This document shows positions 1 through 64,000 of a stretch of DNA of 64,000 nt, piece after piece. The stretch lies in assembly GCF_030845995.1 (NCBI RefSeq), contig NZ_CP132719.1, positions 186,001 through 250,000 of the forward strand, written 5' to 3'. The notes beneath the pieces are model-generated. The model was not told the DNA's origin. It searched no databases and was given only the letters and a program-made list of their open reading frames with translations. The stretch is from Geothrix sp. 21YS21S-4. GTDB taxonomy: Bacteria; Acidobacteriota; Holophagae; Holophagales; Holophagaceae. Position 1 is the stretch's first letter; the number at the start of each line of letters is the position of its first letter. The translations under genes and the position numbers were made by a program.

Positions 1-19
1 ACCTAATTGGTATGAGTTC

Positions 20-1342
20 TCAGGCCAGCGCCCGCATCACGCAAAAGAGGGTCCCGTTCCAGCAGGCGTGGATCAGGATCGCGGGCCACAGGCTGCCCGT
101 GCGCCAGAAGGCGAGGCCGAGGACGAAGCCCAGGGTCCCCAGCGCGGGCAGGCCCGCGGGCTGGAGGTGGATGGCGGCGAAGAGGAGGGCCGATCCGACC
201 AGCGCGAGCCCCAGGCCGCCCCGCCGCGCCACCACGGGCAGGATGAACCCCCGGAAGAAGAACTCCTCGAAGACCGGCGCCAGCCCCGCCACCACCGCGA
301 ACATGGCGAGCGTCGGCGCCCAGCCCGACAGCCCCCGCAGCAGTTCCTGCAACTCCCGCTGGGGGTTCTGCTCGGGCGGGAGGATCAGCGACGCGAGGAG
401 GGCCGCCGCCGTCACCAGGGCCACCGCCAGGGCGAGCCCGGCCGCGCCCCAGCTAAGATCCTTGGCCGTGGGCGCGGGCGCCACCCGGCGCCACAGCTCG
501 CCGAAGGACGCGCCTTCGGCCCGCGCCAGCAGGGCGATCCCGACCACGGCATGGGCGAGGGAGGCCAGGGGCAGGACCACCCAGCGGAGGGAGGGCCACG
601 GCGCCAGAAGGAGGACCGCCAGGTTTCCCGAGGCGAAGAAGGCGAGGAACCAGAGGAGGAAGATCAGGGCCGCGGCCCGCTCCGACAGGTGCCAGGCGGG
701 CAGGGGGCGGAGAGGCGGCCGCTTGCGGGTGACCCACAGGTGGATGCCGGCGGCGACGCCTCCCAGCGTGAGGACCGTCAGCAACGACCCCAGCGCCGCG
801 AATCCCGCGAACCGAGCGCGCAGGGCCTTCCGGGCTGCCGTGCGCCGCGCCTCGCCGGAGCCCTCCCGATCCTCCAGGCGGGCCTCCAGCAGGTTCGCGG
901 CATAGCCGTTCCCCAGGCGCCGCTGGACCTCCTGCCGGACCCCGCGCCCCGGCAGCGGCGCGCCGTCGTAGGCCGCGGCGAAGGCCCTCCGGTACCAATC
1001 CCCGATCGCTCCTTTCGGCACCTGGGCCAGCCTCCGGGCGCTTTCCCGGTCGCCGCCTTCGGCCATCAGGACCGCCAGCACCGCCTGATCCCAGGGTTCG
1101 GTGGCCTGGGTTTCCGCGGTCCGCCAGGGAACCGGCGTCTTTCCCAGCGCCTGGGCGCCTCCCACGGCCATTTCTACCAGCCGCCCCTGGAGGCTCGCAT
1201 GGTCCAGGGGCGCGGCCTGGACCTGGTGGCGTCCCCGCAGGACCAGCAGGGACGCGAGCAGGGCCGCGAGGCCGAGGAACGTGATGAGCGGATCCGCCCA
1301 GCGGCGGTCGGGATCCCAGGGGCCGGGTCGGACGGACGTCAT
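20..1342 (-). CDS. CPBP-family intramembrane glutamic protease (CAAX protease-like)
   Basis: This 440-residue membrane protein ends in the ABI/CPBP protease core. The family signature residues are all present: E359/E360 and R364 (EExxxR), F388/H392 (FxxxH) and H425/N429 (HxxxN). An N-terminal membrane anchor (about 18-36) is followed by a soluble segment of about 130 residues (about 40-175), probably outside the cytoplasm, and then by seven or eight hydrophobic helices. Family members cleave substrates within the membrane or process prenylated or peptide products; the substrate here cannot be told. The gene diverges from the thioesterase gene at 1408. The soluble N-terminal insert is longer than in minimal CPBP proteins. 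Confidence 0.85.
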   Translation of the reverse strand: MTSVRPGPWDPDRRWADPLITFLGLAALLASLLVLRGRHQVQAAPLDHASLQGRLVEMAVGGAQALGKTPVPWRTAETQATEPWDQAVLAVLMAEGGDRESARRLAQVPKGAIGDWYRRAFAAAYDGAPLPGRGVRQEVQRRLGNGYAANLLEARLEDREGSGEARRTAARKALRARFAGFAALGSLLTVLTLGGVAAGIHLWVTRKRPPLRPLPAWHLSERAAALIFLLWFLAFFASGNLAVLLLAPWPSLRWVVLPLASLAHAVVGIALLARAEGASFGELWRRVAPAPTAKDLSWGAAGLALAVALVTAAALLASLILPPEQNPQRELQELLRGLSGWAPTLAMFAVVAGLAPVFEEFFFRGFILPVVARRGGLGLALVGSALLFAAIHLQPAGLPALGTLGFVLGLAFWRTGSLWPAILIHACWNGTLFCVMRALA

Positions 1343-1407
1343 GGGGACAGGCTACGCGAAGGAGGGACGCCCCGATCGGGGTATGGTGGGGAGATCGGAG
1401 GCCCGGC

Positions 1408-1803
1408 ATGCCCTTCTCCCATCCCATCGAAGTGCGATTCAGCGACCTGGATGCCATGGGTCACGTGAACAACGCCGTGGTGGTGAGCTTCATGGAGCAG
1501 GCGCGGTTCCAGTGGTGGCGCGCCTTCCTCGGCGGGCGGAAGTTCCAGGAGGAGGGCTTTCTCATCGCGCGGGCCGAAGTGGACTACCGGATGCCCATCC
1601 TCCTCGGCGACGACGTGCGGGTGGAGCTGCACTGCACGAAGGTGGGGAACAGCTCCTTCGAACTGACCTACCGCCTGACCAAGGGCCTGGGCGGCGACCT
1701 GTTCGCCGAGGGGAAGACCGTCCAGGTGATGCTGGACTTCGCCACCCAGCGGCCCAAGCCCCTCGCGCCCACGACCCGGGCCTGGCTGGAAGCCCAGGAC
1801 TGA
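1408..1803 (+). CDS. Acyl-CoA thioesterase, 4HBT hotdog fold (YbgC/FadM-like)
   Basis: This 131-residue protein has the hotdog thioesterase N-terminus, with the catalytic-type motif DLDAMGHVNN at 13-22 (Asp15 as likely nucleophile or base). Length and motif fit single-domain enzymes that hydrolyse acyl-CoA thioesters in the cytoplasm. The start was chosen because the motif sits at the usual distance from it and a GGAGG-like ribosome site lies just upstream (about 1396). Its stop codon overlaps the start of the next gene by one base (TGATG), so the two are translationally coupled. Acyl specificity cannot be read from sequence. Confidence 0.85.
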   Translation: MPFSHPIEVRFSDLDAMGHVNNAVVVSFMEQARFQWWRAFLGGRKFQEEGFLIARAEVDYRMPILLGDDVRVELHCTKVGNSSFELTYRLTKGLGGDLFAEGKTVQVMLDFATQRPKPLAPTTRAWLEAQD

Positions 1804-2555
1804 TGCTCCTCGGCACCGCCGTCTGGCCCGAAGGGCCCGGGGAGCGCCGCGCCCTCGTGGCGCGCCTGGCCTCCGGCCGCGTGGCCGACCTCAACCGGAT
1901 CGAAGCCATCCGTCTGCGAAAGCTGGGCGAGGGCGACCCCGACCGCCTGGCCGAGGCCCTCGTGCCCCCCAGCCTGCGCCGCGTCCTGGAAAGGGGACCC
2001 CGCGCCCTCGCCCGCGCCCGCCAAGCCGCCGCCTACGCCGAAAAATGGGACCGCCGCGGCACCTTGCCCGACAGCTTGGCGCCCCAGGAAGATCAGATCC
2101 ACCTCCTGCCCTGCCTCCCCCGCCCCGCCGCCCTGACGAGCTTCGACGGCCGCAGCCTCGACCGTTTCGTCGTCCGCGGGCCGGGCGCCGAATTGAGCCA
2201 GCTTCCGCAACCGAGCCTGGCGGCCCTCGGTCTTGCCGGAGGTAGTCCTGGGGGCTTCTGTTTGGCGCTGGAAGATGGCGGCGGCGCGGTCCTGGGCGCC
2301 TGGATGATCGACGCTTGGCCAGAGGGCAGCTTGGAACTGAAGGTGGGTTCGATCCGTCGCACCGCGCCTTTGGGTACGTGGAGAGGGCTGGAACTCATCC
2401 CCGCTCTCCGGGCGGGTGAAGTGAGGTTTCTGCCTTTGCCGCGATTCAAGCCACTTCAGGAACTGCTGCCTGGGGCGGAAATTTGTATCGCCACTCCATT
2501 CGAGGTGTTGGGGCTGAATGCGGGAGCAGAGGGGATTCACCCCACGGTGCATTAG
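1803..2555 (+). CDS. Hypothetical protein coupled to the thioesterase
   Basis: This 250-residue soluble protein has no signal peptide or membrane segment. Its ATG shares a base with the thioesterase stop codon. I do not recognise it firmly. The first 110 residues (a short G-x-V-A-D-L segment, then an Ala/Arg-rich helix and LLPCLPRP) faintly recall the N-terminal part of fumarylacetoacetate-hydrolase-like proteins, but I cannot find the metal-binding Glu/Asp set of that family further on. Base composition becomes less GC-rich towards the 3' end, next to the lower-GC patch that follows. The reading frame is well supported by coupling and codon use; function is unknown. Confidence 0.6.
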   Translation: MLLGTAVWPEGPGERRALVARLASGRVADLNRIEAIRLRKLGEGDPDRLAEALVPPSLRRVLERGPRALARARQAAAYAEKWDRRGTLPDSLAPQEDQIHLLPCLPRPAALTSFDGRSLDRFVVRGPGAELSQLPQPSLAALGLAGGSPGGFCLALEDGGGAVLGAWMIDAWPEGSLELKVGSIRRTAPLGTWRGLELIPALRAGEVRFLPLPRFKPLQELLPGAEICIATPFEVLGLNAGAEGIHPTVH

Positions 2556-2749
2556 GAGCAAACCCAAGCCTGACTGCGCCCTGCTCGTTGGATGGAAAGC
2601 CGGTGGTGTTCCTTGTGCTTAGGTCGTGATTTTTGGATGCTTTGGAGACAATCTCCGCAAAGCCCCGGCAAAAAGCCTCTTGTCGAATCAAGCAGTGGGC
2701 GAGAATGGTAAAACATTGGCTCACCCATTTCAAAATTTAGGCCACAGTC

Positions 2750-2980
2750 ATGATTCCAGTGATTTCCGTTCTGGCCGCCATCGCATCCGCCGTGGGGATC
2801 TACCTTTTCTTTTTTGATGACCCCAAGGAACTCATCGAGCAATTCATCGTCTCGACCATAGGCGGCGGCCGTGACTATAGGGTGTTCATCCTTGTCTCGG
2901 TGCCAGTGGTGACAGGACTGCTGACGTACCTTTTTCTTCTGCGCCTCATGGGTAAACCTCTGTCCATTCCTTTTCTCTGA
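2750..2980 (+). CDS. Putative small two-helix membrane protein
   Basis: This 76-residue open frame has two clear hydrophobic stretches (about 2-20 and 45-68) separated by an acidic loop (DDPKELIEQF), so it looks like a small integral membrane protein. It lies in a visibly lower-GC patch (about 2560-3180) unlike its neighbours. The ribosome site is weak: TAGG eight bases before ATG. No homologue is recognised. It may be a real orphan gene or a chance frame in intergenic DNA; the two well-formed helices argue mildly for a gene. Confidence 0.4.
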   Translation: MIPVISVLAAIASAVGIYLFFFDDPKELIEQFIVSTIGGGRDYRVFILVSVPVVTGLLTYLFLLRLMGKPLSIPFL

Positions 2981-3098
2981 CTCATGGCTGTTTGATTTCA
3001 ATTCAGGCTCAGCGGCTCATTCACTGGTTCGCTGTCGTTGTTTATTGGCTTTTCATCGCCAAATCGCCTGACGAGAGCGTCGACCTGATCGTCAGCGC

Positions 3099-4502
3099 TC
3101 ACCCCCGCATCATCTCCGCAATCAAAAACGCCATCTCCAAACTCTGCGTTCCATTCAGCCTCGGATCGCACCCCGTTTCGTAGGCTTTGGCGAGGTCGGC
3201 TTCGGAGAGGTTTTCGCTGCCGCCTGTGCATTCGGTGACGGGTTCGCCGGTGAGTTCGATGTGGACGCCGCCCAGGTGGGAGCGGTGGGCGCGGTGGATC
3301 TCGAAGGCCTGGCGCAGTTCGGACAGGATGGCGCCGAAGTCGCGGGTCTTCACCTCGCGCATCGTGCGCGAGGCCCTTTGGGCCACGCCTTTGGCGCGGT
3401 GGCCCTCCGCCTCCTGCTCCGGGCTGAGCCCCACCTGGACGCTGACGCCGTTGCCGTGCATGGGGTCGCAGCTCCACAGGACGGGGTGGCCGGTGGCCTG
3501 GACGGCCTTCAGCAGGGGCGGAAGGGCTTCCTGAATCTTCGCGGCGCCAAAGCGGGTGATGAGCGTGAGGCGGCCGGGTTCGCGGTCAGGGTCGAGCTTC
3601 GCCAGCAGGTCGGCGAGGTGTTCCGGCGTGGCGCTGGGGCCGACTTTCACGCCGAGGGGGTTGCGGATGCCGCGCAAGTACTCGACGTGGGCGCCGTCCA
3701 ACTGCCGCGTGCGCTCACCGATCCACAGGGTGTGGGCGCCCAGGTTGTAGTAGGCGGACGCCCCGCCCACCCAGCGGGTGAGGGCCTCTTCGTAGGGCAG
3801 GAGCAGGGCTTCGTGGCTGGTGAAGAAGTCGATGCGCTCCAGAGCCTCTCGCTGGACGCCGCCCAGGGCCTCCAGGAAATCCAGGGATTCGCGCACTTGG
3901 TCGAGGGTTCGGCGGTAGGCGGGGACGCTTCCCGTTTCGCCGGGCAGCTCCCAGCGCTCGGGGTGGTGCAGGTCCGCGAACCCGCCCGCGGCGAGGGCGC
4001 GCAGGTGGTTGAGGGTGGCCGAGGCGTGGAAGTAGGCCTCCAGCAGCCGGCCGGGATCCGCCCGCCGCGCGGCCTCGCTGGCCTCCAACCCGTTGACCAG
4101 ATCGCCGCGGTAGCTGGGGAGTTCCCGTCCCTGGACCGTTTCCGTGGGCTTGCTGCGGGGCTTGGCGAACTGGCCGGCGATGCGCCCGATCCGCACCACG
4201 GGCCGGCGGCCGCCGTGGGCGAGGACCACGGACATCTGGAGCAGGACGCGGAGCTTGCCCTCGATGGCTTCCGGCGTGCAGTCCTTGAACTGCTCGGCGC
4301 AGTCCCCGCCCTGGAGCAGGAAGCGCCGGCCCGAGGCGGCGTCCGCCAGCAGGCCGCGCAGCCGCTCCACCTCCTCGGGCACCACCAGGGGTGGCAGCCG
4401 GCGGAGCCGCGCCAGGGCGGCCTCCAGCTCGGAGGGATCGTCGTAGGCCGGCTGCTGCTGGGCCGGGAAGCGCTGCCAGCTGTGGGGGTTCCAGGGCGTC
4501 AT
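3099..4502 (-). CDS. Class II 3-deoxy-7-phosphoheptulonate (DAHP) synthase
   Basis: This 467-residue protein joins phosphoenolpyruvate and erythrose 4-phosphate in the first step of the shikimate pathway. It belongs to the plant/Mycobacterium type: the N-terminus MTPWNPHSW, GGDCAEQF, the Arg-rich GQFAKPRS segment and YRGDLVNG are family hallmarks. The open frame extends further upstream, but the ATG at 4502 is chosen because class II enzymes begin with this WxPxSW segment and because the response regulator gene stops 18 bases upstream. It is the third gene of a kinase - regulator - DAHP synthase run on this strand. The 3' end abuts a lower-GC patch. Confidence 0.95.
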   Translation of the reverse strand: MTPWNPHSWQRFPAQQQPAYDDPSELEAALARLRRLPPLVVPEEVERLRGLLADAASGRRFLLQGGDCAEQFKDCTPEAIEGKLRVLLQMSVVLAHGGRRPVVRIGRIAGQFAKPRSKPTETVQGRELPSYRGDLVNGLEASEAARRADPGRLLEAYFHASATLNHLRALAAGGFADLHHPERWELPGETGSVPAYRRTLDQVRESLDFLEALGGVQREALERIDFFTSHEALLLPYEEALTRWVGGASAYYNLGAHTLWIGERTRQLDGAHVEYLRGIRNPLGVKVGPSATPEHLADLLAKLDPDREPGRLTLITRFGAAKIQEALPPLLKAVQATGHPVLWSCDPMHGNGVSVQVGLSPEQEAEGHRAKGVAQRASRTMREVKTRDFGAILSELRQAFEIHRAHRSHLGGVHIELTGEPVTECTGGSENLSEADLAKAYETGCDPRLNGTQSLEMAFLIAEMMRG

Positions 4503-4519
4503 GCCCCATTCTGCCCGAC

Positions 4520-5227
4520 TCAGACGGGCTGGATCTCCACGGGCGCGACCCAGCGGTAGCCCTCGCCGCCCACGGTGGCGATCCACGACGCGCCCTGGTC
4601 CTCGCCCAGCTTGCGGCGGAGGTTGGCGATGTGGACGTCCACGGTGCGGGCGGTGGGCCGCGCGTCGGCCTCCCACGCGAGCTGGAGCAGTTCCTTCCGG
4701 CTGTGCGTGCGGCCCGCGTGGGTGATGAGGATCTCCAGCAGGCGGAATTCCCGGGGCGTGAGGTCCAGGGCGCGCTCCTCCCGCCGGGCCTCCAGCCGCG
4801 GCAGGTCGAAGCGGAAGGGACCGGACCGCAGCAGGGGCGGGCGGTCCACGGGGCGCGTACGGCGGAGGATGGCCTTCACGCGGGCCATCAGTTCGAGCAC
4901 CGAGAACGGCTTCACCAGGTAGTCGTCCGCGCCCAAGCTCAGGCCTTGCACGCGATCCGCTTCCTCGCCGCGGGCGGTGAGCAGCAGGACCGGCACCTCG
5001 TCCCGGCGCTCCCGCAGGGCGCGAAGCACCGCGAATCCGTCGAGCTGGGGCAGCATCAGGTCGAGGACGATCAGGTCGGCCGGATGCGCCGCCTGCGCCG
5101 CCAGGGCGGGCAGACCGTCCCCCACCGCCTCCACGGAATAGCCTTCAAAGCCCAGGTTGTTGACGAGGAGCTGGCAGAGGGAGGGTTCGTCCTCTACCAC
5201 GAGGATGTGGGTCACGGCGTCACTCAA
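4520..5227 (-). CDS. OmpR/PhoB-family response regulator
   Basis: This 235-residue protein has a receiver domain (about 7-120; acidic pocket E12/D13, phospho-acceptor Asp56 in VLDLMLP, Lys in LVKPF) and a C-terminal winged-helix DNA-binding domain (about 135-232, ending in the RKLGED and GEGYRW segments typical of OmpR/PhoB). It is encoded 64 bases after the histidine kinase gene and is the obvious partner of that kinase. The class II DAHP synthase gene follows after 17 bases. DNA targets are unknown. Confidence 0.93.
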   Translation of the reverse strand: MSDAVTHILVVEDEPSLCQLLVNNLGFEGYSVEAVGDGLPALAAQAAHPADLIVLDLMLPQLDGFAVLRALRERRDEVPVLLLTARGEEADRVQGLSLGADDYLVKPFSVLELMARVKAILRRTRPVDRPPLLRSGPFRFDLPRLEARREERALDLTPREFRLLEILITHAGRTHSRKELLQLAWEADARPTARTVDVHIANLRRKLGEDQGASWIATVGGEGYRWVAPVEIQPV

Positions 5228-5291
5228 GGATCAGTGATTTCAAGATCCCGCTCTTTTCTTGGGAAGACAAGATGATTGAAGACCCCGAGGT

Positions 5292-6863
5292 TCACGCGGC
5301 GGGAATCTCCAGGAGGGCGCTGAAACCCTCGCCCGGGCCGGAGGCGAAAGTGAGGCCCCAGCCCTCCTGTCCGGCCACCTGGACCAGGAGGCTCAGCCCC
5401 AGGCCCTGGCCCTCGCGCAGGAAGCCCTCCTTGCCCCGGTTTCGGAGGCGCTGGAAGGGGCGGCCCAAGGCTTTCACCTGGTGGGGCTCCAGCCCGTCCC
5501 CCTCGTCGGTGACCTGGATGCACAGGCGGCGGCGGACCCGCCAGGTCTCCAGCGTGACCCGCCCTTTGCCGTGGGCGAGGGCGTTCTCCACCAGGGTGAA
5601 GACGGCGGAGCGCAGGGAGGGCAGGGGCGCGTGGCCGGCGTCCGCGGCGAGGTGCAGGTCCAGCGGGCGATTCTCCAGGTCGAAGGCCGGTTGCAGGTCC
5701 TCCGCCACTTCCTCGAACCAGGCCTGGGTGGCCTGGCCCCGCGGCCCAGACGCCCCGCCTCCCCGGATGACCCGCAGGCCGGTCTCGATGAGGGTGGTGA
5801 GGTGGTCCACTTCCTCGCCGATCTTCAGCAGCTCCTCGTCGGCGCGGTCAGGGCTCAGGCGGCCCAGGCGGAGGGAATCGCACCGGAACTTGAGGATGGC
5901 CAGCGGCGTCTTGAGGCTGTGGGTCATGGAGGCCATCCGGTCCGCGTCCAGGACGGCCTTGCGGCGGGTCCGATGCCGCAGCCACAGGCCCAGGAGAAGG
6001 GCCGCGCCGAGCAGGGCGGCGACGCCCCAGGCGGTCCAGTACTGGTGCCGCAGGGCCGTGCGGAAGTCCCGCTGCTGGGCGTCGAACCCGACGCCGCCCA
6101 GGTTCCAGCCGTCGCCAAAGGCGTTGGTCTTGGTGGTGGTGCCCAGCGGCAGGTAGGCGATGCTGCGCGGATCGGCCTGGAGGTTGGGCTCGGCGCCCCA
6201 GGCCTGGGGGCGGAGGTTGTCCCGCTCCAGGTCCGTTTCCCGCACCAGCCCCATGCGGAGGGCGCGGTTGGGGGCGAGGGCGATGTTCAGTTCCCGCTCC
6301 ACCTCGGGCGACCCGGGCCGCCACCGCTTGAGCACCAGCCAGCGATCGGAAAGGAGCACCACCGTGGCCACCTTGCCGAACTCGGGATCCTGCTCCTTCG
6401 ACGGATTCCACTCGAAGCGCTGGGCCGTCTCCGCGTGGGTCATCCACCCTAGGTAGCGCTGGGCCCGGTCGGGATCGCGCGGGCTCACCAGCCGATCTCC
6501 CTCGCGGATCCACAGGTGGCGGCCCTCGAAGCGGTCCAGCAGGGCCGTCACCAGCGGCTGGTCCGCCAAAAACCGGCGGACATCGGGCTCGTCGCCGCGC
6601 TTCACCGTCTGGAGCACCGGCAGGCTCTTCCAGTGGCGCTCCACGGCCTCGAAGTCCACCCAGTGGGCTTCCATGTAGGCCTGCCGCCCGTTGTTGAGCT
6701 GGTCCAGCCGGTAGTAGCCCGGCGCGGAAGCGAGCAGCAGCGCAGTGGCCAGCCCCGCCAGCGCCAGCAGCAGGATTCCGCTGCGCTGCTGGAGGCGCTG
6801 CCAGCGCGAAGGGCCGACTCCGGGATGGAGGGCGCGGTAGCGGGAGGTGCGGTGGCGATACAT
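5292..6863 (-). CDS. Sensor histidine kinase
   Basis: This 523-residue sensor has a first membrane helix at about 29-47, a periplasmic sensor region of about 225 residues with no domain I recognise, a second helix at about 278-295, then a DHp domain with phospho-accepting His315 (MTHSLKTPL) and an ATPase domain with N box (VENALAHG, Asn427), G1 (DEGDG, Asp453) and G2 (GQGLGLSL). No HAMP domain is evident between helix 2 and the H box; the linker is only about 18 residues. It begins the kinase - regulator - DAHP synthase run. Signal unknown. Confidence 0.92.
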   Translation of the reverse strand: MYRHRTSRYRALHPGVGPSRWQRLQQRSGILLLALAGLATALLLASAPGYYRLDQLNNGRQAYMEAHWVDFEAVERHWKSLPVLQTVKRGDEPDVRRFLADQPLVTALLDRFEGRHLWIREGDRLVSPRDPDRAQRYLGWMTHAETAQRFEWNPSKEQDPEFGKVATVVLLSDRWLVLKRWRPGSPEVERELNIALAPNRALRMGLVRETDLERDNLRPQAWGAEPNLQADPRSIAYLPLGTTTKTNAFGDGWNLGGVGFDAQQRDFRTALRHQYWTAWGVAALLGAALLLGLWLRHRTRRKAVLDADRMASMTHSLKTPLAILKFRCDSLRLGRLSPDRADEELLKIGEEVDHLTTLIETGLRVIRGGGASGPRGQATQAWFEEVAEDLQPAFDLENRPLDLHLAADAGHAPLPSLRSAVFTLVENALAHGKGRVTLETWRVRRRLCIQVTDEGDGLEPHQVKALGRPFQRLRNRGKEGFLREGQGLGLSLLVQVAGQEGWGLTFASGPGEGFSALLEIPAA

Positions 6864-6916
6864 GGGCGCTCGGCGGGGGATTCCGCCAGCTTAGCGGCGT
6901 TGGCCCCGCGGCGCGA

Positions 6917-7885
6917 TCAGCCCAGCGCCAGCATCCGTTCCAGGGGCTTCAGGGCCTTCCGGCGGATGGTCTCGTCCAACTGGATCTCCGGCTGCAGGTC
7001 CCGCAGGCAGAGGTAGAGCTTCTCCAGGGTGTTGAGCTTCATGTAGGGGCACAGGCTGCAGTTGCACCCGCTGTCCGCCGGGGCGGGAATCAGTTCGGCC
7101 CCGGGCCGCCGCTGACGCATCTGGTGGAGGATGCCCGCCTCCGTGGCGACGATGAAAGACGTCGCTTCGTCCTGGGCCACGAAGTTGAGCAGGGCCGCGG
7201 TGGAGCCCACGAAATCCGCCAGCTGGCTCACGGTGGCGTCGCACTCGGGGTGGGCGATGAGCTTGGCGCCGGGGTGCTGGGCCTTCAGCACCGCCAGCCG
7301 CTTGGCGGTGAACTGCTCATGGACGATGCAAAAGCCCGGGAACAGGACCATGTCCCGCCCGGTCTGCTTCATGACCCACTTGCCGAGGTGGCGGTCGGGG
7401 GCGAAGACGAGCTTGCGGTCGCGCGGGAGGCTCTCGACGACGCGCACGGCGTTGCTGCTGGTGCAGATGATGGTGCTCAGCGCCTTCACGCCCGCGGAGC
7501 AGTTGATGTAGCTCACCACGTCGTGATCGGGGTACTGCTCCAGCCACCGCTCGAAGACCTCCGCCGAACAGCGGTCCGCGAGGCTGCACCCCGCGTCCAT
7601 GTCGGGGATCACCACCGTCTTGCCGGGATTGAGGATCTTGGCGGTCTCCGCCATGAAGTGCACGCCGCAGAAGGCGATGACGTCGGCGTCGGCCTTGGCG
7701 GCCTGCTGGCTCAGCTGGAGGCTGTCGCCCACGAAGTCCGCCAGATCCTGGATCTCGGGCTCCTGGTAGTAGTGGGCCAGCAGAACCGCGCGGCGCTCGG
7801 CCTTCAGGCGGCGGATCTCCGCGGGCAGGTCGAGGCCGGCGGGGATGCTTTCGAGGTCGGGGACGTAGGGGGCGGTCAGGTCCAT
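6917..7885 (-). CDS. nadA: Quinolinate synthase
   Basis: This 322-residue enzyme condenses iminoaspartate with dihydroxyacetone phosphate to quinolinate in de novo NAD synthesis. It holds one [4Fe-4S] cluster. The expected cysteine regions are visible: FCGVHFM, the NCSAGVKA segment, HPECDATV and the C-terminal [29 protein letters not shown] near the N-terminus is diagnostic. The ATG at 7885 places this motif at the normal position. No nadB or nadC lies nearby. It is divergent from glnN, across a gap of 324 bases. Confidence 0.96.
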
Positions 7886-7897
7886 GGCTCTTCCATT

Positions 7898-8182
7898 CTA
7901 GGCCTTCCCCAGGAAGCGGCGGATGCGCTCCCCGGGCTCGGGGCGATCGAAGACTTCGGCGAAGGCGGCGCGTTCCCACGCGAGGGCGGCGAGGCGGGGA
8001 AGGCCGTCTTGCCGGACCTGAAGGTCGTCAAGACGGGAAATCGCCGTGGGGGACGTATTAAACCCTGTCGCCACAAGGGCGTTGGGGCTATCCTGGGGGT
8101 GGATCGCAGGGTCCAGGTGGATGTGGGAATCCGATGGCCGCCCCCCGGGGACGGGCATCGGTCCAGGTCTAGGTGGATTCAT
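7898..8182 (-). other. Short open frame upstream of nadA; possible crotonase C-terminal remnant
   Basis: An open frame of 94 codons ends 12 bases before nadA. Its last 35 or so residues (ALAWERAAFAEVF, GERIRRFLGKA) follow the pattern of an enoyl-CoA hydratase C-terminus, where a helix ends in FLxK. The N-terminal part looks like translated non-coding DNA and I see no good ribosome site near the point where the resemblance begins. It could be a decayed gene end, a tiny gene, or coincidence. Together with the rest of 7886-8209 (divergent promoter region, a hairpin at 8131-8161) it fills the only gap over 300 bases in this part of the window. Confidence 0.25.
8131..8161 (+). promoter_or_regulatory. 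Leader hairpin upstream of glnN
   Basis: CCGATG (8131-8136) and CATCGG (8156-8161) form an inverted repeat around a C/G-rich centre that can pair further. A GGTCCAGGT element occurs on each side (8110-8118 and 8160-8168). The structure ends about 48 bases before the glnN start and could influence its expression. No known glutamine or 2-oxoglutarate RNA motif is recognised. Confidence 0.3.
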
Positions 8183-8209
8183 GCCTCATCGTCCAAGGGG
8201 GGGACACAC

Positions 8210-10369
8210 ATGGCCAAGGCGCAGGCGCTCGAGCACTCCAGCATCTCACGGCTGGACCAGACCAAGATCAGCCAGTACTTCGGCTGCAACACGTTCAGCG
8301 AAAGCACCATGCGCGAACGGCTGCAGAAGGACGTCTACAAGGCCTACCGCCTGGCGCTGAAGCGCGGCGAGGCCCTGTCGCCGGAGGTGGCGAAGAGCGT
8401 GGCGCTCGCCATGAAGGAGTGGGCCCTCGAGCGGGGCTGCACCCACTTCACCCACTGGTTCCTGCCCATGACCGGCGCCACCGCCGAGAAGCACGATGCC
8501 TTCATCACCTGGGACGAGCCGGGCCAGGTCGTCGAGCGCTTCAGCGGCAGCCAGCTCATCCAGGGCGAGCCCGACGCCAGTTCCTTCCCCAGCGGCGGTC
8601 TCCGCGCCACCTTCGAGGCCCGCGGCTACACCGCCTGGGATCCGGCGAGCCCGGCCTTCCTGATGGAAGGGCCCCTCGGCAAGACCCTGTGCATCCCCAC
8701 CGCCTTCGTCGGGTACCACGGCGAGGCGCTGGACCACAAAGTGCCCCTTCTCCGCTCCATGGAGGCGATCTCCCGCCGCGCGGTGGAGGCCCTCTCCCTC
8801 CTAGGCGCCAAGGCGGATTCCGTCGTGGCCCAGTGCGGTCCCGAGCAGGAGTACTTCGCGGTGGACCTGGAGCTGGCCCAGCAGCGGCCCGACCTGATGT
8901 TCGCCAACCGCACCCTCCAGGGCGCCAAGCCGCCCAAGGGCCAGGAGCTGGAGGACCACTACTTCGGCAGCATCAAGGAGCGCGTCCTGGGCTTCATGCA
9001 GGAAGTCGAGCTGGAGTGCTTCAAGCTCGGCATCCCCGCCAAGACCCGCCACAACGAAGTGGCCCCCAACCAGTTCGAGATCGCGCCCATCTATGAGGCG
9101 GCCAACCTCGCCAGCGACCACAACCAGCTCCTGATGGAGATCCTCAAGTCCGTGGGCGAGCGCCACGGCCTGGCGATCCTGCTGCACGAGAAGCCCTTCG
9201 CCGGCGTCAACGGCAGCGGCAAGCACGTCAACTGGAGCCTGGCCACCGACGAGGGCCAGAACCTGCTGGAGCCGGGCCAGACCCCCGAGGAGAACCTGCA
9301 GTTCCTGTACTTCCTGAGCGCCACCCTCAAGGCCATCCACACCCACGGCGGCCTGCTCCGCGCCGCCATCGCCAGCGCCGGCAACGACCACCGCCTGGGC
9401 GCCAACGAGGCGCCGCCGGCCATCATGTCGGCCTTCCTCGGCGCGCAGCTCAGCCACATCCTCGACGCCATCGAGAAGGGCGACGCGGCGGACGCCTCCA
9501 TCCAGCGGATCCTCGACCTGGGAATCGGCAACCTGCCCCGCATCGAGAAGGACGCCACGGACCGCAACCGCACCAGCCCCTTCGCGTTCACGGGCAACAA
9601 GTTCGAGTTCCGCGCCGTGGGTTCCAGCCAGCCCATCGCCCTCCCGCTCACGGTGATCAACGCCGCCGTGGCCGAGGCGCTGGAAGTCCTGAACGGTCGC
9701 CTGGAGACCGAGATCGCGGCCGGCAAGGAGCACAAGGCGGCGGTGATGGTCGTGGTGCGCCAGACGATCATCGAGACCAAGGCCATCCGCTTCGAGGGCA
9801 ACGGGTATGCGGACGAGTGGAAGGCCGAGGCCGAGCGCCGCGGGCTGCCCCACGCCAAGGACACCGTGGCCGCCCTTCCCATCTGGGAGGAGGAGGCCTC
9901 CAAGACCGTGTTCTCCCGCGGCGGCATCCTGTCCGTGGGCGAACTGGAGTCCCGCCTCCACATCCGCCACGAGCAGTACCAGAAGGCCATCGCCATCGAG
10001 ACCCAGGTCCTGCGCGAGATGGCGGAAACGCAGATCCTGCCTTCCATCACGGCGGACCTCGGCGCTCGCGCCGAGAGCCTGGCCAAGCTGGCGGCCGCGG
10101 GCATCACCGTGCCCGAGACCCTGAAGGCCGCCCTGCAGGTCCAGGCCACGCTGGCCGGGGAAGCGCAGTCCCGCCTGCTGGAGATGAAGGCGGCCCTCGC
10201 GGAGGCGGAGGGGCTGGAAGACCTCCACGCCCGCACCGGCGCCTTCGGCGCGAAGGTGAACGAAGCGAAGCACGCCCTCCGCGAAGTCTTGGATCGCCTC
10301 GAAGAGGCCTGCGACGCCGACCTGTGGCCCCTGCCGAAGTACTGGCAGCTCCTGTCTCCCCTGGTCTAG
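8210..10369 (+). CDS. glnN: Type III glutamine synthetase
   Basis: This 719-residue enzyme makes glutamine from glutamate, ammonia and ATP. Its length (type I is about 470) and motifs (FTHWFLPMTGATAEKHD, QEYFAVD, RHNEVAPNQFEIAP, GSGKHVNWS, NRTSPFAFTGNKFEFR) identify the GSIII family, which forms dodecamers of two stacked hexamers. The frame stays open far upstream, but the ATG at 8210 is chosen because the family N-terminus starts here and a purine-rich AAGGGGGGGA site precedes it. No type I adenylylation Tyr is expected in this family. A strong bidirectional terminator follows. The long leader holds a hairpin (8131-8161). Confidence 0.96.
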   Translation: MAKAQALEHSSISRLDQTKISQYFGCNTFSESTMRERLQKDVYKAYRLALKRGEALSPEVAKSVALAMKEWALERGCTHFTHWFLPMTGATAEKHDAFITWDEPGQVVERFSGSQLIQGEPDASSFPSGGLRATFEARGYTAWDPASPAFLMEGPLGKTLCIPTAFVGYHGEALDHKVPLLRSMEAISRRAVEALSLLGAKADSVVAQCGPEQEYFAVDLELAQQRPDLMFANRTLQGAKPPKGQELEDHYFGSIKERVLGFMQEVELECFKLGIPAKTRHNEVAPNQFEIAPIYEAANLASDHNQLLMEILKSVGERHGLAILLHEKPFAGVNGSGKHVNWSLATDEGQNLLEPGQTPEENLQFLYFLSATLKAIHTHGGLLRAAIASAGNDHRLGANEAPPAIMSAFLGAQLSHILDAIEKGDAADASIQRILDLGIGNLPRIEKDATDRNRTSPFAFTGNKFEFRAVGSSQPIALPLTVINAAVAEALEVLNGRLETEIAAGKEHKAAVMVVVRQTIIETKAIRFEGNGYADEWKAEAERRGLPHAKDTVAALPIWEEEASKTVFSRGGILSVGELESRLHIRHEQYQKAIAIETQVLREMAETQILPSITADLGARAESLAKLAAAGITVPETLKAALQVQATLAGEAQSRLLEMKAALAEAEGLEDLHARTGAFGAKVNEAKHALREVLDRLEEACDADLWPLPKYWQLLSPLV

Positions 10370-10383
10370 TCCGCGGGAAGCGA

Positions 10384-10417
10384 AAAGAAAAGGGCCGCAT
10401 CCGCGGCCCTTTTCTTT
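10384..10417. terminator. Bidirectional intrinsic terminator between glnN and the outer-membrane barrel gene
   Basis: A perfect stem of 11 base pairs (AAAAGGGCCGC at 10388-10398 with its complement at 10403-10413, loop ATCC), extended by further A-T pairs and a run of T on both strands, sits 15 bases after glnN and 14 bases after the convergent gene. Confidence 0.85.
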
Positions 10418-10430
10418 GGTCGCTGTTCGG

Positions 10431-11021
10431 CTACCGCCCGAACCGGAACACGGCGCTCGCCTGGAGCCAGGTGGCCGTGTCGAAGTTGAACCCGTCGCCG
10501 CCGTGCTTGTCCACGAAGACCTGGTTCAGCGTTCCTTCCACCGAGAAGTTGCGATTGAAGATGTAGCCCGCGCCGCCGCGCGCGCCCAGCTTTCCGCTCT
10601 GGCTGTAGCTGCCGCCGCGGCGGATCCCCGCGCCGTCGGTGTACTCCCAGTCGTTCTTGACGCTGTTGAGGCTGGCGCCGGCGAGGGCGTACCAGCCCAG
10701 GTTCGGGCTGCGGAAGCGGTAGACCCAGTCGGCGCCGGCCTGCAGGATCTTGAAGTCGTTCTGGGCGTTCTCGAACCCGCCCCAGCCCGAGCCGGGGAAC
10801 GACTGGTAGGTGAGGTGCGCGCGGATCTCCTGGCGGGGCGCGATGGGGAATTCGAGGTGTCCGCCGACGTGGACGCCGAAGAACTGGTTGGTGCCCCATC
10901 CGGACTTGTCCTTCAGGTCGCCGCCGGGAAGGGAGAGGCCGGTGTAGAGACCGCCGGTGATGTCCTGGGCCGCCAGGGGCAGCGCCAGGAAGGCTAGGGT
11001 GAGGACAGCGCGGTGACGCAT
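10431..11021 (-). CDS. Outer-membrane beta-barrel protein
   Basis: This 196-residue protein has a cleavable signal peptide (about 1-18, ending LPLAAQ) and a mature part rich in Gly, Tyr and Phe with alternating polar and non-polar strands. The last strand ends in aromatic-rich AVFRFGR, as expected for a barrel inserted by BamA. Length fits an eight-stranded OmpA/OmpW-like porin-type barrel without a periplasmic domain. Function cannot be assigned. It is monocistronic, convergent with glnN. Confidence 0.75.
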   Translation of the reverse strand: MRHRAVLTLAFLALPLAAQDITGGLYTGLSLPGGDLKDKSGWGTNQFFGVHVGGHLEFPIAPRQEIRAHLTYQSFPGSGWGGFENAQNDFKILQAGADWVYRFRSPNLGWYALAGASLNSVKNDWEYTDGAGIRRGGSYSQSGKLGARGGAGYIFNRNFSVEGTLNQVFVDKHGGDGFNFDTATWLQASAVFRFGR

Positions 11022-11103
11022 GGAACCTCCGACGAAAGCGGCCCAGAACGGGTCAGGGGGCCAGCCTACCCGGACTCCGATTTTCCCGCGTCATCCGAAG
11101 GGT

Positions 11104-11592
11104 CTATTCGATCGTCACGCCGCGGCCGGTGCGGATCCGCTGTTCGATGCGGGAGGTGCTGTGCCCGGGCAGGAAGGGGATGAGGACCAGCCGCCCTCCG
11201 CGGCCCTCCACCACGTCGCGTCCCACCACTGTCTCCGGCGTGTAGTCCCCGCCCTTGACCAGGACGTCGGGCTGGAGCGCCGCGATGAGCGCGAGGGGCG
11301 TGTCCTCGTCGAAGCGGACCACGGCGTCCACGCTCCGCAGGCCGAGGAGGACGGCGGCGCGCGCCGCCTCGTCCTGCAGGGGCCGGCCGGTTCCCTTCAG
11401 CCGCGCCACGGAGGCGTCGCTGTTCAGGCCCACCACCAGGAAGTCGCCCAGGGCGCGGGCGTCGGCGAGGTACTGGACGTGGCCGGGATGGATGAGGTCG
11501 AAGCACCCGTTGGTGAAGCACAGCGTCTTCGGGCGGGGGAGGGCCGCGAGAAAGGCTTCGGGAGTCTGGAAGAAACGGGTGGGTGACGGCAT
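11104..11592 (-). CDS. rfaE2: D-glycero-beta-D-manno-heptose 1-phosphate adenylyltransferase (RfaE2/HldC-type)
   Basis: This 162-residue cytidylyltransferase-fold enzyme has the nucleotide-binding signature [10 protein letters not shown] and the C-terminal STSRIEQRI segment. It activates heptose 1-phosphate as ADP-heptose for lipopolysaccharide inner core. Only the adenylyltransferase domain is encoded; the kinase half found in HldE is absent here and must lie elsewhere. The ATG at 11592 is used because the upstream open frame overlaps the divergent zinc-ribbon gene and lacks family similarity. The start also gives the usual length of about 160 residues. Confidence 0.9.
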
Positions 11593-11649
11593 CGAAAGGG
11601 TCGGGATACCATGAAGGATTCGGGAAAAGGGTCCCGGGAGAAGTGTGCC

Positions 11650-11934
11650 ATGCCGCTCTATGAATACCGTTGCGAAGCTTGCGGCCAGCCCGAGGAGCGG
11701 CTGGAGACGCTGTCCGCGCCCCTCTTCCACGCGTGCCCGGTCTGCGGCGCCGCCGAGGGGATGAAGCGCCAGGCCTCGGTTTCCGCCTTCGCCCTGGCGG
11801 GGGACGGTTGGTACAAGGGGTCGGCTTCCGAGCCGGCGGCGGCTTCTCCGGCGGCCAAGGCCGACGCTCCCAAGGAAACGTCCAAGGGCCACGGGTGCGC
11901 CGCGGGCGGCTGCGGATGTCCGCTGGCGGGTTGA
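11650..11934 (+). CDS. FmdB-family zinc-ribbon protein
   Basis: This 94-residue protein begins [12 protein letters not shown], the hallmark of the FmdB/CxxC_CxxC_SSSS family, with zinc ligands C8, C11, C29 and C32. A low-complexity Ala/Lys linker (about 62-78) leads to a Cys- and Gly-rich tail ([10 protein letters not shown]), which may bind additional metal. The family is called a putative regulator after the fmd operon gene, but its role is not settled. The ATG at 11650 is chosen because the motif must start the protein. It precedes rpsL, with the rpsL promoter between them. Confidence 0.8.
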
Positions 11935-11973
11935 CGCGGGGCGGTGATGTCCGTCCCATTTCGACCTGATGCG

Positions 11974-12001
11974 TTGACTTCCGGGCTCTTTCCGTTAGCC
12001 T
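11974..12001 (+). promoter_or_regulatory. Promoter for rpsL
   Basis: TTGACT (11974-11979) and TAGCCT (11996-12001) are separated by 16 bases, giving a transcript with a leader of about 110 bases before the rpsL GTG. The leader contains a perfect hairpin, CCGGCCC/GGGCCGG (12010-12026), followed six bases later by five T. That resembles an attenuator or ribosomal-protein leader. Confidence 0.5.
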
Positions 12002-12119
12002 AGATGGTTCCGGCCCCGTGGGCCGGCGCAGGTTTTTCATCCGTCCGACGTTCCCCGGTCTCCGCAGGAACCTCTCGGGCCCAGGCCCGGATCCACCGGT
12101 GCCTTCCTTGGAGGATGGT

Positions 12120-12518
12120 GTGCCTACCATCAATCAGCTGATCCGCCTCGGGCGGAAGACGTTCCAGAACAAGACCAAGAGCCCCGCGCTCGACGCCTGC
12201 CCGCAGAAGCGCGGCGTGTGCACCCGCGTGTTCACCACCACCCCCAAGAAGCCGAATTCCGCGCTTCGCAAGGTGGCCCGCGTGCGCCTCACCAACGGCA
12301 TCGAGTGCACCACCTACATCCCCGGCGTGGGCCACAACCTGCAGGAGCACAGCATCGTGCTCATCCGCGGCGGCCGCGTGAAGGATCTGCCGGGCGTGCG
12401 CTACCACGTGGTGCGCGGCACCCTCGACGCCACCGGTGTCGCGGGCCGCAACCAGTCCCGCTCCAAGTACGGCGCCAAGCGCCCCAAGGCTGGCGCCGCG
12501 CCGGCCAAGAAGAAGTAG
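12120..12518 (+). CDS. rpsL: 30S ribosomal protein S12
   Basis: This 132-residue protein of the ribosomal decoding centre starts with GTG (12120), placed 6 bases after TTGGAGGA; the N-terminus [12 protein letters not shown] confirms it. [12 protein letters not shown], the region of streptomycin-resistance lysines, is wild type. A Lys/Ala-rich tail makes it slightly longer than the 124-residue E. coli protein. It heads the str operon with rpsG 12 bases downstream. Confidence 0.98.
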
Positions 12519-12530
12519 GGGAGGTAAACC

Positions 12531-13001
12531 ATGGCTCGCCGTTCCGCACCCGCCAAGCGTGAGATCCTCCCGGATCCCGTCTACAACAGCCTCACCGTCT
12601 CCAAGTTCGTCAACATCCTGATGGAGCGCGGCAAGAAGGCCACCGCCGAGCGCATCCTCTACGGAGCGCTGGAAATCGTCGCCAAGAAGTCCGGCGAAGA
12701 GGCCCTCGAGGCTTTCCAGAAGGCCCTGAACAACATCAAGCCCACGGTGGAAGTCAAGTCCCGCCGCGTGGGCGGCGCCACCTACCAGGTGCCCGTGGAG
12801 GTTCCCCAGAACCGCCGCCAGTCCCTGGCCATGCGCTGGCTGAAGACCTACTCCGCCTCCCGCGGCGAGCGCACCATGCGCGACAAGCTGGCGGGCGAGA
12901 TTCTGGACGCCATGAACTTCCGCGGCGCCGCGATCAAGAAGAAGGACGACGTCCACAAGATGGCCGAAGCCAACAAGGCCTTCGCCCACTTCCGCTGGTA
13001 G
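12531..13001 (+). CDS. rpsG: 30S ribosomal protein S7
   Basis: This 156-residue protein nucleates assembly of the 30S head by binding the 3' major domain of 16S rRNA. A GGGGAGGT ribosome site precedes the ATG. In many bacteria S7 represses its own operon by binding the rpsL-rpsG spacer; the spacer here is only 12 bases, so that E. coli mechanism is unlikely. A strong hairpin with a T-rich tail follows the gene. Confidence 0.98.
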
Positions 13002-13016
13002 CAGCCCGTCCGACGG

Positions 13017-13046
13017 AAAGGGCCGCCGCTCCGCGGCGGCCCCTTT
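13017..13046 (+). terminator. Terminator or attenuator between rpsG and fusA
   Basis: GCCGCCGC and GCGGCGGC pair around a TCC loop, flanked by AAAGGG and CCCCTTT and followed by CTT, 15 bases after rpsG. It should end or reduce transcription before fusA, so fusA may have its own promoter in the 60 bases that remain (a TTGACG lies at 13048-13053, without a convincing -10). Confidence 0.65.
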
Positions 13047-13105
13047 CTTGACGACCGATCCCTTTCGATCCTTTCCGCACCGAATCCCCTATTCAGGAGG
13101 CCGAC

Positions 13106-15214
13106 GTGGCCCGCCAGACCCCCCTCGAGCGCTACCGGAACATCGGCATCATGGCGCACATCGATGCCGGCAAGACCACCACGACGGAGCGCATCCTCTA
13201 CTACACCGGCAAGATCCACAAGATCGGCGAGGTGCATGAGGGCGCGGCTACCACCGACTGGATGGTGCAGGAGCAGGAGCGCGGGATCACCATCACGTCC
13301 GCCGCCATCACCGCCGCCTGGACCCCCCAGACGGGCCAGCTGAAGGGCGTGGAGCACCGCATCAACATCATCGACACCCCCGGCCACGTGGACTTCACCG
13401 CCGAGGTGGAGCGCTCCCTGCGCGTCCTCGACGGTGCCTGCGCCGTGTTCTGCGCCGTGGGCGGCGTCGAGCCCCAGTCCGAGACCGTGTGGCGCCAGGC
13501 CGACAAGTACGGCGTGCCCCGCATGGCCTTCGTGAACAAGATGGACCGCCCCGGCGCGAACTTCTTCCGGGTGGTGGAGATGATGCAGAGCCGCCTGAAG
13601 GCGCGCCCCATGCCCATCCAGATCCCCATCGGCGCCGAGGACGAGTTCAAGGGCGTGGTCGATCTCGTGATGATGAAGGCCCTCACCTTCGACGAGGCCG
13701 ACAAGGGCTTCAAGGTCCTCTACGGTGAGATCCCCGCCGATCTGGTGGAGACCGCCAAGGAGTGGCGCGAGAAGATGATCGAAATGGTCGCCGAGACCGA
13801 CGACACCCTGATGGACAAGTACCTGGGCGGCGAAGAGCTGACCGAGGACGAGGTCCGCACGGGCATCCGCAAGGGCTGCATCAACCTGACCTTCACGCCG
13901 ATGATGTGCGGCTCCGCCTTCAAGAACAAGGGCGTCCAGCCCATGCTCGACGCGGTGGTGAGCTACATGCCTTCGCCCCTCGACATCGCGGCCATCAAGG
14001 GCGTGGACGAGGATGGCAACGAGGCCGAGCGCAAGGCTGACGACAGCGAGCCTTTCAGCGCCCTCATCTTCAAGATCATGGCCGATCCCTTCGTGGGTTC
14101 GCTGGCCTTCCTGCGCGTCTATTCGGGCGTGCTGGCCGCCGGTTCCGGCGTCTACAACCCCGCCAAGGGCCGCCGCGAGCGCATCGGGCGCCTCCTCCAG
14201 ATGCACGCGAACAAGCGCGAGGACATCGAGGAAGTCCGCACCGGCGACATCGGCGCTGCCGTGGGCCTCAAGGATGTCCTCACCGGGCAGACCATCTGCG
14301 ACGAGAACCACCCCGTGATCCTGGAGTCCATGGACTTCCCCGATCCCGTGATCCAGGTGGCCATCGAGCCCAAGACCAAGGCCGACCAGGAGAAGATGGG
14401 CGTCGCCCTCAGCCGCCTGGCCCAGGAGGATCCCACTTTCAAGGTGAAGACCGATCCCGAGACCAACCAGACGATCATCGCCGGGATGGGCGAGCTCCAC
14501 CTCGAGATCATCGTCGACCGCATGATGCGCGAGTTCAAGGTCGAGGCCAACGTGGGCAAGCCGATGGTGGCCTACCGCGAGACGATTCGGAAGCGGGTCG
14601 AAGCCGAAGGCAAGTTCGTGCGTCAGTCCGGCGGTCGCGGCCAGTACGGCCACGTCAAGCTCATCATCGAGCCCAACGAGGCCGGCAAGGGCTACGAGTT
14701 CGTCAACGACATCAAGGGCGGCGTGGTTCCCAAGGAATACATCAAGCCCACCGACCAGGGCATCCAGGAAGCCATGCAGTCCGGCGTCCTCGCGGGCTAC
14801 CCCTGCGTCGACATCAAGGTCACCATCTTCGACGGCAGCTACCACGACGTGGACTCCAACGAAATGGCGTTCAAGATCGCCGGCTCCATGGGCTTCAAGG
14901 CGGGCTGCGAGAAGGCCTCCCCCGTGATCCTCGAGCCGATCATGGCCGTCGAGGTCGTGGTCCCCGAGGATTACATGGGCGACGTCATCGGCAACCTGAA
15001 CAGCCGCCGCGGCCGCATCGAGAACATGGAGGACCGCGCGGGCTCCAAGGTGGTCACCGCCAAGGTGCCCCTCGCCGAGATGTTCGCCTACTCCACCACC
15101 CTGCGCGGCATGACCCAGGGCCGCGGCAACTACACCATGCAGTTCTCGCACTACGAGGAAGCGCCCCGCAACGTGGCCGAAGAGATCGTGGCCAAGGTCA
15201 AGGGCGCCAAGTAA
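13106..15214 (+). CDS. fusA: Elongation factor G
   Basis: This 702-residue GTPase drives translocation and, with RRF, ribosome recycling. G motifs are intact: AHIDAGKTT (G1), the switch I Thr region RGITI, DTPGH (G3), NKMDRPG (G4). Domains II to V follow, including the [12 protein letters not shown] segment of domain V. It starts with GTG at 13106, five bases after AGGAGG. No tuf gene follows, unlike the standard str operon. Confidence 0.98.
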
Positions 15215-15431
15215 TCGGCGGGGGTTCCACGCTCCGCTGACGCTGCGCGAACACCCCCGCACCCCCGCATCTCGGTCTGGCAAAGCCGGTCCCTCGATGC
15301 TGACAACTTCAAGCATTCTTGTTTTACCTGCAGTTCTAGCCCCTCTCGGGGTGAGGCCGTTCTTCGAACCTTCGGGTTGCCGGGCCTCCTGATCCACCGC
15401 TTCCTCCTCCGGGAGGTCGTGCGTTCTTCTA
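15215..15431. other. Non-coding gap between the str and S10 operons, structured
   Basis: No gene is seen here. A hairpin made from GCGGGGGTTC (15218-15227) and GAACACCCCCGC (15249-15260) follows the fusA stop and may be its 3' end, though it lacks a T run. Further on are smaller stems, including AACC-TTCG-GGTT with a UUCG-type loop (about 15367-15379). Composition drops in GC towards the S10 promoter. Confidence 0.45.
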
Positions 15432-15467
15432 AAAAGCCGTTGAATTTACAGCGGCTTTTGTTATGCT
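15432..15467 (+). promoter_or_regulatory. Extended -10 promoter of the S10 operon, overlapping an 11-bp palindrome
   Basis: TTGAAT (15440-15445) and TATGCT (15462-15467), 16 bases apart, with TG at 15459-15460 as extended -10. The -35 lies inside an inverted repeat, AAAAGCCGTTG (15432-15442) and CAGCGGCTTTT (15449-15459), which would fold as an 11-pair stem with a six-base loop and a T-rich tail. The same bases could therefore be a terminator for readthrough from fusA, an operator, or both. Confidence 0.5.
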
Positions 15468-15558
15468 GATCAGCCCTGTCCCCGTTTCCGGGATGGATCC
15501 ACTTGGGCGGTCAACGCCCCACGTCTATGGACGGGTCTGCCGTCCCAATGGAGTGAGC

Positions 15559-15885
15559 ATGAAAGACAACATCCGCATCCGTTTGCGTGCCTTCGATCAC
15601 CGTCTGCTCGACCAGAGCACCCGCGAGATCGTGGACACGGCCAAGCGCACGGGCGCCCAGGTGGCCGGGCCCATTCCCCTGCCCACCCGGACGAACAAGT
15701 ACACCGTGAACCGTTCCCCCCACGTGGACAAGAAGAGCCGCGATCAGTTCGAGATCCGCACGCACAAGCGGCTGCTCGACATCCTGAATCCGACTCAGAA
15801 CACCGTGGACACCTTGATGCGCCTCGACCTCCCCGCGGGTGTCGACGTCGAGATCAAGGTCTTCAGCCGCCAGGGCAACCGGTAA
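15559..15885 (+). CDS. rpsJ: 30S ribosomal protein S10
   Basis: This 108-residue protein is a component of the 30S head and also, as NusE, of antitermination complexes. The open frame continues upstream, but the ATG at 15559 begins the family N-terminus ([14 protein letters not shown]) and lies downstream of the promoter at 15440-15467. GGAGTGAGC serves as ribosome site. It heads the S10 operon; rplC follows after 15 bases. Confidence 0.98.
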
Positions 15886-15900
15886 GGGAGGGGAGAAGAC

Positions 15901-16527
15901 ATGTCCAAAGGAATCATCGGCAAGAAGCTGGGAATGACCCAGATCTTCAATGAGCAGGGGCAGATCGTCCCGGTGACCGTCATCCAGGCCGGTCCCTGCG
16001 TCATCGTTCAGCGCAAGACGTCCGCCAAGGACGGCTACGAGGCCGTGCAGATCGGCTTCGTGGACCCCAACGGCGGCAAGCGCGCCTCCAAGGCTGAGAA
16101 GGGCCACTGCGAGAAGCTGGGCATCGCCCCGCTTCGCGTCATCCGCGAGATCAAGGTGGATGCCTCCAGTGCCGCCCAGCCCGGCGATAGCGTCCTGGCG
16201 AGCGCCTTCGAGGCGAAGACCAAGGTGAACGTCACCGGCATCAGCAAGGGCAAGGGCTTCGCCGGCGTCATCAAGCGGCACCACTTCGCCGGCGGCCGCG
16301 CGACCCACGGCTCCATGTTCCACCGCGCTCCCGGCTCCATCGGCGGATCCAGCTACCCCAGCCGCGTGTTCCCCGGAATGCGCATGGCCGGCCACATGGG
16401 CGATGCCCAGGTGACCGTCCGCAACCTGGAGATCGCCAAGGTGGACGTCGAGAACAACCTGCTGCTCATCAAGGGCGCCGTCCCCGGCCCCAAGGGTGGG
16501 TACATCGTCATCAAGCAGGAGGCCTAG
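15901..16527 (+). CDS. rplC: 50S ribosomal protein L3
   Basis: This 208-residue protein is an early-assembly 23S rRNA-binding protein with an extension reaching the peptidyl transferase centre. GKKLGMTQIF at the N-terminus, the GKGFAGVIKRH segment and RAPGSIGGSSYPSRVFPGMRMAGHMG are conserved, including the Gln/Gly region modified in E. coli. GGGAGGGGAG precedes the ATG. One base separates it from rplD. Confidence 0.98.
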   Translation: MSKGIIGKKLGMTQIFNEQGQIVPVTVIQAGPCVIVQRKTSAKDGYEAVQIGFVDPNGGKRASKAEKGHCEKLGIAPLRVIREIKVDASSAAQPGDSVLASAFEAKTKVNVTGISKGKGFAGVIKRHHFAGGRATHGSMFHRAPGSIGGSSYPSRVFPGMRMAGHMGDAQVTVRNLEIAKVDVENNLLLIKGAVPGPKGGYIVIKQEA

Positions 16528-16528
16528 G

Positions 16529-17164
16529 ATGGCAGCGTTCCAGCACCCCGTCGTCAACTTCGACAACCAGTCGGTCGGCACTGTCGATCTCCTGCCCGAG
16601 GTGTTCAAGCTCGAGGACCTGAACCAGCACCTGATCTGGGAAGCGGTCCGCCACTTCCTGGCGAAGCGCCGCGCCGGCACCGCCAAGACCAAGGACAAGT
16701 GGGAAGTCAGCGGCTCCGGCAAGAAGCTGTGGAAGCAGAAGGGCACCGGCCGCGCCCGCATGGGCTCCATCCGCAGCCCGCTGTGGAAGGGCGGCGCCAC
16801 CGTCCATGGTCCCCACCCCCGTTCCTACGACTACGCCTTCCCCAAGAAGGCCCGCCGCGCGGCCCTGCGCAACGCGCTGTCCGCCAAGCTGGCGAGCGGC
16901 CAGGTGACGGTGGTCGAGAACTGGGACATCGCGTCCCACAAGACCAAGGCCTTCATTCAGACCCTCGGCAAGCTCGGCATCACCGGTTCCGCCCTCCTGG
17001 TGGGCACCGAGGCCAGCGAGAAGCTCTCCATGGCCGCCGGCAACAACCCCAAGCTGCAGACCATCGAGAGCCTGGGCGTCAACGTCTATGAGCTCCTCAA
17101 GTACGACCAGGTGATCTTCTCCAAGGAAGCCGTCCTGGCCCTCCAGGAAGTGGTGAAGCCATGA
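16529..17164 (+). CDS. rplD: 50S ribosomal protein L4
   Basis: This 211-residue protein lines the peptide exit tunnel with its long loop (GTGRARMGSIRSPLWKGG, the macrolide-relevant region). In E. coli it also represses the S10 operon; the leader structure needed for that was not identified here. The start at 16529 lies two bases beyond the rplC stop, with AGGAGG inside the end of rplC. The stop overlaps rplW by four bases (ATGA). Confidence 0.98.
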   Translation: MAAFQHPVVNFDNQSVGTVDLLPEVFKLEDLNQHLIWEAVRHFLAKRRAGTAKTKDKWEVSGSGKKLWKQKGTGRARMGSIRSPLWKGGATVHGPHPRSYDYAFPKKARRAALRNALSAKLASGQVTVVENWDIASHKTKAFIQTLGKLGITGSALLVGTEASEKLSMAAGNNPKLQTIESLGVNVYELLKYDQVIFSKEAVLALQEVVKP

Positions 17165-17436
17165 CCAAGATCTTCGACGTGATCCGCAAGCCCCTCCTCA
17201 CGGAGAAGGGCCAGATCCTGCGGGAAAAGAACATCCAGGTGTTCGAAGTCGCCACCTGGGCCACCAAGCACCAGATCCAGGAAGCCGTGGAGCTCCTGCT
17301 CCAGTCCAAGGTGAAGGCCATCCGCACCGTGCGGATCCCCAGCCGGACCAAGCGCCTGGGCCGCTTCGTGGGGACCTCCGGCCCCCGGAAGAAGGCCTAC
17401 GTCGAGCTCGCCGAAGGCGCCCCCGCGGCCGAGTAG
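17161..17436 (+). CDS. rplW: 50S ribosomal protein L23
   Basis: This 91-residue protein sits at the tunnel exit and is the docking site for trigger factor and SRP. PLLTEKG and the [15 protein letters not shown] segment fit the family. It is translationally coupled to rplD by ATGA. A gap of 83 bases follows before rplB, longer than usual in this cluster, without an obvious gene. Confidence 0.97.
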
Positions 17437-17519
17437 GCGACGACGCATCTCCTATGGCGGACGGACAAGCTTTGCCCACTATCGCCCGCCCTTTTCAACC
17501 CTGAGGCAAGAGGACAACC

Positions 17520-18341
<822 letters not shown>

Positions 18342-18352
18342 GAGGCCCGACA

Positions 18353-18637
18353 ATGGCACGTTCCCTGAAAAAAGGCCCGTTCATTGACGCCCACCTCCAG
18401 AAGAAGGTGGAAGTCGCCCAGGCGGCCAACGACAAGCGCGTGATCAAGACCTGGTCCCGCCGTTCGACGGTCGTTCCGCAGATGATCGGACTGACCCTCG
18501 CCGTTCACAACGGCAACAAGTTCATTCCTGTGTATGTCACCGAGAACATGATCGGCCACAAGCTGGGCGAATTCGCCCTGACCCGCACCTTCAAGGGGCA
18601 CGCGGGCAAGGCTGACACCAAGGCGAAGGGGAAGTGA
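18353..18637 (+). CDS. rpsS: 30S ribosomal protein S19
   Basis: This 94-residue head protein contacts the A-site finger bridge. The N-terminus [14 protein letters not shown] is diagnostic and sets the ATG at 18353 after TAGGAGG. The frame is open upstream inside rplB but without similarity. [16 protein letters not shown] is the conserved C-terminal segment. Confidence 0.98.
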
Positions 18638-18639
18638 CG

Positions 18640-18993
18640 ATGGCTGAGATCGTTTCCACCGCCACCGTTCGCCACCTGCGCGGCTCGGCCCAGAAGGCCC
18701 GCCTCGTGGTGGACATGATTCGCGGCAAGCAGGTCGGCGAGGCCCAGTGGGTTCTCACCCAGGCCAAGAAGTACGCCGCCGCCCCCATCCGCAAGCTCCT
18801 GGATTCCGCCGTGGCCAACGCCATCGACAAGAATCCCTCCGTCAACCCCGACGCCCTGATGGTGAAGACCGCCTTCGTGGACGAGGGCTTCCGCATGAAG
18901 CGCGTCCGCCCTGCGCCCATGGGCCGGGCCTACCGGGTCCAGAAGCGCACCTGCCACATCACCATCCAGCTCGCCGCGGCCGGGGAGGAGTAG
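18640..18993 (+). CDS. rplV: 50S ribosomal protein L22
   Basis: This 117-residue protein has a beta-hairpin that lines the exit tunnel (macrolide site). The ATG at 18640 follows AAGGGGAAG at normal spacing; a GTG at 18634 that overlaps the rpsS stop (GTGA) is an in-frame alternative adding two residues. Conserved segments include [15 protein letters not shown] and KRTCHITI. Confidence 0.96.
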
Positions 18994-18995
18994 TC

Positions 18996-19643
18996 ATGGG
19001 TCAGAAGGTCCACCCGTACGGGTTCCGCCTCGTCCATCAGAAGAACTGGCACAGCAAGTGGTTCTCCAAGCGCGAGTACTCCGCGCTGCTGCACGAGGAT
19101 CTCAAGCTGCGCCGCGAACTGAAGAAACAGCTGCACAGCCTCAACGCGATGATCTCGAAGATCGACATCGAGCGCGCCGCGGACAAGGTCACCGTGCGCA
19201 TCTTCACCGCCCGCCCCGGCATCGTGATCGGCCGCAAGGGCGCCGAGATCGACAAGCTGCGCGAAGACCTCCAGAAGCGCCTGAACCGCCCCGTGTCCGT
19301 CGACATCCAGGAGATCAAGAAGCCTGAAGTCGATGCCCAGCTCGTGGCCGAGGGCGTGGCCCAGCAGCTCGAGCGCCGCATCGCCTTCCGCCGCGCGATG
19401 CGCAAGGCTGAGGAAGCCGCGATCCGCTTCGGCGCCAAGGGCTTCAAGATCAAGGTCTCCGGCCGCCTGAACGGCGCCGAGATCGCCCGGACCGAGGACT
19501 ACCTCTCCGGCCAGATGCCCCTGCAGACCATCCGCGCGGGCGTTGACTACGGTTTCGCCGAGGCCCGCACGACCTACGGGATCATCGGCATCAAGGTTTG
19601 GGTGAACCTGGGCGACCAGGTTGCCGAGACCGTGAAGCGCTGA
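18996..19643 (+). CDS. rpsC: 30S ribosomal protein S3
   Basis: This 215-residue protein is at the mRNA entry site. [13 protein letters not shown]-like N-terminus fixes the start at 18996, two bases after rplV. A KH domain (about 40-110, with [15 protein letters not shown]) and the C-terminal domain ([12 protein letters not shown]) are complete; it lacks the basic tail of longer S3 proteins (E. coli 233). Confidence 0.98.
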
Positions 19644-19652
19644 GGTGACCCT

Positions 19653-20072
19653 ATGCTGATGCCCAAGAAGGTCAAGAACCGCAAAACCCAGAAGGGCCGC
19701 ACGCGCGGCGTCGCCACCCGCGGCAATGATCTCGCCTTCGGCGATTTCGGCCTCAAGGCGATGGAGCACTGCTGGCTCACGAACCGCGAGATCGAAGCCG
19801 CCCGTATCGCCATGACCCGCCACATCAAGCGCGGCGGCAAGATCTGGATCCGCATCTTCCCCGATCGGCCCACCACGTCGAAGCCCGCGGAAACCCGCAT
19901 GGGTTCCGGCAAGGGAGCTCCGGACGGCTGGGTGGCGGTGATCCGCCCCGGTCGCATCCTCTTCGAAATGGAAGGGGTCACCGAGGAAATCGCGCGCGAA
20001 GCCCTGCGGCTCGCCCAGATGAAGTTGTCCGTGGCGTCCGAATTCGTCAGCCGCACGCCGCCGGAGGAGTGA
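19653..20072 (+). CDS. rplP: 50S ribosomal protein L16
   Basis: This 139-residue protein binds near the A-site tRNA elbow. It starts [11 protein letters not shown], matching the family; the ATG two codons later is a possible alternative. The Arg residue hydroxylated in E. coli falls in the conserved RMGSGKGAP segment, which is present. rpmC follows after five bases. Confidence 0.97.
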
Positions 20073-20077
20073 GAGCC

Positions 20078-20278
20078 ATGTCCAAGAAGAATCCCTTTTC
20101 CGAATTGACCGGCAAGAGCGTCGAGGAGCTCGCGCAGCTGGAGGCCGAACTGGCCGCCAAGCGCTTCACCCTCCGCTTCCAGCACGCCGTGGGCCAGGTC
20201 GAGAACACCGCCGAGATCCGCAAGACTCGCCGGGAACTCGCCCGCGTCAAAACCGCCCTGGCTACCAAGCTGGCCTAG
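20078..20278 (+). CDS. rpmC: 50S ribosomal protein L29
   Basis: This 66-residue two-helix protein sits at the tunnel exit. The ATG at 20078 follows GGAGGAG at good spacing; a GTG at 20069 overlapping the rplP stop is a less likely start. The family pattern ([20 protein letters not shown], then ARVKT) is clear. Confidence 0.96.
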
Positions 20279-20286
20279 GAGATCCC

Positions 20287-20544
20287 ATGAGCCTCGAAAA
20301 CAAGATGATCCGCAACGGCGTCGTGGTCTCCAACAAGGCCGACAAGACCGTGGTGGTGAAGGTGGAGCGCAAGTTCCAGCACCCGCTCTACCACCGCACG
20401 GTCAAGCAGACCGCCAAGTTCATGGCTCACGACGAGACCAACGCCTGCGCCATCGGCGATACGGTCAAGATCGTGGAGACCCGCCCCCTTTCCAAGCGCA
20501 AGCGCTGGATGGTCCTCGAGATCGTCCAGAAGGCCGGCGAGTAA
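20287..20544 (+). CDS. rpsQ: 30S ribosomal protein S17
   Basis: This 85-residue OB-fold protein is a primary binder of the 5' domain of 16S r[22 protein letters not shown] and the [11 protein letters not shown] segment are diagnostic. It starts 8 bases after rpmC behind AGGAG. Confidence 0.98.
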
Positions 20545-20553
20545 GGAGCTCAC

Positions 20554-20922
20554 ATGATCCAGATGGGAACCATGCTCACCGTCGCCGACAATTCCGGCGC
20601 CAAGAAGATCTGCTGCATCCTGCCCCTGGGCGGGGGCGTCGGCAAGATCGCCCAGCTCGGCGACGTGATCACCGCCTCCGTCAAGGAAGCGATCCCCGGC
20701 GGCACCGTCAAGAAGAAGGCCGTGGTGCAGGCGGTGATCGTCCGCCAGCGCAAGGCCTACCGCCGCAAGGACGGCTCCTACATCCGCTTCGACGAGAACG
20801 CCGCCGTCATCATCAAGAAGGATGGCGAGCCCGTCGGGACCCGCGTCTTCGGCCCCGTGGCCCGCGAGCTCCGCGAGCGGAAGTACATGAAGATCGTCTC
20901 CCTCGCCCCTGAGGTGCTGTAA
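20554..20922 (+). CDS. rplN: 50S ribosomal protein L14
   Basis: This 122-residue protein takes part in inter-subunit bridges and is the contact site of silencing factor Rsf[19 protein letters not shown] is the standard N-terminus. TAAGGAG precedes it. Its stop shares one base with the rplX start (TAATG). Confidence 0.98.
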
Positions 20923-21197
20923 TGGAAGTCACCACCACCAAGATGAAGCTCAAGAAGGGCGACCAGGTCGTCGTCATCGCCGGCAAGGAAAAGGGCAAGA
21001 CCGGAACCATCACCAAGGTCAGCCCCTCCACCAACCGGGTGGTCGTGGCCGGGCTCAACGTGATCAAGAAGGCCACCAAGCCCAATCCCCAGACCGGCGA
21101 GGGCGGCGGAATCGTGGAGAAGGAATCCCCCATCCACGCCTCCAACGTCATGCTGCTCGACCCCACGACCGGCAAGGGCACCCGCAAGCGGGCGTAA
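20922..21197 (+). CDS. rplX: 50S ribosomal protein L24
   Basis: This 91-residue KOW-domain protein starts 50S assembly. [18 protein letters not shown] is the KOW motif. It is coupled to rplN by a one-base overlap. Unusually, it is followed by a 281-base gap with two strong hairpins before rplE, where most bacteria have a few bases. Confidence 0.97.
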
Positions 21198-21203
21198 TGT
21201 TCT

Positions 21204-21271
21204 CCGGGGGGTTGCGCTATGCGCACGCCCCCGGACCCCCGGGTTCGGAACGGGCTGAGCCCGCTCCGAAC
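21204..21271 (+). promoter_or_regulatory. Two tandem hairpins between rplX and rplE
   Basis: Hairpin 1 pairs 21204-21217 with 21221-21234 (CCGGGGG against CCCCCGG, then a two-base bulge and TGCGC against GCGCA, loop TAT). Hairpin 2 pairs 21243-21255 with 21259-21271 (GTTCGGA against TCCGAAC, one mismatch, then CGGGC against GCCCG, loop TGA), followed by TCACTGTTTTCC. They may be a partial terminator, an RNA-processing site or a protein-binding leader. The AT-richer stretch after them (21280-21335) could hold a promoter for rplE; TTGATT (21291-21296) is the best -35 but no good -10 is spaced correctly. Confidence 0.5.
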
Positions 21272-21478
21272 TCACTGTTTTCCTGGGAATTTGATTTCTG
21301 CGGAAACGGCTTCTGTGCAAGAATGTTCATTCTGTCCCGTGCGCGGGGCGGAGTTTCCAGGGCGCATCCCGCGCCATGACAACTGAGGTTGGGGGGAAAC
21401 GGGCCGGACCGCCGTCCCAAGCCCCCTCGCTCTCCCGAACCCCTGGGGCATAGCCGCCCCACGGAAATGGAGGAATCC

Positions 21479-22042
21479 ATGACTGCCACGCAAGGCCACG
21501 CGGAGCCCCGCGTCAAGGCTCGCTACCACCAGGAGGTGGTGTCGAAGCTCACGGAGGAATTCGCATTCTCCTCCGCCATGCAGGTTCCCCGCCTGCAGAA
21601 GATCGTCATCAACATGGGCGTCGGCGACGCCATCCAGAACATCAAGGTCCTGGATGTGGCCGTGGACGAGCTGACCGCCATCGCCGGCCAGAAGGCCGTC
21701 GTGCGCAAGGCCAAGAAGAGCGTCGCGCAGTTCAAGCTGCGCGCCGGGATGCCCATCGCCTGCATGGTGACCCTGCGCGGTCCCCGCATGTGGGAGTTCT
21801 TCGACCGCCTCGTCAGCCTTTCCCTTCCCCGCGTCCGCGACTTCCGCGGCGTGCCCACCAAGTCCTTCGACGGCCGCGGCAACTACACCCTCGGCCTCAA
21901 GGACCAGTTGATCTTCCAGGAGATCGACTACTCCAAGGTGGACAAGATGAAGGGCATGAACATCACGTTCGTGACCACCGCCGCCAACGACGCCGAAGCG
22001 CGGGCCCTGCTCGCCCACCTCGGTATGCCCTTCCGCAAATAG
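21479..22042 (+). CDS. rplE: 50S ribosomal protein L5
   Basis: This 187-residue 5S rRNA-binding protein of the central protuberance starts at ATG 21479, seven bases after GGAGG. It has a few extra N-terminal residues compared with the 179-residue E. coli protein. The frame is open upstream across the hairpin region but without similarity. [10 protein letters not shown] and RVRDFRGVP are family motifs. Confidence 0.97.
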
Positions 22043-22060
22043 GCTAAGGAGATCATACCG

Positions 22061-22246
22061 ATGGCCAAGATTTCCAAGATCGTCAAGGATTCGCGCAAGC
22101 CGAAGTTCTCGACCCAGCACCGCAACCGCTGCAAGTGCTGCGGCCGGCCTCGGGGCTTCATGCGCAAGTTTGAACTCTGCCGTCTGTGCTTCCGCAAGTT
22201 CGCCCTCAACGGCGAGCTGCCGGGCGTCCAGAAGTCCAGCTGGTAA
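22061..22246 (+). CDS. rpsN: 30S ribosomal protein S14, zinc-binding type Z
   Basis: This 61-residue protein is the short zinc form, with ligands C24, C27, C40 and C43 (CKCC and CRLC). It is the form found in Bacillus and Thermus; the zinc-free long form is 89-101 residues. It sits in the usual spc operon place, between rplE and rpsH. Confidence 0.97.
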
Positions 22247-22258
22247 GGAGAGGGGACC

Positions 22259-22654
22259 ATGCATACCGATCCCATCGCTGACTACCTCACGCGCATTCGC
22301 AACGGCATCATGGCCGGTCACGATGCCGTCGTCGTCCCCGCGTCCAAGATCAAGGCCGGCCTCTGCGGCATCCTGAAGCAGGAGGGCTACATCCACTCCT
22401 ACAAGCAGGTGGAGCACGAGGGCCGCGAGTACCTGATCCTCAACCTGAAGTACGTGAAGGACAAGGAGAACGTGATCCACGGCCTGCGCCGCGTGTCCCG
22501 TCCCGGCCTTCGCATCTACTCCGGCGCGCAGGAGATCCCCGACGTGAACGGGGGCCTCGGCATCGCCATCGTGTCCACCCCGAAGGGTCTCCTGACGGGC
22601 AAGGACGCCAAGAAGCAGAACGTCGGCGGCGAAGTCCTCGCCCACGTCTGGTAA
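22259..22654 (+). CDS. rpsH: 30S ribosomal protein S8
   Basis: This 131-residue protein binds the central domain of 16S rRNA and in E. coli represses the spc operon through a site near rpl[17 protein letters not shown] and the C-terminal GGEVLAHVW are conserved. A perfect seven-pair hairpin (GGGCGGA/TCCGCCC, 22669-22685) lies in the 49-base gap before rplF. Confidence 0.98.
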
Positions 22655-22703
22655 CCCAATCCTGAAATGGGCGGAACCTCCGCCCTCATCTAAGGAATCC
22701 ACC

Positions 22704-23240
22704 ATGTCTCGAATCGGAAAGAAGCCCGTGACACTGCCCAAGGGCGTGAAGGTCACCGTCACCGGGTCCGAGGCCGTCGTCGAGGGCGCCAAGGGCAAGC
22801 TCACCTGCCCGATCCCCGCGGGGATCACGCTCGACGTCCAGGCCGACTCCGTGAACCTCACCCGCGCCAATGACGAAGCCCAGACCCGGGCCTACCACGG
22901 CCTCACCCGCGCCCTGCTCGGCAACGCCGTCATCGGCGTGACCGACGGCTGGAAGAAGGAACTGGACATCGTCGGCGTCGGCTACAAGGCCGCCATGGAC
23001 GGGGCCAAGCTCAACCTCGAGCTGGGCTACAGCCACCCCATCAAGTACGAGGCGCCCGCCGGCATCCAGATGGCCGTCGAGAAGACCACCCACATCGTCG
23101 TGACCGGCATCGACCGGCAGCTGGTGGGCCAGGTCGCCGCCGACATCCGGAAGTTCCGCAAGCCCGAGCCGTACAAGGGCAAGGGCGTCATGTACACCGG
23201 CGAAGTCATCCGCCGCAAGGCCGGCAAGACCGGGAAGTAA
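22704..23240 (+). CDS. rplF: 50S ribosomal protein L6
   Basis: This 178-residue protein, made of two related domains, sits at the base of the stalk near the sarcin-ricin loop. SRIGKKPVTLPKGV starts it and RKFRKPEPYKGKG(V) is the conserved C-terminal rRNA contact. TAAGGAA precedes the ATG. Confidence 0.98.
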   Translation: MSRIGKKPVTLPKGVKVTVTGSEAVVEGAKGKLTCPIPAGITLDVQADSVNLTRANDEAQTRAYHGLTRALLGNAVIGVTDGWKKELDIVGVGYKAAMDGAKLNLELGYSHPIKYEAPAGIQMAVEKTTHIVVTGIDRQLVGQVAADIRKFRKPEPYKGKGVMYTGEVIRRKAGKTGK

Positions 23241-23249
23241 GGGGAACCC

Positions 23250-23612
23250 ATGGCGAACGACATCAACATTCGACGTGACAAGACCAAGGCCCGCATCCGC
23301 GGCCGCGTGAGCGGCACCCCGGAGCGTCCCCGCCTCACCATCTACAAGAGCCTGAAGCGGATCTACGTGCAGGCGGTGGATGACACCAAGGGCATCACCC
23401 TGGCTTCCGCCAGCAGCCTGGAGAAGGATCTCCGCGGCTCGCTCAAGAACGGCGCCAACATCGAGGCCGCCAAGGCCGTCGGTGCGAGCATTGCCGCCCG
23501 CCTGAAGGAGAAGGGCATCACCTCCGTGGTGTTCGACCGGAACGGCTACGTCTACCACGGCCGCGTCAAGGCGCTGGCTGACAGCGCCCGCGAAGCCGGG
23601 CTCCAGTTCTAG
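23250..23612 (+). CDS. rplR: 50S ribosomal protein L18
   Basis: This 120-residue protein binds 5S rRNA with L5 and L25. [20 protein letters not shown] and [17 protein letters not shown] are the family segments. It lies 9 bases after rplF with AAGGGGAA as ribosome site. Confidence 0.98.
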
Positions 23613-23621
23613 GGGATCACC

Positions 23622-24146
23622 ATGGCGACTGCAGAGCTCAAGGACAACAAAGAAACCCGCAACTCCGAAGCCGGGGAATTCAAGGACCAGGTCATCTACG
23701 TGGGCCGCGTCACCAAGGTGGTAAAGGGGGGCAAGAACTTCTCCTTCTCCGCGCTGGTGGTCGTGGGCGACGGCAACGGCAAGGTCGGCTTCGGCCTCGG
23801 CAAGGCCCTCGAAGTGCCCTCCGCCATCAAGAAGGGCATCGAGAGCGCCAAGCGCAACATGATCAGGGTTCCCCTCACCCCGAACGGCAGCCTGCCGCAC
23901 CCGGTGACGGGCATCTTCGGCTCCGGCAGCGTGCTGCTGAAGCCGGCCCCCGAGGGCACCGGCATCATCGCCGGCGCCGCGGTGCGCGCCATCATGGAGG
24001 CCGCCGGCGTCCACAACGTGATGACGAAGAGCCTGGGCTCCTCCAATCCCCACAACGTGGTTCGCGCCACGTTCGAGGGGCTGAAGGGCCTCATGGATCC
24101 CTACACGGTCCTGACCAACCGGGGCCTGGACCAGGCGGAGGTTTAA
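23622..24146 (+). CDS. rpsE: 30S ribosomal protein S5
   Basis: This 174-residue protein helps in mRNA entry and translational fidelity. It has the double-stranded-RNA-binding-like N-terminal domain ([21 protein letters not shown]) and the C-terminal domain ([34 protein letters not shown]). The N-terminal acidic stretch of about 20 residues before this is slightly longer than usual. Confidence 0.98.
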
Positions 24147-24147
24147 C

Positions 24148-24345
24148 ATGTCGCAGTTCATCGGCAAGCAGGTGGTGCTGACCCTCAAGCGCTCCATCAT
24201 CTGCACCACTCCCAAGCACCGCGCCTTCATGCAGACCCTCGGTCTGAAGCGGCCCGGCGATACCCGCGAATGCGAATACACCCCCAACGTCCACGGGATG
24301 GTCAAGCTCGTTCCTCATCTCATCGACGTTAAGGTGAAGGGGTAG
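24148..24345 (+). CDS. rpmD: 50S ribosomal protein L30
   Basis: This 65-residue protein starts one base after rpsE. VVLTLKRSIICTTPKHRAFM and the VHGMVKLVPHLI segment identify L30; the sequence is rather divergent and longer than E. coli L30 (59). rplO follows after three bases. Confidence 0.95.
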   Translation: MSQFIGKQVVLTLKRSIICTTPKHRAFMQTLGLKRPGDTRECEYTPNVHGMVKLVPHLIDVKVKG

Positions 24346-24348
24346 GTC

Positions 24349-24825
24349 ATGAAGCTCAACGAACTCAAGCCCGCTGAGGGCGCCACCAAGACTCGGAAGC
24401 GCCTCGGGCGCGGCAAGGGCTCCGGCCTGGGCAAGACCTCCGGCCGCGGCGAAAAGGGCCAGAAGTCCCGCTCCGGCTACCGCAGCAAGCGCGGTTTCGA
24501 GGGCGGCCAGATGCCCCTCGTCCGTCGCCTGCCCAAGCGCGGCTTCACCAACATCTTCGCTCCCGAGACCAAGGAGATCACCCTCAGCCTCATCTCCATC
24601 CACTTCAAGGATGGGGAGACGGTCACCCTCGAGGCGCTCCGCGCCAAGAAGCTGGTGAACTCCCGCGTCGAGAAGATCGTGGTGCTGGCCAGCGGCGAAC
24701 TCACCACCAAGGTGAACGTCGTGGCCGACCGGATTACCAAGGGCGCCCGTGAAGCCATCCTGGCCAAGGGCGGCACCATTCAGGAACCCCGCGCCCAGGA
24801 GTCCAGCGCGAAGTCGGCCGAGTAA
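24349..24825 (+). CDS. rplO: 50S ribosomal protein L15
   Basis: This 158-residue late-assembly protein has the standard Gly/Lys/Arg-rich N-terminal tail (KRLGRGKGSGLGKTSGRGEKGQ) in the 23S interior and a globular C-terminal domain. A Ser/Ala-rich tail of about ten residues extends it beyond the 144-residue E. coli protein. secY follows after six bases. Confidence 0.97.
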   Translation: MKLNELKPAEGATKTRKRLGRGKGSGLGKTSGRGEKGQKSRSGYRSKRGFEGGQMPLVRRLPKRGFTNIFAPETKEITLSLISIHFKDGETVTLEALRAKKLVNSRVEKIVVLASGELTTKVNVVADRITKGAREAILAKGGTIQEPRAQESSAKSAE

Positions 24826-24831
24826 CGGACG

Positions 24832-26187
24832 ATGAGTCGCCTCAAGAACCTCTTCGCCATTCCGGAGCTGCGCAAGCGGCTCCTCTTCACCCTGATCCTC
24901 CTGGCCATCTACCGGCTGGGCGTGCACGTCAGCGTGCCCGGGGTGAACGCCGAGAACCTGCAGGCGGCCCTCCGCCGCGGGGGCGGCGGGCTGTTCGACG
25001 TCGTCGATCTGTTCTCCGGCGGCGCGTTCAAGAAGTTCTCGGTCTTCGCCCTCGGCATCGCCCCCTACATCACGGCCAGCATCGTGCTGCAGTTGATGGG
25101 GGCGGTGGTGCCCTATCTGGAGAACCTCCAGAAGAAGGAAGGCGAGGCCGGCCGGCAGAAGATCAACCAGTGGACCCGCTACCTCACCGTGCTCCTGGCC
25201 TTCGTCCAGGGCCTTGGCATCGCGTCCCTGGCCCAGAGCCAGAACGCGCCTGGCCTCGAGGTGGTGACCAGTTCCCTCTCTCCGACGGGGTTCCGCCTCC
25301 TGGCGGCCTTCACCCTGTCCGTGGGCACGCTGTTCGTCATGTGGATCGGCGAGCAGATCACGGAACGGGGCATCGGGAACGGGATCTCCCTGCTGATCTT
25401 CGCGGGCATCGTGGCGGGCCTGCCCCAGGGCGTGACCACGCTGAGCGTGATGATCGCCCAGTCGCTCAGGAACGCCCCGAACGTTCCGCCTCCGGGCATC
25501 TTCATCCTGCTCATCGCGGCGATGATCGTGGTCCTGCTGGCGGTGGTGATGGTGGAGAACGCCTACCGGCGGATCCCCATCCACTACGCCCGCCGGGCGG
25601 ATTCGGCCGGGATGTCCAGCCAGCGAAGCAGCTACATGCCCCTGAAGCTGAACACCGCCGGCGTGATGCCCGTCATCTTCGCCAGCTCGGTGATCTTCTT
25701 CCCGGCCACCATCGCCCAGTTCACGCGGTGGGAATGGCTGGCCAAGGCGGCCGCCTACGTGAGCCCCCAGACGCATTTCTGGGTCTACACGCCGGTCTTC
25801 GTGAGCGTGGTGATCTTCTTCGCCTTCTTCTACACCAGCATCGTGTTCAACCCCGATGAGACCGCCGAGAACATGAAGCGGTCCGGGGGCTACATTCCCG
25901 GCATCCGGCCGGGCAAGGAAACCAGCGTCTTCATGGACGGGATCCTGTCCAAGCTGACCTTCGTGGGCGCGATCTACCTCGCCCTGGTTTCCCTCGTGCC
26001 CCTGCTCATCACCAACAACATCCAGGGCCTCAACTTCTACTTCGGCGGCACCAGCCTGCTGATCGTGGTGGGCGTGGCCATGGACAGCGCGGCCCAGCTG
26101 GAAAGCCTGCTGGTCATGCGCCGCTACGACGGGTTCCTCGAGAAGGGCCGCATCCGCGGCCGCTCGGCCCGCGGAGGGGCGGCATGA
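24832..26187 (+). CDS. secY: Preprotein translocase subunit SecY
   Basis: This 451-residue protein is the protein-conducting channel of the inner membrane, with ten predicted helices. The plug-region pattern VDLFSGGAFKKFSVFALGIAPYITASI and the C5 loop (GGYIPGIRPGKET) that contacts SecA and the ribosome are present. The stop overlaps adk by four bases (ATGA). Confidence 0.98.
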   Translation: MSRLKNLFAIPELRKRLLFTLILLAIYRLGVHVSVPGVNAENLQAALRRGGGGLFDVVDLFSGGAFKKFSVFALGIAPYITASIVLQLMGAVVPYLENLQKKEGEAGRQKINQWTRYLTVLLAFVQGLGIASLAQSQNAPGLEVVTSSLSPTGFRLLAAFTLSVGTLFVMWIGEQITERGIGNGISLLIFAGIVAGLPQGVTTLSVMIAQSLRNAPNVPPPGIFILLIAAMIVVLLAVVMVENAYRRIPIHYARRADSAGMSSQRSSYMPLKLNTAGVMPVIFASSVIFFPATIAQFTRWEWLAKAAAYVSPQTHFWVYTPVFVSVVIFFAFFYTSIVFNPDETAENMKRSGGYIPGIRPGKETSVFMDGILSKLTFVGAIYLALVSLVPLLITNNIQGLNFYFGGTSLLIVVGVAMDSAAQLESLLVMRRYDGFLEKGRIRGRSARGGAA

Positions 26188-26843
26188 GCCTCACGGCGCA
26201 CATCCTGCTCGGAGCCCCCGGCTCCGGCAAGGGCACCCAGGCCAAGCGCCTGGTGGAAACATTCTCTTTGACTCACCTGTCTACCGGTGACATTCTGAGA
26301 GATGCCGTCTCGAAAGGGACGGAGATCGGCCTGAGGGCGAAAGCCATCATGGCCGAGGGCAAACTGGTGGACGACGACACCGTCAACGGCCTGGTCTTCG
26401 CGCGGCTGCTGGACGAAAGCTCTGACGTGTTGTTCGACGGCTATCCCCGCACCCTGCAGCAAGCTCAGGCCCTGGAAGACTTCCTCTCCTCCAAGGGCAT
26501 GAAGGTGGGTCACGTGGTGCTGGTCGAAGTCCCCCAGGAGGTGCTGGAAGCCCGCGTGGTGGGCCGGCGCGTCTGCAGCAGCAATGCCTGCGGCGCCATC
26601 TACCACCTGGAATCCAAGCCCCCCAGGCAGGCCGGTGTCTGCGACGTGTGCGGAAGTCCCCTGAAGCACCGTTCCGACGACACCTCCGAGGCCTTCCGGA
26701 GCCGGATGGGCGAGTTCAACTCGACCTTCCAGCCGCTCCTCGGCTTCTACAAGCATCGGCCGACCTTCCGGAGCGTGGATGGCAATCGCGCCCCGGAGCT
26801 GGTGTTTGAATCGCTGCGTCACGTCTTCGGAGAACGCGCTTGA
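26184..26843 (+). CDS. adk: Adenylate kinase, zinc-LID type
   Basis: This 219-residue enzyme interconverts ATP, ADP and AMP. P-loop [10 protein letters not shown], the AMP-binding [11 protein letters not shown] segment, and [11 protein letters not shown] are intact. The LID carries four cysteines as in zinc-binding kinases, but the first pair is spaced CSSNAC (four between) rather than the usual CxxC; the second is CDVC. It is coupled to secY at its start and to infA at its end. map, usually located between adk and infA, is missing. Confidence 0.97.
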
Positions 26844-27058
26844 GCAAAGAAGAAGCCATTGAGCTCGAAGCCACAGTGGTCGAGGCCTTGCCCAACGCCG
26901 TCTTCCGGGTCGAACTGGAGAACAAGCACCAGGTGCTGGCGCACATCAGCGGAAAGATGCGCAAGAACTTCATCCGCATCCTTCCCGGTGACCGGGTCCT
27001 CGTGGAAGTCACGCCCTACGACCTGTCCCGTGGCCGCATCATCTACCGATTCAAGTAA
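26840..27058 (+). CDS. infA: Translation initiation factor IF-1
   Basis: This 72-residue S1-like OB-fold factor binds the ribosomal A site during initiation. It begins with TTG at 26840, inside the adk stop (TTGA), which gives the standard [21 protein letters not shown]-terminus and exact family length. The rare start and overlap imply translation coupled to adk. Confidence 0.95.
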
Positions 27059-27076
27059 ACGAAACGAGAGGACACC

Positions 27077-27193
27077 ATGAAAGTTCGGCCCTCCATCAAG
27101 AAGCTGTGCGAGCACTGCAAAGTGGTCCGGCGCGAAGGCATCAACCGGATCATCTGCAAGAAGAACCCCAAGCACAAGCAGCGTCAGGGTTAA
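27077..27193 (+). CDS. rpmJ: 50S ribosomal protein L36, zinc form
   Basis: This 38-residue protein is the smallest ribosomal protein. [17 protein letters not shown] and the ligands C11, C14, C27 and H33 identify the zinc-binding form. It begins behind GAGAGGA, 18 bases after infA, and ends 9 bases before rpsM. Confidence 0.97.
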
Positions 27194-27202
27194 GGAGACA
27201 CG

Positions 27203-27571
27203 ATGGCACGCATTTCAGGCATTGATCTGCCCATCGGCAAGCGCATCGAGATCGCGCTCACCTACATTTTCGGCATCGGCCGCGCCAAGGCGCACAGCAT
27301 CCTGACCCGCGCGAAGGTTGACTTCGGCACCAAGGTTCGGGATCTGACCGAGGACGAAGTCGGCCGCATCCGCCGCGTCATCACCGCGGAAGAGACGGTG
27401 GAGGGCGACCTCCGCAAGAACATCGCGCTCGACATCAAGCGGCTCATGGACATCGGGTGCTACCGGGGCCTGCGCCACCGGAAGGGCCTGCCCGTCCGCG
27501 GTCAGCGCACGCATACCAACGCCCGCACCCGCAAGGGCAAGCGGCGCACCGTGGCCGGCAAGAAGAAGTAA
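27203..27571 (+). CDS. rpsM: 30S ribosomal protein S13
   Basis: This 122-residue head protein contacts P-site tRNA and L5. [20 protein letters not shown] is the N-terminal hallmark and [14 protein letters not shown] the tRNA-facing tail. It opens the alpha-operon part; AAGGAGA precedes it. Confidence 0.98.
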
Positions 27572-27583
27572 GGCGAGGAGCAC

Positions 27584-27991
27584 ATGGCCAAGACCCAGAC
27601 CCGGACCGCCGGCAAGAAGGTGGTCAAGAAGAAGGAAAAGAAGAACGTCCCCCACGGCGTGGCTCACGTCCAGGCGTCCTTCAACAACACGATCATCTCC
27701 ATCTCTGATCCGATGGGGAACATGCTCTGCTGGGCTTCCAGCGGCAACCAGAACTTCCGCGGCACCCGCAAGGGCACGCCCTTCGCAGCCCAGGTGGCCG
27801 CCGGCATCGCCGCCGAAGCCGCCAAGGAGCAGGGCGTCCGCTCGGTCGACGTTCGCGTCAAGGGCCCCGGAGCCGGCCGTGAGAGCGCGATCCGCGCCCT
27901 CAACGCCGCCGGCATCCAGGTGACCAGTATCCGCGACGTCACCCCCATCCCCCACAACGGCTGCCGGCCGCCCAAGCGGCGCCGGGTTTAA
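27584..27991 (+). CDS. rpsK: 30S ribosomal protein S11
   Basis: This 135-residue platform protein has a basic Lys-rich N-terminal tail of about 20 residues before the core ([17 protein letters not shown]). [14 protein letters not shown] and the C-terminal [12 protein letters not shown] are conserved. Confidence 0.98.
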
Positions 27992-28006
27992 GAGAGGAGG
28001 AGAGAC

Positions 28007-28639
28007 ATGGCACGTTACACAGACGCCGTTTGCCGCCTCTGCCGCCGCGAGGGCATGAAGCTCTACCTCAAGGGCGAGCGCTGCTACAAGGAAAAGTGCT
28101 CGTTCGAGACCCGCAAGGGCAAGATCCCCGGCCAGCACGGCGCCGGCAAGATCAAGAAGCCCACGGGCTACGCCCTCCAGCTCCGCGAGAAGCAGAAGGT
28201 CAAGCGCATCTACGGTGTGCTTGAGAAGCAGTTCCGCCACTACTTCGAGAAGGCCGACGCCAAGAAGGGCGTCACCGGCCACAACCTGCTCGGGTTCCTC
28301 GAGTGCCGCCTGGACAACGTGGTCTACCGCCTGGGCTTCGCGTCCAGCCGCGCCACGGCCCGCCAGATGGTCATGCACGGCCACGTGCAGATCAACGGCA
28401 AGCGAGTGGACATCCCCTCCTTCCAGGTCAAGCCTGGGCAGGCGGTGGAGCTGGGTCGGCGCGCCCGCGAGAACGACGGGGTCAAGTCCTCCGTCGAGAC
28501 CTCCGCCGGACGCGGCATTCCCAAGTGGCTTTCCCTGGACGCCGCCGCCTTCAAGGGTCAGGTGCTCGCCACCCCGACCCGCGAAGACATCACTCTGGAC
28601 ATCAACGAGCAGCTGATCGTTGAACTGTATTCCAAGTAA
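28007..28639 (+). CDS. rpsD: 30S ribosomal protein S4, zinc (C+) form
   Basis: This 210-residue primary 16S-binding protein starts 30S assembly. The N-terminal domain carries C9, C12, C26 and C31, the zinc-binding form known from Thermus. The S4 RNA-binding domain (LDNVVYRLGFASSRATARQ) follows. In E. coli S4 represses the alpha operon; no corresponding pseudoknot was identified. Confidence 0.98.
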   Translation: MARYTDAVCRLCRREGMKLYLKGERCYKEKCSFETRKGKIPGQHGAGKIKKPTGYALQLREKQKVKRIYGVLEKQFRHYFEKADAKKGVTGHNLLGFLECRLDNVVYRLGFASSRATARQMVMHGHVQINGKRVDIPSFQVKPGQAVELGRRARENDGVKSSVETSAGRGIPKWLSLDAAAFKGQVLATPTREDITLDINEQLIVELYSK

Positions 28640-28648
28640 GGGGGCAGG

Positions 28649-29620
28649 ATGCTGAACCTCAGCGATTTCCAGAGGCCGCGATTCGCGGAGGTGACCCCCG
28701 GGTCCCTCACGGACTCCTACGGAGAGTTCGTGGCCTACCCCTTCGAGCGTGGCTTCGCCACGACCGTCGGGCACAGCCTGCGCCGGGTGCTGCTCAGCAG
28801 CATCCAGGGCGCGGCTGTCACGAACGTCCGGATCAAGGGCGTCATGCACGAGTTCACGACCCTTCCCGGGGTCTGGGAGGACATCACCCACGTCCTCCTG
28901 AACCTCAAGGAAGTGCCCTTCAAGCTGCACAGCAGCGAGCCCCAGACGGTGACCATCTCCGCCAAGGGCGAGGGCGCGGTGACTTCCGCCGCCATCCGCT
29001 GCAACCAGAACGTGGAGGTCGTGGATCCCAACATCCACATCGCCACGCTCGGCGAAGAGGGCGAGCTGGAAGTCGAGATGGTGGTCCGCATGGGCCGCGG
29101 TTTCGTCACCGCGGACCGCAACCATGACGAGAGCCTGGGCATCGGCTTCATCCCCATGGACGCCAACCACAGCCCCATCGTCCGCGTGAACTACATCGTG
29201 GAGCCCGCCCGCGTGGGTCAGAGCACCGACTACGAGAAGCTCACGCTCCAGGTGTGGACCAACGGCGCCGTCAATCCCAAGGAAGCCGTCTCTGACGCGG
29301 CCCTCATCCTGCGCGACCACTTCCTCGTGTTCGCCCGCCAGGACGAGGACTTCACTGAGATGGAAATGGGCGGGGCGACCCTCGGCAGCGAGGCCGCCAA
29401 CACCTGGCTCGGCAAGTCCGTCGAGGAGCTTGAGCTCTCCGTGCGGGCGAACAACTGCCTCCGCAACGCGAACATCACCACCATCGGCGAGCTGGTCCAG
29501 CGGACCGAGGCCGAGTTGATGAAAACCAAGAACTTCGGCAAGAAGTCGCTCCAGGAGATCAAGGACGAGCTCGCTCGCATCGGTCTCTCCCTCGGAATGC
29601 GGCTCGAGCAGGAAGTGTAA
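28649..29620 (+). CDS. rpoA: RNA polymerase alpha subunit
   Basis: This 323-residue subunit has the assembly domain (about 1-230, with [17 protein letters not shown]-like start and the [11 protein letters not shown] segment) and the C-terminal domain (about 250-315, [15 protein letters not shown] and [12 protein letters not shown]) that contacts UP elements and activators. The linker is of normal length. Confidence 0.98.
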
Positions 29621-29629
29621 GGAGCCCCC

Positions 29630-30022
29630 ATGCGTCACAACGTTTCCGGCAAGCGCCTGGGCCGCACCACCAACCAGCGCAAGGCCCTCATGAAGAACCT
29701 GGCGACCGCCCTGATCCAGAGCGAGCGCATCGAGACCACCCTGGTGAAGGCCAAGGAGCTTCGCGGCTTCGTGGAACCCTTCATCACCCTCGCGAAGACC
29801 GACAGCGTGGCCAATCGCCGCCTGGCGATGGCCCGCCTGGGAAGCAAGGACGCCGTCCAGAAGCTCTTCGGCGCCGACTTCCGCAAGCGCTTCGAAAACC
29901 GCCCCGGCGGCTACACCCGCATCCTCAAGATGGGCCACCGCCTCGGCGACGCGGCCGACATGGCCCTCATCGAGTTCGTGGACTACACCCTCCCCGAGCC
30001 CAAGGCCGAGGACGCGGAGTAG
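29630..30022 (+). CDS. rplQ: 50S ribosomal protein L17
   Basis: This 130-residue protein at the tunnel exit ends the cluster. [20 protein letters not shown] is diagnostic. A strong terminator begins 18 bases after the stop, closing the run of ribosomal genes. Confidence 0.98.
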
Positions 30023-30040
30023 CATTCCGCCGCATCAGGG

Positions 30041-30067
30041 AACCGCCCCGGCTTGCCGGGGCGGTTT
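30041..30067. terminator. Terminator after the ribosomal cluster, bidirectional
   Basis: AACCGCCCCGG and CCGGGGCGGTT form a perfect 11-pair stem with a four-base loop and TTT tail. It lies between rplQ and the convergent kinase-USP gene and can serve both. Confidence 0.88.
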
Positions 30068-30076
30068 CGCGTACGC

Positions 30077-31534
30077 TCAGCCCACGGTCCACGGCGCGTC
30101 CGATTCCTCCGCTTCCTTTTCCGGGAGTGGCGTCCGGCCCTGGGGACGGGAGCGCACCACCGTCACCGTGCAGCTCGCCTGGGCGGCCACCTGGCTGGAG
30201 ACGCTGCCCAGGAGCGTCCGGCGGAGGGAGCTGGCCCGGGCCCCGATCACGATGTGGTCCACGTGGTTGGCGCTGGCGTACTGCAAGATGGCGGCGGCGG
30301 GATCGGGGGATTCCAGGACATGGAAGCTGATGCGGCCCTCCTCCAGGCCCAGACCCACTCCCCAGGCCTTCAGCTCCAGCAGGCGCTGGAGGTGGATGTT
30401 CCGTCCCTGGGCGTCAAGGGTCGGGTCCAGGCTGATCCGCCCCTGCTTCAGGACGTTGAGGCAGGCCACCCGCGCGCCCGGAAGGGCCGGGAGCATGCGG
30501 GCGACCATGGCGCGGAGCTGCTCCGCGATGGGCGCTCCTTCCGCCGACAGGTCGACGGCCACCGCCAGGATCGGGGCGTCGCCATCGGAGCGGGCCGGCG
30601 CGCTCGCTGCGCTCACGAAGTGCTGCGGATCCGCGAACCGGCGGCGCAGGACCGCGGTGAAGGGATCCTGCCGGAGCTTCTCCGACCGGGCGGTGAGCGT
30701 CACCTGCCCGGGTTCCGCCAATGCCAGGGCGAGCTGGGCGGCGGTGGGATAGCGCCAGGCGGGATGGACTTCCAGGCAGCGGAGGATCGCCTCCTGCAGC
30801 CAGGGTGGGCAGTCCGGCCGGAGGCGGCGGGGCGGGACCGGATCCCGCCACAGGCGGCGCTTGAGCCCGCGGAGCCGCTGGGGATCGCCGAAGGGGCGCC
30901 GGCCCGTGAGGAAGAAATACATCAGGACGCCGGCGGCGAACTGGTCGCTGCGCGGATCCTTGCGGTGGCCGAGGATCTGCTCCGGCGCCATGTAGGGCGC
31001 GGTGCCGTAGGGCAGGCGGAACTCCTCGCCCATCAGGTCCGGGAGCTGGGCGTGGCGGGCTAGCCCGAAGTCCACCAGGACGATCTCCCCCGTGGGCCGC
31101 TGGAGAAGGTTGGAAGGCTTCACGTCGAAGTGGATGACGTGCTGGCGATGCAGCGCGTCCAGCGCGACGGCCAGGCGGGCCCCCAACGCGGCGACGTCGG
31201 CCGCGGGCCAGGGGAGGTTCCGCAGGGCGGGCAGGAGGGACGGACCGGGAATCCGCTCCATCACCAGGTGGGGGCGGTCTCCGGCTTCACCCTGGGCGAC
31301 GAAACGGGGGACGTGCGGGCCCTCCAGCCGCGGCAGGATCATCTGCTCCATCTCGAAGCCGACGATGGCCGCGGGATCCACGCCCTCGCACAGGACGGGC
31401 AGTTTCATCAGGAGGGGCAGGTCCAGGTCCGATCGCGACACGGCCCACAACTCCGCCATCCCCCCGCGGTGGATGCGTTCCTCCAGGAGGAACCCATCCA
31501 GGAGAAGGCCCGGTCGGAGCCGCTCGGGCACCAC
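30077..31534 (-). CDS. Ser/Thr protein kinase fused to a C-terminal universal stress protein domain
   Basis: This 485-residue protein starts at GTG (31534; the next GTG at 31531 is equally possible), right after the metallophosphoesterase stop. The kinase domain (about 14-275) has the Gly loop HRGGMAELW, Lys44, the HFD catalytic loop (Asp137, DVKPSN), DFG (155-157) and APE (183-185), so it should be active. HFD replaces the usual HRD. After a linker of about 45 residues comes a UspA-like domain (about 318-463) ending in GARASSLRRTLLGS, close to the ATP-binding G-2x-G-9x-G(S) motif but with Ala for the second Gly and one residue fewer. No membrane helix is seen, so it is cytoplasmic. Confidence 0.85.
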   Translation of the reverse strand: MVPERLRPGLLLDGFLLEERIHRGGMAELWAVSRSDLDLPLLMKLPVLCEGVDPAAIVGFEMEQMILPRLEGPHVPRFVAQGEAGDRPHLVMERIPGPSLLPALRNLPWPAADVAALGARLAVALDALHRQHVIHFDVKPSNLLQRPTGEIVLVDFGLARHAQLPDLMGEEFRLPYGTAPYMAPEQILGHRKDPRSDQFAAGVLMYFFLTGRRPFGDPQRLRGLKRRLWRDPVPPRRLRPDCPPWLQEAILRCLEVHPAWRYPTAAQLALALAEPGQVTLTARSEKLRQDPFTAVLRRRFADPQHFVSAASAPARSDGDAPILAVAVDLSAEGAPIAEQLRAMVARMLPALPGARVACLNVLKQGRISLDPTLDAQGRNIHLQRLLELKAWGVGLGLEEGRISFHVLESPDPAAAILQYASANHVDHIVIGARASSLRRTLLGSVSSQVAAQASCTVTVVRSRPQGRTPLPEKEAEESDAPWTVG

Positions 31535-31536
31535 CG

Positions 31537-32307
31537 TCAGCCCCCCTTCCGTAGCCGCTCCGCCAGGGCGGGGGGCAGACCGGCTTCCAGCACGGCGGCG
31601 GCGGCGGCTTCGACATCGTAGGGGACGCGCATGTGGGTGATCTCGGCGCGGGCCGTGTCCAGCAGCGCGTAGGCGGCGGCGGGATTGCCGTCCCGGGATT
31701 GGCCGACGGCGCCCACCACCGTCAGCCAGCGCCGATGGCGAGGGAGGGGGATGGGAACGCCGGGCACGGGATCGAAGGAGACCAGCTGCCCCGTGGCGGT
31801 GATCCCGTGGAGCGCGGGCACGTGAGTGTGGCCACAGTAGATGGTCTGGGCCCGGCTGGCCTCCAGCGCCCTCCGCGCATCCCGCCCCTCGCGGATGTAG
31901 ATCCAGGGAGGGTAGGTCTGGGGGCTGGCGTGGACGTACAGCCGATCGCCGTCCTCGAAGCGGAGGGGCAGGCTCTCCAGGAAATCCCGGGCGGCGGGCC
32001 CCAACTGGCCTCGCGTCCAGGCCATGGCGGTCTCCGCATCGGGGGTCATGACGTCGCGCAGGTCGGCCACGGCCCGATCGTGGTTTCCCGCGATGGCGAT
32101 GGCTCCCCGGGCGGACTCCTCCATCAGCCGGTCCACCACCGCCGCGGGTTCCGCCCCGTAGCCCACGTAGTCTCCGAGGAACACCAGCCGCTCCGCTCCG
32201 GCGTTCCGCGCGTGGGCCAGGCACGCCTCCAGCGCGCGCCGGTTGGCGTGGATGTCGGCCAGAAGGGCGAGGCGCATGGGCGTTCCGGGGAAGGGGACCT
32301 GGTCCAT
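31537..32307 (-). CDS. Calcineurin-like metallophosphoesterase
   Basis: This 256-residue cytoplasmic enzyme carries the dimetal motifs DIHAN (D-x-H), GDYVGYG (GD), GNHD, and later H residues (YVHASP, CGHTHVP), as in YfcE/ApaH-like phosphoesterases. Substrate is unknown. The ATG at 32307 has GGAGGA eight bases upstream and is preferred; an internal ATG at 32277 starts right at the conserved core. Two bases after its stop begins the kinase-USP gene, so phosphatase and kinase are probably made together. Confidence 0.85.
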   Translation of the reverse strand: MDQVPFPGTPMRLALLADIHANRRALEACLAHARNAGAERLVFLGDYVGYGAEPAAVVDRLMEESARGAIAIAGNHDRAVADLRDVMTPDAETAMAWTRGQLGPAARDFLESLPLRFEDGDRLYVHASPQTYPPWIYIREGRDARRALEASRAQTIYCGHTHVPALHGITATGQLVSFDPVPGVPIPLPRHRRWLTVVGAVGQSRDGNPAAAYALLDTARAEITHMRVPYDVEAAAAAVLEAGLPPALAERLRKGG

Positions 32308-32705
32308 GATAGGGATCCTCCGGCCGGACGGGCGCGGATAAAAGACGATCTGAAGGTCGACAGGATCCAGGTGGGATGCGGCTTTCCGCCTTCCCTAAAA
32401 GATAAAGAAACTTGCCGGAAGAGACTTGACCCGCTCCCCGCGAAGGCGTTAGCTAGGGGCAGTCCACCTTTCTCCAGCCTCCTGATCTTTCCGCGTGATG
32501 GCGGTTTCATCGCGAAATCCCGTGCCGTAACCCCGTTTCGTCCGGCCTGGCCTCTCCAGGCGCCCCATTCCATCGTTCCGGCCCCGCCGCCGGCCATCCG
32601 TAAAGGGGGATCCCCACATTCCGCACTCCCGGGTCGCGCGGCCCGACCCCGGCACCATTCCTTGAATTCCGGTCAACGAAAGGACTTTCGCGGAGGCAAC
32701 CCGAT
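32308..32705 (+). other. Intergenic region with promoter and long leader for the MHS transporter
   Basis: No gene is seen in these 398 bases. The region holds divergent start signals: the phosphoesterase ribosome site at its left end and the promoter described at 32426-32454. The predicted leader of about 245 bases contains small stems (GCCTGG/CCAGGC at about 32548-32564, GGGGATCCCC at about 32608) and no recognised riboswitch. Confidence 0.5.
32426..32454 (+). promoter_or_regulatory. Promoter for the MHS transporter - acs genes
   Basis: TTGACC (32426-32431) and TTAGCT (32449-32454) are 17 bases apart. The same TTGAC/TTAGC style occurs in front of rpsL in this window. Sequence just upstream is A-rich (AAAAGATAAAGAAA), like an UP element. 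Confidence 0.55.
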
Positions 32706-34367
32706 ATGGCAATCGCAACCGAACAAGTGGCAATCAAGGCCCCGATCAGCAAGGAAGAGCGGCTGGTGATCGTCGCGTCCTCCGTGGGGACGGTCTTCGA
32801 GTGGTACGACTTCTACCTCTACGCCACGCTGGCGCCGTTTTTCGCGGCCCTGTTCTTCCCCAAGGGCAACGAGACGGCGGCCCTGCTGTCGGCCTTCGCG
32901 GCCTATGCGGCAGGCTTCCTCGTCCGCCCCTTCGGCGCCCTCGTGTTCGGGCGCATCGGCGACCTGATCGGCCGCAAGTACACGTTCCTCGTCACCATCC
33001 TGGTCATGGGCCTGTCGACGTTCGGCGTGGGCCTTCTGCCGACCTTCGAGTCCATCGGCTGGGTGGCGCCCATCATCATGGTGACCCTGCGCCTCCTCCA
33101 GGGCCTGGCGCTGGGCGGCGAGTACGGCGGAGCGGCCACCTACGTGGCGGAGCACTCCGCCCACGACCGCCGCGGCTACAACACCAGTTGGATCCAGACC
33201 ACCGCCACGGTGGGCTTCTTCCTCGCCCTCGCCATCATCGGCGCCTGCCGGGTGGGCATGGACACCAAGGCCTTCAGCACCTGGGGCTGGCGCATCCCGT
33301 TCTGGGTCTCCATCGCGCTGCTCGGCGTGTCCATCTGGATCCGCCTGAAGCTGCACGAGTCGCCGGTCTTCCAGAAGATGAAGGCCGAAGGGAAGACCTC
33401 CAAGGCCCCTCTGTCGGACAGCTTCCTGAAGTACCCGAACAACAAGTACGCGCTGCTGGCCCTTCTGGGCGCCACCGCGGGGCAGGGCGTGGTGTGGTAC
33501 ACCGGCCAGTTCTACGCCCTCTTCTTCCTCCAGATCACGCTGAAGCTGGACTTCCTGACCACCTACATGCTGGTGGGATCGGCGCTCCTGCTGGGCACCC
33601 CTTTCTTCATCTTCTTCGGGTGGCTGTCCGACAAGATCGGCCGCCTGAAGATCATTCTGGCGGGCTGCCTGATCGCCGCGCTGACCTACTTCCCGCTGTT
33701 CAAGGCCCTCACCCACTACGTGAATCCCGCGCTGGAGACCTTCCAGAACAGCACCATCATCCAGGTGGCCGCGGATCCCAAGGAAGAGAATTTCGTCCTG
33801 TTCGTGATGCCCACCACCAAGTTCAGCCAGGTGGATCGGGTGAACGACTTCTTCGCGAAGCAGGGCCTCAACGTCCGGAAGATCGCGCCGGAGCCCGGAA
33901 AGCCGGTGGTGGCGACGCTCATCGGCCGCAACGCCGCCACGGGCGAGATGACCACGACCCGCGTCGAGGGTTGGAGTCCGGCTTCCGAAGCGGCCCTGAA
34001 GAAGGCCCTGACGGATCTGGGTTATCCCAAGGAGGCCGACAAGGCCCGCATCAACTACGGCATGACTCTCCTGATCCTGTTCGCGTTCCTCATCTACGTG
34101 ACGATGGTCTACGGGCCCATCGCGGCGTTCCTGGTGGAGCTGTTCCCCACGAACATCCGCTACACCTCCATGTCGCTGCCCTACCACATCGGCAACGGCT
34201 GGTTCGGCGGGATGCTGCCGCTCTTCGCCACGGCCATCGTGGCCCTGAAGGGGAACATCTACTACGGCCTCTGGTATCCCGTGATCGTGGCCCTCGTGAC
34301 GTTCGTGATCGGAGGCCTCTTCCTCAAGGAAACCAAGGACCGGGACATCTCCACCTACGAGCACTGA
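32706..34367 (+). CDS. MFS transporter, metabolite:H+ symporter (MHS) family, with a large periplasmic loop
   Basis: This 553-residue permease has 12 predicted helices. The MHS/MFS signatures are present: [10 protein letters not shown] in helix 1, [11 protein letters not shown] between helices 2 and 3, and [21 protein letters not shown] in helix 4. Between helices 9 and 10 it carries an extra soluble segment of about 115 residues (about 337-450), predicted periplasmic. acsA follows 85 bases downstream on the same strand, which suggests uptake of acetate, propionate or another carboxylate. Substrate is inferred from context only. Confidence 0.85.
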
Positions 34368-34452
34368 ACCGCTTCCGGAAGGCGCGCCGCGCGGGGCTTC
34401 TCCCGCTCGGCGCGCCGCCGTCCTTTCACGCCTTCCTGGCACGGAGCCGCGC

Positions 34453-36405
34453 ATGTCCGAAGACCTCTTTCCCGTGAAACCCGCCATCCGGGACCGGGCC
34501 CACATCAAGACCATGGAGGAGTACCAGCGGCTGTACCGCCTGTCCCTGGACAACCCCGAGTGGTTCTGGGGGGAGCAGGCCAAGACGCTCACCTGGTTCC
34601 ATCCCTGGCAATCGGTCTTCGACGCGGACTACAAGGAAGTGGACTTCTCCTGGTTTTCGGGCGGGCGCCTCAACGCCTCGTTCAACTGCGTGGACCGGCA
34701 CCTGCCGCACCTCGGGGACAAGACGGCCATCATCTGGGCCCAGGACGAGCCGGGCGTCTACACCCACATCACCTACCGCGAGCTCAAGCACAATGTCGCG
34801 CGGGTGGCCAACGTCCTGCTGCACAACGGCGTGAAGAAGGGCGATCGTGTCTGCCTCTACCTCACGATGATGCCGGAGCTGATCTACACCATGCTCGCCT
34901 GCGCCCGGATCGGGGCGGTGCATTCCGTGGTCTTCGGGGGCTTCTCCGCGGAGGCGCTCCGCGACCGCATCGTGGACGCCCGCTGCAAAGTGGTGGTCAC
35001 GGCCAACGAGGGCCTCCGCGGCGGAAAGAAGGTTCCTCTCAAGCGGACCGTGGACCGGGCCGTGGAGGGCATGTCGCTGGTGGAATGCGTCCTCGTGGCC
35101 CGGCGGACGGATGCGGAAGTCCCCATGCAGCCCGGCCGCGACCTGTGGCTGGACGAGGAGACCGCCCGCCAGCGCTCCACCTGCACCAACGAATGGATGG
35201 GCGCGGAGGATCCGCTGTTCATCCTCTACACCTCCGGCAGCACCGGCAAACCCAAGGGGCTCCTCCACACCACCGGCGGGTACCTCACCTACGCGGCGTT
35301 CACCCACGAGATGGTCTTCGACTACCACGCGGACGACATCTACTTCTGCGCCGCCGACATCGGCTGGGTGACGGGGCACAGCTACATCGTGTACGGCCCG
35401 CTGGCGAACGGCGCCACCACGGTGATCTTCGAATCCACCCCGCTCCATCCGGATCCGGGCCGCTACTGGCGGATCATCGACGATCTGGGCGTGACCATCT
35501 TCTACACCGCCCCCACGGCGCTCCGGGCCCTGGCCCAGGCCGGCGACGAGTGGATCAAGAAGTACAGCCGGAAGTCCCTGCGGATCCTCGGCACGGTGGG
35601 CGAGCCGATCAACCCGGAAGTCTGGCGCTGGTACCACGACGTGGTGGGCGAAGGCCGCTGCGCGGTGGTGGACACCTGGTGGCAGACGGAGACCGGCGGA
35701 ATCCTGATCACGCCCCTGCCGGGAGCCACGCCCACCAAGCCGGGTTCGGCGACCCTCCCATTCTTCGGGGTGAAGCCGGTGATCGTGGATCCCGCCACGG
35801 GCTCGGTCCTGGAAGGAAACGGCGTCTCGGGCGCCCTCTGCCTCGCCGCCCCCTGGCCCGGCCAAGCGCGGACGGTTCATGGGGACCACAAGCGCTTCCG
35901 CGAGACCTACTTCACCCAGTACCCCGGCTACTACTTCACCGGCGACGGGGCGCGGCGCGACGAGGACGGCTACTACTGGATCACCGGCCGCATCGACGAC
36001 GTCATCAACGTCTCCGGCCACCGGCTGGGCACGGCGGAGGTGGAGAGCGCCCTGGTGGCGCACGAGGCCGTGGCCGAGGCGGCGGTGGTGGGTTACCCCC
36101 ATCCCATCAAGGGCCAGGGGATCTACTGCTACGTGCTGCTCAACTCGGGCTACGCGGAGGGAAACCGCGACCAGCTCGTCGGGGCCCTCAAGGAGCAGGT
36201 GCGCCAGGCCATCGGCGCCTTCGCCGCGCCGGACGTCATCCACATCGCCCCGGGCCTGCCGAAGACCCGCAGCGGCAAGATCATGCGCCGCATCCTGCGG
36301 AAGATCGCCTCCGCCGAATACGACGGCATGGGAGACATCTCCACCCTCGCCGAGCCGGAAGTGGTCAACAAGCTCATCGAGGAACACCAGGCCGAGCACC
36401 GCTGA
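34453..36405 (+). CDS. acsA: Acetyl-CoA synthetase
   Basis: This 650-residue AMP-forming ligase converts acetate, CoA and ATP to acetyl-CoA. The ANL motifs are intact: [27 protein letters not shown], the hinge-region [20 protein letters not shown], and the C-terminal TRSGKIMRR whose Lys is the usual acetylation site. The ACAS N-terminal domain ([11 protein letters not shown]) starts it at about residue 20. It probably shares a transcript with the upstream transporter. A strong terminator follows. Confidence 0.96.
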
Positions 36406-36421
36406 GGGAGCTCGGATCTGC

Positions 36422-36450
36422 AAAGAAGCCCGGCTTGGCCGGGCTTCTTT
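36422..36450. terminator. Bidirectional terminator between acsA and the nucleoside phosphorylase gene
   Basis: AAAGAAGCCCGGC pairs perfectly with GCCGGGCTTCTTT around a TTG loop, 16 bases after acsA and 24 bases after the convergent gene's stop. Confidence 0.88.
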
Positions 36451-36474
36451 GCGTGTGCCCTCATTCTGAGGGAG

Positions 36475-37290
36475 CTAGAGGGAGAGGTCGCGGACGAAGG
36501 TCCGGACGAGGGCCTCGAAGCGGCCCGCAGCGGCGGCGCCCGCTTCCAGGACTTCCTGGTGGGTGAGCGCCTGGGGCAGGATCCCCGCGGCCATGTTGCA
36601 CAGGCAGGAGATCCCCGCCACGCGCATCCCCTCGTGACGGGCCACGATGGCTTCGGGAACGGTGCTCATCCCCACCGCGTCGGCGCCCATGACGCGGAAG
36701 GCCCGGATTTCGGCGGGGGTCTCATAGCTGGGCCCCGTCAGGCCCAGGTAGACGCCCTGACGGAGGGGCTGTCCCAGGGCGCTCGCGCAGGTCGCCAGCC
36801 GCTCGCGGAAGGCCGGATCGTAGACCGCCGTCATGTCGGGAAAGCGGGGGCCCGGCTCGACGTTGGCGCCGATGAGCGGGTTGGTCCCGAAGAAGTTGAT
36901 GTGGTCCGTGAGGGCCATGAGGTCGCCCACGGCGAAAGCCGGGTTCAGAGCGCCGGCGGCGTTGGTGAGCAGGACGGCCTTCGTTCCCAGGCGGCCGTAG
37001 AGGCGCATGGGCGTGACCACGAGGGGCATGGGGTGTCCCTCGTAGAAGTGGAAGCGGCCCGCCTGAAGCGCCACCTTCCGGCCTTCGAACTCACAGAAGA
37101 CCAGCTTTCCGCCGTGTCCCGCCACGGTGGGCGCGGGAAATCCCGGAAGATCCGTGAAGGGGATGGTCACCCCGGCCCGGGCTTCGGGGCTGTCGGCCAG
37201 GGCTCCCAGGCCGGAGCCCAGGACGATCGCCAGGTCGGGAACGAAGGGCGCGCGGGCCCGGAGGGCCTCAAGGGCAGGGAACGCGGTCAT
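36475..37290 (-). CDS. Purine nucleoside phosphorylase
   Basis: This 271-residue enzyme of the trimeric PNP type cleaves (deoxy)inosine and guanosine with phosphate. VLGSGLGALAD (phosphate site), the GRFHFYEGHPM segment, TNAAGALNP, GLTGPSYETPAEIRAFR and GMSTVPEAIVARHEG are family motifs. The ATG at 37290 sets the normal length; a much longer open frame upstream is antisense-type noise over the neighbouring lipoprotein gene. It follows that gene after 14 bases and may be cotranscribed. Confidence 0.94.
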   Translation of the reverse strand: MTAFPALEALRARAPFVPDLAIVLGSGLGALADSPEARAGVTIPFTDLPGFPAPTVAGHGGKLVFCEFEGRKVALQAGRFHFYEGHPMPLVVTPMRLYGRLGTKAVLLTNAAGALNPAFAVGDLMALTDHINFFGTNPLIGANVEPGPRFPDMTAVYDPAFRERLATCASALGQPLRQGVYLGLTGPSYETPAEIRAFRVMGADAVGMSTVPEAIVARHEGMRVAGISCLCNMAAGILPQALTHQEVLEAGAAAAGRFEALVRTFVRDLSL

Positions 37291-37304
37291 GGCGGCTCCG
37301 AAGG

Positions 37305-39257
37305 CTACAGGCTCGGCGTGAAGCCGAGGGTCACGGCCACGTCCGGCTGCACGGCGGAGGGACTCTTGAGGCGCACGCGAACCGCGTGATAGAAGGGCGC
37401 GGTGTTGTTCACCGGAAGGTTCAGGGCGCCCGTCGAGCCGCCCGAACCCGTGAAGGTGAAGCTCCGACCCAGCTGGGGAAGGGCCACCTCCACTTCCGCG
37501 CCCGCGGCCAGTGCCGGGGTGATGGTCGCCTGGAGGACGTACCGCTTGTCCGCGCTGAGGCTGAAGCCGGCGTAGAAGACTTCGCCCTGGGAAAGGTTGG
37601 GATAGACCCCGTGGACCTGGACCGCCTTCGCCATGCTGAGCACCACAGGGGCCAGCGGCGCGGTGATGCTGTTGGGATCGGTGCCCCAATCCGCCACGAA
37701 CGAAGCATAGGCGCCGGTGGTGGGCCGGGGCCAGGGGATCCCGAAGGGCGCGGTGAGGGTCGTCAGGGTGGCGTCCGTGAAGATCGTCGCCAGGTCCACG
37801 GCATCCGCGGTGGTCTTGCCTTCCTTGAGCCGGATGAGCTGGCTGTAGATGTTGAGGGGTTCCGTGTCCCGCGCCGTGGCGTCGGTCGCGCCGTTGGTGA
37901 GGCTGCCGGAGGCGTGGAAGAAGCGGGCGGCGGCGGCCACGTTGATGTTGGCCCAAGTGGTGGCGGTCCCCGGACTGGTGAGACTGTTGGACTTGAGGAT
38001 CAGTTCCCAGGCGAAGGCCCGGATGGCGGGTGCGGAATAGGGGGAGAGCTGGGCCGTTCCCAGACCGCTGAGGTCCCGGATGTCCTGGACGGGAGTGGCG
38101 AGGCCGGTCCCATGAGTGTCCGCCAAGTAGGGGGACTTGAGCAGGTTGGCCGCCATGGCGTCCGCGAGGCCTTCGATCCGAGCCTGACCGGGAGTGAGGT
38201 CCGTCAGGAGGGCGCTGGCGGGAGCGAGGGGGTTCAAAGGAATGGAATAGGTCCGGTCGGCCGTGCCGTAGTACAGGTCGCCGGCGTACAGGTGGTTCCG
38301 CGCCAGGAGGGGCAGGATCACGCCCTCGTCCCAGGCGTCGTCGTTGTCGGCGCCGCCCCGCAGGGATCCGAAGTAGTGGAGCTTGCTGGTGGTGGGGTCC
38401 AGGGCCTGGGGAAAGAGCGACCGGTCGTACTCGATGTAGGAGCCCTTGGGCTCCGATCGACCCGGCCAATAGTGGAGGTCCACATTGGTTCCGGGGGTGG
38501 CGGCGCCGTAGGCGGTCACGAAGGTGGCGAGGGTATCGCCGATGCCCAGGATCCGGCTGCCGCTGCCCTGACCCACGGTTCGGCCGGAGATGCTGGTTTC
38601 CAGGACGGCCTGGGTGACCGCCGGGGCTTCCTTGGTGCTGAGCCGGTAGGAGGAATCCACCAGCCACCAGGTGTCGTTCAATCCGATGTCGAAGTTGACC
38701 ACGGCACTGGTGGTGACCACTGAACTGGGCGCATTGGTCGTGGCCGGGGCGGTCCCATCGGCCGCCTTGCGCATGGCGTAGCGCAACCGGTCGAGGACGG
38801 GCGTGGTGCTGTTGATCCCGGCGGGTTCCGCCACGAGGTTGAACAGGATGTTGTCCCCGCCGTTGAACGAACTCAGGACCTCCACCATCGTCGGGTTGCC
38901 CTTGGCGACGGTGAAGGAATACTGGCCGTTGCTGTCCGTGCTGGTCTTGGTCACCCAAGTCCATACGAGGGCCTTGGTCCCGTCCGCCTGGGTCTGCTCC
39001 AGTTGCTGGTAGACCTGGACCGCCACCCCCCGTGCCGGGAGGGTCTTGAGGTTGGCCGCCACGCTGGCGTCCACCAGGCCGATGGGCACGCCGTTGGCGT
39101 CCGTGGCAAGAGGAACCCGCTGGTAGGTCACGGTTCCGGCCAGGGTGGCGCTGGTGGCGGTTTCTCCCGTGTCCTTGTTCTTTCCTCCGCAGGCCAGCGT
39201 CATGGCCGCAAGGCCTACGGCCCCCAGGGCCTGGAGGAAAGCTCGGTACAGGGGCAT
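37305..39257 (-). CDS. Large lipoprotein of unknown function
   Basis: This 650-residue protein starts MPLYRAFL with a hydrophobic signal and lipobox TLAC (Cys23), then a Gly/Lys/Thr-rich linker. Residues of about 40-130 look like a carboxypeptidase-regulatory-type beta domain (VTYQRVPL, DSNGQYSFTVAKG). The rest is rich in Thr, Ala and Asp without a domain I recognise and ends in a beta-rich part. It has few cysteines beyond the lipid anchor. A GTG two codons upstream (39263) is the alternative start. It should face the periplasm or cell surface. Confidence 0.7.
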   Translation of the reverse strand: MPLYRAFLQALGAVGLAAMTLACGGKNKDTGETATSATLAGTVTYQRVPLATDANGVPIGLVDASVAANLKTLPARGVAVQVYQQLEQTQADGTKALVWTWVTKTSTDSNGQYSFTVAKGNPTMVEVLSSFNGGDNILFNLVAEPAGINSTTPVLDRLRYAMRKAADGTAPATTNAPSSVVTTSAVVNFDIGLNDTWWLVDSSYRLSTKEAPAVTQAVLETSISGRTVGQGSGSRILGIGDTLATFVTAYGAATPGTNVDLHYWPGRSEPKGSYIEYDRSLFPQALDPTTSKLHYFGSLRGGADNDDAWDEGVILPLLARNHLYAGDLYYGTADRTYSIPLNPLAPASALLTDLTPGQARIEGLADAMAANLLKSPYLADTHGTGLATPVQDIRDLSGLGTAQLSPYSAPAIRAFAWELILKSNSLTSPGTATTWANINVAAAARFFHASGSLTNGATDATARDTEPLNIYSQLIRLKEGKTTADAVDLATIFTDATLTTLTAPFGIPWPRPTTGAYASFVADWGTDPNSITAPLAPVVLSMAKAVQVHGVYPNLSQGEVFYAGFSLSADKRYVLQATITPALAAGAEVEVALPQLGRSFTFTGSGGSTGALNLPVNNTAPFYHAVRVRLKSPSAVQPDVAVTLGFTPSL

Positions 39258-39366
39258 GACCACCTCGGAACGGCGAAAGGATCAAGTCTAGCATGGCGCC
39301 CACGCCCAATCCCGCGTCGGGATGGGGACGGACGCTTCATTCCAATGCCGCGGGCGGAGCCGAAGT

Positions 39367-40416
39367 TCAGCGGCGGGCGCCGTTCCCCAGCAGAGCATTC
39401 TGGGCGGCCAGTTCGGCCGGGATCTCTTCCTCGTCGTTGAGGGCGGGCAGGGGATTCTTCTGCTGGCCGTCGACCCTCAATTCGAAATGAAGGTGGGGAC
39501 CCGTGGCGTTGCCCGTGCGGCCCACTTCGGCGATCTTCTGTCCGCGGCGGACGATGTCGCCCTCCTGGACCAGGTTCAGCTTGTGGTGGGCATAGAGCGT
39601 GGCCACGCCGTTGCCGTGGTCGACCAGCACGTAGTTGCCGTACTGCTTGTGCTTTCCGACCACCAGCACCTGCCCGTCCAGGGCGGCGAACACCGACGTG
39701 CCGATGGGAGCGGTCAGGTCCACGCCCTTGTGCCGGCCGCGATAGCGGACCTTCTTCTTGCGCTGGTTCTTCACGCGCACCGTCTTGGTGCGCATCCGGG
39801 GACCCCAGGCGGAACTGATGGTCCGGGTCTCCACGGGCCACAGGAGGTCCAGGTGGTCCGGGTCGGCGGGAACGTAGGTGGGGAGCAGGGCCTTCAGCTC
39901 GGCCTCGCTCACGGGAGGCAGGACCGGCTGCATCCGCGCCAGGAGTTCGCCGGGGGTCCCGGGGATCTGGTGGGGATCCAGGGAGGCGGAGGAGGCCGGA
40001 CCGGAACCGGGAGCGGCGCTGCGCACTTGATAGGGAAGCAGCCGTTCCAGGTGGGGCATGGGCGTTGCGGGGATGGCCGCAGGAGTCGGCAGGGCCGTCA
40101 GAGCGGGCCGATCGGAAGTGTCGGAAGCCGGCGAAAGGGCGGCGACCGCCTGCTGCGACCCCGTGCGCACCTTGAGGCGGGTTCCGGGGGAGAGGCGGGC
40201 CAGGTTCCGGCCGGGATTCAGGGCGCCGAGCTCGGCCAGGGTCATCCCCTGAGCGCGGGCCACCGCCGCCGCGGTTTCTCCCTTCCGCATGATGTGGACC
40301 TCTGCGCCAGCCGGGATGGTCGTCCGGTGAGGGGTCTTCTTGGAGGGTCGCTTCGGGGCGGCCTGGAGGCCGAGGCTGAAGGACGCGAGGACAAGGGTCA
40401 GGGCGGCAAGACGCAT
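39367..40416 (-). CDS. LysM domain and M23 family peptidoglycan endopeptidase
   Basis: This 349-residue secreted protein has a signal peptide (1 to about 19, ending GLQA), a LysM domain (about 39-83), a Pro/Ala-rich linker, and a C-terminal lysostaphin-type domain (about 200-325). Zinc ligands are complete: H229 and D233 (RHKGVD), H308/H310 (HLHFEL), plus H277. It should cleave peptide cross-links in the cell wall, or, as in the EnvC/NlpD group, activate amidases if catalysis were lost, which is not the case here. The ATG at 40416 is used because the upstream frame extends with no signal peptide. Confidence 0.9.
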   Translation of the reverse strand: MRLAALTLVLASFSLGLQAAPKRPSKKTPHRTTIPAGAEVHIMRKGETAAAVARAQGMTLAELGALNPGRNLARLSPGTRLKVRTGSQQAVAALSPASDTSDRPALTALPTPAAIPATPMPHLERLLPYQVRSAAPGSGPASSASLDPHQIPGTPGELLARMQPVLPPVSEAELKALLPTYVPADPDHLDLLWPVETRTISSAWGPRMRTKTVRVKNQRKKKVRYRGRHKGVDLTAPIGTSVFAALDGQVLVVGKHKQYGNYVLVDHGNGVATLYAHHKLNLVQEGDIVRRGQKIAEVGRTGNATGPHLHFELRVDGQQKNPLPALNDEEEIPAELAAQNALLGNGARR

Positions 40417-40573
40417 GGAGAAACTCCCGGCTGGAACGGAAAAGCCTGCTTCGCTAGGCCTCCAATAGGGGGTCTGAGCCCCGGATTCACATGGAATGGA
40501 ACAGTCCAACCCCCATCCTACCGGCTGAGGAGGGCGTTGAAAATGCAAATGTTTTCCAAGTGGAACCCCATCC

Positions 40574-41074
40574 TCAGGGCGTCCAGGGGCATTCCGGCCA
40601 GGGCAGCGTGATCGTCCCCCGGCGCCCGCCCTCTTTCCGCAGCAGGCGGACGGGACCGATGGCCATTCCCGGGCTCGCCGCCTTCAGCATGTCGTAGAGG
40701 ACGAGCAGCCCCACGGTCACGCCCGCCAGCGCCTCCATTTCGATTCCGGTCCGCCCCTCGCATCCCACCCGCACCCGGAGCCAGGCCCGGCGGGCGGCGG
40801 GATCCCAGTGGTGGTCCACGTCGATGGCGTCGACGGGGAGGGGATGGGCGAGAGGAATCAGGTCCGCCGTCCGCTTGACCCCGCCCACCGCCCCGAGCCT
40901 GGCGACAGTCCAGGGATCCCCCTTGGGGCCGCCGCCCCGGGAAAGGGCCTCGACGGAGGCAGCGTCCAGGTCCAGGTAACCCGCGGCCACGGCCACCCGG
41001 CGGGTGACGGGCTTGGCCGAAATGTCCACCATCCGCGGCCGTCCCTCCGGATCCAGGTGGGTGAGCTCGGCCAC
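40574..41074 (-). CDS. moaC: Cyclic pyranopterin monophosphate synthase accessory protein MoaC
   Basis: This 166-residue enzyme acts with MoaA to make cyclic pyranopterin monophosphate for molybdenum cofactor. LTHLDPEGRPRMVDISAKPVT, the PLAHPLP segment, GIEMEALAGV and YDMLKAAS are family hallmarks. It starts with GTG one base after the HAD gene stop, so coupling is likely. No other mo gene is near. Confidence 0.95.
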   Translation of the reverse strand: MAELTHLDPEGRPRMVDISAKPVTRRVAVAAGYLDLDAASVEALSRGGGPKGDPWTVARLGAVGGVKRTADLIPLAHPLPVDAIDVDHHWDPAARRAWLRVRVGCEGRTGIEMEALAGVTVGLLVLYDMLKAASPGMAIGPVRLLRKEGGRRGTITLPWPECPWTP

Positions 41075-41075
41075 G

Positions 41076-41726
41076 TCAGGCCGACCAGGCGAGCAGGATG
41101 TCCCGGAGAGCCGCCGTGTCCGGGGCGTAGGCGCGGGGGCCGCAGGCGGCCAGGGCGGCCTCGGGATAGAAGCCGTGGCCCACGGCCAGGCTGGGCACCC
41201 CCGCGGCCCGGGCCATGTCCAGGTCGAAAGGGGTGTCGCCCACCATCAGGATCTCCCCCGCGGCGAGACCGGTCTGGGCCTGCATCAGTTCCAGGGATTC
41301 AGGGTGGGGCTTGCCGTGGGTGACCTCGTCGGGGGTGACGATGGGGTCGAACCAGCCGTCCCACCCGAAGCGGGCCATCTGGCGGAGGAGGGGAACCCGC
41401 CGCTTGGAGGTGGCCACCCCCATCCGCTGCCCGCGGGCGCGCAGGTCGACCAGGAGGTCGTGGATTCCTTCAAAGGGACGGAGGAGATGCTCGTGCTCCA
41501 GGTGCCCGAAGCTGCGGTAGGCCTTCAGCACGGTGTCGCCTTCGAGGCCCAGCGGCGAGAAGGTATTCGTGATTCCCGCCTCGACCGGCAGGCCCACGTA
41601 CTTCAGCCATTCCTCCATCACGGACCGGGGCTGGCCCAGGGCGTCCAGGGCGTGGGCCATCCCCGCCTCGATGAGGGGGCGGCTGTCCACCAGCGTGCCG
41701 TCGAAGTCCCAGGCGATGAGTTTCAA
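41076..41726 (-). CDS. HAD-superfamily phosphatase (phosphoglycolate phosphatase-like)
   Basis: This 216-residue protein has HAD motif I DFDGTLVDS (nucleophile Asp8 or so), motif II ATSKR, the Lys of motif III in HGKPHPE, and motif IV GDTPFDLDMA. The helical cap between motifs I and II fits the Gph/PGP class. It lies 47 bases after serA on the same strand, so a role as phosphoserine phosphatase is possible but not shown by sequence. moaC follows after one base. Confidence 0.85.
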   Translation of the reverse strand: MKLIAWDFDGTLVDSRPLIEAGMAHALDALGQPRSVMEEWLKYVGLPVEAGITNTFSPLGLEGDTVLKAYRSFGHLEHEHLLRPFEGIHDLLVDLRARGQRMGVATSKRRVPLLRQMARFGWDGWFDPIVTPDEVTHGKPHPESLELMQAQTGLAAGEILMVGDTPFDLDMARAAGVPSLAVGHGFYPEAALAACGPRAYAPDTAALRDILLAWSA

Positions 41727-41773
41727 GGAGGCCTCCTGCCTCCATGATGCCAGCCGGCGGGCCGAAGGCCGAT

Positions 41774-43369
41774 TCAGGCCGAAGGCAGGTGCAGGGCCCG
41801 GATGAAGGTGGCCTCGGTGGCGCGGCGGAGTTCTTCCACCACCGGCGGAGGGACGGGGGAATCCACGGACAGGATCACCATGGCCTCGCCCTTCCGCTCC
41901 CGCCGGCCCAGGTTCATGCAGGCGATGTTGATCTCGTGCTGCCCGAGCACCGTTCCGATCCGGCCGATCATCCCGGGGCGGTCGGCGTAGCTGAGGAGCA
42001 GCATGTGGGGCTCGGGCATGAAGTCCATGGCGTAGTCCCGCAGGCGGACGATCCGGGGCGTGCCCTCGAACAGGGTGCCCGCCAGGGTCCGGGATTGGCC
42101 CCCGCCTTCCAGGGAGAGGGTCACCAGGTTGGAGAAGGGCCCGGCGGCGCTGGACTTCCGCTCCTCCACCACCAGTCCCATCCGCTCCGCCACCAGCCCG
42201 GCGTTGACCATGTTCACGGGCTGGTCCACCGCCCGATCCAGCAGAGCCGCCAGGCCGCTCACGGCCAAGGGCGAGCAGTCGTGCTGGGCGAGGCCGCCGT
42301 CGAACCCGAACACCACCCGGTCCACGCTACCTTCCACCAGCTGGTGGCCGAATTCCGCGAGGACGGCCATCAGCTTGAAGTAGGGGCGCATCTGGTCCAT
42401 CACCGCCGGGTCGAACCGGGGCAGGTTCACCGCGTTCTCCAGGGGGATCCGGTCCAGGTAGTTGAGGATCTCCCGGGAGACGTCCACGGCCACGTTGACC
42501 TGGGCCTCCTGGGTGTTGGCCCCCAGATGGGGCGTCACCACCAGCCGCTCCTGGGCGAGCAGGGCCTTCAGCGTCTCGGAGACCGGGGGCTCCTCGGAAA
42601 ACACGTCCACGGCGGCCAGCCCCACCTTTCCGGACTGCAGGGCGGCCAGAAGGCCCGCCTCGTCCAGGATGCCGCCCCGGGCCACGTTCAGGAGGATGAC
42701 GCCGGGCTTCATGAGGGCGAACTGGGCCGGGCCGATCAGGCCTCGGGTCTCGTCATTGAGGGGCGTGTGGACCGTGAGGATGTCGCAGGTGCGGCACAAT
42801 TCGTCCAGGGAAGCCAGGCGCACGCCGAGGTCCTGGCCCCGCTTGGCGCCGATGTAGGGATCGCAGCCCAGGACCTCGCACTCGAAGGCTTTGAGGCGGG
42901 CCGCCACCCGGCCGCCCACCTTGCCGAGCCCGATGACGCCCACGGTCTTGCCCTTCAGCTCGACGCCGATGAACTTCGCCCGCTTCCATTCCCCGGCCTT
43001 GAGGCTGGCGTTCGCGGCGGGGACGTGGCGGCAGGCGGACAGCAGCAGGGCCAGGGTGTGCTCGGCGGCGCTGTTGGTGTTGCCGAAGGGGGCGTTCACC
43101 ACCACCACGCCCCGGGCGCTGGCGTAGTCCACGTCCACGTTGTCGATGCCCACGCCGGCCCGCGCGACGATCTTGAGGTGGGCCGCGGCGTCCAGCAGGG
43201 CCTTGTCCACCGTCGTCCCGCTGCGGGTGATGATGGCGTCGTACCCGCCGATGCAGGCGAGCAGCGCCTCCTTGGACAATCCCAGCCGCTCGTCGAGGGT
43301 GATGCGGGAGTCCTGCCGGAGGAGGGCTAGACCTTCGCCGGTCACCTCGTCGGTCACGATGATCTTCAT
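41774..43369 (-). CDS. serA: D-3-phosphoglycerate dehydrogenase
   Basis: This 531-residue enzyme commits 3-phosphoglycerate to serine. It is the long form: substrate and NAD-binding domains (GxGxxG as GLGKVGGRVA, about residue 145), the catalytic His region near LAAVDVFSEEPP, an intervening ASB domain, and a C-terminal ACT domain (LLSYADRPGMIGRIGTVLG) for feedback control by serine. It heads the serA - HAD - moaC run. Confidence 0.95.
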   Translation of the reverse strand: MKIIVTDEVTGEGLALLRQDSRITLDERLGLSKEALLACIGGYDAIITRSGTTVDKALLDAAAHLKIVARAGVGIDNVDVDYASARGVVVVNAPFGNTNSAAEHTLALLLSACRHVPAANASLKAGEWKRAKFIGVELKGKTVGVIGLGKVGGRVAARLKAFECEVLGCDPYIGAKRGQDLGVRLASLDELCRTCDILTVHTPLNDETRGLIGPAQFALMKPGVILLNVARGGILDEAGLLAALQSGKVGLAAVDVFSEEPPVSETLKALLAQERLVVTPHLGANTQEAQVNVAVDVSREILNYLDRIPLENAVNLPRFDPAVMDQMRPYFKLMAVLAEFGHQLVEGSVDRVVFGFDGGLAQHDCSPLAVSGLAALLDRAVDQPVNMVNAGLVAERMGLVVEERKSSAAGPFSNLVTLSLEGGGQSRTLAGTLFEGTPRIVRLRDYAMDFMPEPHMLLLSYADRPGMIGRIGTVLGQHEINIACMNLGRRERKGEAMVILSVDSPVPPPVVEELRRATEATFIRALHLPSA

Positions 43370-43449
43370 GGGTCCCCCGGGGATCCGGCTCGATAGCGGG
43401 AATCCCCCACCTTAGCGGCGGAACCTCCGTGGGGACAAGGTTGTCCCCT

Positions 43450-43896
43450 CTACTTCTTGTAGATTCCGGCCCCGAAGATCAGCCCGTCCCACAGCTCGAT
43501 GTAGCTGGTCTTGGGCTCCTTCTGGCCCGTCTTGGGGTTCAGGTACTTATAGTCGTGCCAGCCCTTGCCCTTGGTTTTCGCCAGGCGGACGCGGTCCTCG
43601 ACGAAGGCCACGCCATCGGGATCCTTGGCCTTGATCTGGTTGACGCCCACCTTGGAGGCGCCCTGTCCGTGGGCCAGGACCTTGCCGTCCAGGTCGTAGA
43701 CGAAGACGTACAGCTCGCCGCCGTACCGGTGGAATCGGCCCCCGAGCTTGGTGATCTCCTTGAACGCGGCCTCCTTGCCGTTCGTCTTGGCGAAGGCGAT
43801 GGCCTCCTTCACCAGGGATTCCACCTCCGCCGGGGTGGCGTCCTGGGCGGCCAGGTTCAGGCACAGGGCGGGAACGAGGAGAAGAAGGCGACGCAT
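43450..43896 (-). CDS. Secreted single Cache domain protein
   Basis: This 148-residue protein has a signal peptide (1 to about 18, ending LNLAAQ) and one small Cache-type domain (about 30-145: a long first helix, GGELYVFVYDLDGKVLAHG, then YKYLNPKTGQKEPKTSYI). Such free-standing sCache_2 proteins are thought to bind small ligands in the periplasm. It follows the dicarboxylate symporter gene by 63 bases, so it may bind the same substrate. The ATG at 43896 is chosen to expose the signal peptide. Confidence 0.8.
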   Translation of the reverse strand: MRRLLLLVPALCLNLAAQDATPAEVESLVKEAIAFAKTNGKEAAFKEITKLGGRFHRYGGELYVFVYDLDGKVLAHGQGASKVGVNQIKAKDPDGVAFVEDRVRLAKTKGKGWHDYKYLNPKTGQKEPKTSYIELWDGLIFGAGIYKK

Positions 43897-43959
43897 GGAG
43901 GCTCCTTGGACGGATCCGATCCTCTTCGGTTCCCGCCGCGGGATCTTGACTCCTGCCAC

Positions 43960-45264
43960 TTACCCTTCCTGGTCGGGCAGGGGTTCGGGGTCGGTGCCGA
44001 AGACGCCCTCCCACCGGGCGACCACCACGCTGGCCAGGCCGTTGCCGATGACGTTCACCATGGTGCGGCCCATGTCCATGATCTCGTCCACGGCCAGGAG
44101 CATGGCGATTCCCGCCTCGCCCGGCAGGCCGAAGCTCCCGCAGGTGCCGGCGATGATCACCAGGGTCGCCCGCGGAACGCCCGCCACGCCCTTGCTGGTG
44201 AGCATGAAGGTGAAGACCATCAGCAACTGGTGGCCCAGGCTGAGGTGGATGCCCGCCGCCTGGGCGATGGCGAGGCTCGCCAGGACCAGGTAGAGGGTGG
44301 AGCCGTCCAGGTTGAAGCTGTAGCCGGTGGGGATCACGAAGCTGGCCACGCGCCGCGGCACGCCGAAGCGGACCACTTCCTCCAGCAGCTTGGGCAGGGC
44401 GGCCTCGCTGCTGGCCGTGCTGAAGGCGGTGAGGGCCGGGTCCTTGATGGCCTTCACGAAGCCCAGGATCCGCACTCCCGCCAGCCACGCCACGGGGATG
44501 AAGACCAGGACGAACAGCAGGCCCAGCGCCAGGTAGAGGCTGCCGACGAGGAGGCTGTACTGCTTGAGCAGGTGGAGGACCGCGGGCCAGCCCTTCAGCA
44601 GGACGCCGTTCACGGTATGTCCGGCGGCCATGTGGCTGACGTTGTAGGCCATCGCCCCGAAGACGCCCAGGGGCGTGAGGGTCATGACGAAGTCGGTGTA
44701 CTTGAACATCGTCTGCGCCACGCCGTCGAAGAAGGCCAGGACGGGCTTCCCGCGCTCCCCCACCTTGGTGAGGGCGACGCCGAACAGCGACGCGAAGATG
44801 ACCACCGGCAGGATGTCCCCCTCCGCCGCGTGCTGGATGAGGTTGGACGGGAACAGGTGGAGCGCGATCTCCCAGCCGGTCTTTGCCTTGGCGGTCGCCA
44901 CCGCCGCGTGGGCGCCCATATCCAACGGCAGGTGCGCGCCCGGCTTGAGCCAATTGGCGACGGCCAGCCCGATGAACAGGGCCAGGGTGGTGACGATCTC
45001 GAAGTAGAGCAGCGCCTTCCCGCCCATGCGGCCCACGGCCTTGATGTCCCCGGTCTGGGCGATGCCCACGATGATGGTGGACAGCAGCAGGGGGACGATG
45101 AGCCCCTTGATCAGGCTGATGAAGGCCTTGGACAGGAACCGGAAGGCGTCGTAGGCCCAGGGGTACTGGTTCTGGGGGAGAAATCCGCCCAGGAGCACGC
45201 CCAGGACGAGCCCCGTGAAAATCCAGAGGGTGCTGGAGCGATACCAGGGTCGCGGGGGCGTCAC
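43960..45264 (-). CDS. Dicarboxylate/amino acid:cation symporter (DAACS family, GltP/DctA-like)
   Basis: This 434-residue inner-membrane transporter has the family features: eight helices and two re-entrant loops, with FSTASSEAALP (Ser-rich HP1), SFNLDGSTLYL in helix 7 and a proline-rich HP2 region. It moves glutamate, aspartate, succinate, malate or fumarate with H+ or Na+. The GTG at 45264 follows CGAGG; a longer frame to 45366 would overlap the divergent gene's control region. It diverges from the desaturase gene. Confidence 0.92.
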   Translation of the reverse strand: MTPPRPWYRSSTLWIFTGLVLGVLLGGFLPQNQYPWAYDAFRFLSKAFISLIKGLIVPLLLSTIIVGIAQTGDIKAVGRMGGKALLYFEIVTTLALFIGLAVANWLKPGAHLPLDMGAHAAVATAKAKTGWEIALHLFPSNLIQHAAEGDILPVVIFASLFGVALTKVGERGKPVLAFFDGVAQTMFKYTDFVMTLTPLGVFGAMAYNVSHMAAGHTVNGVLLKGWPAVLHLLKQYSLLVGSLYLALGLLFVLVFIPVAWLAGVRILGFVKAIKDPALTAFSTASSEAALPKLLEEVVRFGVPRRVASFVIPTGYSFNLDGSTLYLVLASLAIAQAAGIHLSLGHQLLMVFTFMLTSKGVAGVPRATLVIIAGTCGSFGLPGEAGIAMLLAVDEIMDMGRTMVNVIGNGLASVVVARWEGVFGTDPEPLPDQEG

Positions 45265-45353
45265 GGGAACCTCGTGTGGGAAGGAACAAGTTTCCCATGG
45301 AGGCTGCCGATAGAGGGGTGCGGTAGAATTAAACTCTTTTTTGGAGTCAATGA

Positions 45354-46493
45354 ATGTCCCAGCCACGGCGATGGAACCTGCTCAACACGCTCTTCCTGAC
45401 GGGGACCTTGGCCCTCGCCCTGGGGCTGGTGCCCTGGCGGCTGGTCGTGGCGGGTCTCCGGTGGAGCGAGGTGCTGGTTTTCCTGGCGATGACCATGGCC
45501 GTGGGCACCGCCATCAGCGGGGGCTACCACCGCCTGTTCAGCCACCGCGCCTACCGGGCGTCGTGGCCCGTGCGCTTCCTGTTCCTCTGTTTCGGGGCGG
45601 CCGCCTTCGAGAACTCGGCCCTGAAATGGTCCAGCGACCACCGGGTTCACCACCGCCACGTGGACACCGATGGCGATCCCTACAGCATCGGGAAGGGCTT
45701 CTGGTACGCCCACTGGACCTGGGCGATGGAAGCCAAGGACCTGCCCCTGGCGGGCGTGGCCGACCTGGAGAAGGATCCCCTTGTGCGCTGGCAGCACCGC
45801 CACTTCTTCCTGATCGGCGCCGTGGTGGCCGCGTTGCCGCCCCTGATCGTCGGGCTCGCCACGGGGAACGTCCTCGGCCAGCTCGTGTTCGGCGTGCTGC
45901 TGCGGATCGTGGCCACCCACCACACGACCTTCTTCATCAACAGCGCCGCCCACAGGTTCGGCAGCCGTCCCTACACGGACGCCAACACGGCCCGCGACAA
46001 CTGGTTCCTCGCGCCCCTCACCTACGGCGAGGGCTACCACAACTTCCACCACCTCTGGCAGTGGGACTACCGCAACGGGGCGCTGTGGTACCAGTGGGAT
46101 TCCACCAAGTGGCTGCTGAACGTCCTGGCCTGGTTCGGGCTCGTGGGCGGGTTCCGGCGGGTGTCCCGCGCGGCCATGACCCGGGCCCGTCTCCACATGG
46201 AGGAGAAGCGCCTCCGCGAGCGACTGGCCTCGGCCAGCCCGTTGCATGACCGCCTGGCCACCGCCCGCCACCAGTTGGAGACGGCGCTCGCCGCTCTGCA
46301 CGACCGCCACGAGGCCTGGGGCCGGAAGAAGGTCGAATGGCGGGAGAAGGGCCAGGCCCGCGCCGAAGCCTGGCGCGAGGGCCGGAAGGAATGGAAGGCC
46401 TCCGCGGCGACCCACCGCCGCGAGTTGAAGACCGCCTGGGCCGAATGGAAGGCCGCGCGCCTGGAAGTCCGCACCGCCCTCGTCCACGCCTGA
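45354..46493 (+). CDS. Acyl-CoA/fatty acid desaturase with C-terminal coiled coil
   Basis: This 379-residue membrane di-iron enzyme belongs to the delta-9 desaturase family. The three histidine boxes are present: H59-H64 (HRLFSH), H96-H100 (HRVHH) and H229-H233 (HNFHH), with an extra H at 189-190 and 200. Hydrophobic helices flank them. After about residue 275 comes a highly charged helical tail of about 100 residues, probably a coiled coil, that is not part of the enzyme core. A GGAG ribosome site at about 45343-45346 precedes ATG 45354. Confidence 0.9.
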   Translation: MSQPRRWNLLNTLFLTGTLALALGLVPWRLVVAGLRWSEVLVFLAMTMAVGTAISGGYHRLFSHRAYRASWPVRFLFLCFGAAAFENSALKWSSDHRVHHRHVDTDGDPYSIGKGFWYAHWTWAMEAKDLPLAGVADLEKDPLVRWQHRHFFLIGAVVAALPPLIVGLATGNVLGQLVFGVLLRIVATHHTTFFINSAAHRFGSRPYTDANTARDNWFLAPLTYGEGYHNFHHLWQWDYRNGALWYQWDSTKWLLNVLAWFGLVGGFRRVSRAAMTRARLHMEEKRLRERLASASPLHDRLATARHQLETALAALHDRHEAWGRKKVEWREKGQARAEAWREGRKEWKASAATHRRELKTAWAEWKAARLEVRTALVHA

Positions 46494-46513
46494 TCCCGCC
46501 CCGGAGGCCTCCC

Positions 46514-47140
46514 ATGCGCGCCCTTCCGCTGTTCCTTGTCCCGGCGGTGGTCGCCGCCCAGGCGCCCGCCCCCCTCCCGGAAGCGCCCCTGTCCGCGGGC
46601 GAGCGGGAGCAGGCCCAGCGGTTGCTGGCGGAATCGCGCCAGGCCCTGCTCAAGGCCACGGATGGCCTGACCCCGGCCCAGTGGACCTTCAAACCCGCGC
46701 CGGACCGCTGGTCGATCCAGGAATGCGCCCAGCACATCGCCCTGGTGGAGCAGGTAATCCAGAGCCAGGTGATCGCCAAGGGGCTGGCGGGGCCGCGGGA
46801 GCCGCTGCGGCGCGCGGACGTGACGTTCACGGACGCCTTCCTGATCGCGGCCCTGCCCGATCGCAGCCACCGGTTCCAGGCGCCGGAGCGGCTCCGGCCC
46901 GCCGGCGGAACGGCGACCCCGGAGGCGGTTCTCGGCGCCTTCGAAGCCACGCGCAAGCTGCTGGACGCCGACGTGAAGGCCAGCGCCGCCGATTGGCGCG
47001 CCCGCTTCGGCGTGCATCCGGCCCTGGGCACCCTGGACCTGTATCAATGGGTGCTGCTGGCCGCGGGCCACACCACCCGCCACGTCCAGCAGATCGAGGA
47101 AGTGAAGCGGGCGCCCGGATTCCCGGCGGCGTCCCGCTGA
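46514..47140 (+). CDS. DinB-like four-helix protein with signal peptide
   Basis: This 208-residue protein begins with a signal peptide (1 to about 16, ending VAAQ) followed by a DinB_2-type fold: an early helix, FKPAPDRWSIQECAQHIALVE with the conserved His, and a late HTTRHVQQIEEVK His pair. In the superfamily three His bind a metal in thiol-dependent or hydrolytic enzymes; function here is unknown. It lies 20 bases after the desaturase gene. Confidence 0.75.
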   Translation: MRALPLFLVPAVVAAQAPAPLPEAPLSAGEREQAQRLLAESRQALLKATDGLTPAQWTFKPAPDRWSIQECAQHIALVEQVIQSQVIAKGLAGPREPLRRADVTFTDAFLIAALPDRSHRFQAPERLRPAGGTATPEAVLGAFEATRKLLDADVKASAADWRARFGVHPALGTLDLYQWVLLAAGHTTRHVQQIEEVKRAPGFPAASR

Positions 47141-47204
47141 TTCCCGGCCTGCCGCCGGTCGCCGCGCCCGTGGGATACTCGTCCGTTCGACGTCTGGAGG
47201 CTCC

Positions 47205-48608
47205 ATGGCCCAGTTCGACCTCATCGTCATCGGCTCCGGCCCCGGCGGGTACATCGCCGCCATCCGCGGCGCCCAGCTCGGCCTGGCCACCGCGCTGGTG
47301 GAGAAGGATGCAGCCTTGGGCGGGACCTGCCTCCACCGCGGCTGCATCCCGGCCAAGACCTGGCTGGAGAGCGCCCACCGGTTCGAGCAGATGCAGGTCG
47401 CGGGCGACTATGGGATCGACGGCGTGGACGCCAAGGCGCTGAAGCCCAACCTCGCCACCATCGTGAAGCGCAAGGGCCGGATCGTCCTGAAGAACGCCAA
47501 GGGCATCGAGTTCCTGATGAAGAAGAACAAGGTGACCGTCCTGAAGGGCCTCGGAAAGCTGCTGGGCGGCGGCAAGGTCGAGGTGGAGGGCGAGGTCCAC
47601 GAGGCCAAGCGGATCATCCTGGCCACGGGCTCCGCGCCCAAGGACATCCCCGGGCTGGAGACGGACGGGCAGCGCGTCCTGAACAGCGACCACATCCTGG
47701 AGCTGACGGAGCTGCCCGAGCACCTGGTGATCCTCGGCGCCGGCGCCATCGGCGTGGAGTTCGCCTCCGTGTTCAGCCGCCTGGGCTCCAAGGTGACCCT
47801 GGTGGAGTTCATGGACACGATCCTGCCGCTGGAGGACGAGGACATCGGCCTCGAGCTGACCAAGATCTTCAAGAAGTCCTACAAGATCGACGTGCGCACC
47901 AAGACCAAGATCACGCGCATCGAGAAGGGCCCCCACGGCGTGGTGTGCCACCTGGAGGGCGAAGCGCCCGGCCAGGTCGCCGGCAGCCACCTGCTGGTGG
48001 CCGTGGGCCGCGCGCCCCGCGTGGAGGGCATCGGCCTGGAGAAGACGAAGGCCCAGGTGGACCGCGGCTGCGTGGCCATCGACAAGTTCATGCAGACCGG
48101 CGAGGCCGGCCTGTACGCCATCGGCGACATCGTGCGCACCCCGTGGCTGGCCCACGTCGCCAGCGACGAGGGCATCGTGGCCGCGGAGCACGCCGCCCAG
48201 AGCCTGGGGAAGGACGTCCATCCCCATCCCGTGCGCTACGACCGCTTCCCCGCCTGCACCTACTGCGACCCGGAAGTGGGCGCCGTGGGCCTCAGCGAGA
48301 AGGCTGCCAAGGCCAAGGGCTACGACGTCCAGGTGGGCACCTTCCCCTTCGCGCCCATGGCGAAGGCCAACATCGTGGGCGAGCCCCACGGGTTCATCAA
48401 GATCGTGGCGGACAAGAAGTACGGCGAGATCCTCGGCATCCACATCCTGGGGCCCAAGGCCACGGAACTGGTGGCGTCCAGCGTGGCGCTCCTCGGCGGC
48501 GAGTACACCGTGGACGAGCTGATCCAGACCATGTATCCCCACCCCAGCCTGAACGAGGTGTTCCCCGAGGCGGCCCGCGCCGTCTACGGCCGCGCCCTCA
48601 ACATGTAG
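47205..48608 (+). CDS. lpdA: Dihydrolipoyl dehydrogenase
   Basis: This 467-residue flavoprotein is the E3 component of 2-oxo acid dehydrogenase and glycine cleavage complexes. FAD site GSGPGGYIAA, redox pair GGTCLHRGCIPAK, NAD site GAGAIGVEFAS, and the C-terminal catalytic His in YPHPSLNEVFPEA are intact. No E1 or E2 gene is adjacent. Its stop overlaps the convergent sugar kinase gene by 11 bases. Confidence 0.96.
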   Translation: MAQFDLIVIGSGPGGYIAAIRGAQLGLATALVEKDAALGGTCLHRGCIPAKTWLESAHRFEQMQVAGDYGIDGVDAKALKPNLATIVKRKGRIVLKNAKGIEFLMKKNKVTVLKGLGKLLGGGKVEVEGEVHEAKRIILATGSAPKDIPGLETDGQRVLNSDHILELTELPEHLVILGAGAIGVEFASVFSRLGSKVTLVEFMDTILPLEDEDIGLELTKIFKKSYKIDVRTKTKITRIEKGPHGVVCHLEGEAPGQVAGSHLLVAVGRAPRVEGIGLEKTKAQVDRGCVAIDKFMQTGEAGLYAIGDIVRTPWLAHVASDEGIVAAEHAAQSLGKDVHPHPVRYDRFPACTYCDPEVGAVGLSEKAAKAKGYDVQVGTFPFAPMAKANIVGEPHGFIKIVADKKYGEILGIHILGPKATELVASSVALLGGEYTVDELIQTMYPHPSLNEVFPEAARAVYGRALNM

Positions 48609-49710
48609 GGTTGGAATCCAGTCGGAACAGGGCGTAGGCGTAGGCCCCCAGGGCCGTCGCCTCGCTGGTGCCCAGGCGGGACAGGCCCACGCCGGTCCGC
48701 TTCAGGGCATCGTAGGGCACCGTCCGGTCCGTTCCCGGAACCAGCAGGTGCCGCACGTCGCCTTTGAGGAAAGCCCCGCGGTCCGCCGCATCCTCCAGGT
48801 TGAAGGTGCGGACCTCCGTCCGGGGAATGGGATGACCGTCCAGGGCGCGGAGGGGCGCGTTCATCTCGGCCACCAGGCTGGGGAGGAACAGCGGCGCCGC
48901 GCCGCTGAGCCCGCCACCGACCACCACCAGGGCATCCACCAGAGTGACGGCCTCGGCCAGGGCGTTGCCCGCTTCCTCGCCCAGGCGGCGGAAGGCCTCC
49001 CGCGCCGCGACCGCGTCACCGGGCCGGCGACCCTCGGCGATCTCGAAGATGGCCTTGGGATCGGGCGCGGCGGCGGGATCCAGCCCGGCGGCCTCCGCGT
49101 AGACCCGGCGCACAGCGCGGATGGCCACGCCCTCTTCGGCGAAGGCGGCGGGATGCAGCTTGCTGCGGGTGGTCCAGATCTCCGCGCCCGCGGCGTTGTC
49201 GCCCAGGAACAGCCGCCCGTCCACCACCAGCCCGCCGCCGAAGCCCGTGCCCAGCGTGGCGCCGAACAGGTGGCGGTAGCGCTTGGGACTGCCGGCGGCG
49301 GCCAGCGCTGCGTTCACCTCCGGCAGGAGACCGCCGAGGGCCTCGCCATAGGCGAACAGGTCGCCGTCGTTGTTGAGGAACGCCGGGACGCCGAACCGCG
49401 CCTCCAGCAGCGGGCCGAGGGGCACGCCGCCGCGGAATCCCGGCAGGTTGGCTAGGTCGCCGATGACGCCGTGGGGATAGTCCGCCGGTCCGGGGAAGGC
49501 GAAGCTGAGGGCCGCTGCGCCTCCGCACCGCTCCCAGGCCTCCTGGAACCCCGCTTCGATGTTCCGGAGGCAGGCCGTCAGGTCGTGGCCCTCGGAGGGC
49601 CGGACGACGGGCGGGAGGATGGGCTTCCCGCCGCGCATGGCGCCGAAGACGAAGGTGGTGCCGCCGGCGTCGAGGGTGAGGACCGTGCGGGAATCGCCGT
49701 GGAGGTCCAT
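48598..49710 (-). CDS. ROK-family sugar kinase
   Basis: This 370-residue protein has the ASKHA phosphate site DAGGTTFVFGAM, a catalytic-type NNDGDLFAYGE (Asn-Asn-Asp), and LGTGFGGGLVVDG. The zinc motif CxCGxxGCxE normal in ROK kinases is missing after GAEIW. It probably phosphorylates glucose or a related sugar. It follows the permease gene, whose stop is one base upstream, so the two are coupled. The ATG at 49710 follows GGCGTGAC; a further upstream frame overlaps the permease. Confidence 0.82.
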   Translation of the reverse strand: MDLHGDSRTVLTLDAGGTTFVFGAMRGGKPILPPVVRPSEGHDLTACLRNIEAGFQEAWERCGGAAALSFAFPGPADYPHGVIGDLANLPGFRGGVPLGPLLEARFGVPAFLNNDGDLFAYGEALGGLLPEVNAALAAAGSPKRYRHLFGATLGTGFGGGLVVDGRLFLGDNAAGAEIWTTRSKLHPAAFAEEGVAIRAVRRVYAEAAGLDPAAAPDPKAIFEIAEGRRPGDAVAAREAFRRLGEEAGNALAEAVTLVDALVVVGGGLSGAAPLFLPSLVAEMNAPLRALDGHPIPRTEVRTFNLEDAADRGAFLKGDVRHLLVPGTDRTVPYDALKRTGVGLSRLGTSEATALGAYAYALFRLDSNPTC

Positions 49711-49711
49711 G

Positions 49712-50857
49712 TCACGCCTCCGCGCGGACGGCGGGGCGGAACGCGAGTCCGGCCAGGAACAGGAAGCAGGCGGCGGGTACGGCAAAGGCCAGGCCGCCGA
49801 AGCCCAGGTCCGACAGGCGGCCCATGAGGAGGGGCACCCCCGCGCCGCCGCTGATGGCCATACACATCAGGCCGCTCAGTTCGGAGGCCCGCTCCGGCCG
49901 CCGCTCCACGGTGAGGGCGAACAGCATGGGCCAGATGTTGGCGAAGCCCAGGCCGCCGAGGATCACCCCCGCGAGGCTCAGGCGCGGGGTGCCGGCCATC
50001 AGGCACAGGGCGCCGATGAGTCCCAGTCCGGCCGACAGCCGGAACCAGGCCCGCGCCGAGAACGGCAAAAGGCCCGCCGCCAGCCGTCCCACGGTGAGCA
50101 GCGCGAAGAACAGGGTGGGTCCCAGAAGGGCGGCGCGGTCCTCCGACCACCCGAAACCCGCCAGAGCGGGCTTGAGGAAGCGGGCCATGCACACCTCGGC
50201 CCCGACGTACAGGAAGATGCCCAGGACCGCGAACAGGAAGGCGGGATCCTTCAACAGGGCCAGGCTGCTGGCGAGGCTCGGCGGCACTTCGGCCTGGGAT
50301 TCCTCCACCTTCAGCCCCGCCATCAGGACGAGCGCCAGGGCCATCAGGACGAAGAACACGGGAAAGACCCCGCGCCAGCCCAGGATGGAAAAGACGGGCA
50401 GGATCGCCACCAGCCCCACCAGGTAGGCCGACGACGCGGAGCCCAGGCCCTTGATCCCCTGCGCCAGCGCCAGGTTCCGGGGGTAGGCGCCGGGGGCGCT
50501 GACGTCGCGCATGATGGGATTGCCCGCCACCTGGAGGAAGGTGGTGCCCGCGCCCAATACGAAGATGCAGCCCAGCAGCACGCCGAAGCTGGGCAGGGCG
50601 AGGATCGGCACCAGGATGGCGGCGGCGTTCATGCCCAGTCCGAGCACCAGCATCCGCTTCCGCCCGATCCGCGCCGCCAGCAGGCCCGCGGGCACGCTGA
50701 AGGCCGCGAAGGCGATGAACACCGAGAACGTGAGCAGGGTGGCCGCGGCATGGCTGAGGTGGTACTGGGCGCGGACGCCGTCGGCCATCGGTCCCATGGC
50801 GTCCGCGATGCCCATGACGAGGAAGGCGAGAAATACGGGGAAAGTGCGAAGGCGCAT
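49712..50857 (-). CDS. FHS-type sugar MFS permease
   Basis: This 381-residue 12-helix transporter resembles the fucose/glucose/galactose:H+ symporters (FHS): LARIGRK-like AARIGRKRM between helices 2 and 3, and the QVAGNPIMRD segment that matches the family's Q-x-x-x-NP. With the kinase gene directly behind it, uptake and phosphorylation of one sugar is the natural reading. Sugar unknown. Confidence 0.82.
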   Translation of the reverse strand: MRLRTFPVFLAFLVMGIADAMGPMADGVRAQYHLSHAAATLLTFSVFIAFAAFSVPAGLLAARIGRKRMLVLGLGMNAAAILVPILALPSFGVLLGCIFVLGAGTTFLQVAGNPIMRDVSAPGAYPRNLALAQGIKGLGSASSAYLVGLVAILPVFSILGWRGVFPVFFVLMALALVLMAGLKVEESQAEVPPSLASSLALLKDPAFLFAVLGIFLYVGAEVCMARFLKPALAGFGWSEDRAALLGPTLFFALLTVGRLAAGLLPFSARAWFRLSAGLGLIGALCLMAGTPRLSLAGVILGGLGFANIWPMLFALTVERRPERASELSGLMCMAISGGAGVPLLMGRLSDLGFGGLAFAVPAACFLFLAGLAFRPAVRAEA

Positions 50858-50898
50858 CGAAGCTCCGGGATCCGGAGGTCATCTTTGCAGAGGGAGCC

Positions 50899-51699
50899 TC
50901 AGCACCGCCCGCAGAAATGCGCCGGCGCCGGCAGCGACGCCAGCTTCGCGAAGGCCAGCTCCCAGGCCCGCGTCGGGCCGCGGAAGGCCGTGCCTTCCAA
51001 GGTGAGTGCCCGCAGGGCGTGGAGGGGTCCGGGGTCTCCGGGCAGAGGCAGGAAGGGGACGGGCTGGCCCGTCGCTTCGCGCAGCGCCGCGCGGAGGGCG
51101 TCCGTCAGGGACGTGGCCTCCGGCAGCGCCAGGGGAGCCGCCCGCACCTCCGCGCCTTGCGGGACGGGCACGCCGGGCCACAGGTCCGCTTCGAATCCTC
51201 CGCCTTCCGGCGTTTCCCGCCATTCCGGACGGCGGAAGACGCGCTTGCGCCGCTCCTTGTCCCAGTCCGCCAGAAAGGCCTTCAGTTCGGCCTTTTCGAG
51301 GGGACCCATGGGCGCCTTCGTCAACGCGAGGGGTGCGTCACAGCGCAGCCGCCCCGGCAGCCGCCGGGCGAGCATGGGCTTTCCCGCCAGCCAGGGCAGG
51401 CCCGTGTCCAGGGCGCAGACCAGCGCTCCCAGCCGCTGCCGGTGGGTCGCGAGGGCCGTTTCCAGGTCGCAGTCGGCGAGGGGAAGCACGGCCAGGACGT
51501 TGAGGGGGAGGCCCGCCGCGTGAACCGTTCCGGCGGCTTCCAGCGCTGCCGCCAGATCCTCTTTTCCCCTTCCCAGGATGAGCACCTGGGGCAGGCCATG
51601 GCCCGCCAAGCGCTCCACCAGGAGCAGCCCGCCGCCGGCGCCCCCGAGCAGGGTGCCGCCCAGTTCCGCGGCCAGAGAAAGCGCGACCGGATCGATCAT
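50899..51699 (-). CDS. Hypothetical protein
   Basis: This 266-residue protein has no signal peptide and only one moderately hydrophobic N-terminal stretch (AELGGTLLGGAGGGLLLV). I recognise no family. The middle has a basic segment (DWDKERRKRVFRRPEW); the C-terminus ends HFCGRC. Its ATG overlaps the stop of the upstream membrane gene by four bases (ATGA), so it is translated with it. Forty-one bases separate it from the sugar permease gene, which may be in the same transcript. Confidence 0.55.
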   Translation of the reverse strand: MIDPVALSLAAELGGTLLGGAGGGLLLVERLAGHGLPQVLILGRGKEDLAAALEAAGTVHAAGLPLNVLAVLPLADCDLETALATHRQRLGALVCALDTGLPWLAGKPMLARRLPGRLRCDAPLALTKAPMGPLEKAELKAFLADWDKERRKRVFRRPEWRETPEGGGFEADLWPGVPVPQGAEVRAAPLALPEATSLTDALRAALREATGQPVPFLPLPGDPGPLHALRALTLEGTAFRGPTRAWELAFAKLASLPAPAHFCGRC

Positions 51700-52313
51700 C
51701 GGAGGGCCAAGGCGGCCATGGCCCGGTCCTGCCGCCGGGAGAGCGCGGCCAGCGCTGCGATCGCGCCGATCAGGGCGCAGGCCATGTCCCACTGCGTATC
51801 CCAGGGGTCGCCCTGGGTTCCGAGGAAGGCATCGGCGGCGGTGCCGGTCCACACGGCCGTCTGCCATTCCAGCAGTTCGTAGGCGGCGCTGAGTCCCAGG
51901 GCCATCAGCAGGAGCACCGCCACGGACCAGGCGCCGGGCTTGAGGACGCCCTTCCGGAGCAGCACTTCGCGGAACAGGAGGACGGGCATGAAGCCCTGGA
52001 AGAGGTGGCCCAGCCGGTCGTAGGGGTTGCGGGCGAGGTGCAGCCAGCCCTTCACCCAGTGGCCCGCGGGCACGTCGGCGTAGGTCCAGTGGCCTCCCAC
52101 CATCAGCACCAGGGCGTGGAGGGCGAGCAGGCCGTACAGCAGGTTCGTCAGCGGAAAGCGGCGGTGGGTCGCCACCAGGAGGGGCGCCCCCACGATCACC
52201 GGCAGGTTCTCCATGAACCAGGTGAAGCGGTCCGCCCGGGGCGCCCAGCCCAGCAGCAGAAACGCCGCGCCCACGCCCACGAGGGCCCCGAGGGGGAAGC
52301 GGCGAACGGCCAT
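51696..52313 (-). CDS. DUF2238/YjdF-family inner-membrane protein
   Basis: This 205-residue protein has six predicted helices. GGHWTYADVPAG, NPYDRLGHLFQGFMPVLLFREVL, and the late YELLEWQTA and DTQWDMACALIGA segments fit the DUF2238 (YjdF-like) family of unknown function, whose conserved acidic and His residues lie close to the membrane. The ATG at 52313 begins 73 bases from the divergent SDR gene. It is coupled to the unknown gene that follows (ATGA). Confidence 0.8.
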   Translation of the reverse strand: MAVRRFPLGALVGVGAAFLLLGWAPRADRFTWFMENLPVIVGAPLLVATHRRFPLTNLLYGLLALHALVLMVGGHWTYADVPAGHWVKGWLHLARNPYDRLGHLFQGFMPVLLFREVLLRKGVLKPGAWSVAVLLLMALGLSAAYELLEWQTAVWTGTAADAFLGTQGDPWDTQWDMACALIGAIAALAALSRRQDRAMAALALR

Positions 52314-52386
52314 GGACGGCTCCAGGAAGGTGCCCGTCGAGCATACCAACCGGCGGATCCTCCTATCCTGGGGGCCGGAGGGCGAC

Positions 52387-53175
52387 ATGGATCTGGGCAT
52401 TCGGGGCAAGGTGGCGATGGTGGCCGCGGGCACCAAGGGGATCGGGAAGGCCGGGGCCCTGGCCCTGGCGGCGGAGGGCTGCGCGGTGTCGGTCTGCGGG
52501 CGGAGCGCCGAGTCGCTGGCGGCGGCCAAGGCGGAGCTGGAGCGCCTCGGCGTACCGGCCCTGGCCGTGGCCGCGGACGTCTCCAGCGCCGCGGATCTGG
52601 CCCGCTGGCACGACGAGACCGTGGCGGCGCTGGGTCCCGTGGACATCCTGATCACCAACACCGGCGGTCCCAAGGCGGCGACCTTCGGGGACCTGTCCGA
52701 CGCGGACTGGGCCGACGGCGTGGAATCCACCTTGATGAACGTGGTGCGCCTGTCGCGCCTCGTCCTGCCGGGGATGCGGGCGCGGAAGTGGGGCCGCATC
52801 GTCCACATCACCAGCCTCGTGGCGAAGCAGCCCTACCCGCTGCTCACCATCAGCTCCACGCTGCGCGCGGGGCTGTCCGGGCTCACGCGCACCCTGGCGA
52901 TGGAAGCCGCCGCCGACGGCGTCACCGTCAACGCCCTGCTGCCGGGCCACATCATGACCGATCGCCAGCACCACCTCGCCGAAGTGAAGGCCGCCGCGGA
53001 GGGCATCACCGTGGAGGCCCACTTCGCCCGTCAGGCCGCCGCGATTCCCGCGAAGCGCATCGGCGACCCGGCCGAAGCCGGCGCCGTCCTCGCCTTCCTG
53101 TGCAGCGCCCCCGCCTCCTACCTCACCGGCCAGAGCCTGCTGGTGGATGGGGGGCTGGTGCAGGGGACGTTCTAG
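52387..53175 (+). CDS. SDR-family oxidoreductase-like protein lacking the YxxxK pair
   Basis: This 262-residue Rossmann protein has the cofactor motif AAGTKGIGKAG (12-23), NTGG (91-94), the structural Asn118, Ser143, and the C-terminal GQSLLVDGG typical of FabG-like SDRs. At the place of the catalytic Tyr-x-x-x-Lys I read Ser156-S-T-L-Arg160, so the standard proton relay is missing. A beta-ketoacyl-reductase-like subgroup with an imperfect tetrad is known. Enzyme activity is therefore uncertain. Its TAG stop shares the palindrome CTAG with the stop of the convergent Fic gene. Confidence 0.8.
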   Translation: MDLGIRGKVAMVAAGTKGIGKAGALALAAEGCAVSVCGRSAESLAAAKAELERLGVPALAVAADVSSAADLARWHDETVAALGPVDILITNTGGPKAATFGDLSDADWADGVESTLMNVVRLSRLVLPGMRARKWGRIVHITSLVAKQPYPLLTISSTLRAGLSGLTRTLAMEAAADGVTVNALLPGHIMTDRQHHLAEVKAAAEGITVEAHFARQAAAIPAKRIGDPAEAGAVLAFLCSAPASYLTGQSLLVDGGLVQGTF

Positions 53176-54524
53176 GGGATCCGCCCCCCGACATGGGAGA
53201 TGTGGTCGGCCAGGTCGTCGAGCGCGACGAAGACGAAGGCCCGCCCTTCCCGGATCTTCTCCAGCAGTCCCAGTTCCGCCAGCTGGAGGAGATCCGTCCG
53301 GGCCGTCTGGTAGACCACCGCGTGGGTCCGCTGGTGGTCCTCGATGCGGTAGCCCGTGCCGGGATGCTTGAGGGCATGGGTGAGAAGCGCCTTCTGGCGA
53401 TGGTTGAGCCGGGCGCGCAGCACGGGGGATTCCGCCAGGAGGCGCTCCATGCTTCGCTGCTCTTTCGCCTTGCGGGCGAGGTGGTCGTGGAGGCTCTGGA
53501 TGGCCTTCCGCATGGTGGTCAGCTGGTGGATGAGGAAGTAAGTGGTGTCCCCTCCGTCGGTCTCGGTGAAGAGGTAGGCCCGTCCGTACTGGGCCGGCGC
53601 CTTGCGGAGAATGTGCGAGATGGAAATGAACTCGGCCAGCCAATAGCCGCTTCGAAGCATGGACCAGTAGAAGAGCGCCCGGGCCGTTCGGCCGTTTCCA
53701 TCCGCGAAGGGATGGTCGTAACCGACCATGAAATGCAGAAGGATGGCGCGAAGGACCGGATGCACGAAGGGGCGCTGGTGTTCGTCGCCATTGGCGAAGG
53801 CGCATAGCCGTTCCAGGCGCTGCGGGAGTTCGCGGTGATCGGGGGGTTGATGGAGGATGGTCCCGTCGTCGTTGTTCACCACGCGGATGTCGTTCGACTG
53901 GCGGAACCTGCCCACATCCCCAGGGTCGTCCAGCGTGTGCTCCGAAATCATGCGGTGGATCTCCAGCAGCCGGCCTGGGGTCATCGACTCGTTCTTGAAG
54001 TCTCGGATGGCTTGCATCGCCAGGAAGTTGTTGAAGATCATCCGCTCGCTGCGGTCTTTCGGAGGCCTTCCGGACCTGAGCATCTCGGCGGCGACCTTTC
54101 GAGTGGTGGAAGCGCCTTCCAGCTGACTGGAGGTGATGGCCTCCTCAATGACCGATTTCAGAAGGTACCGATCCCGGCTCGCGGGGGTGGTTTCGGTGGC
54201 GGATTGGATCTCGCCGGCCGCATCCTGGTCGATGTGGTGCAGGTCGATCTGCACTGGATCCGGGGAGCCGAAGAAGAAAGGTTGCCCCTTCTTGTCCAGC
54301 AGAGGGAGCGGCTTCAGGAGAGCCTGCCGGGCCAGCCGGAGGCCCAGCCACCAGGTTTCGTGATCCAGGCCGGAAGGGGGTTCCCGGTGCCTGAGTTCGT
54401 CCCAGTGGAGGTAGGCCTCGTGGACGAGGGGGCCGGACTGGCTCTCCAGGATCTTCGGTAAATCTCCCGGTCCAATGGATGAAAGGAGGTCGGATAGGGG
54501 AGGCGGAGAGTGGGGGAGTTTCAT
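53172..54524 (-). CDS. Fic-family protein (AMP-transferase) with internal inhibitory motif
   Basis: This 450-residue protein has a Fic_N region, a class II inhibitory helix with SSQLEGAST (S132 to G137, Glu136 the blocking residue), and the catalytic motif HPFADGNGRTAR (His271 on). The C-terminal 90 or so residues form a winged-helix (LLQLAELGLLEKI). The full motif predicts an active but self-inhibited AMPylase that could also bind DNA. An inverted repeat of nine bases spans the start region. No toxin-antitoxin partner gene is next to it. The start was taken at the ATG at 54524; the GGT in front is a weak ribosome site. Confidence 0.9.
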   Translation of the reverse strand: MKLPHSPPPLSDLLSSIGPGDLPKILESQSGPLVHEAYLHWDELRHREPPSGLDHETWWLGLRLARQALLKPLPLLDKKGQPFFFGSPDPVQIDLHHIDQDAAGEIQSATETTPASRDRYLLKSVIEEAITSSQLEGASTTRKVAAEMLRSGRPPKDRSERMIFNNFLAMQAIRDFKNESMTPGRLLEIHRMISEHTLDDPGDVGRFRQSNDIRVVNNDDGTILHQPPDHRELPQRLERLCAFANGDEHQRPFVHPVLRAILLHFMVGYDHPFADGNGRTARALFYWSMLRSGYWLAEFISISHILRKAPAQYGRAYLFTETDGGDTTYFLIHQLTTMRKAIQSLHDHLARKAKEQRSMERLLAESPVLRARLNHRQKALLTHALKHPGTGYRIEDHQRTHAVVYQTARTDLLQLAELGLLEKIREGRAFVFVALDDLADHISHVGGRIP

Positions 54525-54528
54525 GCAT

Positions 54529-54569
54529 ACCTACTAATTGATAATCCGATTAGGGGATGGTTAGTAGGT
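54529..54569 (-). promoter_or_regulatory. Inverted repeat in the Fic gene control region (candidate operator)
   Basis: ACCTACTAA (54529-54537) and TTAGTAGGT (54561-54569) are perfect 9-base complements 23 bases apart. The near arm ends five bases before the Fic ATG and covers its ribosome site. Between them lie CTAAT/ATTAG (a smaller repeat) and, on the minus strand, TTATCAAT, a plausible -10. The region is AT-rich up to about 54660. Confidence 0.5.
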
Positions 54570-54665
54570 TAGGGCGCAGGGGGACGGGCGTCCACAAAAA
54601 CTAAAATTAAGATAAATTAGTAATTTCTTAACACCTGATACAAATCCATTGGTTCAATTGATATA

Positions 54666-54692
54666 GGAGCGCCGGCCAGGGGCCGGCGCTCC
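54666..54692 (-). terminator. Hairpin after the M20 dipeptidase gene
   Basis: GGAGCGCCGGCC and GGCCGGCGCTCC form a perfect 12-pair stem with an AGG loop, 20 bases after the dipeptidase stop. On the minus strand it runs into an AT-rich tail (TATATCAATT) without a long T run. Confidence 0.65.
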
Positions 54693-54712
54693 GCAGGGGG
54701 AGGGGGGGCTTC

Positions 54713-56089
54713 CTACTTCTTGAACCCGCTCACCGTCTGGAAGTAGTGGGCGAAGGCGGCCATGCCGCCGCTGGCCTGCTCCCAGTCGTAGTTCTCGTTG
54801 GGGGCATGGTAGCCGTGGCTGGGGAGGCTGAGGCCGAGGAAATAGACCTCGCAGCCCAGGATGTCCTCCATGGTCTTCACGGCGCCGATGCTGCCGCCCT
54901 CGCGGGTGAAGGAGCAGGGCGCCCGGAAGGCGAACTCGTAGGCGTCCTTGATGGCTTCGGCGTAGGGTCCCGTGACGTGGCCCTTGAACGGCGCGAGGCC
55001 GTGCTCCTCGTGGAACTGGACGTCGGGGAAGTGTTCGTTCACGAAGGCGCGGATGCGGGCGATGGTCTTGTGCTCGTCCATGTCCGGCACCAGGCGGCAG
55101 CTCATCTTCACTTCCGCCCGCGGGGGCACGGCGCTCTTGATTCCGGGGCCCGTGTAGCCGCCGACCACGCCGTGGACTTCCATGGTGGGCCGGCCCCACA
55201 CGCGCTTCATGACCTTGACGGGATCCTCGGTGCGCATCCCCGTGATCATGTGGTCCTTCTTGAAGGTGTCCACGCTGAAGCCCGCGGCGGCCCACTCCTC
55301 CAGTTCCTGCTTGGAGGGCTTCACCACCTCGTCGTAGAAGCCGGGGACCTTCACCTTGCCGGTCTCGCCGTCCATCATCGCGGCGACCACCTTGATCAGC
55401 TCCGCCAGGGGATTGCGCGCCGCGCCGCCCACCACGCCGCTGTGCAGGTCGTGGTCCGCGGTCTCCAGCGTCAGGCGGAAGCCCTTAAGGCCGCGCAGTC
55501 CGGCGGGCGTGCTGGGCTTGCCGCGGGTGATCCACACCGTGTCGCTCACCACGATGGCGTCGGTCTTGAGGCGGGCCTTGTGGCGGTTGAGGCCGCCCTC
55601 GAAGCTGGGCGATCCGATCTCCTCCTCCAGTTCCCACAGGAAGTGGATGTTGAGGGGGACGCCCGCGCGCCGGGCCGCCAGGGCGCCGAAGAAGGCCGTG
55701 ACCGCCGGGCCCTTGTCGTCCGTGCTTCCGCGGCCGCGGTAGGTGTCGCCGTCCACCACGAACGTGAAGGGATCGGCCTTCCACTCGGGCTCGTTGGCGG
55801 GCTGCACGTCCATGTGGTTGTAGACGGTGATGGTGGGCAGGCTGGGATCCTCGCCGAACCACCCGTGGATGAAGGGATTGCCGCTGGTCTCCAGCAGCTC
55901 GGCCTTGCCGCCGTGCCGCTCGAACAGGGAACGCGCCGCCTCCGCGCAGCGCCGCACGTCGGCCAGCGCCGCCGGATCGGCGCTGATGGAGGGAATCTCC
56001 ACGAGGGTCTTCAGCTCCGCCTCGAACGCCCCGCGGCTGTCCGCCGCGAACTGGGCCAGGGCCTCGCGGGTAAGAAGGGAAGGATTCAT
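54713..56089 (-). CDS. M20-family dipeptidase (CNDP/PepV-like)
   Basis: This 458-residue zinc hydrolase has VYNHMDVQP (first His/Asp), GRGSTDDKGP (bridging Asp), ELEEEIGS (catalytic Glu pair) and a C-terminal His in LPSHGYHAPNE, plus an inserted dimerisation domain (about 195-330). It should split dipeptides or acyl-amino acids in the cytoplasm. It lies 80 bases after argC but the arg operon already has its own ArgE-type M20 enzyme, so a separate role is likely. Confidence 0.88.
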   Translation of the reverse strand: MNPSLLTREALAQFAADSRGAFEAELKTLVEIPSISADPAALADVRRCAEAARSLFERHGGKAELLETSGNPFIHGWFGEDPSLPTITVYNHMDVQPANEPEWKADPFTFVVDGDTYRGRGSTDDKGPAVTAFFGALAARRAGVPLNIHFLWELEEEIGSPSFEGGLNRHKARLKTDAIVVSDTVWITRGKPSTPAGLRGLKGFRLTLETADHDLHSGVVGGAARNPLAELIKVVAAMMDGETGKVKVPGFYDEVVKPSKQELEEWAAAGFSVDTFKKDHMITGMRTEDPVKVMKRVWGRPTMEVHGVVGGYTGPGIKSAVPPRAEVKMSCRLVPDMDEHKTIARIRAFVNEHFPDVQFHEEHGLAPFKGHVTGPYAEAIKDAYEFAFRAPCSFTREGGSIGAVKTMEDILGCEVYFLGLSLPSHGYHAPNENYDWEQASGGMAAFAHYFQTVSGFKK

Positions 56090-56169
56090 GGGGACTCCGG
56101 GGAAGGGACCCCATCATCCCATAGCCCGAAGTGCTGTCTATAAAAGGACCTACGGGTCAGAGAAGAATA

Positions 56170-57171
56170 TCAGCCCGGCCAGCTTCCCGCCGCCTTGAGC
56201 CCCGTCCATTCCGGCAGGCCCAGGGCGAGGTTGAGGTTCTGGACCGCCTGGGCGGCCATGCCCTTCCCCAGGTTGTCCAGGGCGACCATCACCGCCCCGT
56301 GGCCTCCCCGCGCCGCCACCGCGATATCCGCGAAGGCGCTGCCGGTGGTGGCCGCCACCCGGGGGCTGCCGTCCACGATCCGCACGAAGAAGCGATCCGC
56401 GTAGGCCGCCTCATAGCGGGCGCGCAGGGCCGCCGCGTCGATGCCCGCCGGCAGCGGAAACTGCGCGGTGGCGAAGATTCCCCGCACCATGGGCGCGCTC
56501 TGGGGGACGAAGCTCAGCGGAGCCTCCCAGCCCTCCGAAGCGAGGGTGCGGAGCACCTCCGCCTCGTGCTGGTGGCCGAGGACCTTGTAGGCGCGGAAGT
56601 CCGCCGCCCGCGTGGGGTGGTGGGTGGTGTCCGACGGCGCCGCGCCCGAGCCTGACGAGCCCGTGGCGGCGGTAACGGCGATGAAGGCGGGGCGCCACTC
56701 CGCCAGGGGCAATAGCGCCAGATGGAGGGCCGTGGCGAAGCAGCCGGGGTTGGCGATGCGGGTCGCCCCCTTCATGCGCTCGGGCTTCCAGTCCACCAGG
56801 CCGTAGATCCAGGCCGGATCCAGGCGGAAATCCGCGGACAGGTCGATGATCGTGAGGCGTTCCGCCAAGCCCGCCGGCCACGCCGCCTCCAGTTCCGGCC
56901 ACAGCTTCCCGAATTCCCCGTGGGGCAGGGCGGAAAACAGGACCGGCCGTTCGCTCGCGGCCAGAGCCTCCCAGTCCGGCGTCGCTTCGAAGGTTCCCTC
57001 CACCAGCCCGCGGAGATGGGGATGCTGGGCGTGGAAGGGTTTGCCCGCATGGCTGCGCGCCGTCCCGCGGAGCGACGCGACGGCCGGATGCATGGATAGC
57101 CACCGCAGTAGTTCGCCCCCGCCGTAGCCCGAGGCGCCGAGAATGAGGACATCGACTGAGGTCATGGACAT
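56170..57171 (-). CDS. argC: N-acetyl-gamma-glutamyl-phosphate reductase
   Basis: This 333-residue NADPH enzyme makes N-acylglutamate semialdehyde. GASGYGGGELLRWL (NADP site), NPGCFAT with catalytic Cys144, and GSSGSGAAPSDTTHH are family motifs. An in-frame ATG two codons in (57165) is an alternative start. It is the last arg gene of the run, separated from the P-loop gene by a long inverted repeat (57199-57267). If the operon uses succinylated intermediates, this enzyme would act on the succinyl form. Confidence 0.95.
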   Translation of the reverse strand: MSMTSVDVLILGASGYGGGELLRWLSMHPAVASLRGTARSHAGKPFHAQHPHLRGLVEGTFEATPDWEALAASERPVLFSALPHGEFGKLWPELEAAWPAGLAERLTIIDLSADFRLDPAWIYGLVDWKPERMKGATRIANPGCFATALHLALLPLAEWRPAFIAVTAATGSSGSGAAPSDTTHHPTRAADFRAYKVLGHQHEAEVLRTLASEGWEAPLSFVPQSAPMVRGIFATAQFPLPAGIDAAALRARYEAAYADRFFVRIVDGSPRVAATTGSAFADIAVAARGGHGAVMVALDNLGKGMAAQAVQNLNLALGLPEWTGLKAAGSWPG

Positions 57172-57198
57172 CTCGAAGAAAGAACGGAAGGTTTAACC

Positions 57199-57267
57199 GC
57201 AGATGACGCAGAGGGCGCAGATAAAAAATTCCCTTGGCTTTTCATCTGCGCAATCTGCGTCATCTGC
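57199..57267. repeat. Long imperfect palindrome between the P-loop gene and argC
   Basis: GCAGATGACGCAGA (57199-57212) pairs perfectly with TCTGCGTCATCTGC (57254-57267); a GG/AA two-base mismatch and then GCGCAGAT/ATCTGCGC (57215-57222 and 57244-57251) continue the stem, giving 22 pairs around a 21-base AT-rich loop. The CGCAGATGA-type unit repeats within the arms, like extragenic palindromic repeats found dispersed in some genomes. Confidence 0.75.
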
Positions 57268-57285
57268 AGTTTCAAAACAAAGTCC

Positions 57286-58338
57286 CTAGACCTTGGCCGA
57301 GATCTTGGGCTCGACCAGGCCCAGCACGAACTTGCCGAGGGCTTCGGCATCGGCGCGGGCGTTGCGGGCGGGGAGGCCGAGGGTGGCGACGAAGCGCTCG
57401 CCCACGCGGTTGTCCGTGGCGGGGCCGGCCACCAGATCGGTCTGGATGCCGAAGGCGGTCTTGAGGTGGGCCACGCCGCCGGAGGCGCCCACGGGGTCGT
57501 TGGCGCACAGGATGAACGCGCCGCCCAGGGCCCGCAGCTCGGCGTCGGCGAGGATGGCCTGGACGCCGTACTCGCCCATGATCCCGTCGCCAGTCTCGGC
57601 CACGATGACGTCCACGCCGTGGGCCGCCAGCTCGGAGAAGATGATCCGCGACACGCCCGCGGCGCTGCCGGCGTCCGTGCAGACGATCCCGGCGTCGGTG
57701 AAGTCCAGCGCCACCTCCGCCCCGTAGTCCCGCATGGCCAGCGCGTCGCGCATGAGCGAGACGCCCGTCAGCTTGCAGGCGCCCACGCGGTAGCCCGCGC
57801 GGCTGAGCTGGCGGACCACGGCGCAGGCGGCGGCGGTCTTGCCCGCGTTCATGCAGGTGCCCGCGATGTAGATGACGGGACAGTGGGCGGACAGGCCCGT
57901 GCCCTTGAGCGCGCCCATGCGGACGTGCGCGGGCTGGCCGGCGCGGGACTGGAATTCCGGGAAGACCTGCACCTGGCCCAGGACTTCCAGCTCGAAGGGT
58001 TTGCCGACGTCGGGGTTGTGGGACAGGCAGGTCCCGAGCACGCCGCCCATGTTGAGCAGGTTCACGGTGTCGCCGGGCTTCAGCGAGGCCGGCATGACGC
58101 CCTCGTAGCCCTGCAGCGCGTTGCGATGCCCCAGCGCACCCACCACGATGTCGCCGTCGTGCAGGGTGCTCATCCGGCCGTGGGGATCCTCCAGCTGGTT
58201 GTAGGTGCTCTTCTCGCCGCGAATCCGGCCGGCGATGACCGAGCCCTCCTCCAGCAGGATCTCCGACCCGAGCGTGAGCGTCCGCCCCAGCCGCAGGTTG
58301 CGGGTGACGGAGGCGAGCTTGTCCACGTGAATGCGCAT
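57286..58338 (-). CDS. P-loop NTPase of unknown function in the arginine operon (DUF1611-like)
   Basis: This 350-residue protein has a beta-rich N-terminal half (about 1-150) and a P-loop domain with Walker A GTCMNAGKT (160-168). KLTGVSLMRDAL, LDFTDAGIVCTD, AETGDGIMGEYGV and CANDPVGASGGV follow. The pattern recalls SIMIBI-class and DUF1611-type NTPases. No arginine-pathway enzyme matches it. It sits between argG and argC, each side bounded by a different long inverted repeat. The ATG at 58338 follows GAGG. Substrate unknown. Confidence 0.75.
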   Translation of the reverse strand: MRIHVDKLASVTRNLRLGRTLTLGSEILLEEGSVIAGRIRGEKSTYNQLEDPHGRMSTLHDGDIVVGALGHRNALQGYEGVMPASLKPGDTVNLLNMGGVLGTCLSHNPDVGKPFELEVLGQVQVFPEFQSRAGQPAHVRMGALKGTGLSAHCPVIYIAGTCMNAGKTAAACAVVRQLSRAGYRVGACKLTGVSLMRDALAMRDYGAEVALDFTDAGIVCTDAGSAAGVSRIIFSELAAHGVDVIVAETGDGIMGEYGVQAILADAELRALGGAFILCANDPVGASGGVAHLKTAFGIQTDLVAGPATDNRVGERFVATLGLPARNARADAEALGKFVLGLVEPKISAKV

Positions 58339-58356
58339 AGAAACCTCGAAAGGATT

Positions 58357-58426
58357 CACCACCAAGGCACCAAGTAAGAACTAAAGATCTTTTGCAGTTC
58401 TTGGCGCCCTTGGCGTCTTGGTGGTG
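58357..58426. repeat. Long imperfect palindrome between argG and the P-loop gene
   Basis: CACCACCAAGGCACCAAG (58357-58374) pairs with CTTGGCGTCTTGGTGGTG (58409-58426) at 16 of 18 positions. Inside, AAGAACT (58376-58382) pairs with AGTTCTT (58396-58402). The outer arm ends one base before the argG stop codon. ACCAAG recurs as a short unit within the arm. The sequence is different from the palindrome on the other side of the P-loop gene. Confidence 0.75.
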
Positions 58427-58427
58427 A

Positions 58428-59615
58428 TCAGTTGTTTTTTGCTTTGAGCGTCAACACCTGCTGCACCCCGAAGACCTTCGCGAAGCCGGCCGCTTCGGCG
58501 CCGGTCCACAGCTTGTTGGCTTCGCCGTAGGTGGCGATGCGGGGGTCCATGAGGGAGTGCGGTGACTGGACGCCCTCCACCACGAAGGCGCGGGGGTGCA
58601 GGGTGAGGCGGACTTCGCCGGTGACGCAGGCCTGGCTGGATTCTAGGAAGGCCTCCAGATCGCGGGCCAGGGGATCGAAGAAGTGGCCTTCGTGCAGCAG
58701 CGATCCGTAGAGGTTGCCGAGGCTCTCCTTCCAGAAGAGCTGCTTGCCGCTAAGCACCAGCTTTTCCAGCTCCCGGTGGGCGCCGATCAGCAGGTGCGCG
58801 GCGGGGGCCTCGAAGCCCACGCGGCCCTTGATGCCGAGGATGGTGTCGCCCAGATGCACGCCGCGGCCGATGCCGTAGGGCCGGCCGAGGTCGTTGAGCC
58901 GGTGCACCAGCGCCACAGGATCCAGTGCCTCGCCGTCCAGGGACACGGGCACGCCCTTGTCGAACCCGATCACCAGTCCCTTGGGGGGCAGGCTGCCGAG
59001 GGCGCCGCCGGGAAAGGCCGCCTCGGGCAGGGTCGTCCAGGGGTCGAGCGTCTCCCGACCGCCCACGCTGGTGCCCCACATGCCCTCGTTGATGGAGTAG
59101 TCCTTCGTCTTCTCGGGAAAGATCACGCCGCGCTCGGCGCAGTAGGCCATCTCCTCGGCGCGGGACAGCGCCAGGTCGCGGATGGGGGTGAGGATCTCCA
59201 GCTCCGGCGCCAGGGCGCGGAAGGCCACGTCGAAGCGCACCTGGTCGTTGCCGGCGCCCGTGGACCCGTGGGCGATGGCGGCGGCGTCCAGTCCCTTCGC
59301 CAGCTCGGCGACGGCCCGGGCCTGGCACACGCGCTCGGCGGACACGGACAGCGGGTACATCTGCCCGCGCAGGACGTTCCCGTAGACGAGGTAGCGCAGG
59401 TAGCCCTGGAAGAGCCCTGCGCGGGCGTCCACGGTGGTGTGGGAGACCGCGCCCAGCTTGGGCGAGGCCGCCTCGATCCGGGCCAGCTCCTCCGGCGAGA
59501 ACCCGCCGGTGTTCACGGTGACCGTGGCCACGTCGTAGCCCTGCTCCTTGAGGTAGAGCACGCAGAACGACGTGTCGAGGCCGCCCGAAAAGGCGAGAAC
59601 GGCGAGCTTGGTCAT
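58428..59615 (-). CDS. argG: Argininosuccinate synthase
   Basis: This 395-residue enzyme joins citrulline and aspartate. The N-terminal PP-loop LAFSGGLDTS, DARAGLFQGYLRY, the HGSTGAGNDQVRF segment and KDYSINEGMWGTSVGG are family motifs. The ATG at 59615 is fixed by the PP-loop position; the upstream frame reads into the gap before argH and carries no similarity. It follows argH by 46 bases. Confidence 0.96.
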   Translation of the reverse strand: MTKLAVLAFSGGLDTSFCVLYLKEQGYDVATVTVNTGGFSPEELARIEAASPKLGAVSHTTVDARAGLFQGYLRYLVYGNVLRGQMYPLSVSAERVCQARAVAELAKGLDAAAIAHGSTGAGNDQVRFDVAFRALAPELEILTPIRDLALSRAEEMAYCAERGVIFPEKTKDYSINEGMWGTSVGGRETLDPWTTLPEAAFPGGALGSLPPKGLVIGFDKGVPVSLDGEALDPVALVHRLNDLGRPYGIGRGVHLGDTILGIKGRVGFEAPAAHLLIGAHRELEKLVLSGKQLFWKESLGNLYGSLLHEGHFFDPLARDLEAFLESSQACVTGEVRLTLHPRAFVVEGVQSPHSLMDPRIATYGEANKLWTGAEAAGFAKVFGVQQVLTLKAKNN

Positions 59616-59661
59616 GGGAGGCCTTTCATCAACGAGGGAGAAGGGATTTGAACCTTCCTGT

Positions 59662-61020
59662 TCAGTTCGCCCACAGGGCCTCTTCCGCCTGGGCGTGGGT
59701 CCGCTGCCTGGCTTCGATCCACCCGCGGGCGGCGGCGAGGTCGGCGGCGAGGTCATCCAGGGCCAGGTTCCCCGCGCCGCCCAGGTGAGTGGCCGTGAGG
59801 GCCTTGCGGTCGGGGGCGAAGGTGCCCTCCTGGAGCTGCTGCGCGACCTTGCGGTAGGCCTCGCGGAAGGGCAGGCCCTCCTGGACGAGGACGTAGGCCT
59901 GGTGAGCCGCGTAGAGGTCGTCGCTGGAGGCGGCCGCGGCGGCCTCCGCCTTCACCACCAGCGCGGGCACCAGCGGCTTCAGGACGGCGAACAGGTCGTC
60001 GGCGCTGCGGAGCGCGGTGATGAGGGGCTTCTTCAGCAGCTGGAAGTCCCGGTGGTAGCTGGAGGGCAGGCCCGTCGCGACCTGCTCGACGAGGCCCGCG
60101 GCCCCGCGCAGCTCTCGGCAGCGGCCCCGGGCCAGCTCCACCACGTCGGGATTCTTCTTCTGGGGCATGATGCTCGATCCCGTGGTGAAGGCGTCGGGCA
60201 GCCCGAGGAAGCCGAACTCCTCGGTGCTGTAGAGCGACACGTCCCACAGGAACTTCTCCAGCACGCCGCCCGTGGAGGCTGCCCACTGGAGCACCGCGGC
60301 CTCGTGGCGGCCCCGGCTGTTCTGCACGTCGATGGGGCTGCGCTGGACCTTCGAGAAGCCCAGCAGGCTGGCGGTCAGCCCGCGGTCGATGGGCAGCGGC
60401 ACGCCGAAGCCCGCCGCGGAGCCCAGAGGGCACCGGTCCAGGCGGCCGTAGACGCCCTGGAGCGCCTCCAGTTCCTCCAGCAACCCCTCGGCGAAGGCCG
60501 CGGCCCACAGGCCGAAGGTGCTGGGCATGGCGCGGCGAAGGTGGGTGTAGCCCGGCAGGGGCGTGTCGCGATGGGTCTGCGCGAAGGCGAGGAAGGCCTC
60601 GGCCAGCTCCGCCGTCCGCAGGCCCAGGCGGACCAGCTTGTCCCGGAGGTAGAGGCGCAGGGCGAGGATCACCTGGTCGTTCCGCGACCGGCCCAGGTGG
60701 ATCCGGCCGCCGACGGGCCCCAGGTTGCGGGTGAGGTCGGCCTCGATGGCGGTGTGGCCGTCCTCCAGGTGGGGCGGGATGGGGAAGGCGCCCTGCTTGG
60801 CGAGGTTGGCGATGCGGCGCAAGCCCCGCAGCAGCGAGGTGGCGTCCGCTTCGGGAATCAGCCCCGCGGCTCCCAGCATGCGGGCGTGGGCGGCGCTGCC
60901 CAGGGCGTCCCAGGCCAGCAGCGCCAGGTCCGTCTCCGGATCCTCGCCCACGGTGAAGCGGTGGATGGCCGCGTCCAGGGGCACATCCTTGGCCCACAGC
61001 GTGGTGGCTTCGGGTCTCAT
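59662..61020 (-). CDS. argH: Argininosuccinate lyase
   Basis: This 452-residue tetrameric lyase releases fumarate and arginine. RSRNDQV, TPLPGYTHLRRAMPSTFG and the signature loop GSSIMPQKKNPDVVE with the catalytic Ser are intact. It starts at 61020 inside the stop of the upstream argE gene (ATGA), so the two are coupled. Confidence 0.96.
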   Translation of the reverse strand: MRPEATTLWAKDVPLDAAIHRFTVGEDPETDLALLAWDALGSAAHARMLGAAGLIPEADATSLLRGLRRIANLAKQGAFPIPPHLEDGHTAIEADLTRNLGPVGGRIHLGRSRNDQVILALRLYLRDKLVRLGLRTAELAEAFLAFAQTHRDTPLPGYTHLRRAMPSTFGLWAAAFAEGLLEELEALQGVYGRLDRCPLGSAAGFGVPLPIDRGLTASLLGFSKVQRSPIDVQNSRGRHEAAVLQWAASTGGVLEKFLWDVSLYSTEEFGFLGLPDAFTTGSSIMPQKKNPDVVELARGRCRELRGAAGLVEQVATGLPSSYHRDFQLLKKPLITALRSADDLFAVLKPLVPALVVKAEAAAAASSDDLYAAHQAYVLVQEGLPFREAYRKVAQQLQEGTFAPDRKALTATHLGGAGNLALDDLAADLAAARGWIEARQRTHAQAEEALWAN

Positions 61021-62087
61021 CGGGCCTCCGCGGCGGCGCGCAGCTTGAAGAACGCGGGGACGAGGGCGGCGTAGAAGGCCGCGCCCGCGTCGAGTTCGGG
61101 CAGGGTCAGGTACTCGTCGGGACGGTGGCTGCGGAAGGTGTCGCCGGGGCCGGCCTTCACCGCCGGCAGGTCGCCCAGGAAGGCCCAATCCGAGGTGGTG
61201 CCGGAGCCCACCGGACCCGCCTTGCCCGCGGCCTGCAGCGCGGCGCGGACGATGGGGTGGGCGGGATCGGTGCCCTTGGGGAGGTAGCGGCCGGAGTGGA
61301 CCACGACCTCGCTCTCCAGCAGGCCGCGGAAGTCGGCGGCCAGGGCGTCGTGGTCCTGGTCGGGGCCGGTGCGGAGGTCCACGAAGAACTCGCAGGCGTC
61401 GGGCACCTGGTTGCGCCGGAGGCCGCCGCTGATCTGGGTGACCTGCGCCTTCTGGGCGCCCAGCAGCGGGTGCGGCGCGAAGTCCATGGCCGCCACCCGG
61501 GCGATGTCGCGGGCGGCCTTGTGGATGGCGTTCTCGGCGCCCAGCATCTGGGCGTTGGCGACGTGGCCGCTCTGGCCCCGGGCCGTGCACTTCAGCAGGA
61601 GCATCCCCCGCTGAGCCGCGCAGATCCGCAATCCCGTGGGCTCGCCCACCACGGCCGCGTCCAGCGGGCCGAGCTGGTCCAGGATGGTGGCGATGCCCTG
61701 GCCGCCGGTCTCCTCTTCCGCGGTGAGGGCCACCACGACTTCCCCGGGCAGGTCCTGTCCCGCGAGGTCGAAGGCGGCGAGCAGGATGGCGGCGGCGCAG
61801 CCCTTGGCGTCGTTGGCGCCCAGGCCCTGGAGCCGCGTCCCGTGCCACACGGGGGTGAACGGATCGCTGCCCCAGCCGGCGCAGGGCGGCACGGTGTCGA
61901 GGTGCGAGTTGAGAAGCAGGCGAGCGCCGCCCTTGCTCCCGAAGCTGAACCAGAGGTTGTGTCCCTGGCGGTGGACGTCGAATCCGCGCGACGCGGCGAG
62001 GTTCTGGACGAAGTCCGCGATGGGGCCCTCTTCGCCGGAGACGCTGGGCGTTCCCACGAGCCGCGTGAGCAGGTCGGCGGGCGTCAT
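61017..62087 (-). CDS. argE: ArgE/DapE-family deacylase (probable N-acylornithine or N-acylcitrulline deacylase)
   Basis: This 356-residue M20 enzyme has H62/D64 (SHLDTVPP), D93 (ANDAKG), E124/E125 (TAEEETGG), E149 (GEPTG) and a late His (RSHRPDEYL). It is coupled by four bases to argB in front and argH behind. Because the operon begins with an acylornithine transcarbamylase, the substrate is more likely N-acetyl- or N-succinylcitrulline than N-acetylornithine. That is inference from context. Confidence 0.88.
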   Translation of the reverse strand: MTPADLLTRLVGTPSVSGEEGPIADFVQNLAASRGFDVHRQGHNLWFSFGSKGGARLLLNSHLDTVPPCAGWGSDPFTPVWHGTRLQGLGANDAKGCAAAILLAAFDLAGQDLPGEVVVALTAEEETGGQGIATILDQLGPLDAAVVGEPTGLRICAAQRGMLLLKCTARGQSGHVANAQMLGAENAIHKAARDIARVAAMDFAPHPLLGAQKAQVTQISGGLRRNQVPDACEFFVDLRTGPDQDHDALAADFRGLLESEVVVHSGRYLPKGTDPAHPIVRAALQAAGKAGPVGSGTTSDWAFLGDLPAVKAGPGDTFRSHRPDEYLTLPELDAGAAFYAALVPAFFKLRAAAEAR

Positions 62088-63019
62088 GACTGGACTCCCG
62101 CGGCGGCGGGCGTTCCGGCGCCGATCCCCGCACCAATCATGGTGCCGCTGCCCTCGTTGGTGAAGATCTCCGCCAGCAGGGCGTCCGGCGCGAGGCCGCT
62201 CACCAGGTGGGCGCTGGGCACGCCGCTCTGGAGCGCGGTCTTGACGGCCGTGAGTTTGGGCCGCATCCCGCCGGTGATGGCGCCCTTGGCCTCCAGGGCG
62301 GCGAGATCCTCCAGCGTGGCGTGGGGAATGAGGGACGAGGGCTTCGCGACGTCCTTCAGGAGGCCCGGGACGGAGAGCAGGAAGAACAGCTTCTCGGCGC
62401 CCAGGGCCGAGGCCAGGCTGGCGGCGATGGTGTCGGCGTTGGTGTTGTAGATCGCGCCGTCCTCGCCGCCGGAGAGGGGCGCCACCACGGGCACGAATCC
62501 GCCCTCCAGCAGGTGGGCGAGGACGTGGGGGTCCACGCTGTCGATGTCGCCCACCAGCCCGAAATCCACCAGCTGGGGCTCGGTGGCGCCGTCCGGCACC
62601 ACGGGCACCGGCGGGCGGCGGGTAGCCTTCAGCAGGCCCGCATCCACGCCCGTGAGGCCCACGGCCGGGACGCCCGCCGCCTGCAGATCGGCGAGGAGGT
62701 CCATGTGGACCTGTCCCGCGAAGACCATCTTGGCGGCGTCCAGCACCTCGGGGCTCGTGATGCGGCGGCCCGCCACCTTCTGCACAGGGATGCCCATGGA
62801 CTGGCAGACGGCGTCCAGCTCCGCGCCGCCGCCGTGCACCACCACCACGCGGATGGAGAAGGACCACAGCAGCGCGATCTGCTCGCAGAGGGCCTTCCGG
62901 ATCTTGGGCTCGGAGATCACCTCGCCGCCCACCTTCACCACGAACGTCTTGCCGCGGAACAGGCGGACGTAGCGGGAGGCTTCCTTGAGCGCGGCGTAGG
63001 GATTGGGGGACAGGGGCAT
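62084..63019 (-). CDS. argB: Acetylglutamate kinase
   Basis: This 311-residue amino acid kinase phosphorylates N-acylglutamate. VVKVGGE (nucleotide loop), VVVVHGGGAELDAV and YNTNADTIAASLA (catalytic region) are present. A helix in front of the core (ALKEASRYVRLFRGKT) resembles the N-terminal helix of arginine-inhibited hexameric kinases, so feedback inhibition by arginine is plausible. The stop overlaps the argE start. Confidence 0.95.
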   Translation of the reverse strand: MPLSPNPYAALKEASRYVRLFRGKTFVVKVGGEVISEPKIRKALCEQIALLWSFSIRVVVVHGGGAELDAVCQSMGIPVQKVAGRRITSPEVLDAAKMVFAGQVHMDLLADLQAAGVPAVGLTGVDAGLLKATRRPPVPVVPDGATEPQLVDFGLVGDIDSVDPHVLAHLLEGGFVPVVAPLSGGEDGAIYNTNADTIAASLASALGAEKLFFLLSVPGLLKDVAKPSSLIPHATLEDLAALEAKGAITGGMRPKLTAVKTALQSGVPSAHLVSGLAPDALLAEIFTNEGSGTMIGAGIGAGTPAAAGVQS

Positions 63020-63050
63020 GGGAACCTCGGACGGAGCGGAAGGCGGAAGG

Positions 63051-64000
63051 TCAGAGCTGGGAGAGCAGGTCGTGGATCGTGGCCCGCTGCACGTGGAAGC
63101 GGTTCTCGGCCTCGTCCACCACGCGGCTCCAGGGGCCGTCGAGGACGCTGTCGTGGACCTCGAGGTTGCGGCGCACGGGCAGGCAGTGGAGGAAGACGGC
63201 TTCCTTGGCGGCCTTGGCCATGTGCGCGGCGGTGGGCATCCAGCCGCCGAAGTCCGACATGGGCGCGGCCTCGATTCCGGAGGCGGTGGACGGGCCCCAG
63301 GCTTTGGCGTAGACGGCGGCGCTGCCCTCCAGCGCGGCGTCCTGGTCGTTCGTGTAGATGATCTTCCCGCCCGTGGCGGCGGCGTAGGCCTCGGCTTCCG
63401 CGCGGACCTCGGGCGCCAGCTCGTAGCCCTTGGGATGGGCCACGCGGATCTCGGCGCCGCAGGCGGCGGCGGTCAGCAGGAAGGAGTTGGGCACGGCCTT
63501 GGGCAGGGGCTTGATGTGCGGCGCCCAGGTGAGGGTGACGGGCACCTTCGTGGTGCCGTGGGTCTCCTGCACGGTGAGCAGGTCCGCCAGGCCCTGGTGG
63601 GGGTGCTCCCGGGCGCTCTCCATGCTGAGGACGGGCACCGTGGAGAATCGGCGGAAGGCGCTGATCACGGGATCGATCTCATCGACCGCGTCGCCCTGGC
63701 CGCCGCTGAAGGTCCGCACGGCGAGCAGGTCCGCGTAGCGGCCCAGGACGGGCACGCCTTCGCGCACGTGCTCGGCGCGGTCCTGGTCCATCACGGCGCC
63801 GTCCCGGTCCTCCAGCTTCCAGGTTCCGGCGCCCACTTCCAGGACGATGGCGTGGCCGCCGTGGCGGAGCATCGCCGCCTCGAAGCTGGTGCGGGTGCGG
63901 AGGCTGGGGTTGAAGAAGACCATGCCGAGGATGCGGTCGCGGAAGATGGGGCCGGGCCGCTCCTGCTTCCAGGCCGCGGCCTGCGCCAGGATCCGCCGGA
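63051..64000 (-). CDS. argF': N-acetyl- or N-succinylornithine transcarbamylase (5' end outside the window)
   Basis: This transcarbamylase converts acylornithine and carbamoyl phosphate to acylcitrulline. FFNPSLRTRTSFE (carbamoyl phosphate site), LTWAPHIKPLPKAVPNS and HCLPVRRN are typical of the acylornithine enzymes, not of standard ArgF. The in-frame ATG at 63923 is internal: the frame continues without a stop to the window edge and encodes expected upstream family sequence (WKQERPGPIFRDRILG), so the true start lies beyond 64000. The residue known to decide acetyl or succinyl preference reads as Ala (codon 63774-63776). Confidence 0.9.
   Translation of the reverse strand, partial: RRILAQAAAWKQERPGPIFRDRILGMVFFNPSLRTRTSFEAAMLRHGGHAIVLEVGAGTWKLEDRDGAVMDQDRAEHVREGVPVLGRYADLLAVRTFSGGQGDAVDEIDPVISAFRRFSTVPVLSMESAREHPHQGLADLLTVQETHGTTKVPVTLTWAPHIKPLPKAVPNSFLLTAAACGAEIRVAHPKGYELAPEVRAEAEAYAAATGGKIIYTNDQDAALEGSAAVYAKAWGPSTASGIEAAPMSDFGGWMPTAAHMAKAAKEAVFLHCLPVRRNLEVHDSVLDGPWSRVVDEAENRFHVQRATIHDLLSQL

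Follow-up and report, generated by a model that had tools for sequence, protein, structure and literature searches.

Predicted N-succinylornithine carbamoyltransferase and a candidate N-acylglutamate synthase in the arginine operon of Geothrix sp. 21YS21S-4

Introduction

The closest described relatives of the enzyme considered here are the N-acetylornithine carbamoyltransferase (AOTCase) of Xanthomonas campestris and the N-succinylornithine carbamoyltransferase (SOTCase) of Bacteroides fragilis. According to a transcarbamylase review from the group behind the structures of these enzymes, AOTCases are marked by Glu92, Asn185 and Lys302. SOTCases carry Ala, Ser, Pro, Val or Gln at position 92, Pro at position 185 and Val, Ile or Glu at position 302 (PMC4581275). 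GapMind likewise assigns a preference for the succinyl substrate when Ser, Pro, Ala or Val is present at the site (PMC7311316). In the SOTCase of B. fragilis, the succinyl group is held by His176, Arg178 and Arg278. For the first step of the pathway, ArgA2 (BT3761), a GNAT-type N-succinylglutamate synthase of the Bacteroidetes, and ArgA3 of Veillonella were proposed as replacements of ArgA and ArgJ on the basis of their arg-operon context (PMC9026213).

The stretch of DNA analysed here, referred to as the window, comprises 64,000 nucleotides of Geothrix sp. 21YS21S-4 (NZ_CP132719.1, positions 186,001 to 250,000 of the forward strand). It ends within a gene for an acylornithine carbamoyltransferase, argF', which was compared with both enzyme classes, placed among its homologues and examined in its genomic context.

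Results

Diagnostic residues of argF'

The gene and its three diagnostic codons are located as follows:

63051 to 64000, minus strand: argF', acylornithine carbamoyltransferase, predicted succinyl-type (open reading frame, NCBIfam NF003384, AF2 model)
63774 to 63776, minus strand: codon of Ala90, equivalent to Glu92 in Xanthomonas and Pro90 in Bacteroides
63501 to 63503, minus strand: codon of Pro181, equivalent to Asn185 in Xanthomonas and Pro181 in Bacteroides
63159 to 63161, minus strand: codon of Glu295, equivalent to Lys302 in Xanthomonas and Ile282 in Bacteroides

The full-length protein has 330 residues (G000:C1:249051-250043); its first residues are encoded in the 43 bases beyond the end of the window, the gene start corresponding to a would-be position 64043. 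The original prediction had assigned it correctly to the acylornithine transcarbamylases. It reached 396.7 bits against NF003384 (cut-off 288) and contains the transcarbamylase motifs FFNPSLRTRT (FxxSxRT), HPHQ (HPxQ) and HCLP (HxLP). The proline-rich loop HIKPLPKAVP and an extended 80's loop with Trp, in which GTWKLE aligned to GAWKLE of B. fragilis, place it in the knotted group. The predicted model (AF2, pLDDT 90.5) gave TM values between 0.87 and 0.92 to SOTCase and AOTCase.

The letters GGC on the plus strand at 63774 to 63776 read GCC (Ala) on the minus strand. In phmmer alignments with PDB chains, Ala90 was paired without gaps with Glu92 of X. campestris AOTCase and Pro90 of B. fragilis SOTCase, the loops being QDRAEH in argF', GDTEEH in AOTCase and GDKPEH in SOTCase. 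The alanine that had been proposed for the site separating acetyl from succinyl enzymes is thus confirmed, and alignment with both families placed neither Glu nor Pro there. In an alignment of 29 congeneric genomes, position 90 is occupied by Ala 27 times and by Gln twice, while Pro181 and Glu295 are invariant; Ala90 is therefore not a sequencing accident. The two glutamines (loci L023 and L026 of the congeners G012 and G014) correspond to the fifth residue listed for SOTCases in the review.

That this site decides between the two substrates agrees with the review (PMC4581275) and with the titles of PDB entries 3l02, 3l04, 3l05, 3l06 and 2g7m. The solved structures closest to the argF' model include the AOTCase mutants E92A, E92P, E92S and E92V, with an N-succinyl ligand in their titles, as well as the SOTCase mutant P90E. 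E92A (3l02) was solved with an N-succinyl ligand. The specificity rule applied here rests on the review, GapMind and these PDB titles. By this rule, the triad A90/P181/E295 belongs entirely to the SOTCase set, as opposed to E92/N185/K302 of AOTCase. Because Ala is in the published succinyl set and two further residues agree with it, the site in argF' is succinyl-type and not undecided. The meaning of Ala at this position had already been answered in the literature.

To our knowledge, no enzyme of this type from this phylum has been assayed. A natural substrate with an acyl group other than acetyl or succinyl had been considered in the original prediction, in which the substrate was left open. 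Related enzymes with Thr, Val, Gln or Ala at this position would fit such a substrate, as would the candidate acyltransferase of the operon (see below), which has no known acyl donor. The proposal was dropped because of the published rule on these residues and the structure of E92A with its N-succinyl ligand: Ala lies within the assigned succinyl set (PMC4581275, PMC7311316), argF' has A, P and E at the three positions, and nothing points positively to another acyl group. It is regarded as very improbable.

Over the whole length, the similarity of argF' was even, with ~211 bits to AOTCase and ~210 bits to SOTCase (phmmer, PDB chains). The segment LTWAPHIKPLPKAVPNS matched best to SOTCase with B. 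fragilis chains only (E 4e-10), and its proposed closeness to the succinyl enzyme was thereby borne out. The C-terminal segment, which had been described as closer to the acetyl enzyme, indeed reached ~46 bits with AOTCase and 34 with SOTCase, but ordinary OTCases scored 50, so that it is uninformative on acyl specificity. As ordinary OTCases score equally or higher, the C-terminus was dropped as evidence for the acetyl class. From the succinyl-holding residues of SOTCase, His176 and Arg278 are kept in argF' and Arg178 is replaced by Lys (HIKPLP versus HPRPLP), which is also the residue of the acetyl enzyme.

The even similarity, the Lys at SOTCase position 178 and the name N-acetylornithine carbamoyltransferase borne by NF003384, which argF' passes, might be explained by an AOTCase that lost the Glu with its substrate unchanged, or by a relaxed enzyme accepting both acyl groups. 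This explanation is considered unlikely, since a swap of this single Glu switches specificity (PMC4581275, PMC7311316, PDB titles), Pro181 and Glu295 are likewise succinyl-type, the NCBIfam model does not tell the two classes apart, and the enzymes with the Glu/Asn/Lys triad form a clade apart from argF'.

Homologues and phylogeny

Relatives of argF' were taken from the best 80 loci of a genome scan and 30 of a phylum search, and 117 homologues were typed. The three diagnostic positions co-vary across them: 45 carry Glu/Asn/Lys (ENK), one Glu/Asn/Gln, one Glu/Ser/Glu, and 70 have Ala, Thr, Val, Ser, Pro or Gln with Pro at 181. No Bacteroidota argF' was among the 80 best loci of the scan. The maximum-likelihood tree was calculated with 86 of the 117 homologues and an outgroup; Bacteroidota sequences are absent from it and some long branches meet. 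In this tree, the ENK enzymes form one clade (SH-aLRT 99) of Xanthomonadaceae and relatives, Myxococcota and one Acidobacteriota. The argF' of the window is located outside it in a separate clade of 17 members (SH-aLRT 98) from Acidobacteriota and Gemmatimonadota, without any Glu at the site.

The Glu/Ser/Glu triad belongs to an Acidobacteriota argF' (L224, G212:C107, at ~6.4 kb) that is nested in a non-Glu clade. The stretch read around it contains no further arg genes. Glu may have been regained independently at position 92 in this case, or the function may have changed.

Predicted substrate and reaction

Altogether, argF' can be considered as a predicted N-succinylornithine carbamoyltransferase of the knotted, succinyl-preferring class, with a probability of roughly 0.8. 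The even overall similarity, the Lys at position 178 and the presence of a classical OTCase in the genome were counted against it. The enzyme would transfer the carbamoyl group of carbamoyl phosphate onto N-succinyl-L-ornithine and yield N-succinylcitrulline. The small Ala90 may leave space for the succinyl chain, and with Ala the site would lack the Glu that in acetyl-type enzymes would repel the succinyl carboxylate. The succinyl group would then be taken off N-succinylcitrulline by the M20 enzyme of the operon, and arginine would be completed by ArgG and ArgH. The substrate and the order of these steps are inferred, as is a succinylated upper pathway.

The arginine operon

A complete arg operon surrounds argF' and is conserved in the genus. 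The order on the minus strand is argD, argF', argB, M20 deacylase, argH, argG, PL and argC, with argR divergent upstream. The genes concerned are:

62084 to 63019, minus strand: argB, N-acylglutamate kinase (TIGR00761, 216 bits, cut-off 151)
61017 to 62087, minus strand: M20 deacylase, ArgE/DapE-like (ArgE and DapE models below their cut-offs)
59662 to 61020, minus strand: argH, argininosuccinate lyase (TIGR00838 above cut-off)
58428 to 59615, minus strand: argG, argininosuccinate synthase (TIGR00032 above cut-off; start chosen at MTKLAVLAF)
57286 to 58338, minus strand: PL, P-loop protein of 350 aa, candidate N-acyl-L-glutamate synthase (context, anti-occurrence with ArgJ, AF2 model, fold)
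56170 to 57171, minus strand: argC, N-acyl-gamma-glutamyl-phosphate reductase (TIGR01850 above cut-off)

ArgB consists of a single AA_kinase domain without a fused GNAT domain. The M20 deacylase is probably an N-acylcitrulline deacylase; it scores below the cut-offs of both ArgE and DapE and is therefore uninformative on the acyl group. Nor does the sequence of ArgB, ArgC or ArgD reveal the acyl group.

The genome also encodes an aspartate carbamoyltransferase and a full-length classical OTCase (G000:C1:2803171-2804136; TIGR00658, 397 bits). With the latter, arginine could be made via free ornithine and argF' would be dispensable, which would still be compatible with succinyl specificity. However, this OTCase is encoded outside the arg operon and adjoins carboxylase-like genes, argF' lies within the operon in the congeners read, and no OTCase above the cut-off was found in seven Acidobacteriota with the same type of argF' (G055, G190, G213, G183, G221, G263 and G242). 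That argF' is dispensable in this way is rated as improbable. The genes next to the classical OTCase (L005) resemble biotin-dependent carboxylases, and a catabolic role of this OTCase may be asked about.

The first step of the pathway and PL

ArgJ gave no match in the genome, with a control matching in 10 of 14 genomes, and no N-acetylglutamate synthase was recognisable in the genome. A GNAT search gave 11 matches in the genome, none of them in the operon; ten were scanned, and all stayed below the ArgA-type models. Elsewhere in the genome, a divergent GNAT synthase is possible. PL, encoded in the operon, is the best candidate for the N-acylglutamate synthase of the pathway, at odds a little better than even.

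PL passed no Pfam or NCBIfam model. Its predicted model (AF2, pLDDT 92.5) has a β-rich N-terminal part and a P-loop domain. With VIA-align over Foldseek candidates, the DUF1611 proteins 2g0t and 2obn and the N-acetyltransferase DgcN (7xrj) ranked among the best, with Z values of 17.5, 15.2 and 14.5; dethiobiotin and CTP synthetases also reached Z ~15, and the Foldseek list was headed by SRP GTPases and dethiobiotin synthetases. An ATP-dependent ligase similar to dethiobiotin synthetase, or an accessory or regulatory role, is a possible alternative for PL. Against PF07755, PL scored 17.5 bits and did not pass the gathering score of 25; a weak match was found in 19 of 24 homologues. Its family compared with two DUF1611 proteins gave an hhalign probability of 12%. 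Membership of PL in DUF1611 or the DgcN family was not adopted in view of this value and the leading Foldseek hits. DgcN acetylates D-glutamate. It is the key enzyme of a D-glutamate conversion pathway (PMC12363236). The structural resemblance of the PL model to DgcN makes a function as glutamate acyltransferase plausible. A literature search on DUF1611 found no connection to arginine.

Distribution of PL

PL homologues adjoin argC-argD-argB in Acidobacteriota and Gemmatimonadota, with argF' present or not. In the best 80 loci, PL was found in most succinyl-type clusters that had this part on the contig and in none of the acetyl-type loci. On the level of whole genomes, it was present in 25 of 30 with succinyl-type and in 0 of 20 with acetyl-type argF'. 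For the count within the phyla, homologues with E below ~1e-40 were taken as clear PL, the split between clear and weak being set after the E-values were seen. Among 297 Acidobacteriota genomes, 68 had a clear PL, 111 ArgJ and none both; the assignment of this set to the phylum rests on genome coordinates shared with named records, such as L060 (Pyrinomonas). Among 121 Gemmatimonadota genomes, the values were 18, 51 and 0 (Fisher p 3e-5). Since the genomes share ancestry, p values of this kind exaggerate their independence. Clear PL and ArgJ thus occurred together in 0 of 86 PL genomes of both phyla. Weak PL homologues were found in ArgJ genomes, and those inspected had no adjoining arg genes. 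argF' scored above the cut-off in 63 of the 297 Acidobacteriota genomes; 54 of these had PL and none had ArgJ.

In ten genomes, PL is located ahead of argC-argD-argB in a cluster without argF' (G075, G099, G149, G189, G255, G276, G392, G455, G463 and G475), and most of those from Acidobacteriota encode a classical OTCase. Since PL precedes argC-argD-argB even without argF', its occurrence follows the upper, acylated part of the pathway and is linked to the first step more than to the carbamoyltransferase reaction. Succinyl-type argF' without PL was observed in G190, G213, G183, G221, G263, G242 and a few others. The loci L195 to L197 and L201 to L203 of these six genomes show the order ArgR-argC-argD-argF'-argB, without PL and without ArgJ. 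Such PL-less succinyl-type genomes must be served by another first enzyme.

In a genome that is classified in a different family of the phylum, one contig (L226, G154:C221) encodes PL and argC with 91% and 87% identity to those of the window and is probably a contamination of its assembly. L059, a contig placed in a Diapherotrites archaeal bin, contains a complete arg cluster like that of the window, with PL and succinyl-type argF', which may reflect misbinning or transfer.

Discussion

The operon with PL is a variant of the arginine pathway. If the predicted specificity of argF' is correct, the succinylated arginine route, which was genetically shown in Bacteroidetes, would extend to Acidobacteriota and Gemmatimonadota. 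We know of no assay of this route in the phylum. For these argF' proteins, the NCBIfam name N-acetylornithine carbamoyltransferase is probably a misnomer, and annotation tools would report the first step as missing in these genomes. For this gap, PL is one specific candidate, as it adjoins argC-argD-argB and its clear homologues never occur with ArgJ in the genomes searched. With slightly more for it than against it, PL would be an N-acyl-L-glutamate synthase of a kind not recognised before, without relation to ArgA, ArgJ or the Bacteroidetes GNAT enzyme; the acyl group added here would probably be succinyl. In that case, arginine synthesis would start with PL in a large share of both phyla.

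Compared with known first enzymes, PL is distinct from ArgA2, a GNAT protein, and from ArgA3, which is homologous to N-acetylcysteine deacetylase (PMC9026213). Bacteroides employs ArgA2 for the first step, whereas the argF' operon has the P-loop protein instead. The predicted P-loop domain of PL resembles those of DgcN (7xrj) and the DUF1611 proteins (2g0t, 2obn; Z 14.5 to 17.5), but dethiobiotin synthetases match as well, the N-terminal part of PL is mostly unmatched and PL is located in an arg operon.

The AOTCase of X. campestris (3kzk) has the same fold as argF' with 39% identity and a TM value of 0.90. The wild-type enzyme differs by E92/N185/K302 from A/P/E in argF', while the loop of the E92A mutant (3l02) with its Ala equals the argF' loop. 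Loci of the Xanthomonas type are without the P-loop gene, in contrast to the operon with argF'. The SOTCase of B. fragilis (1js1, 2fg6) shares with argF' the knotted motifs, the proline-rich loop and the Trp of the 80's loop as well as Pro181, His176, Arg278 and a residue other than Glu at position 90. It differs in Pro instead of Ala (90), Arg instead of Lys (178) and Ile instead of Glu (282), at ~38% identity. The SOTCase works in arginine synthesis, and argF' is likewise encoded in an arg operon.
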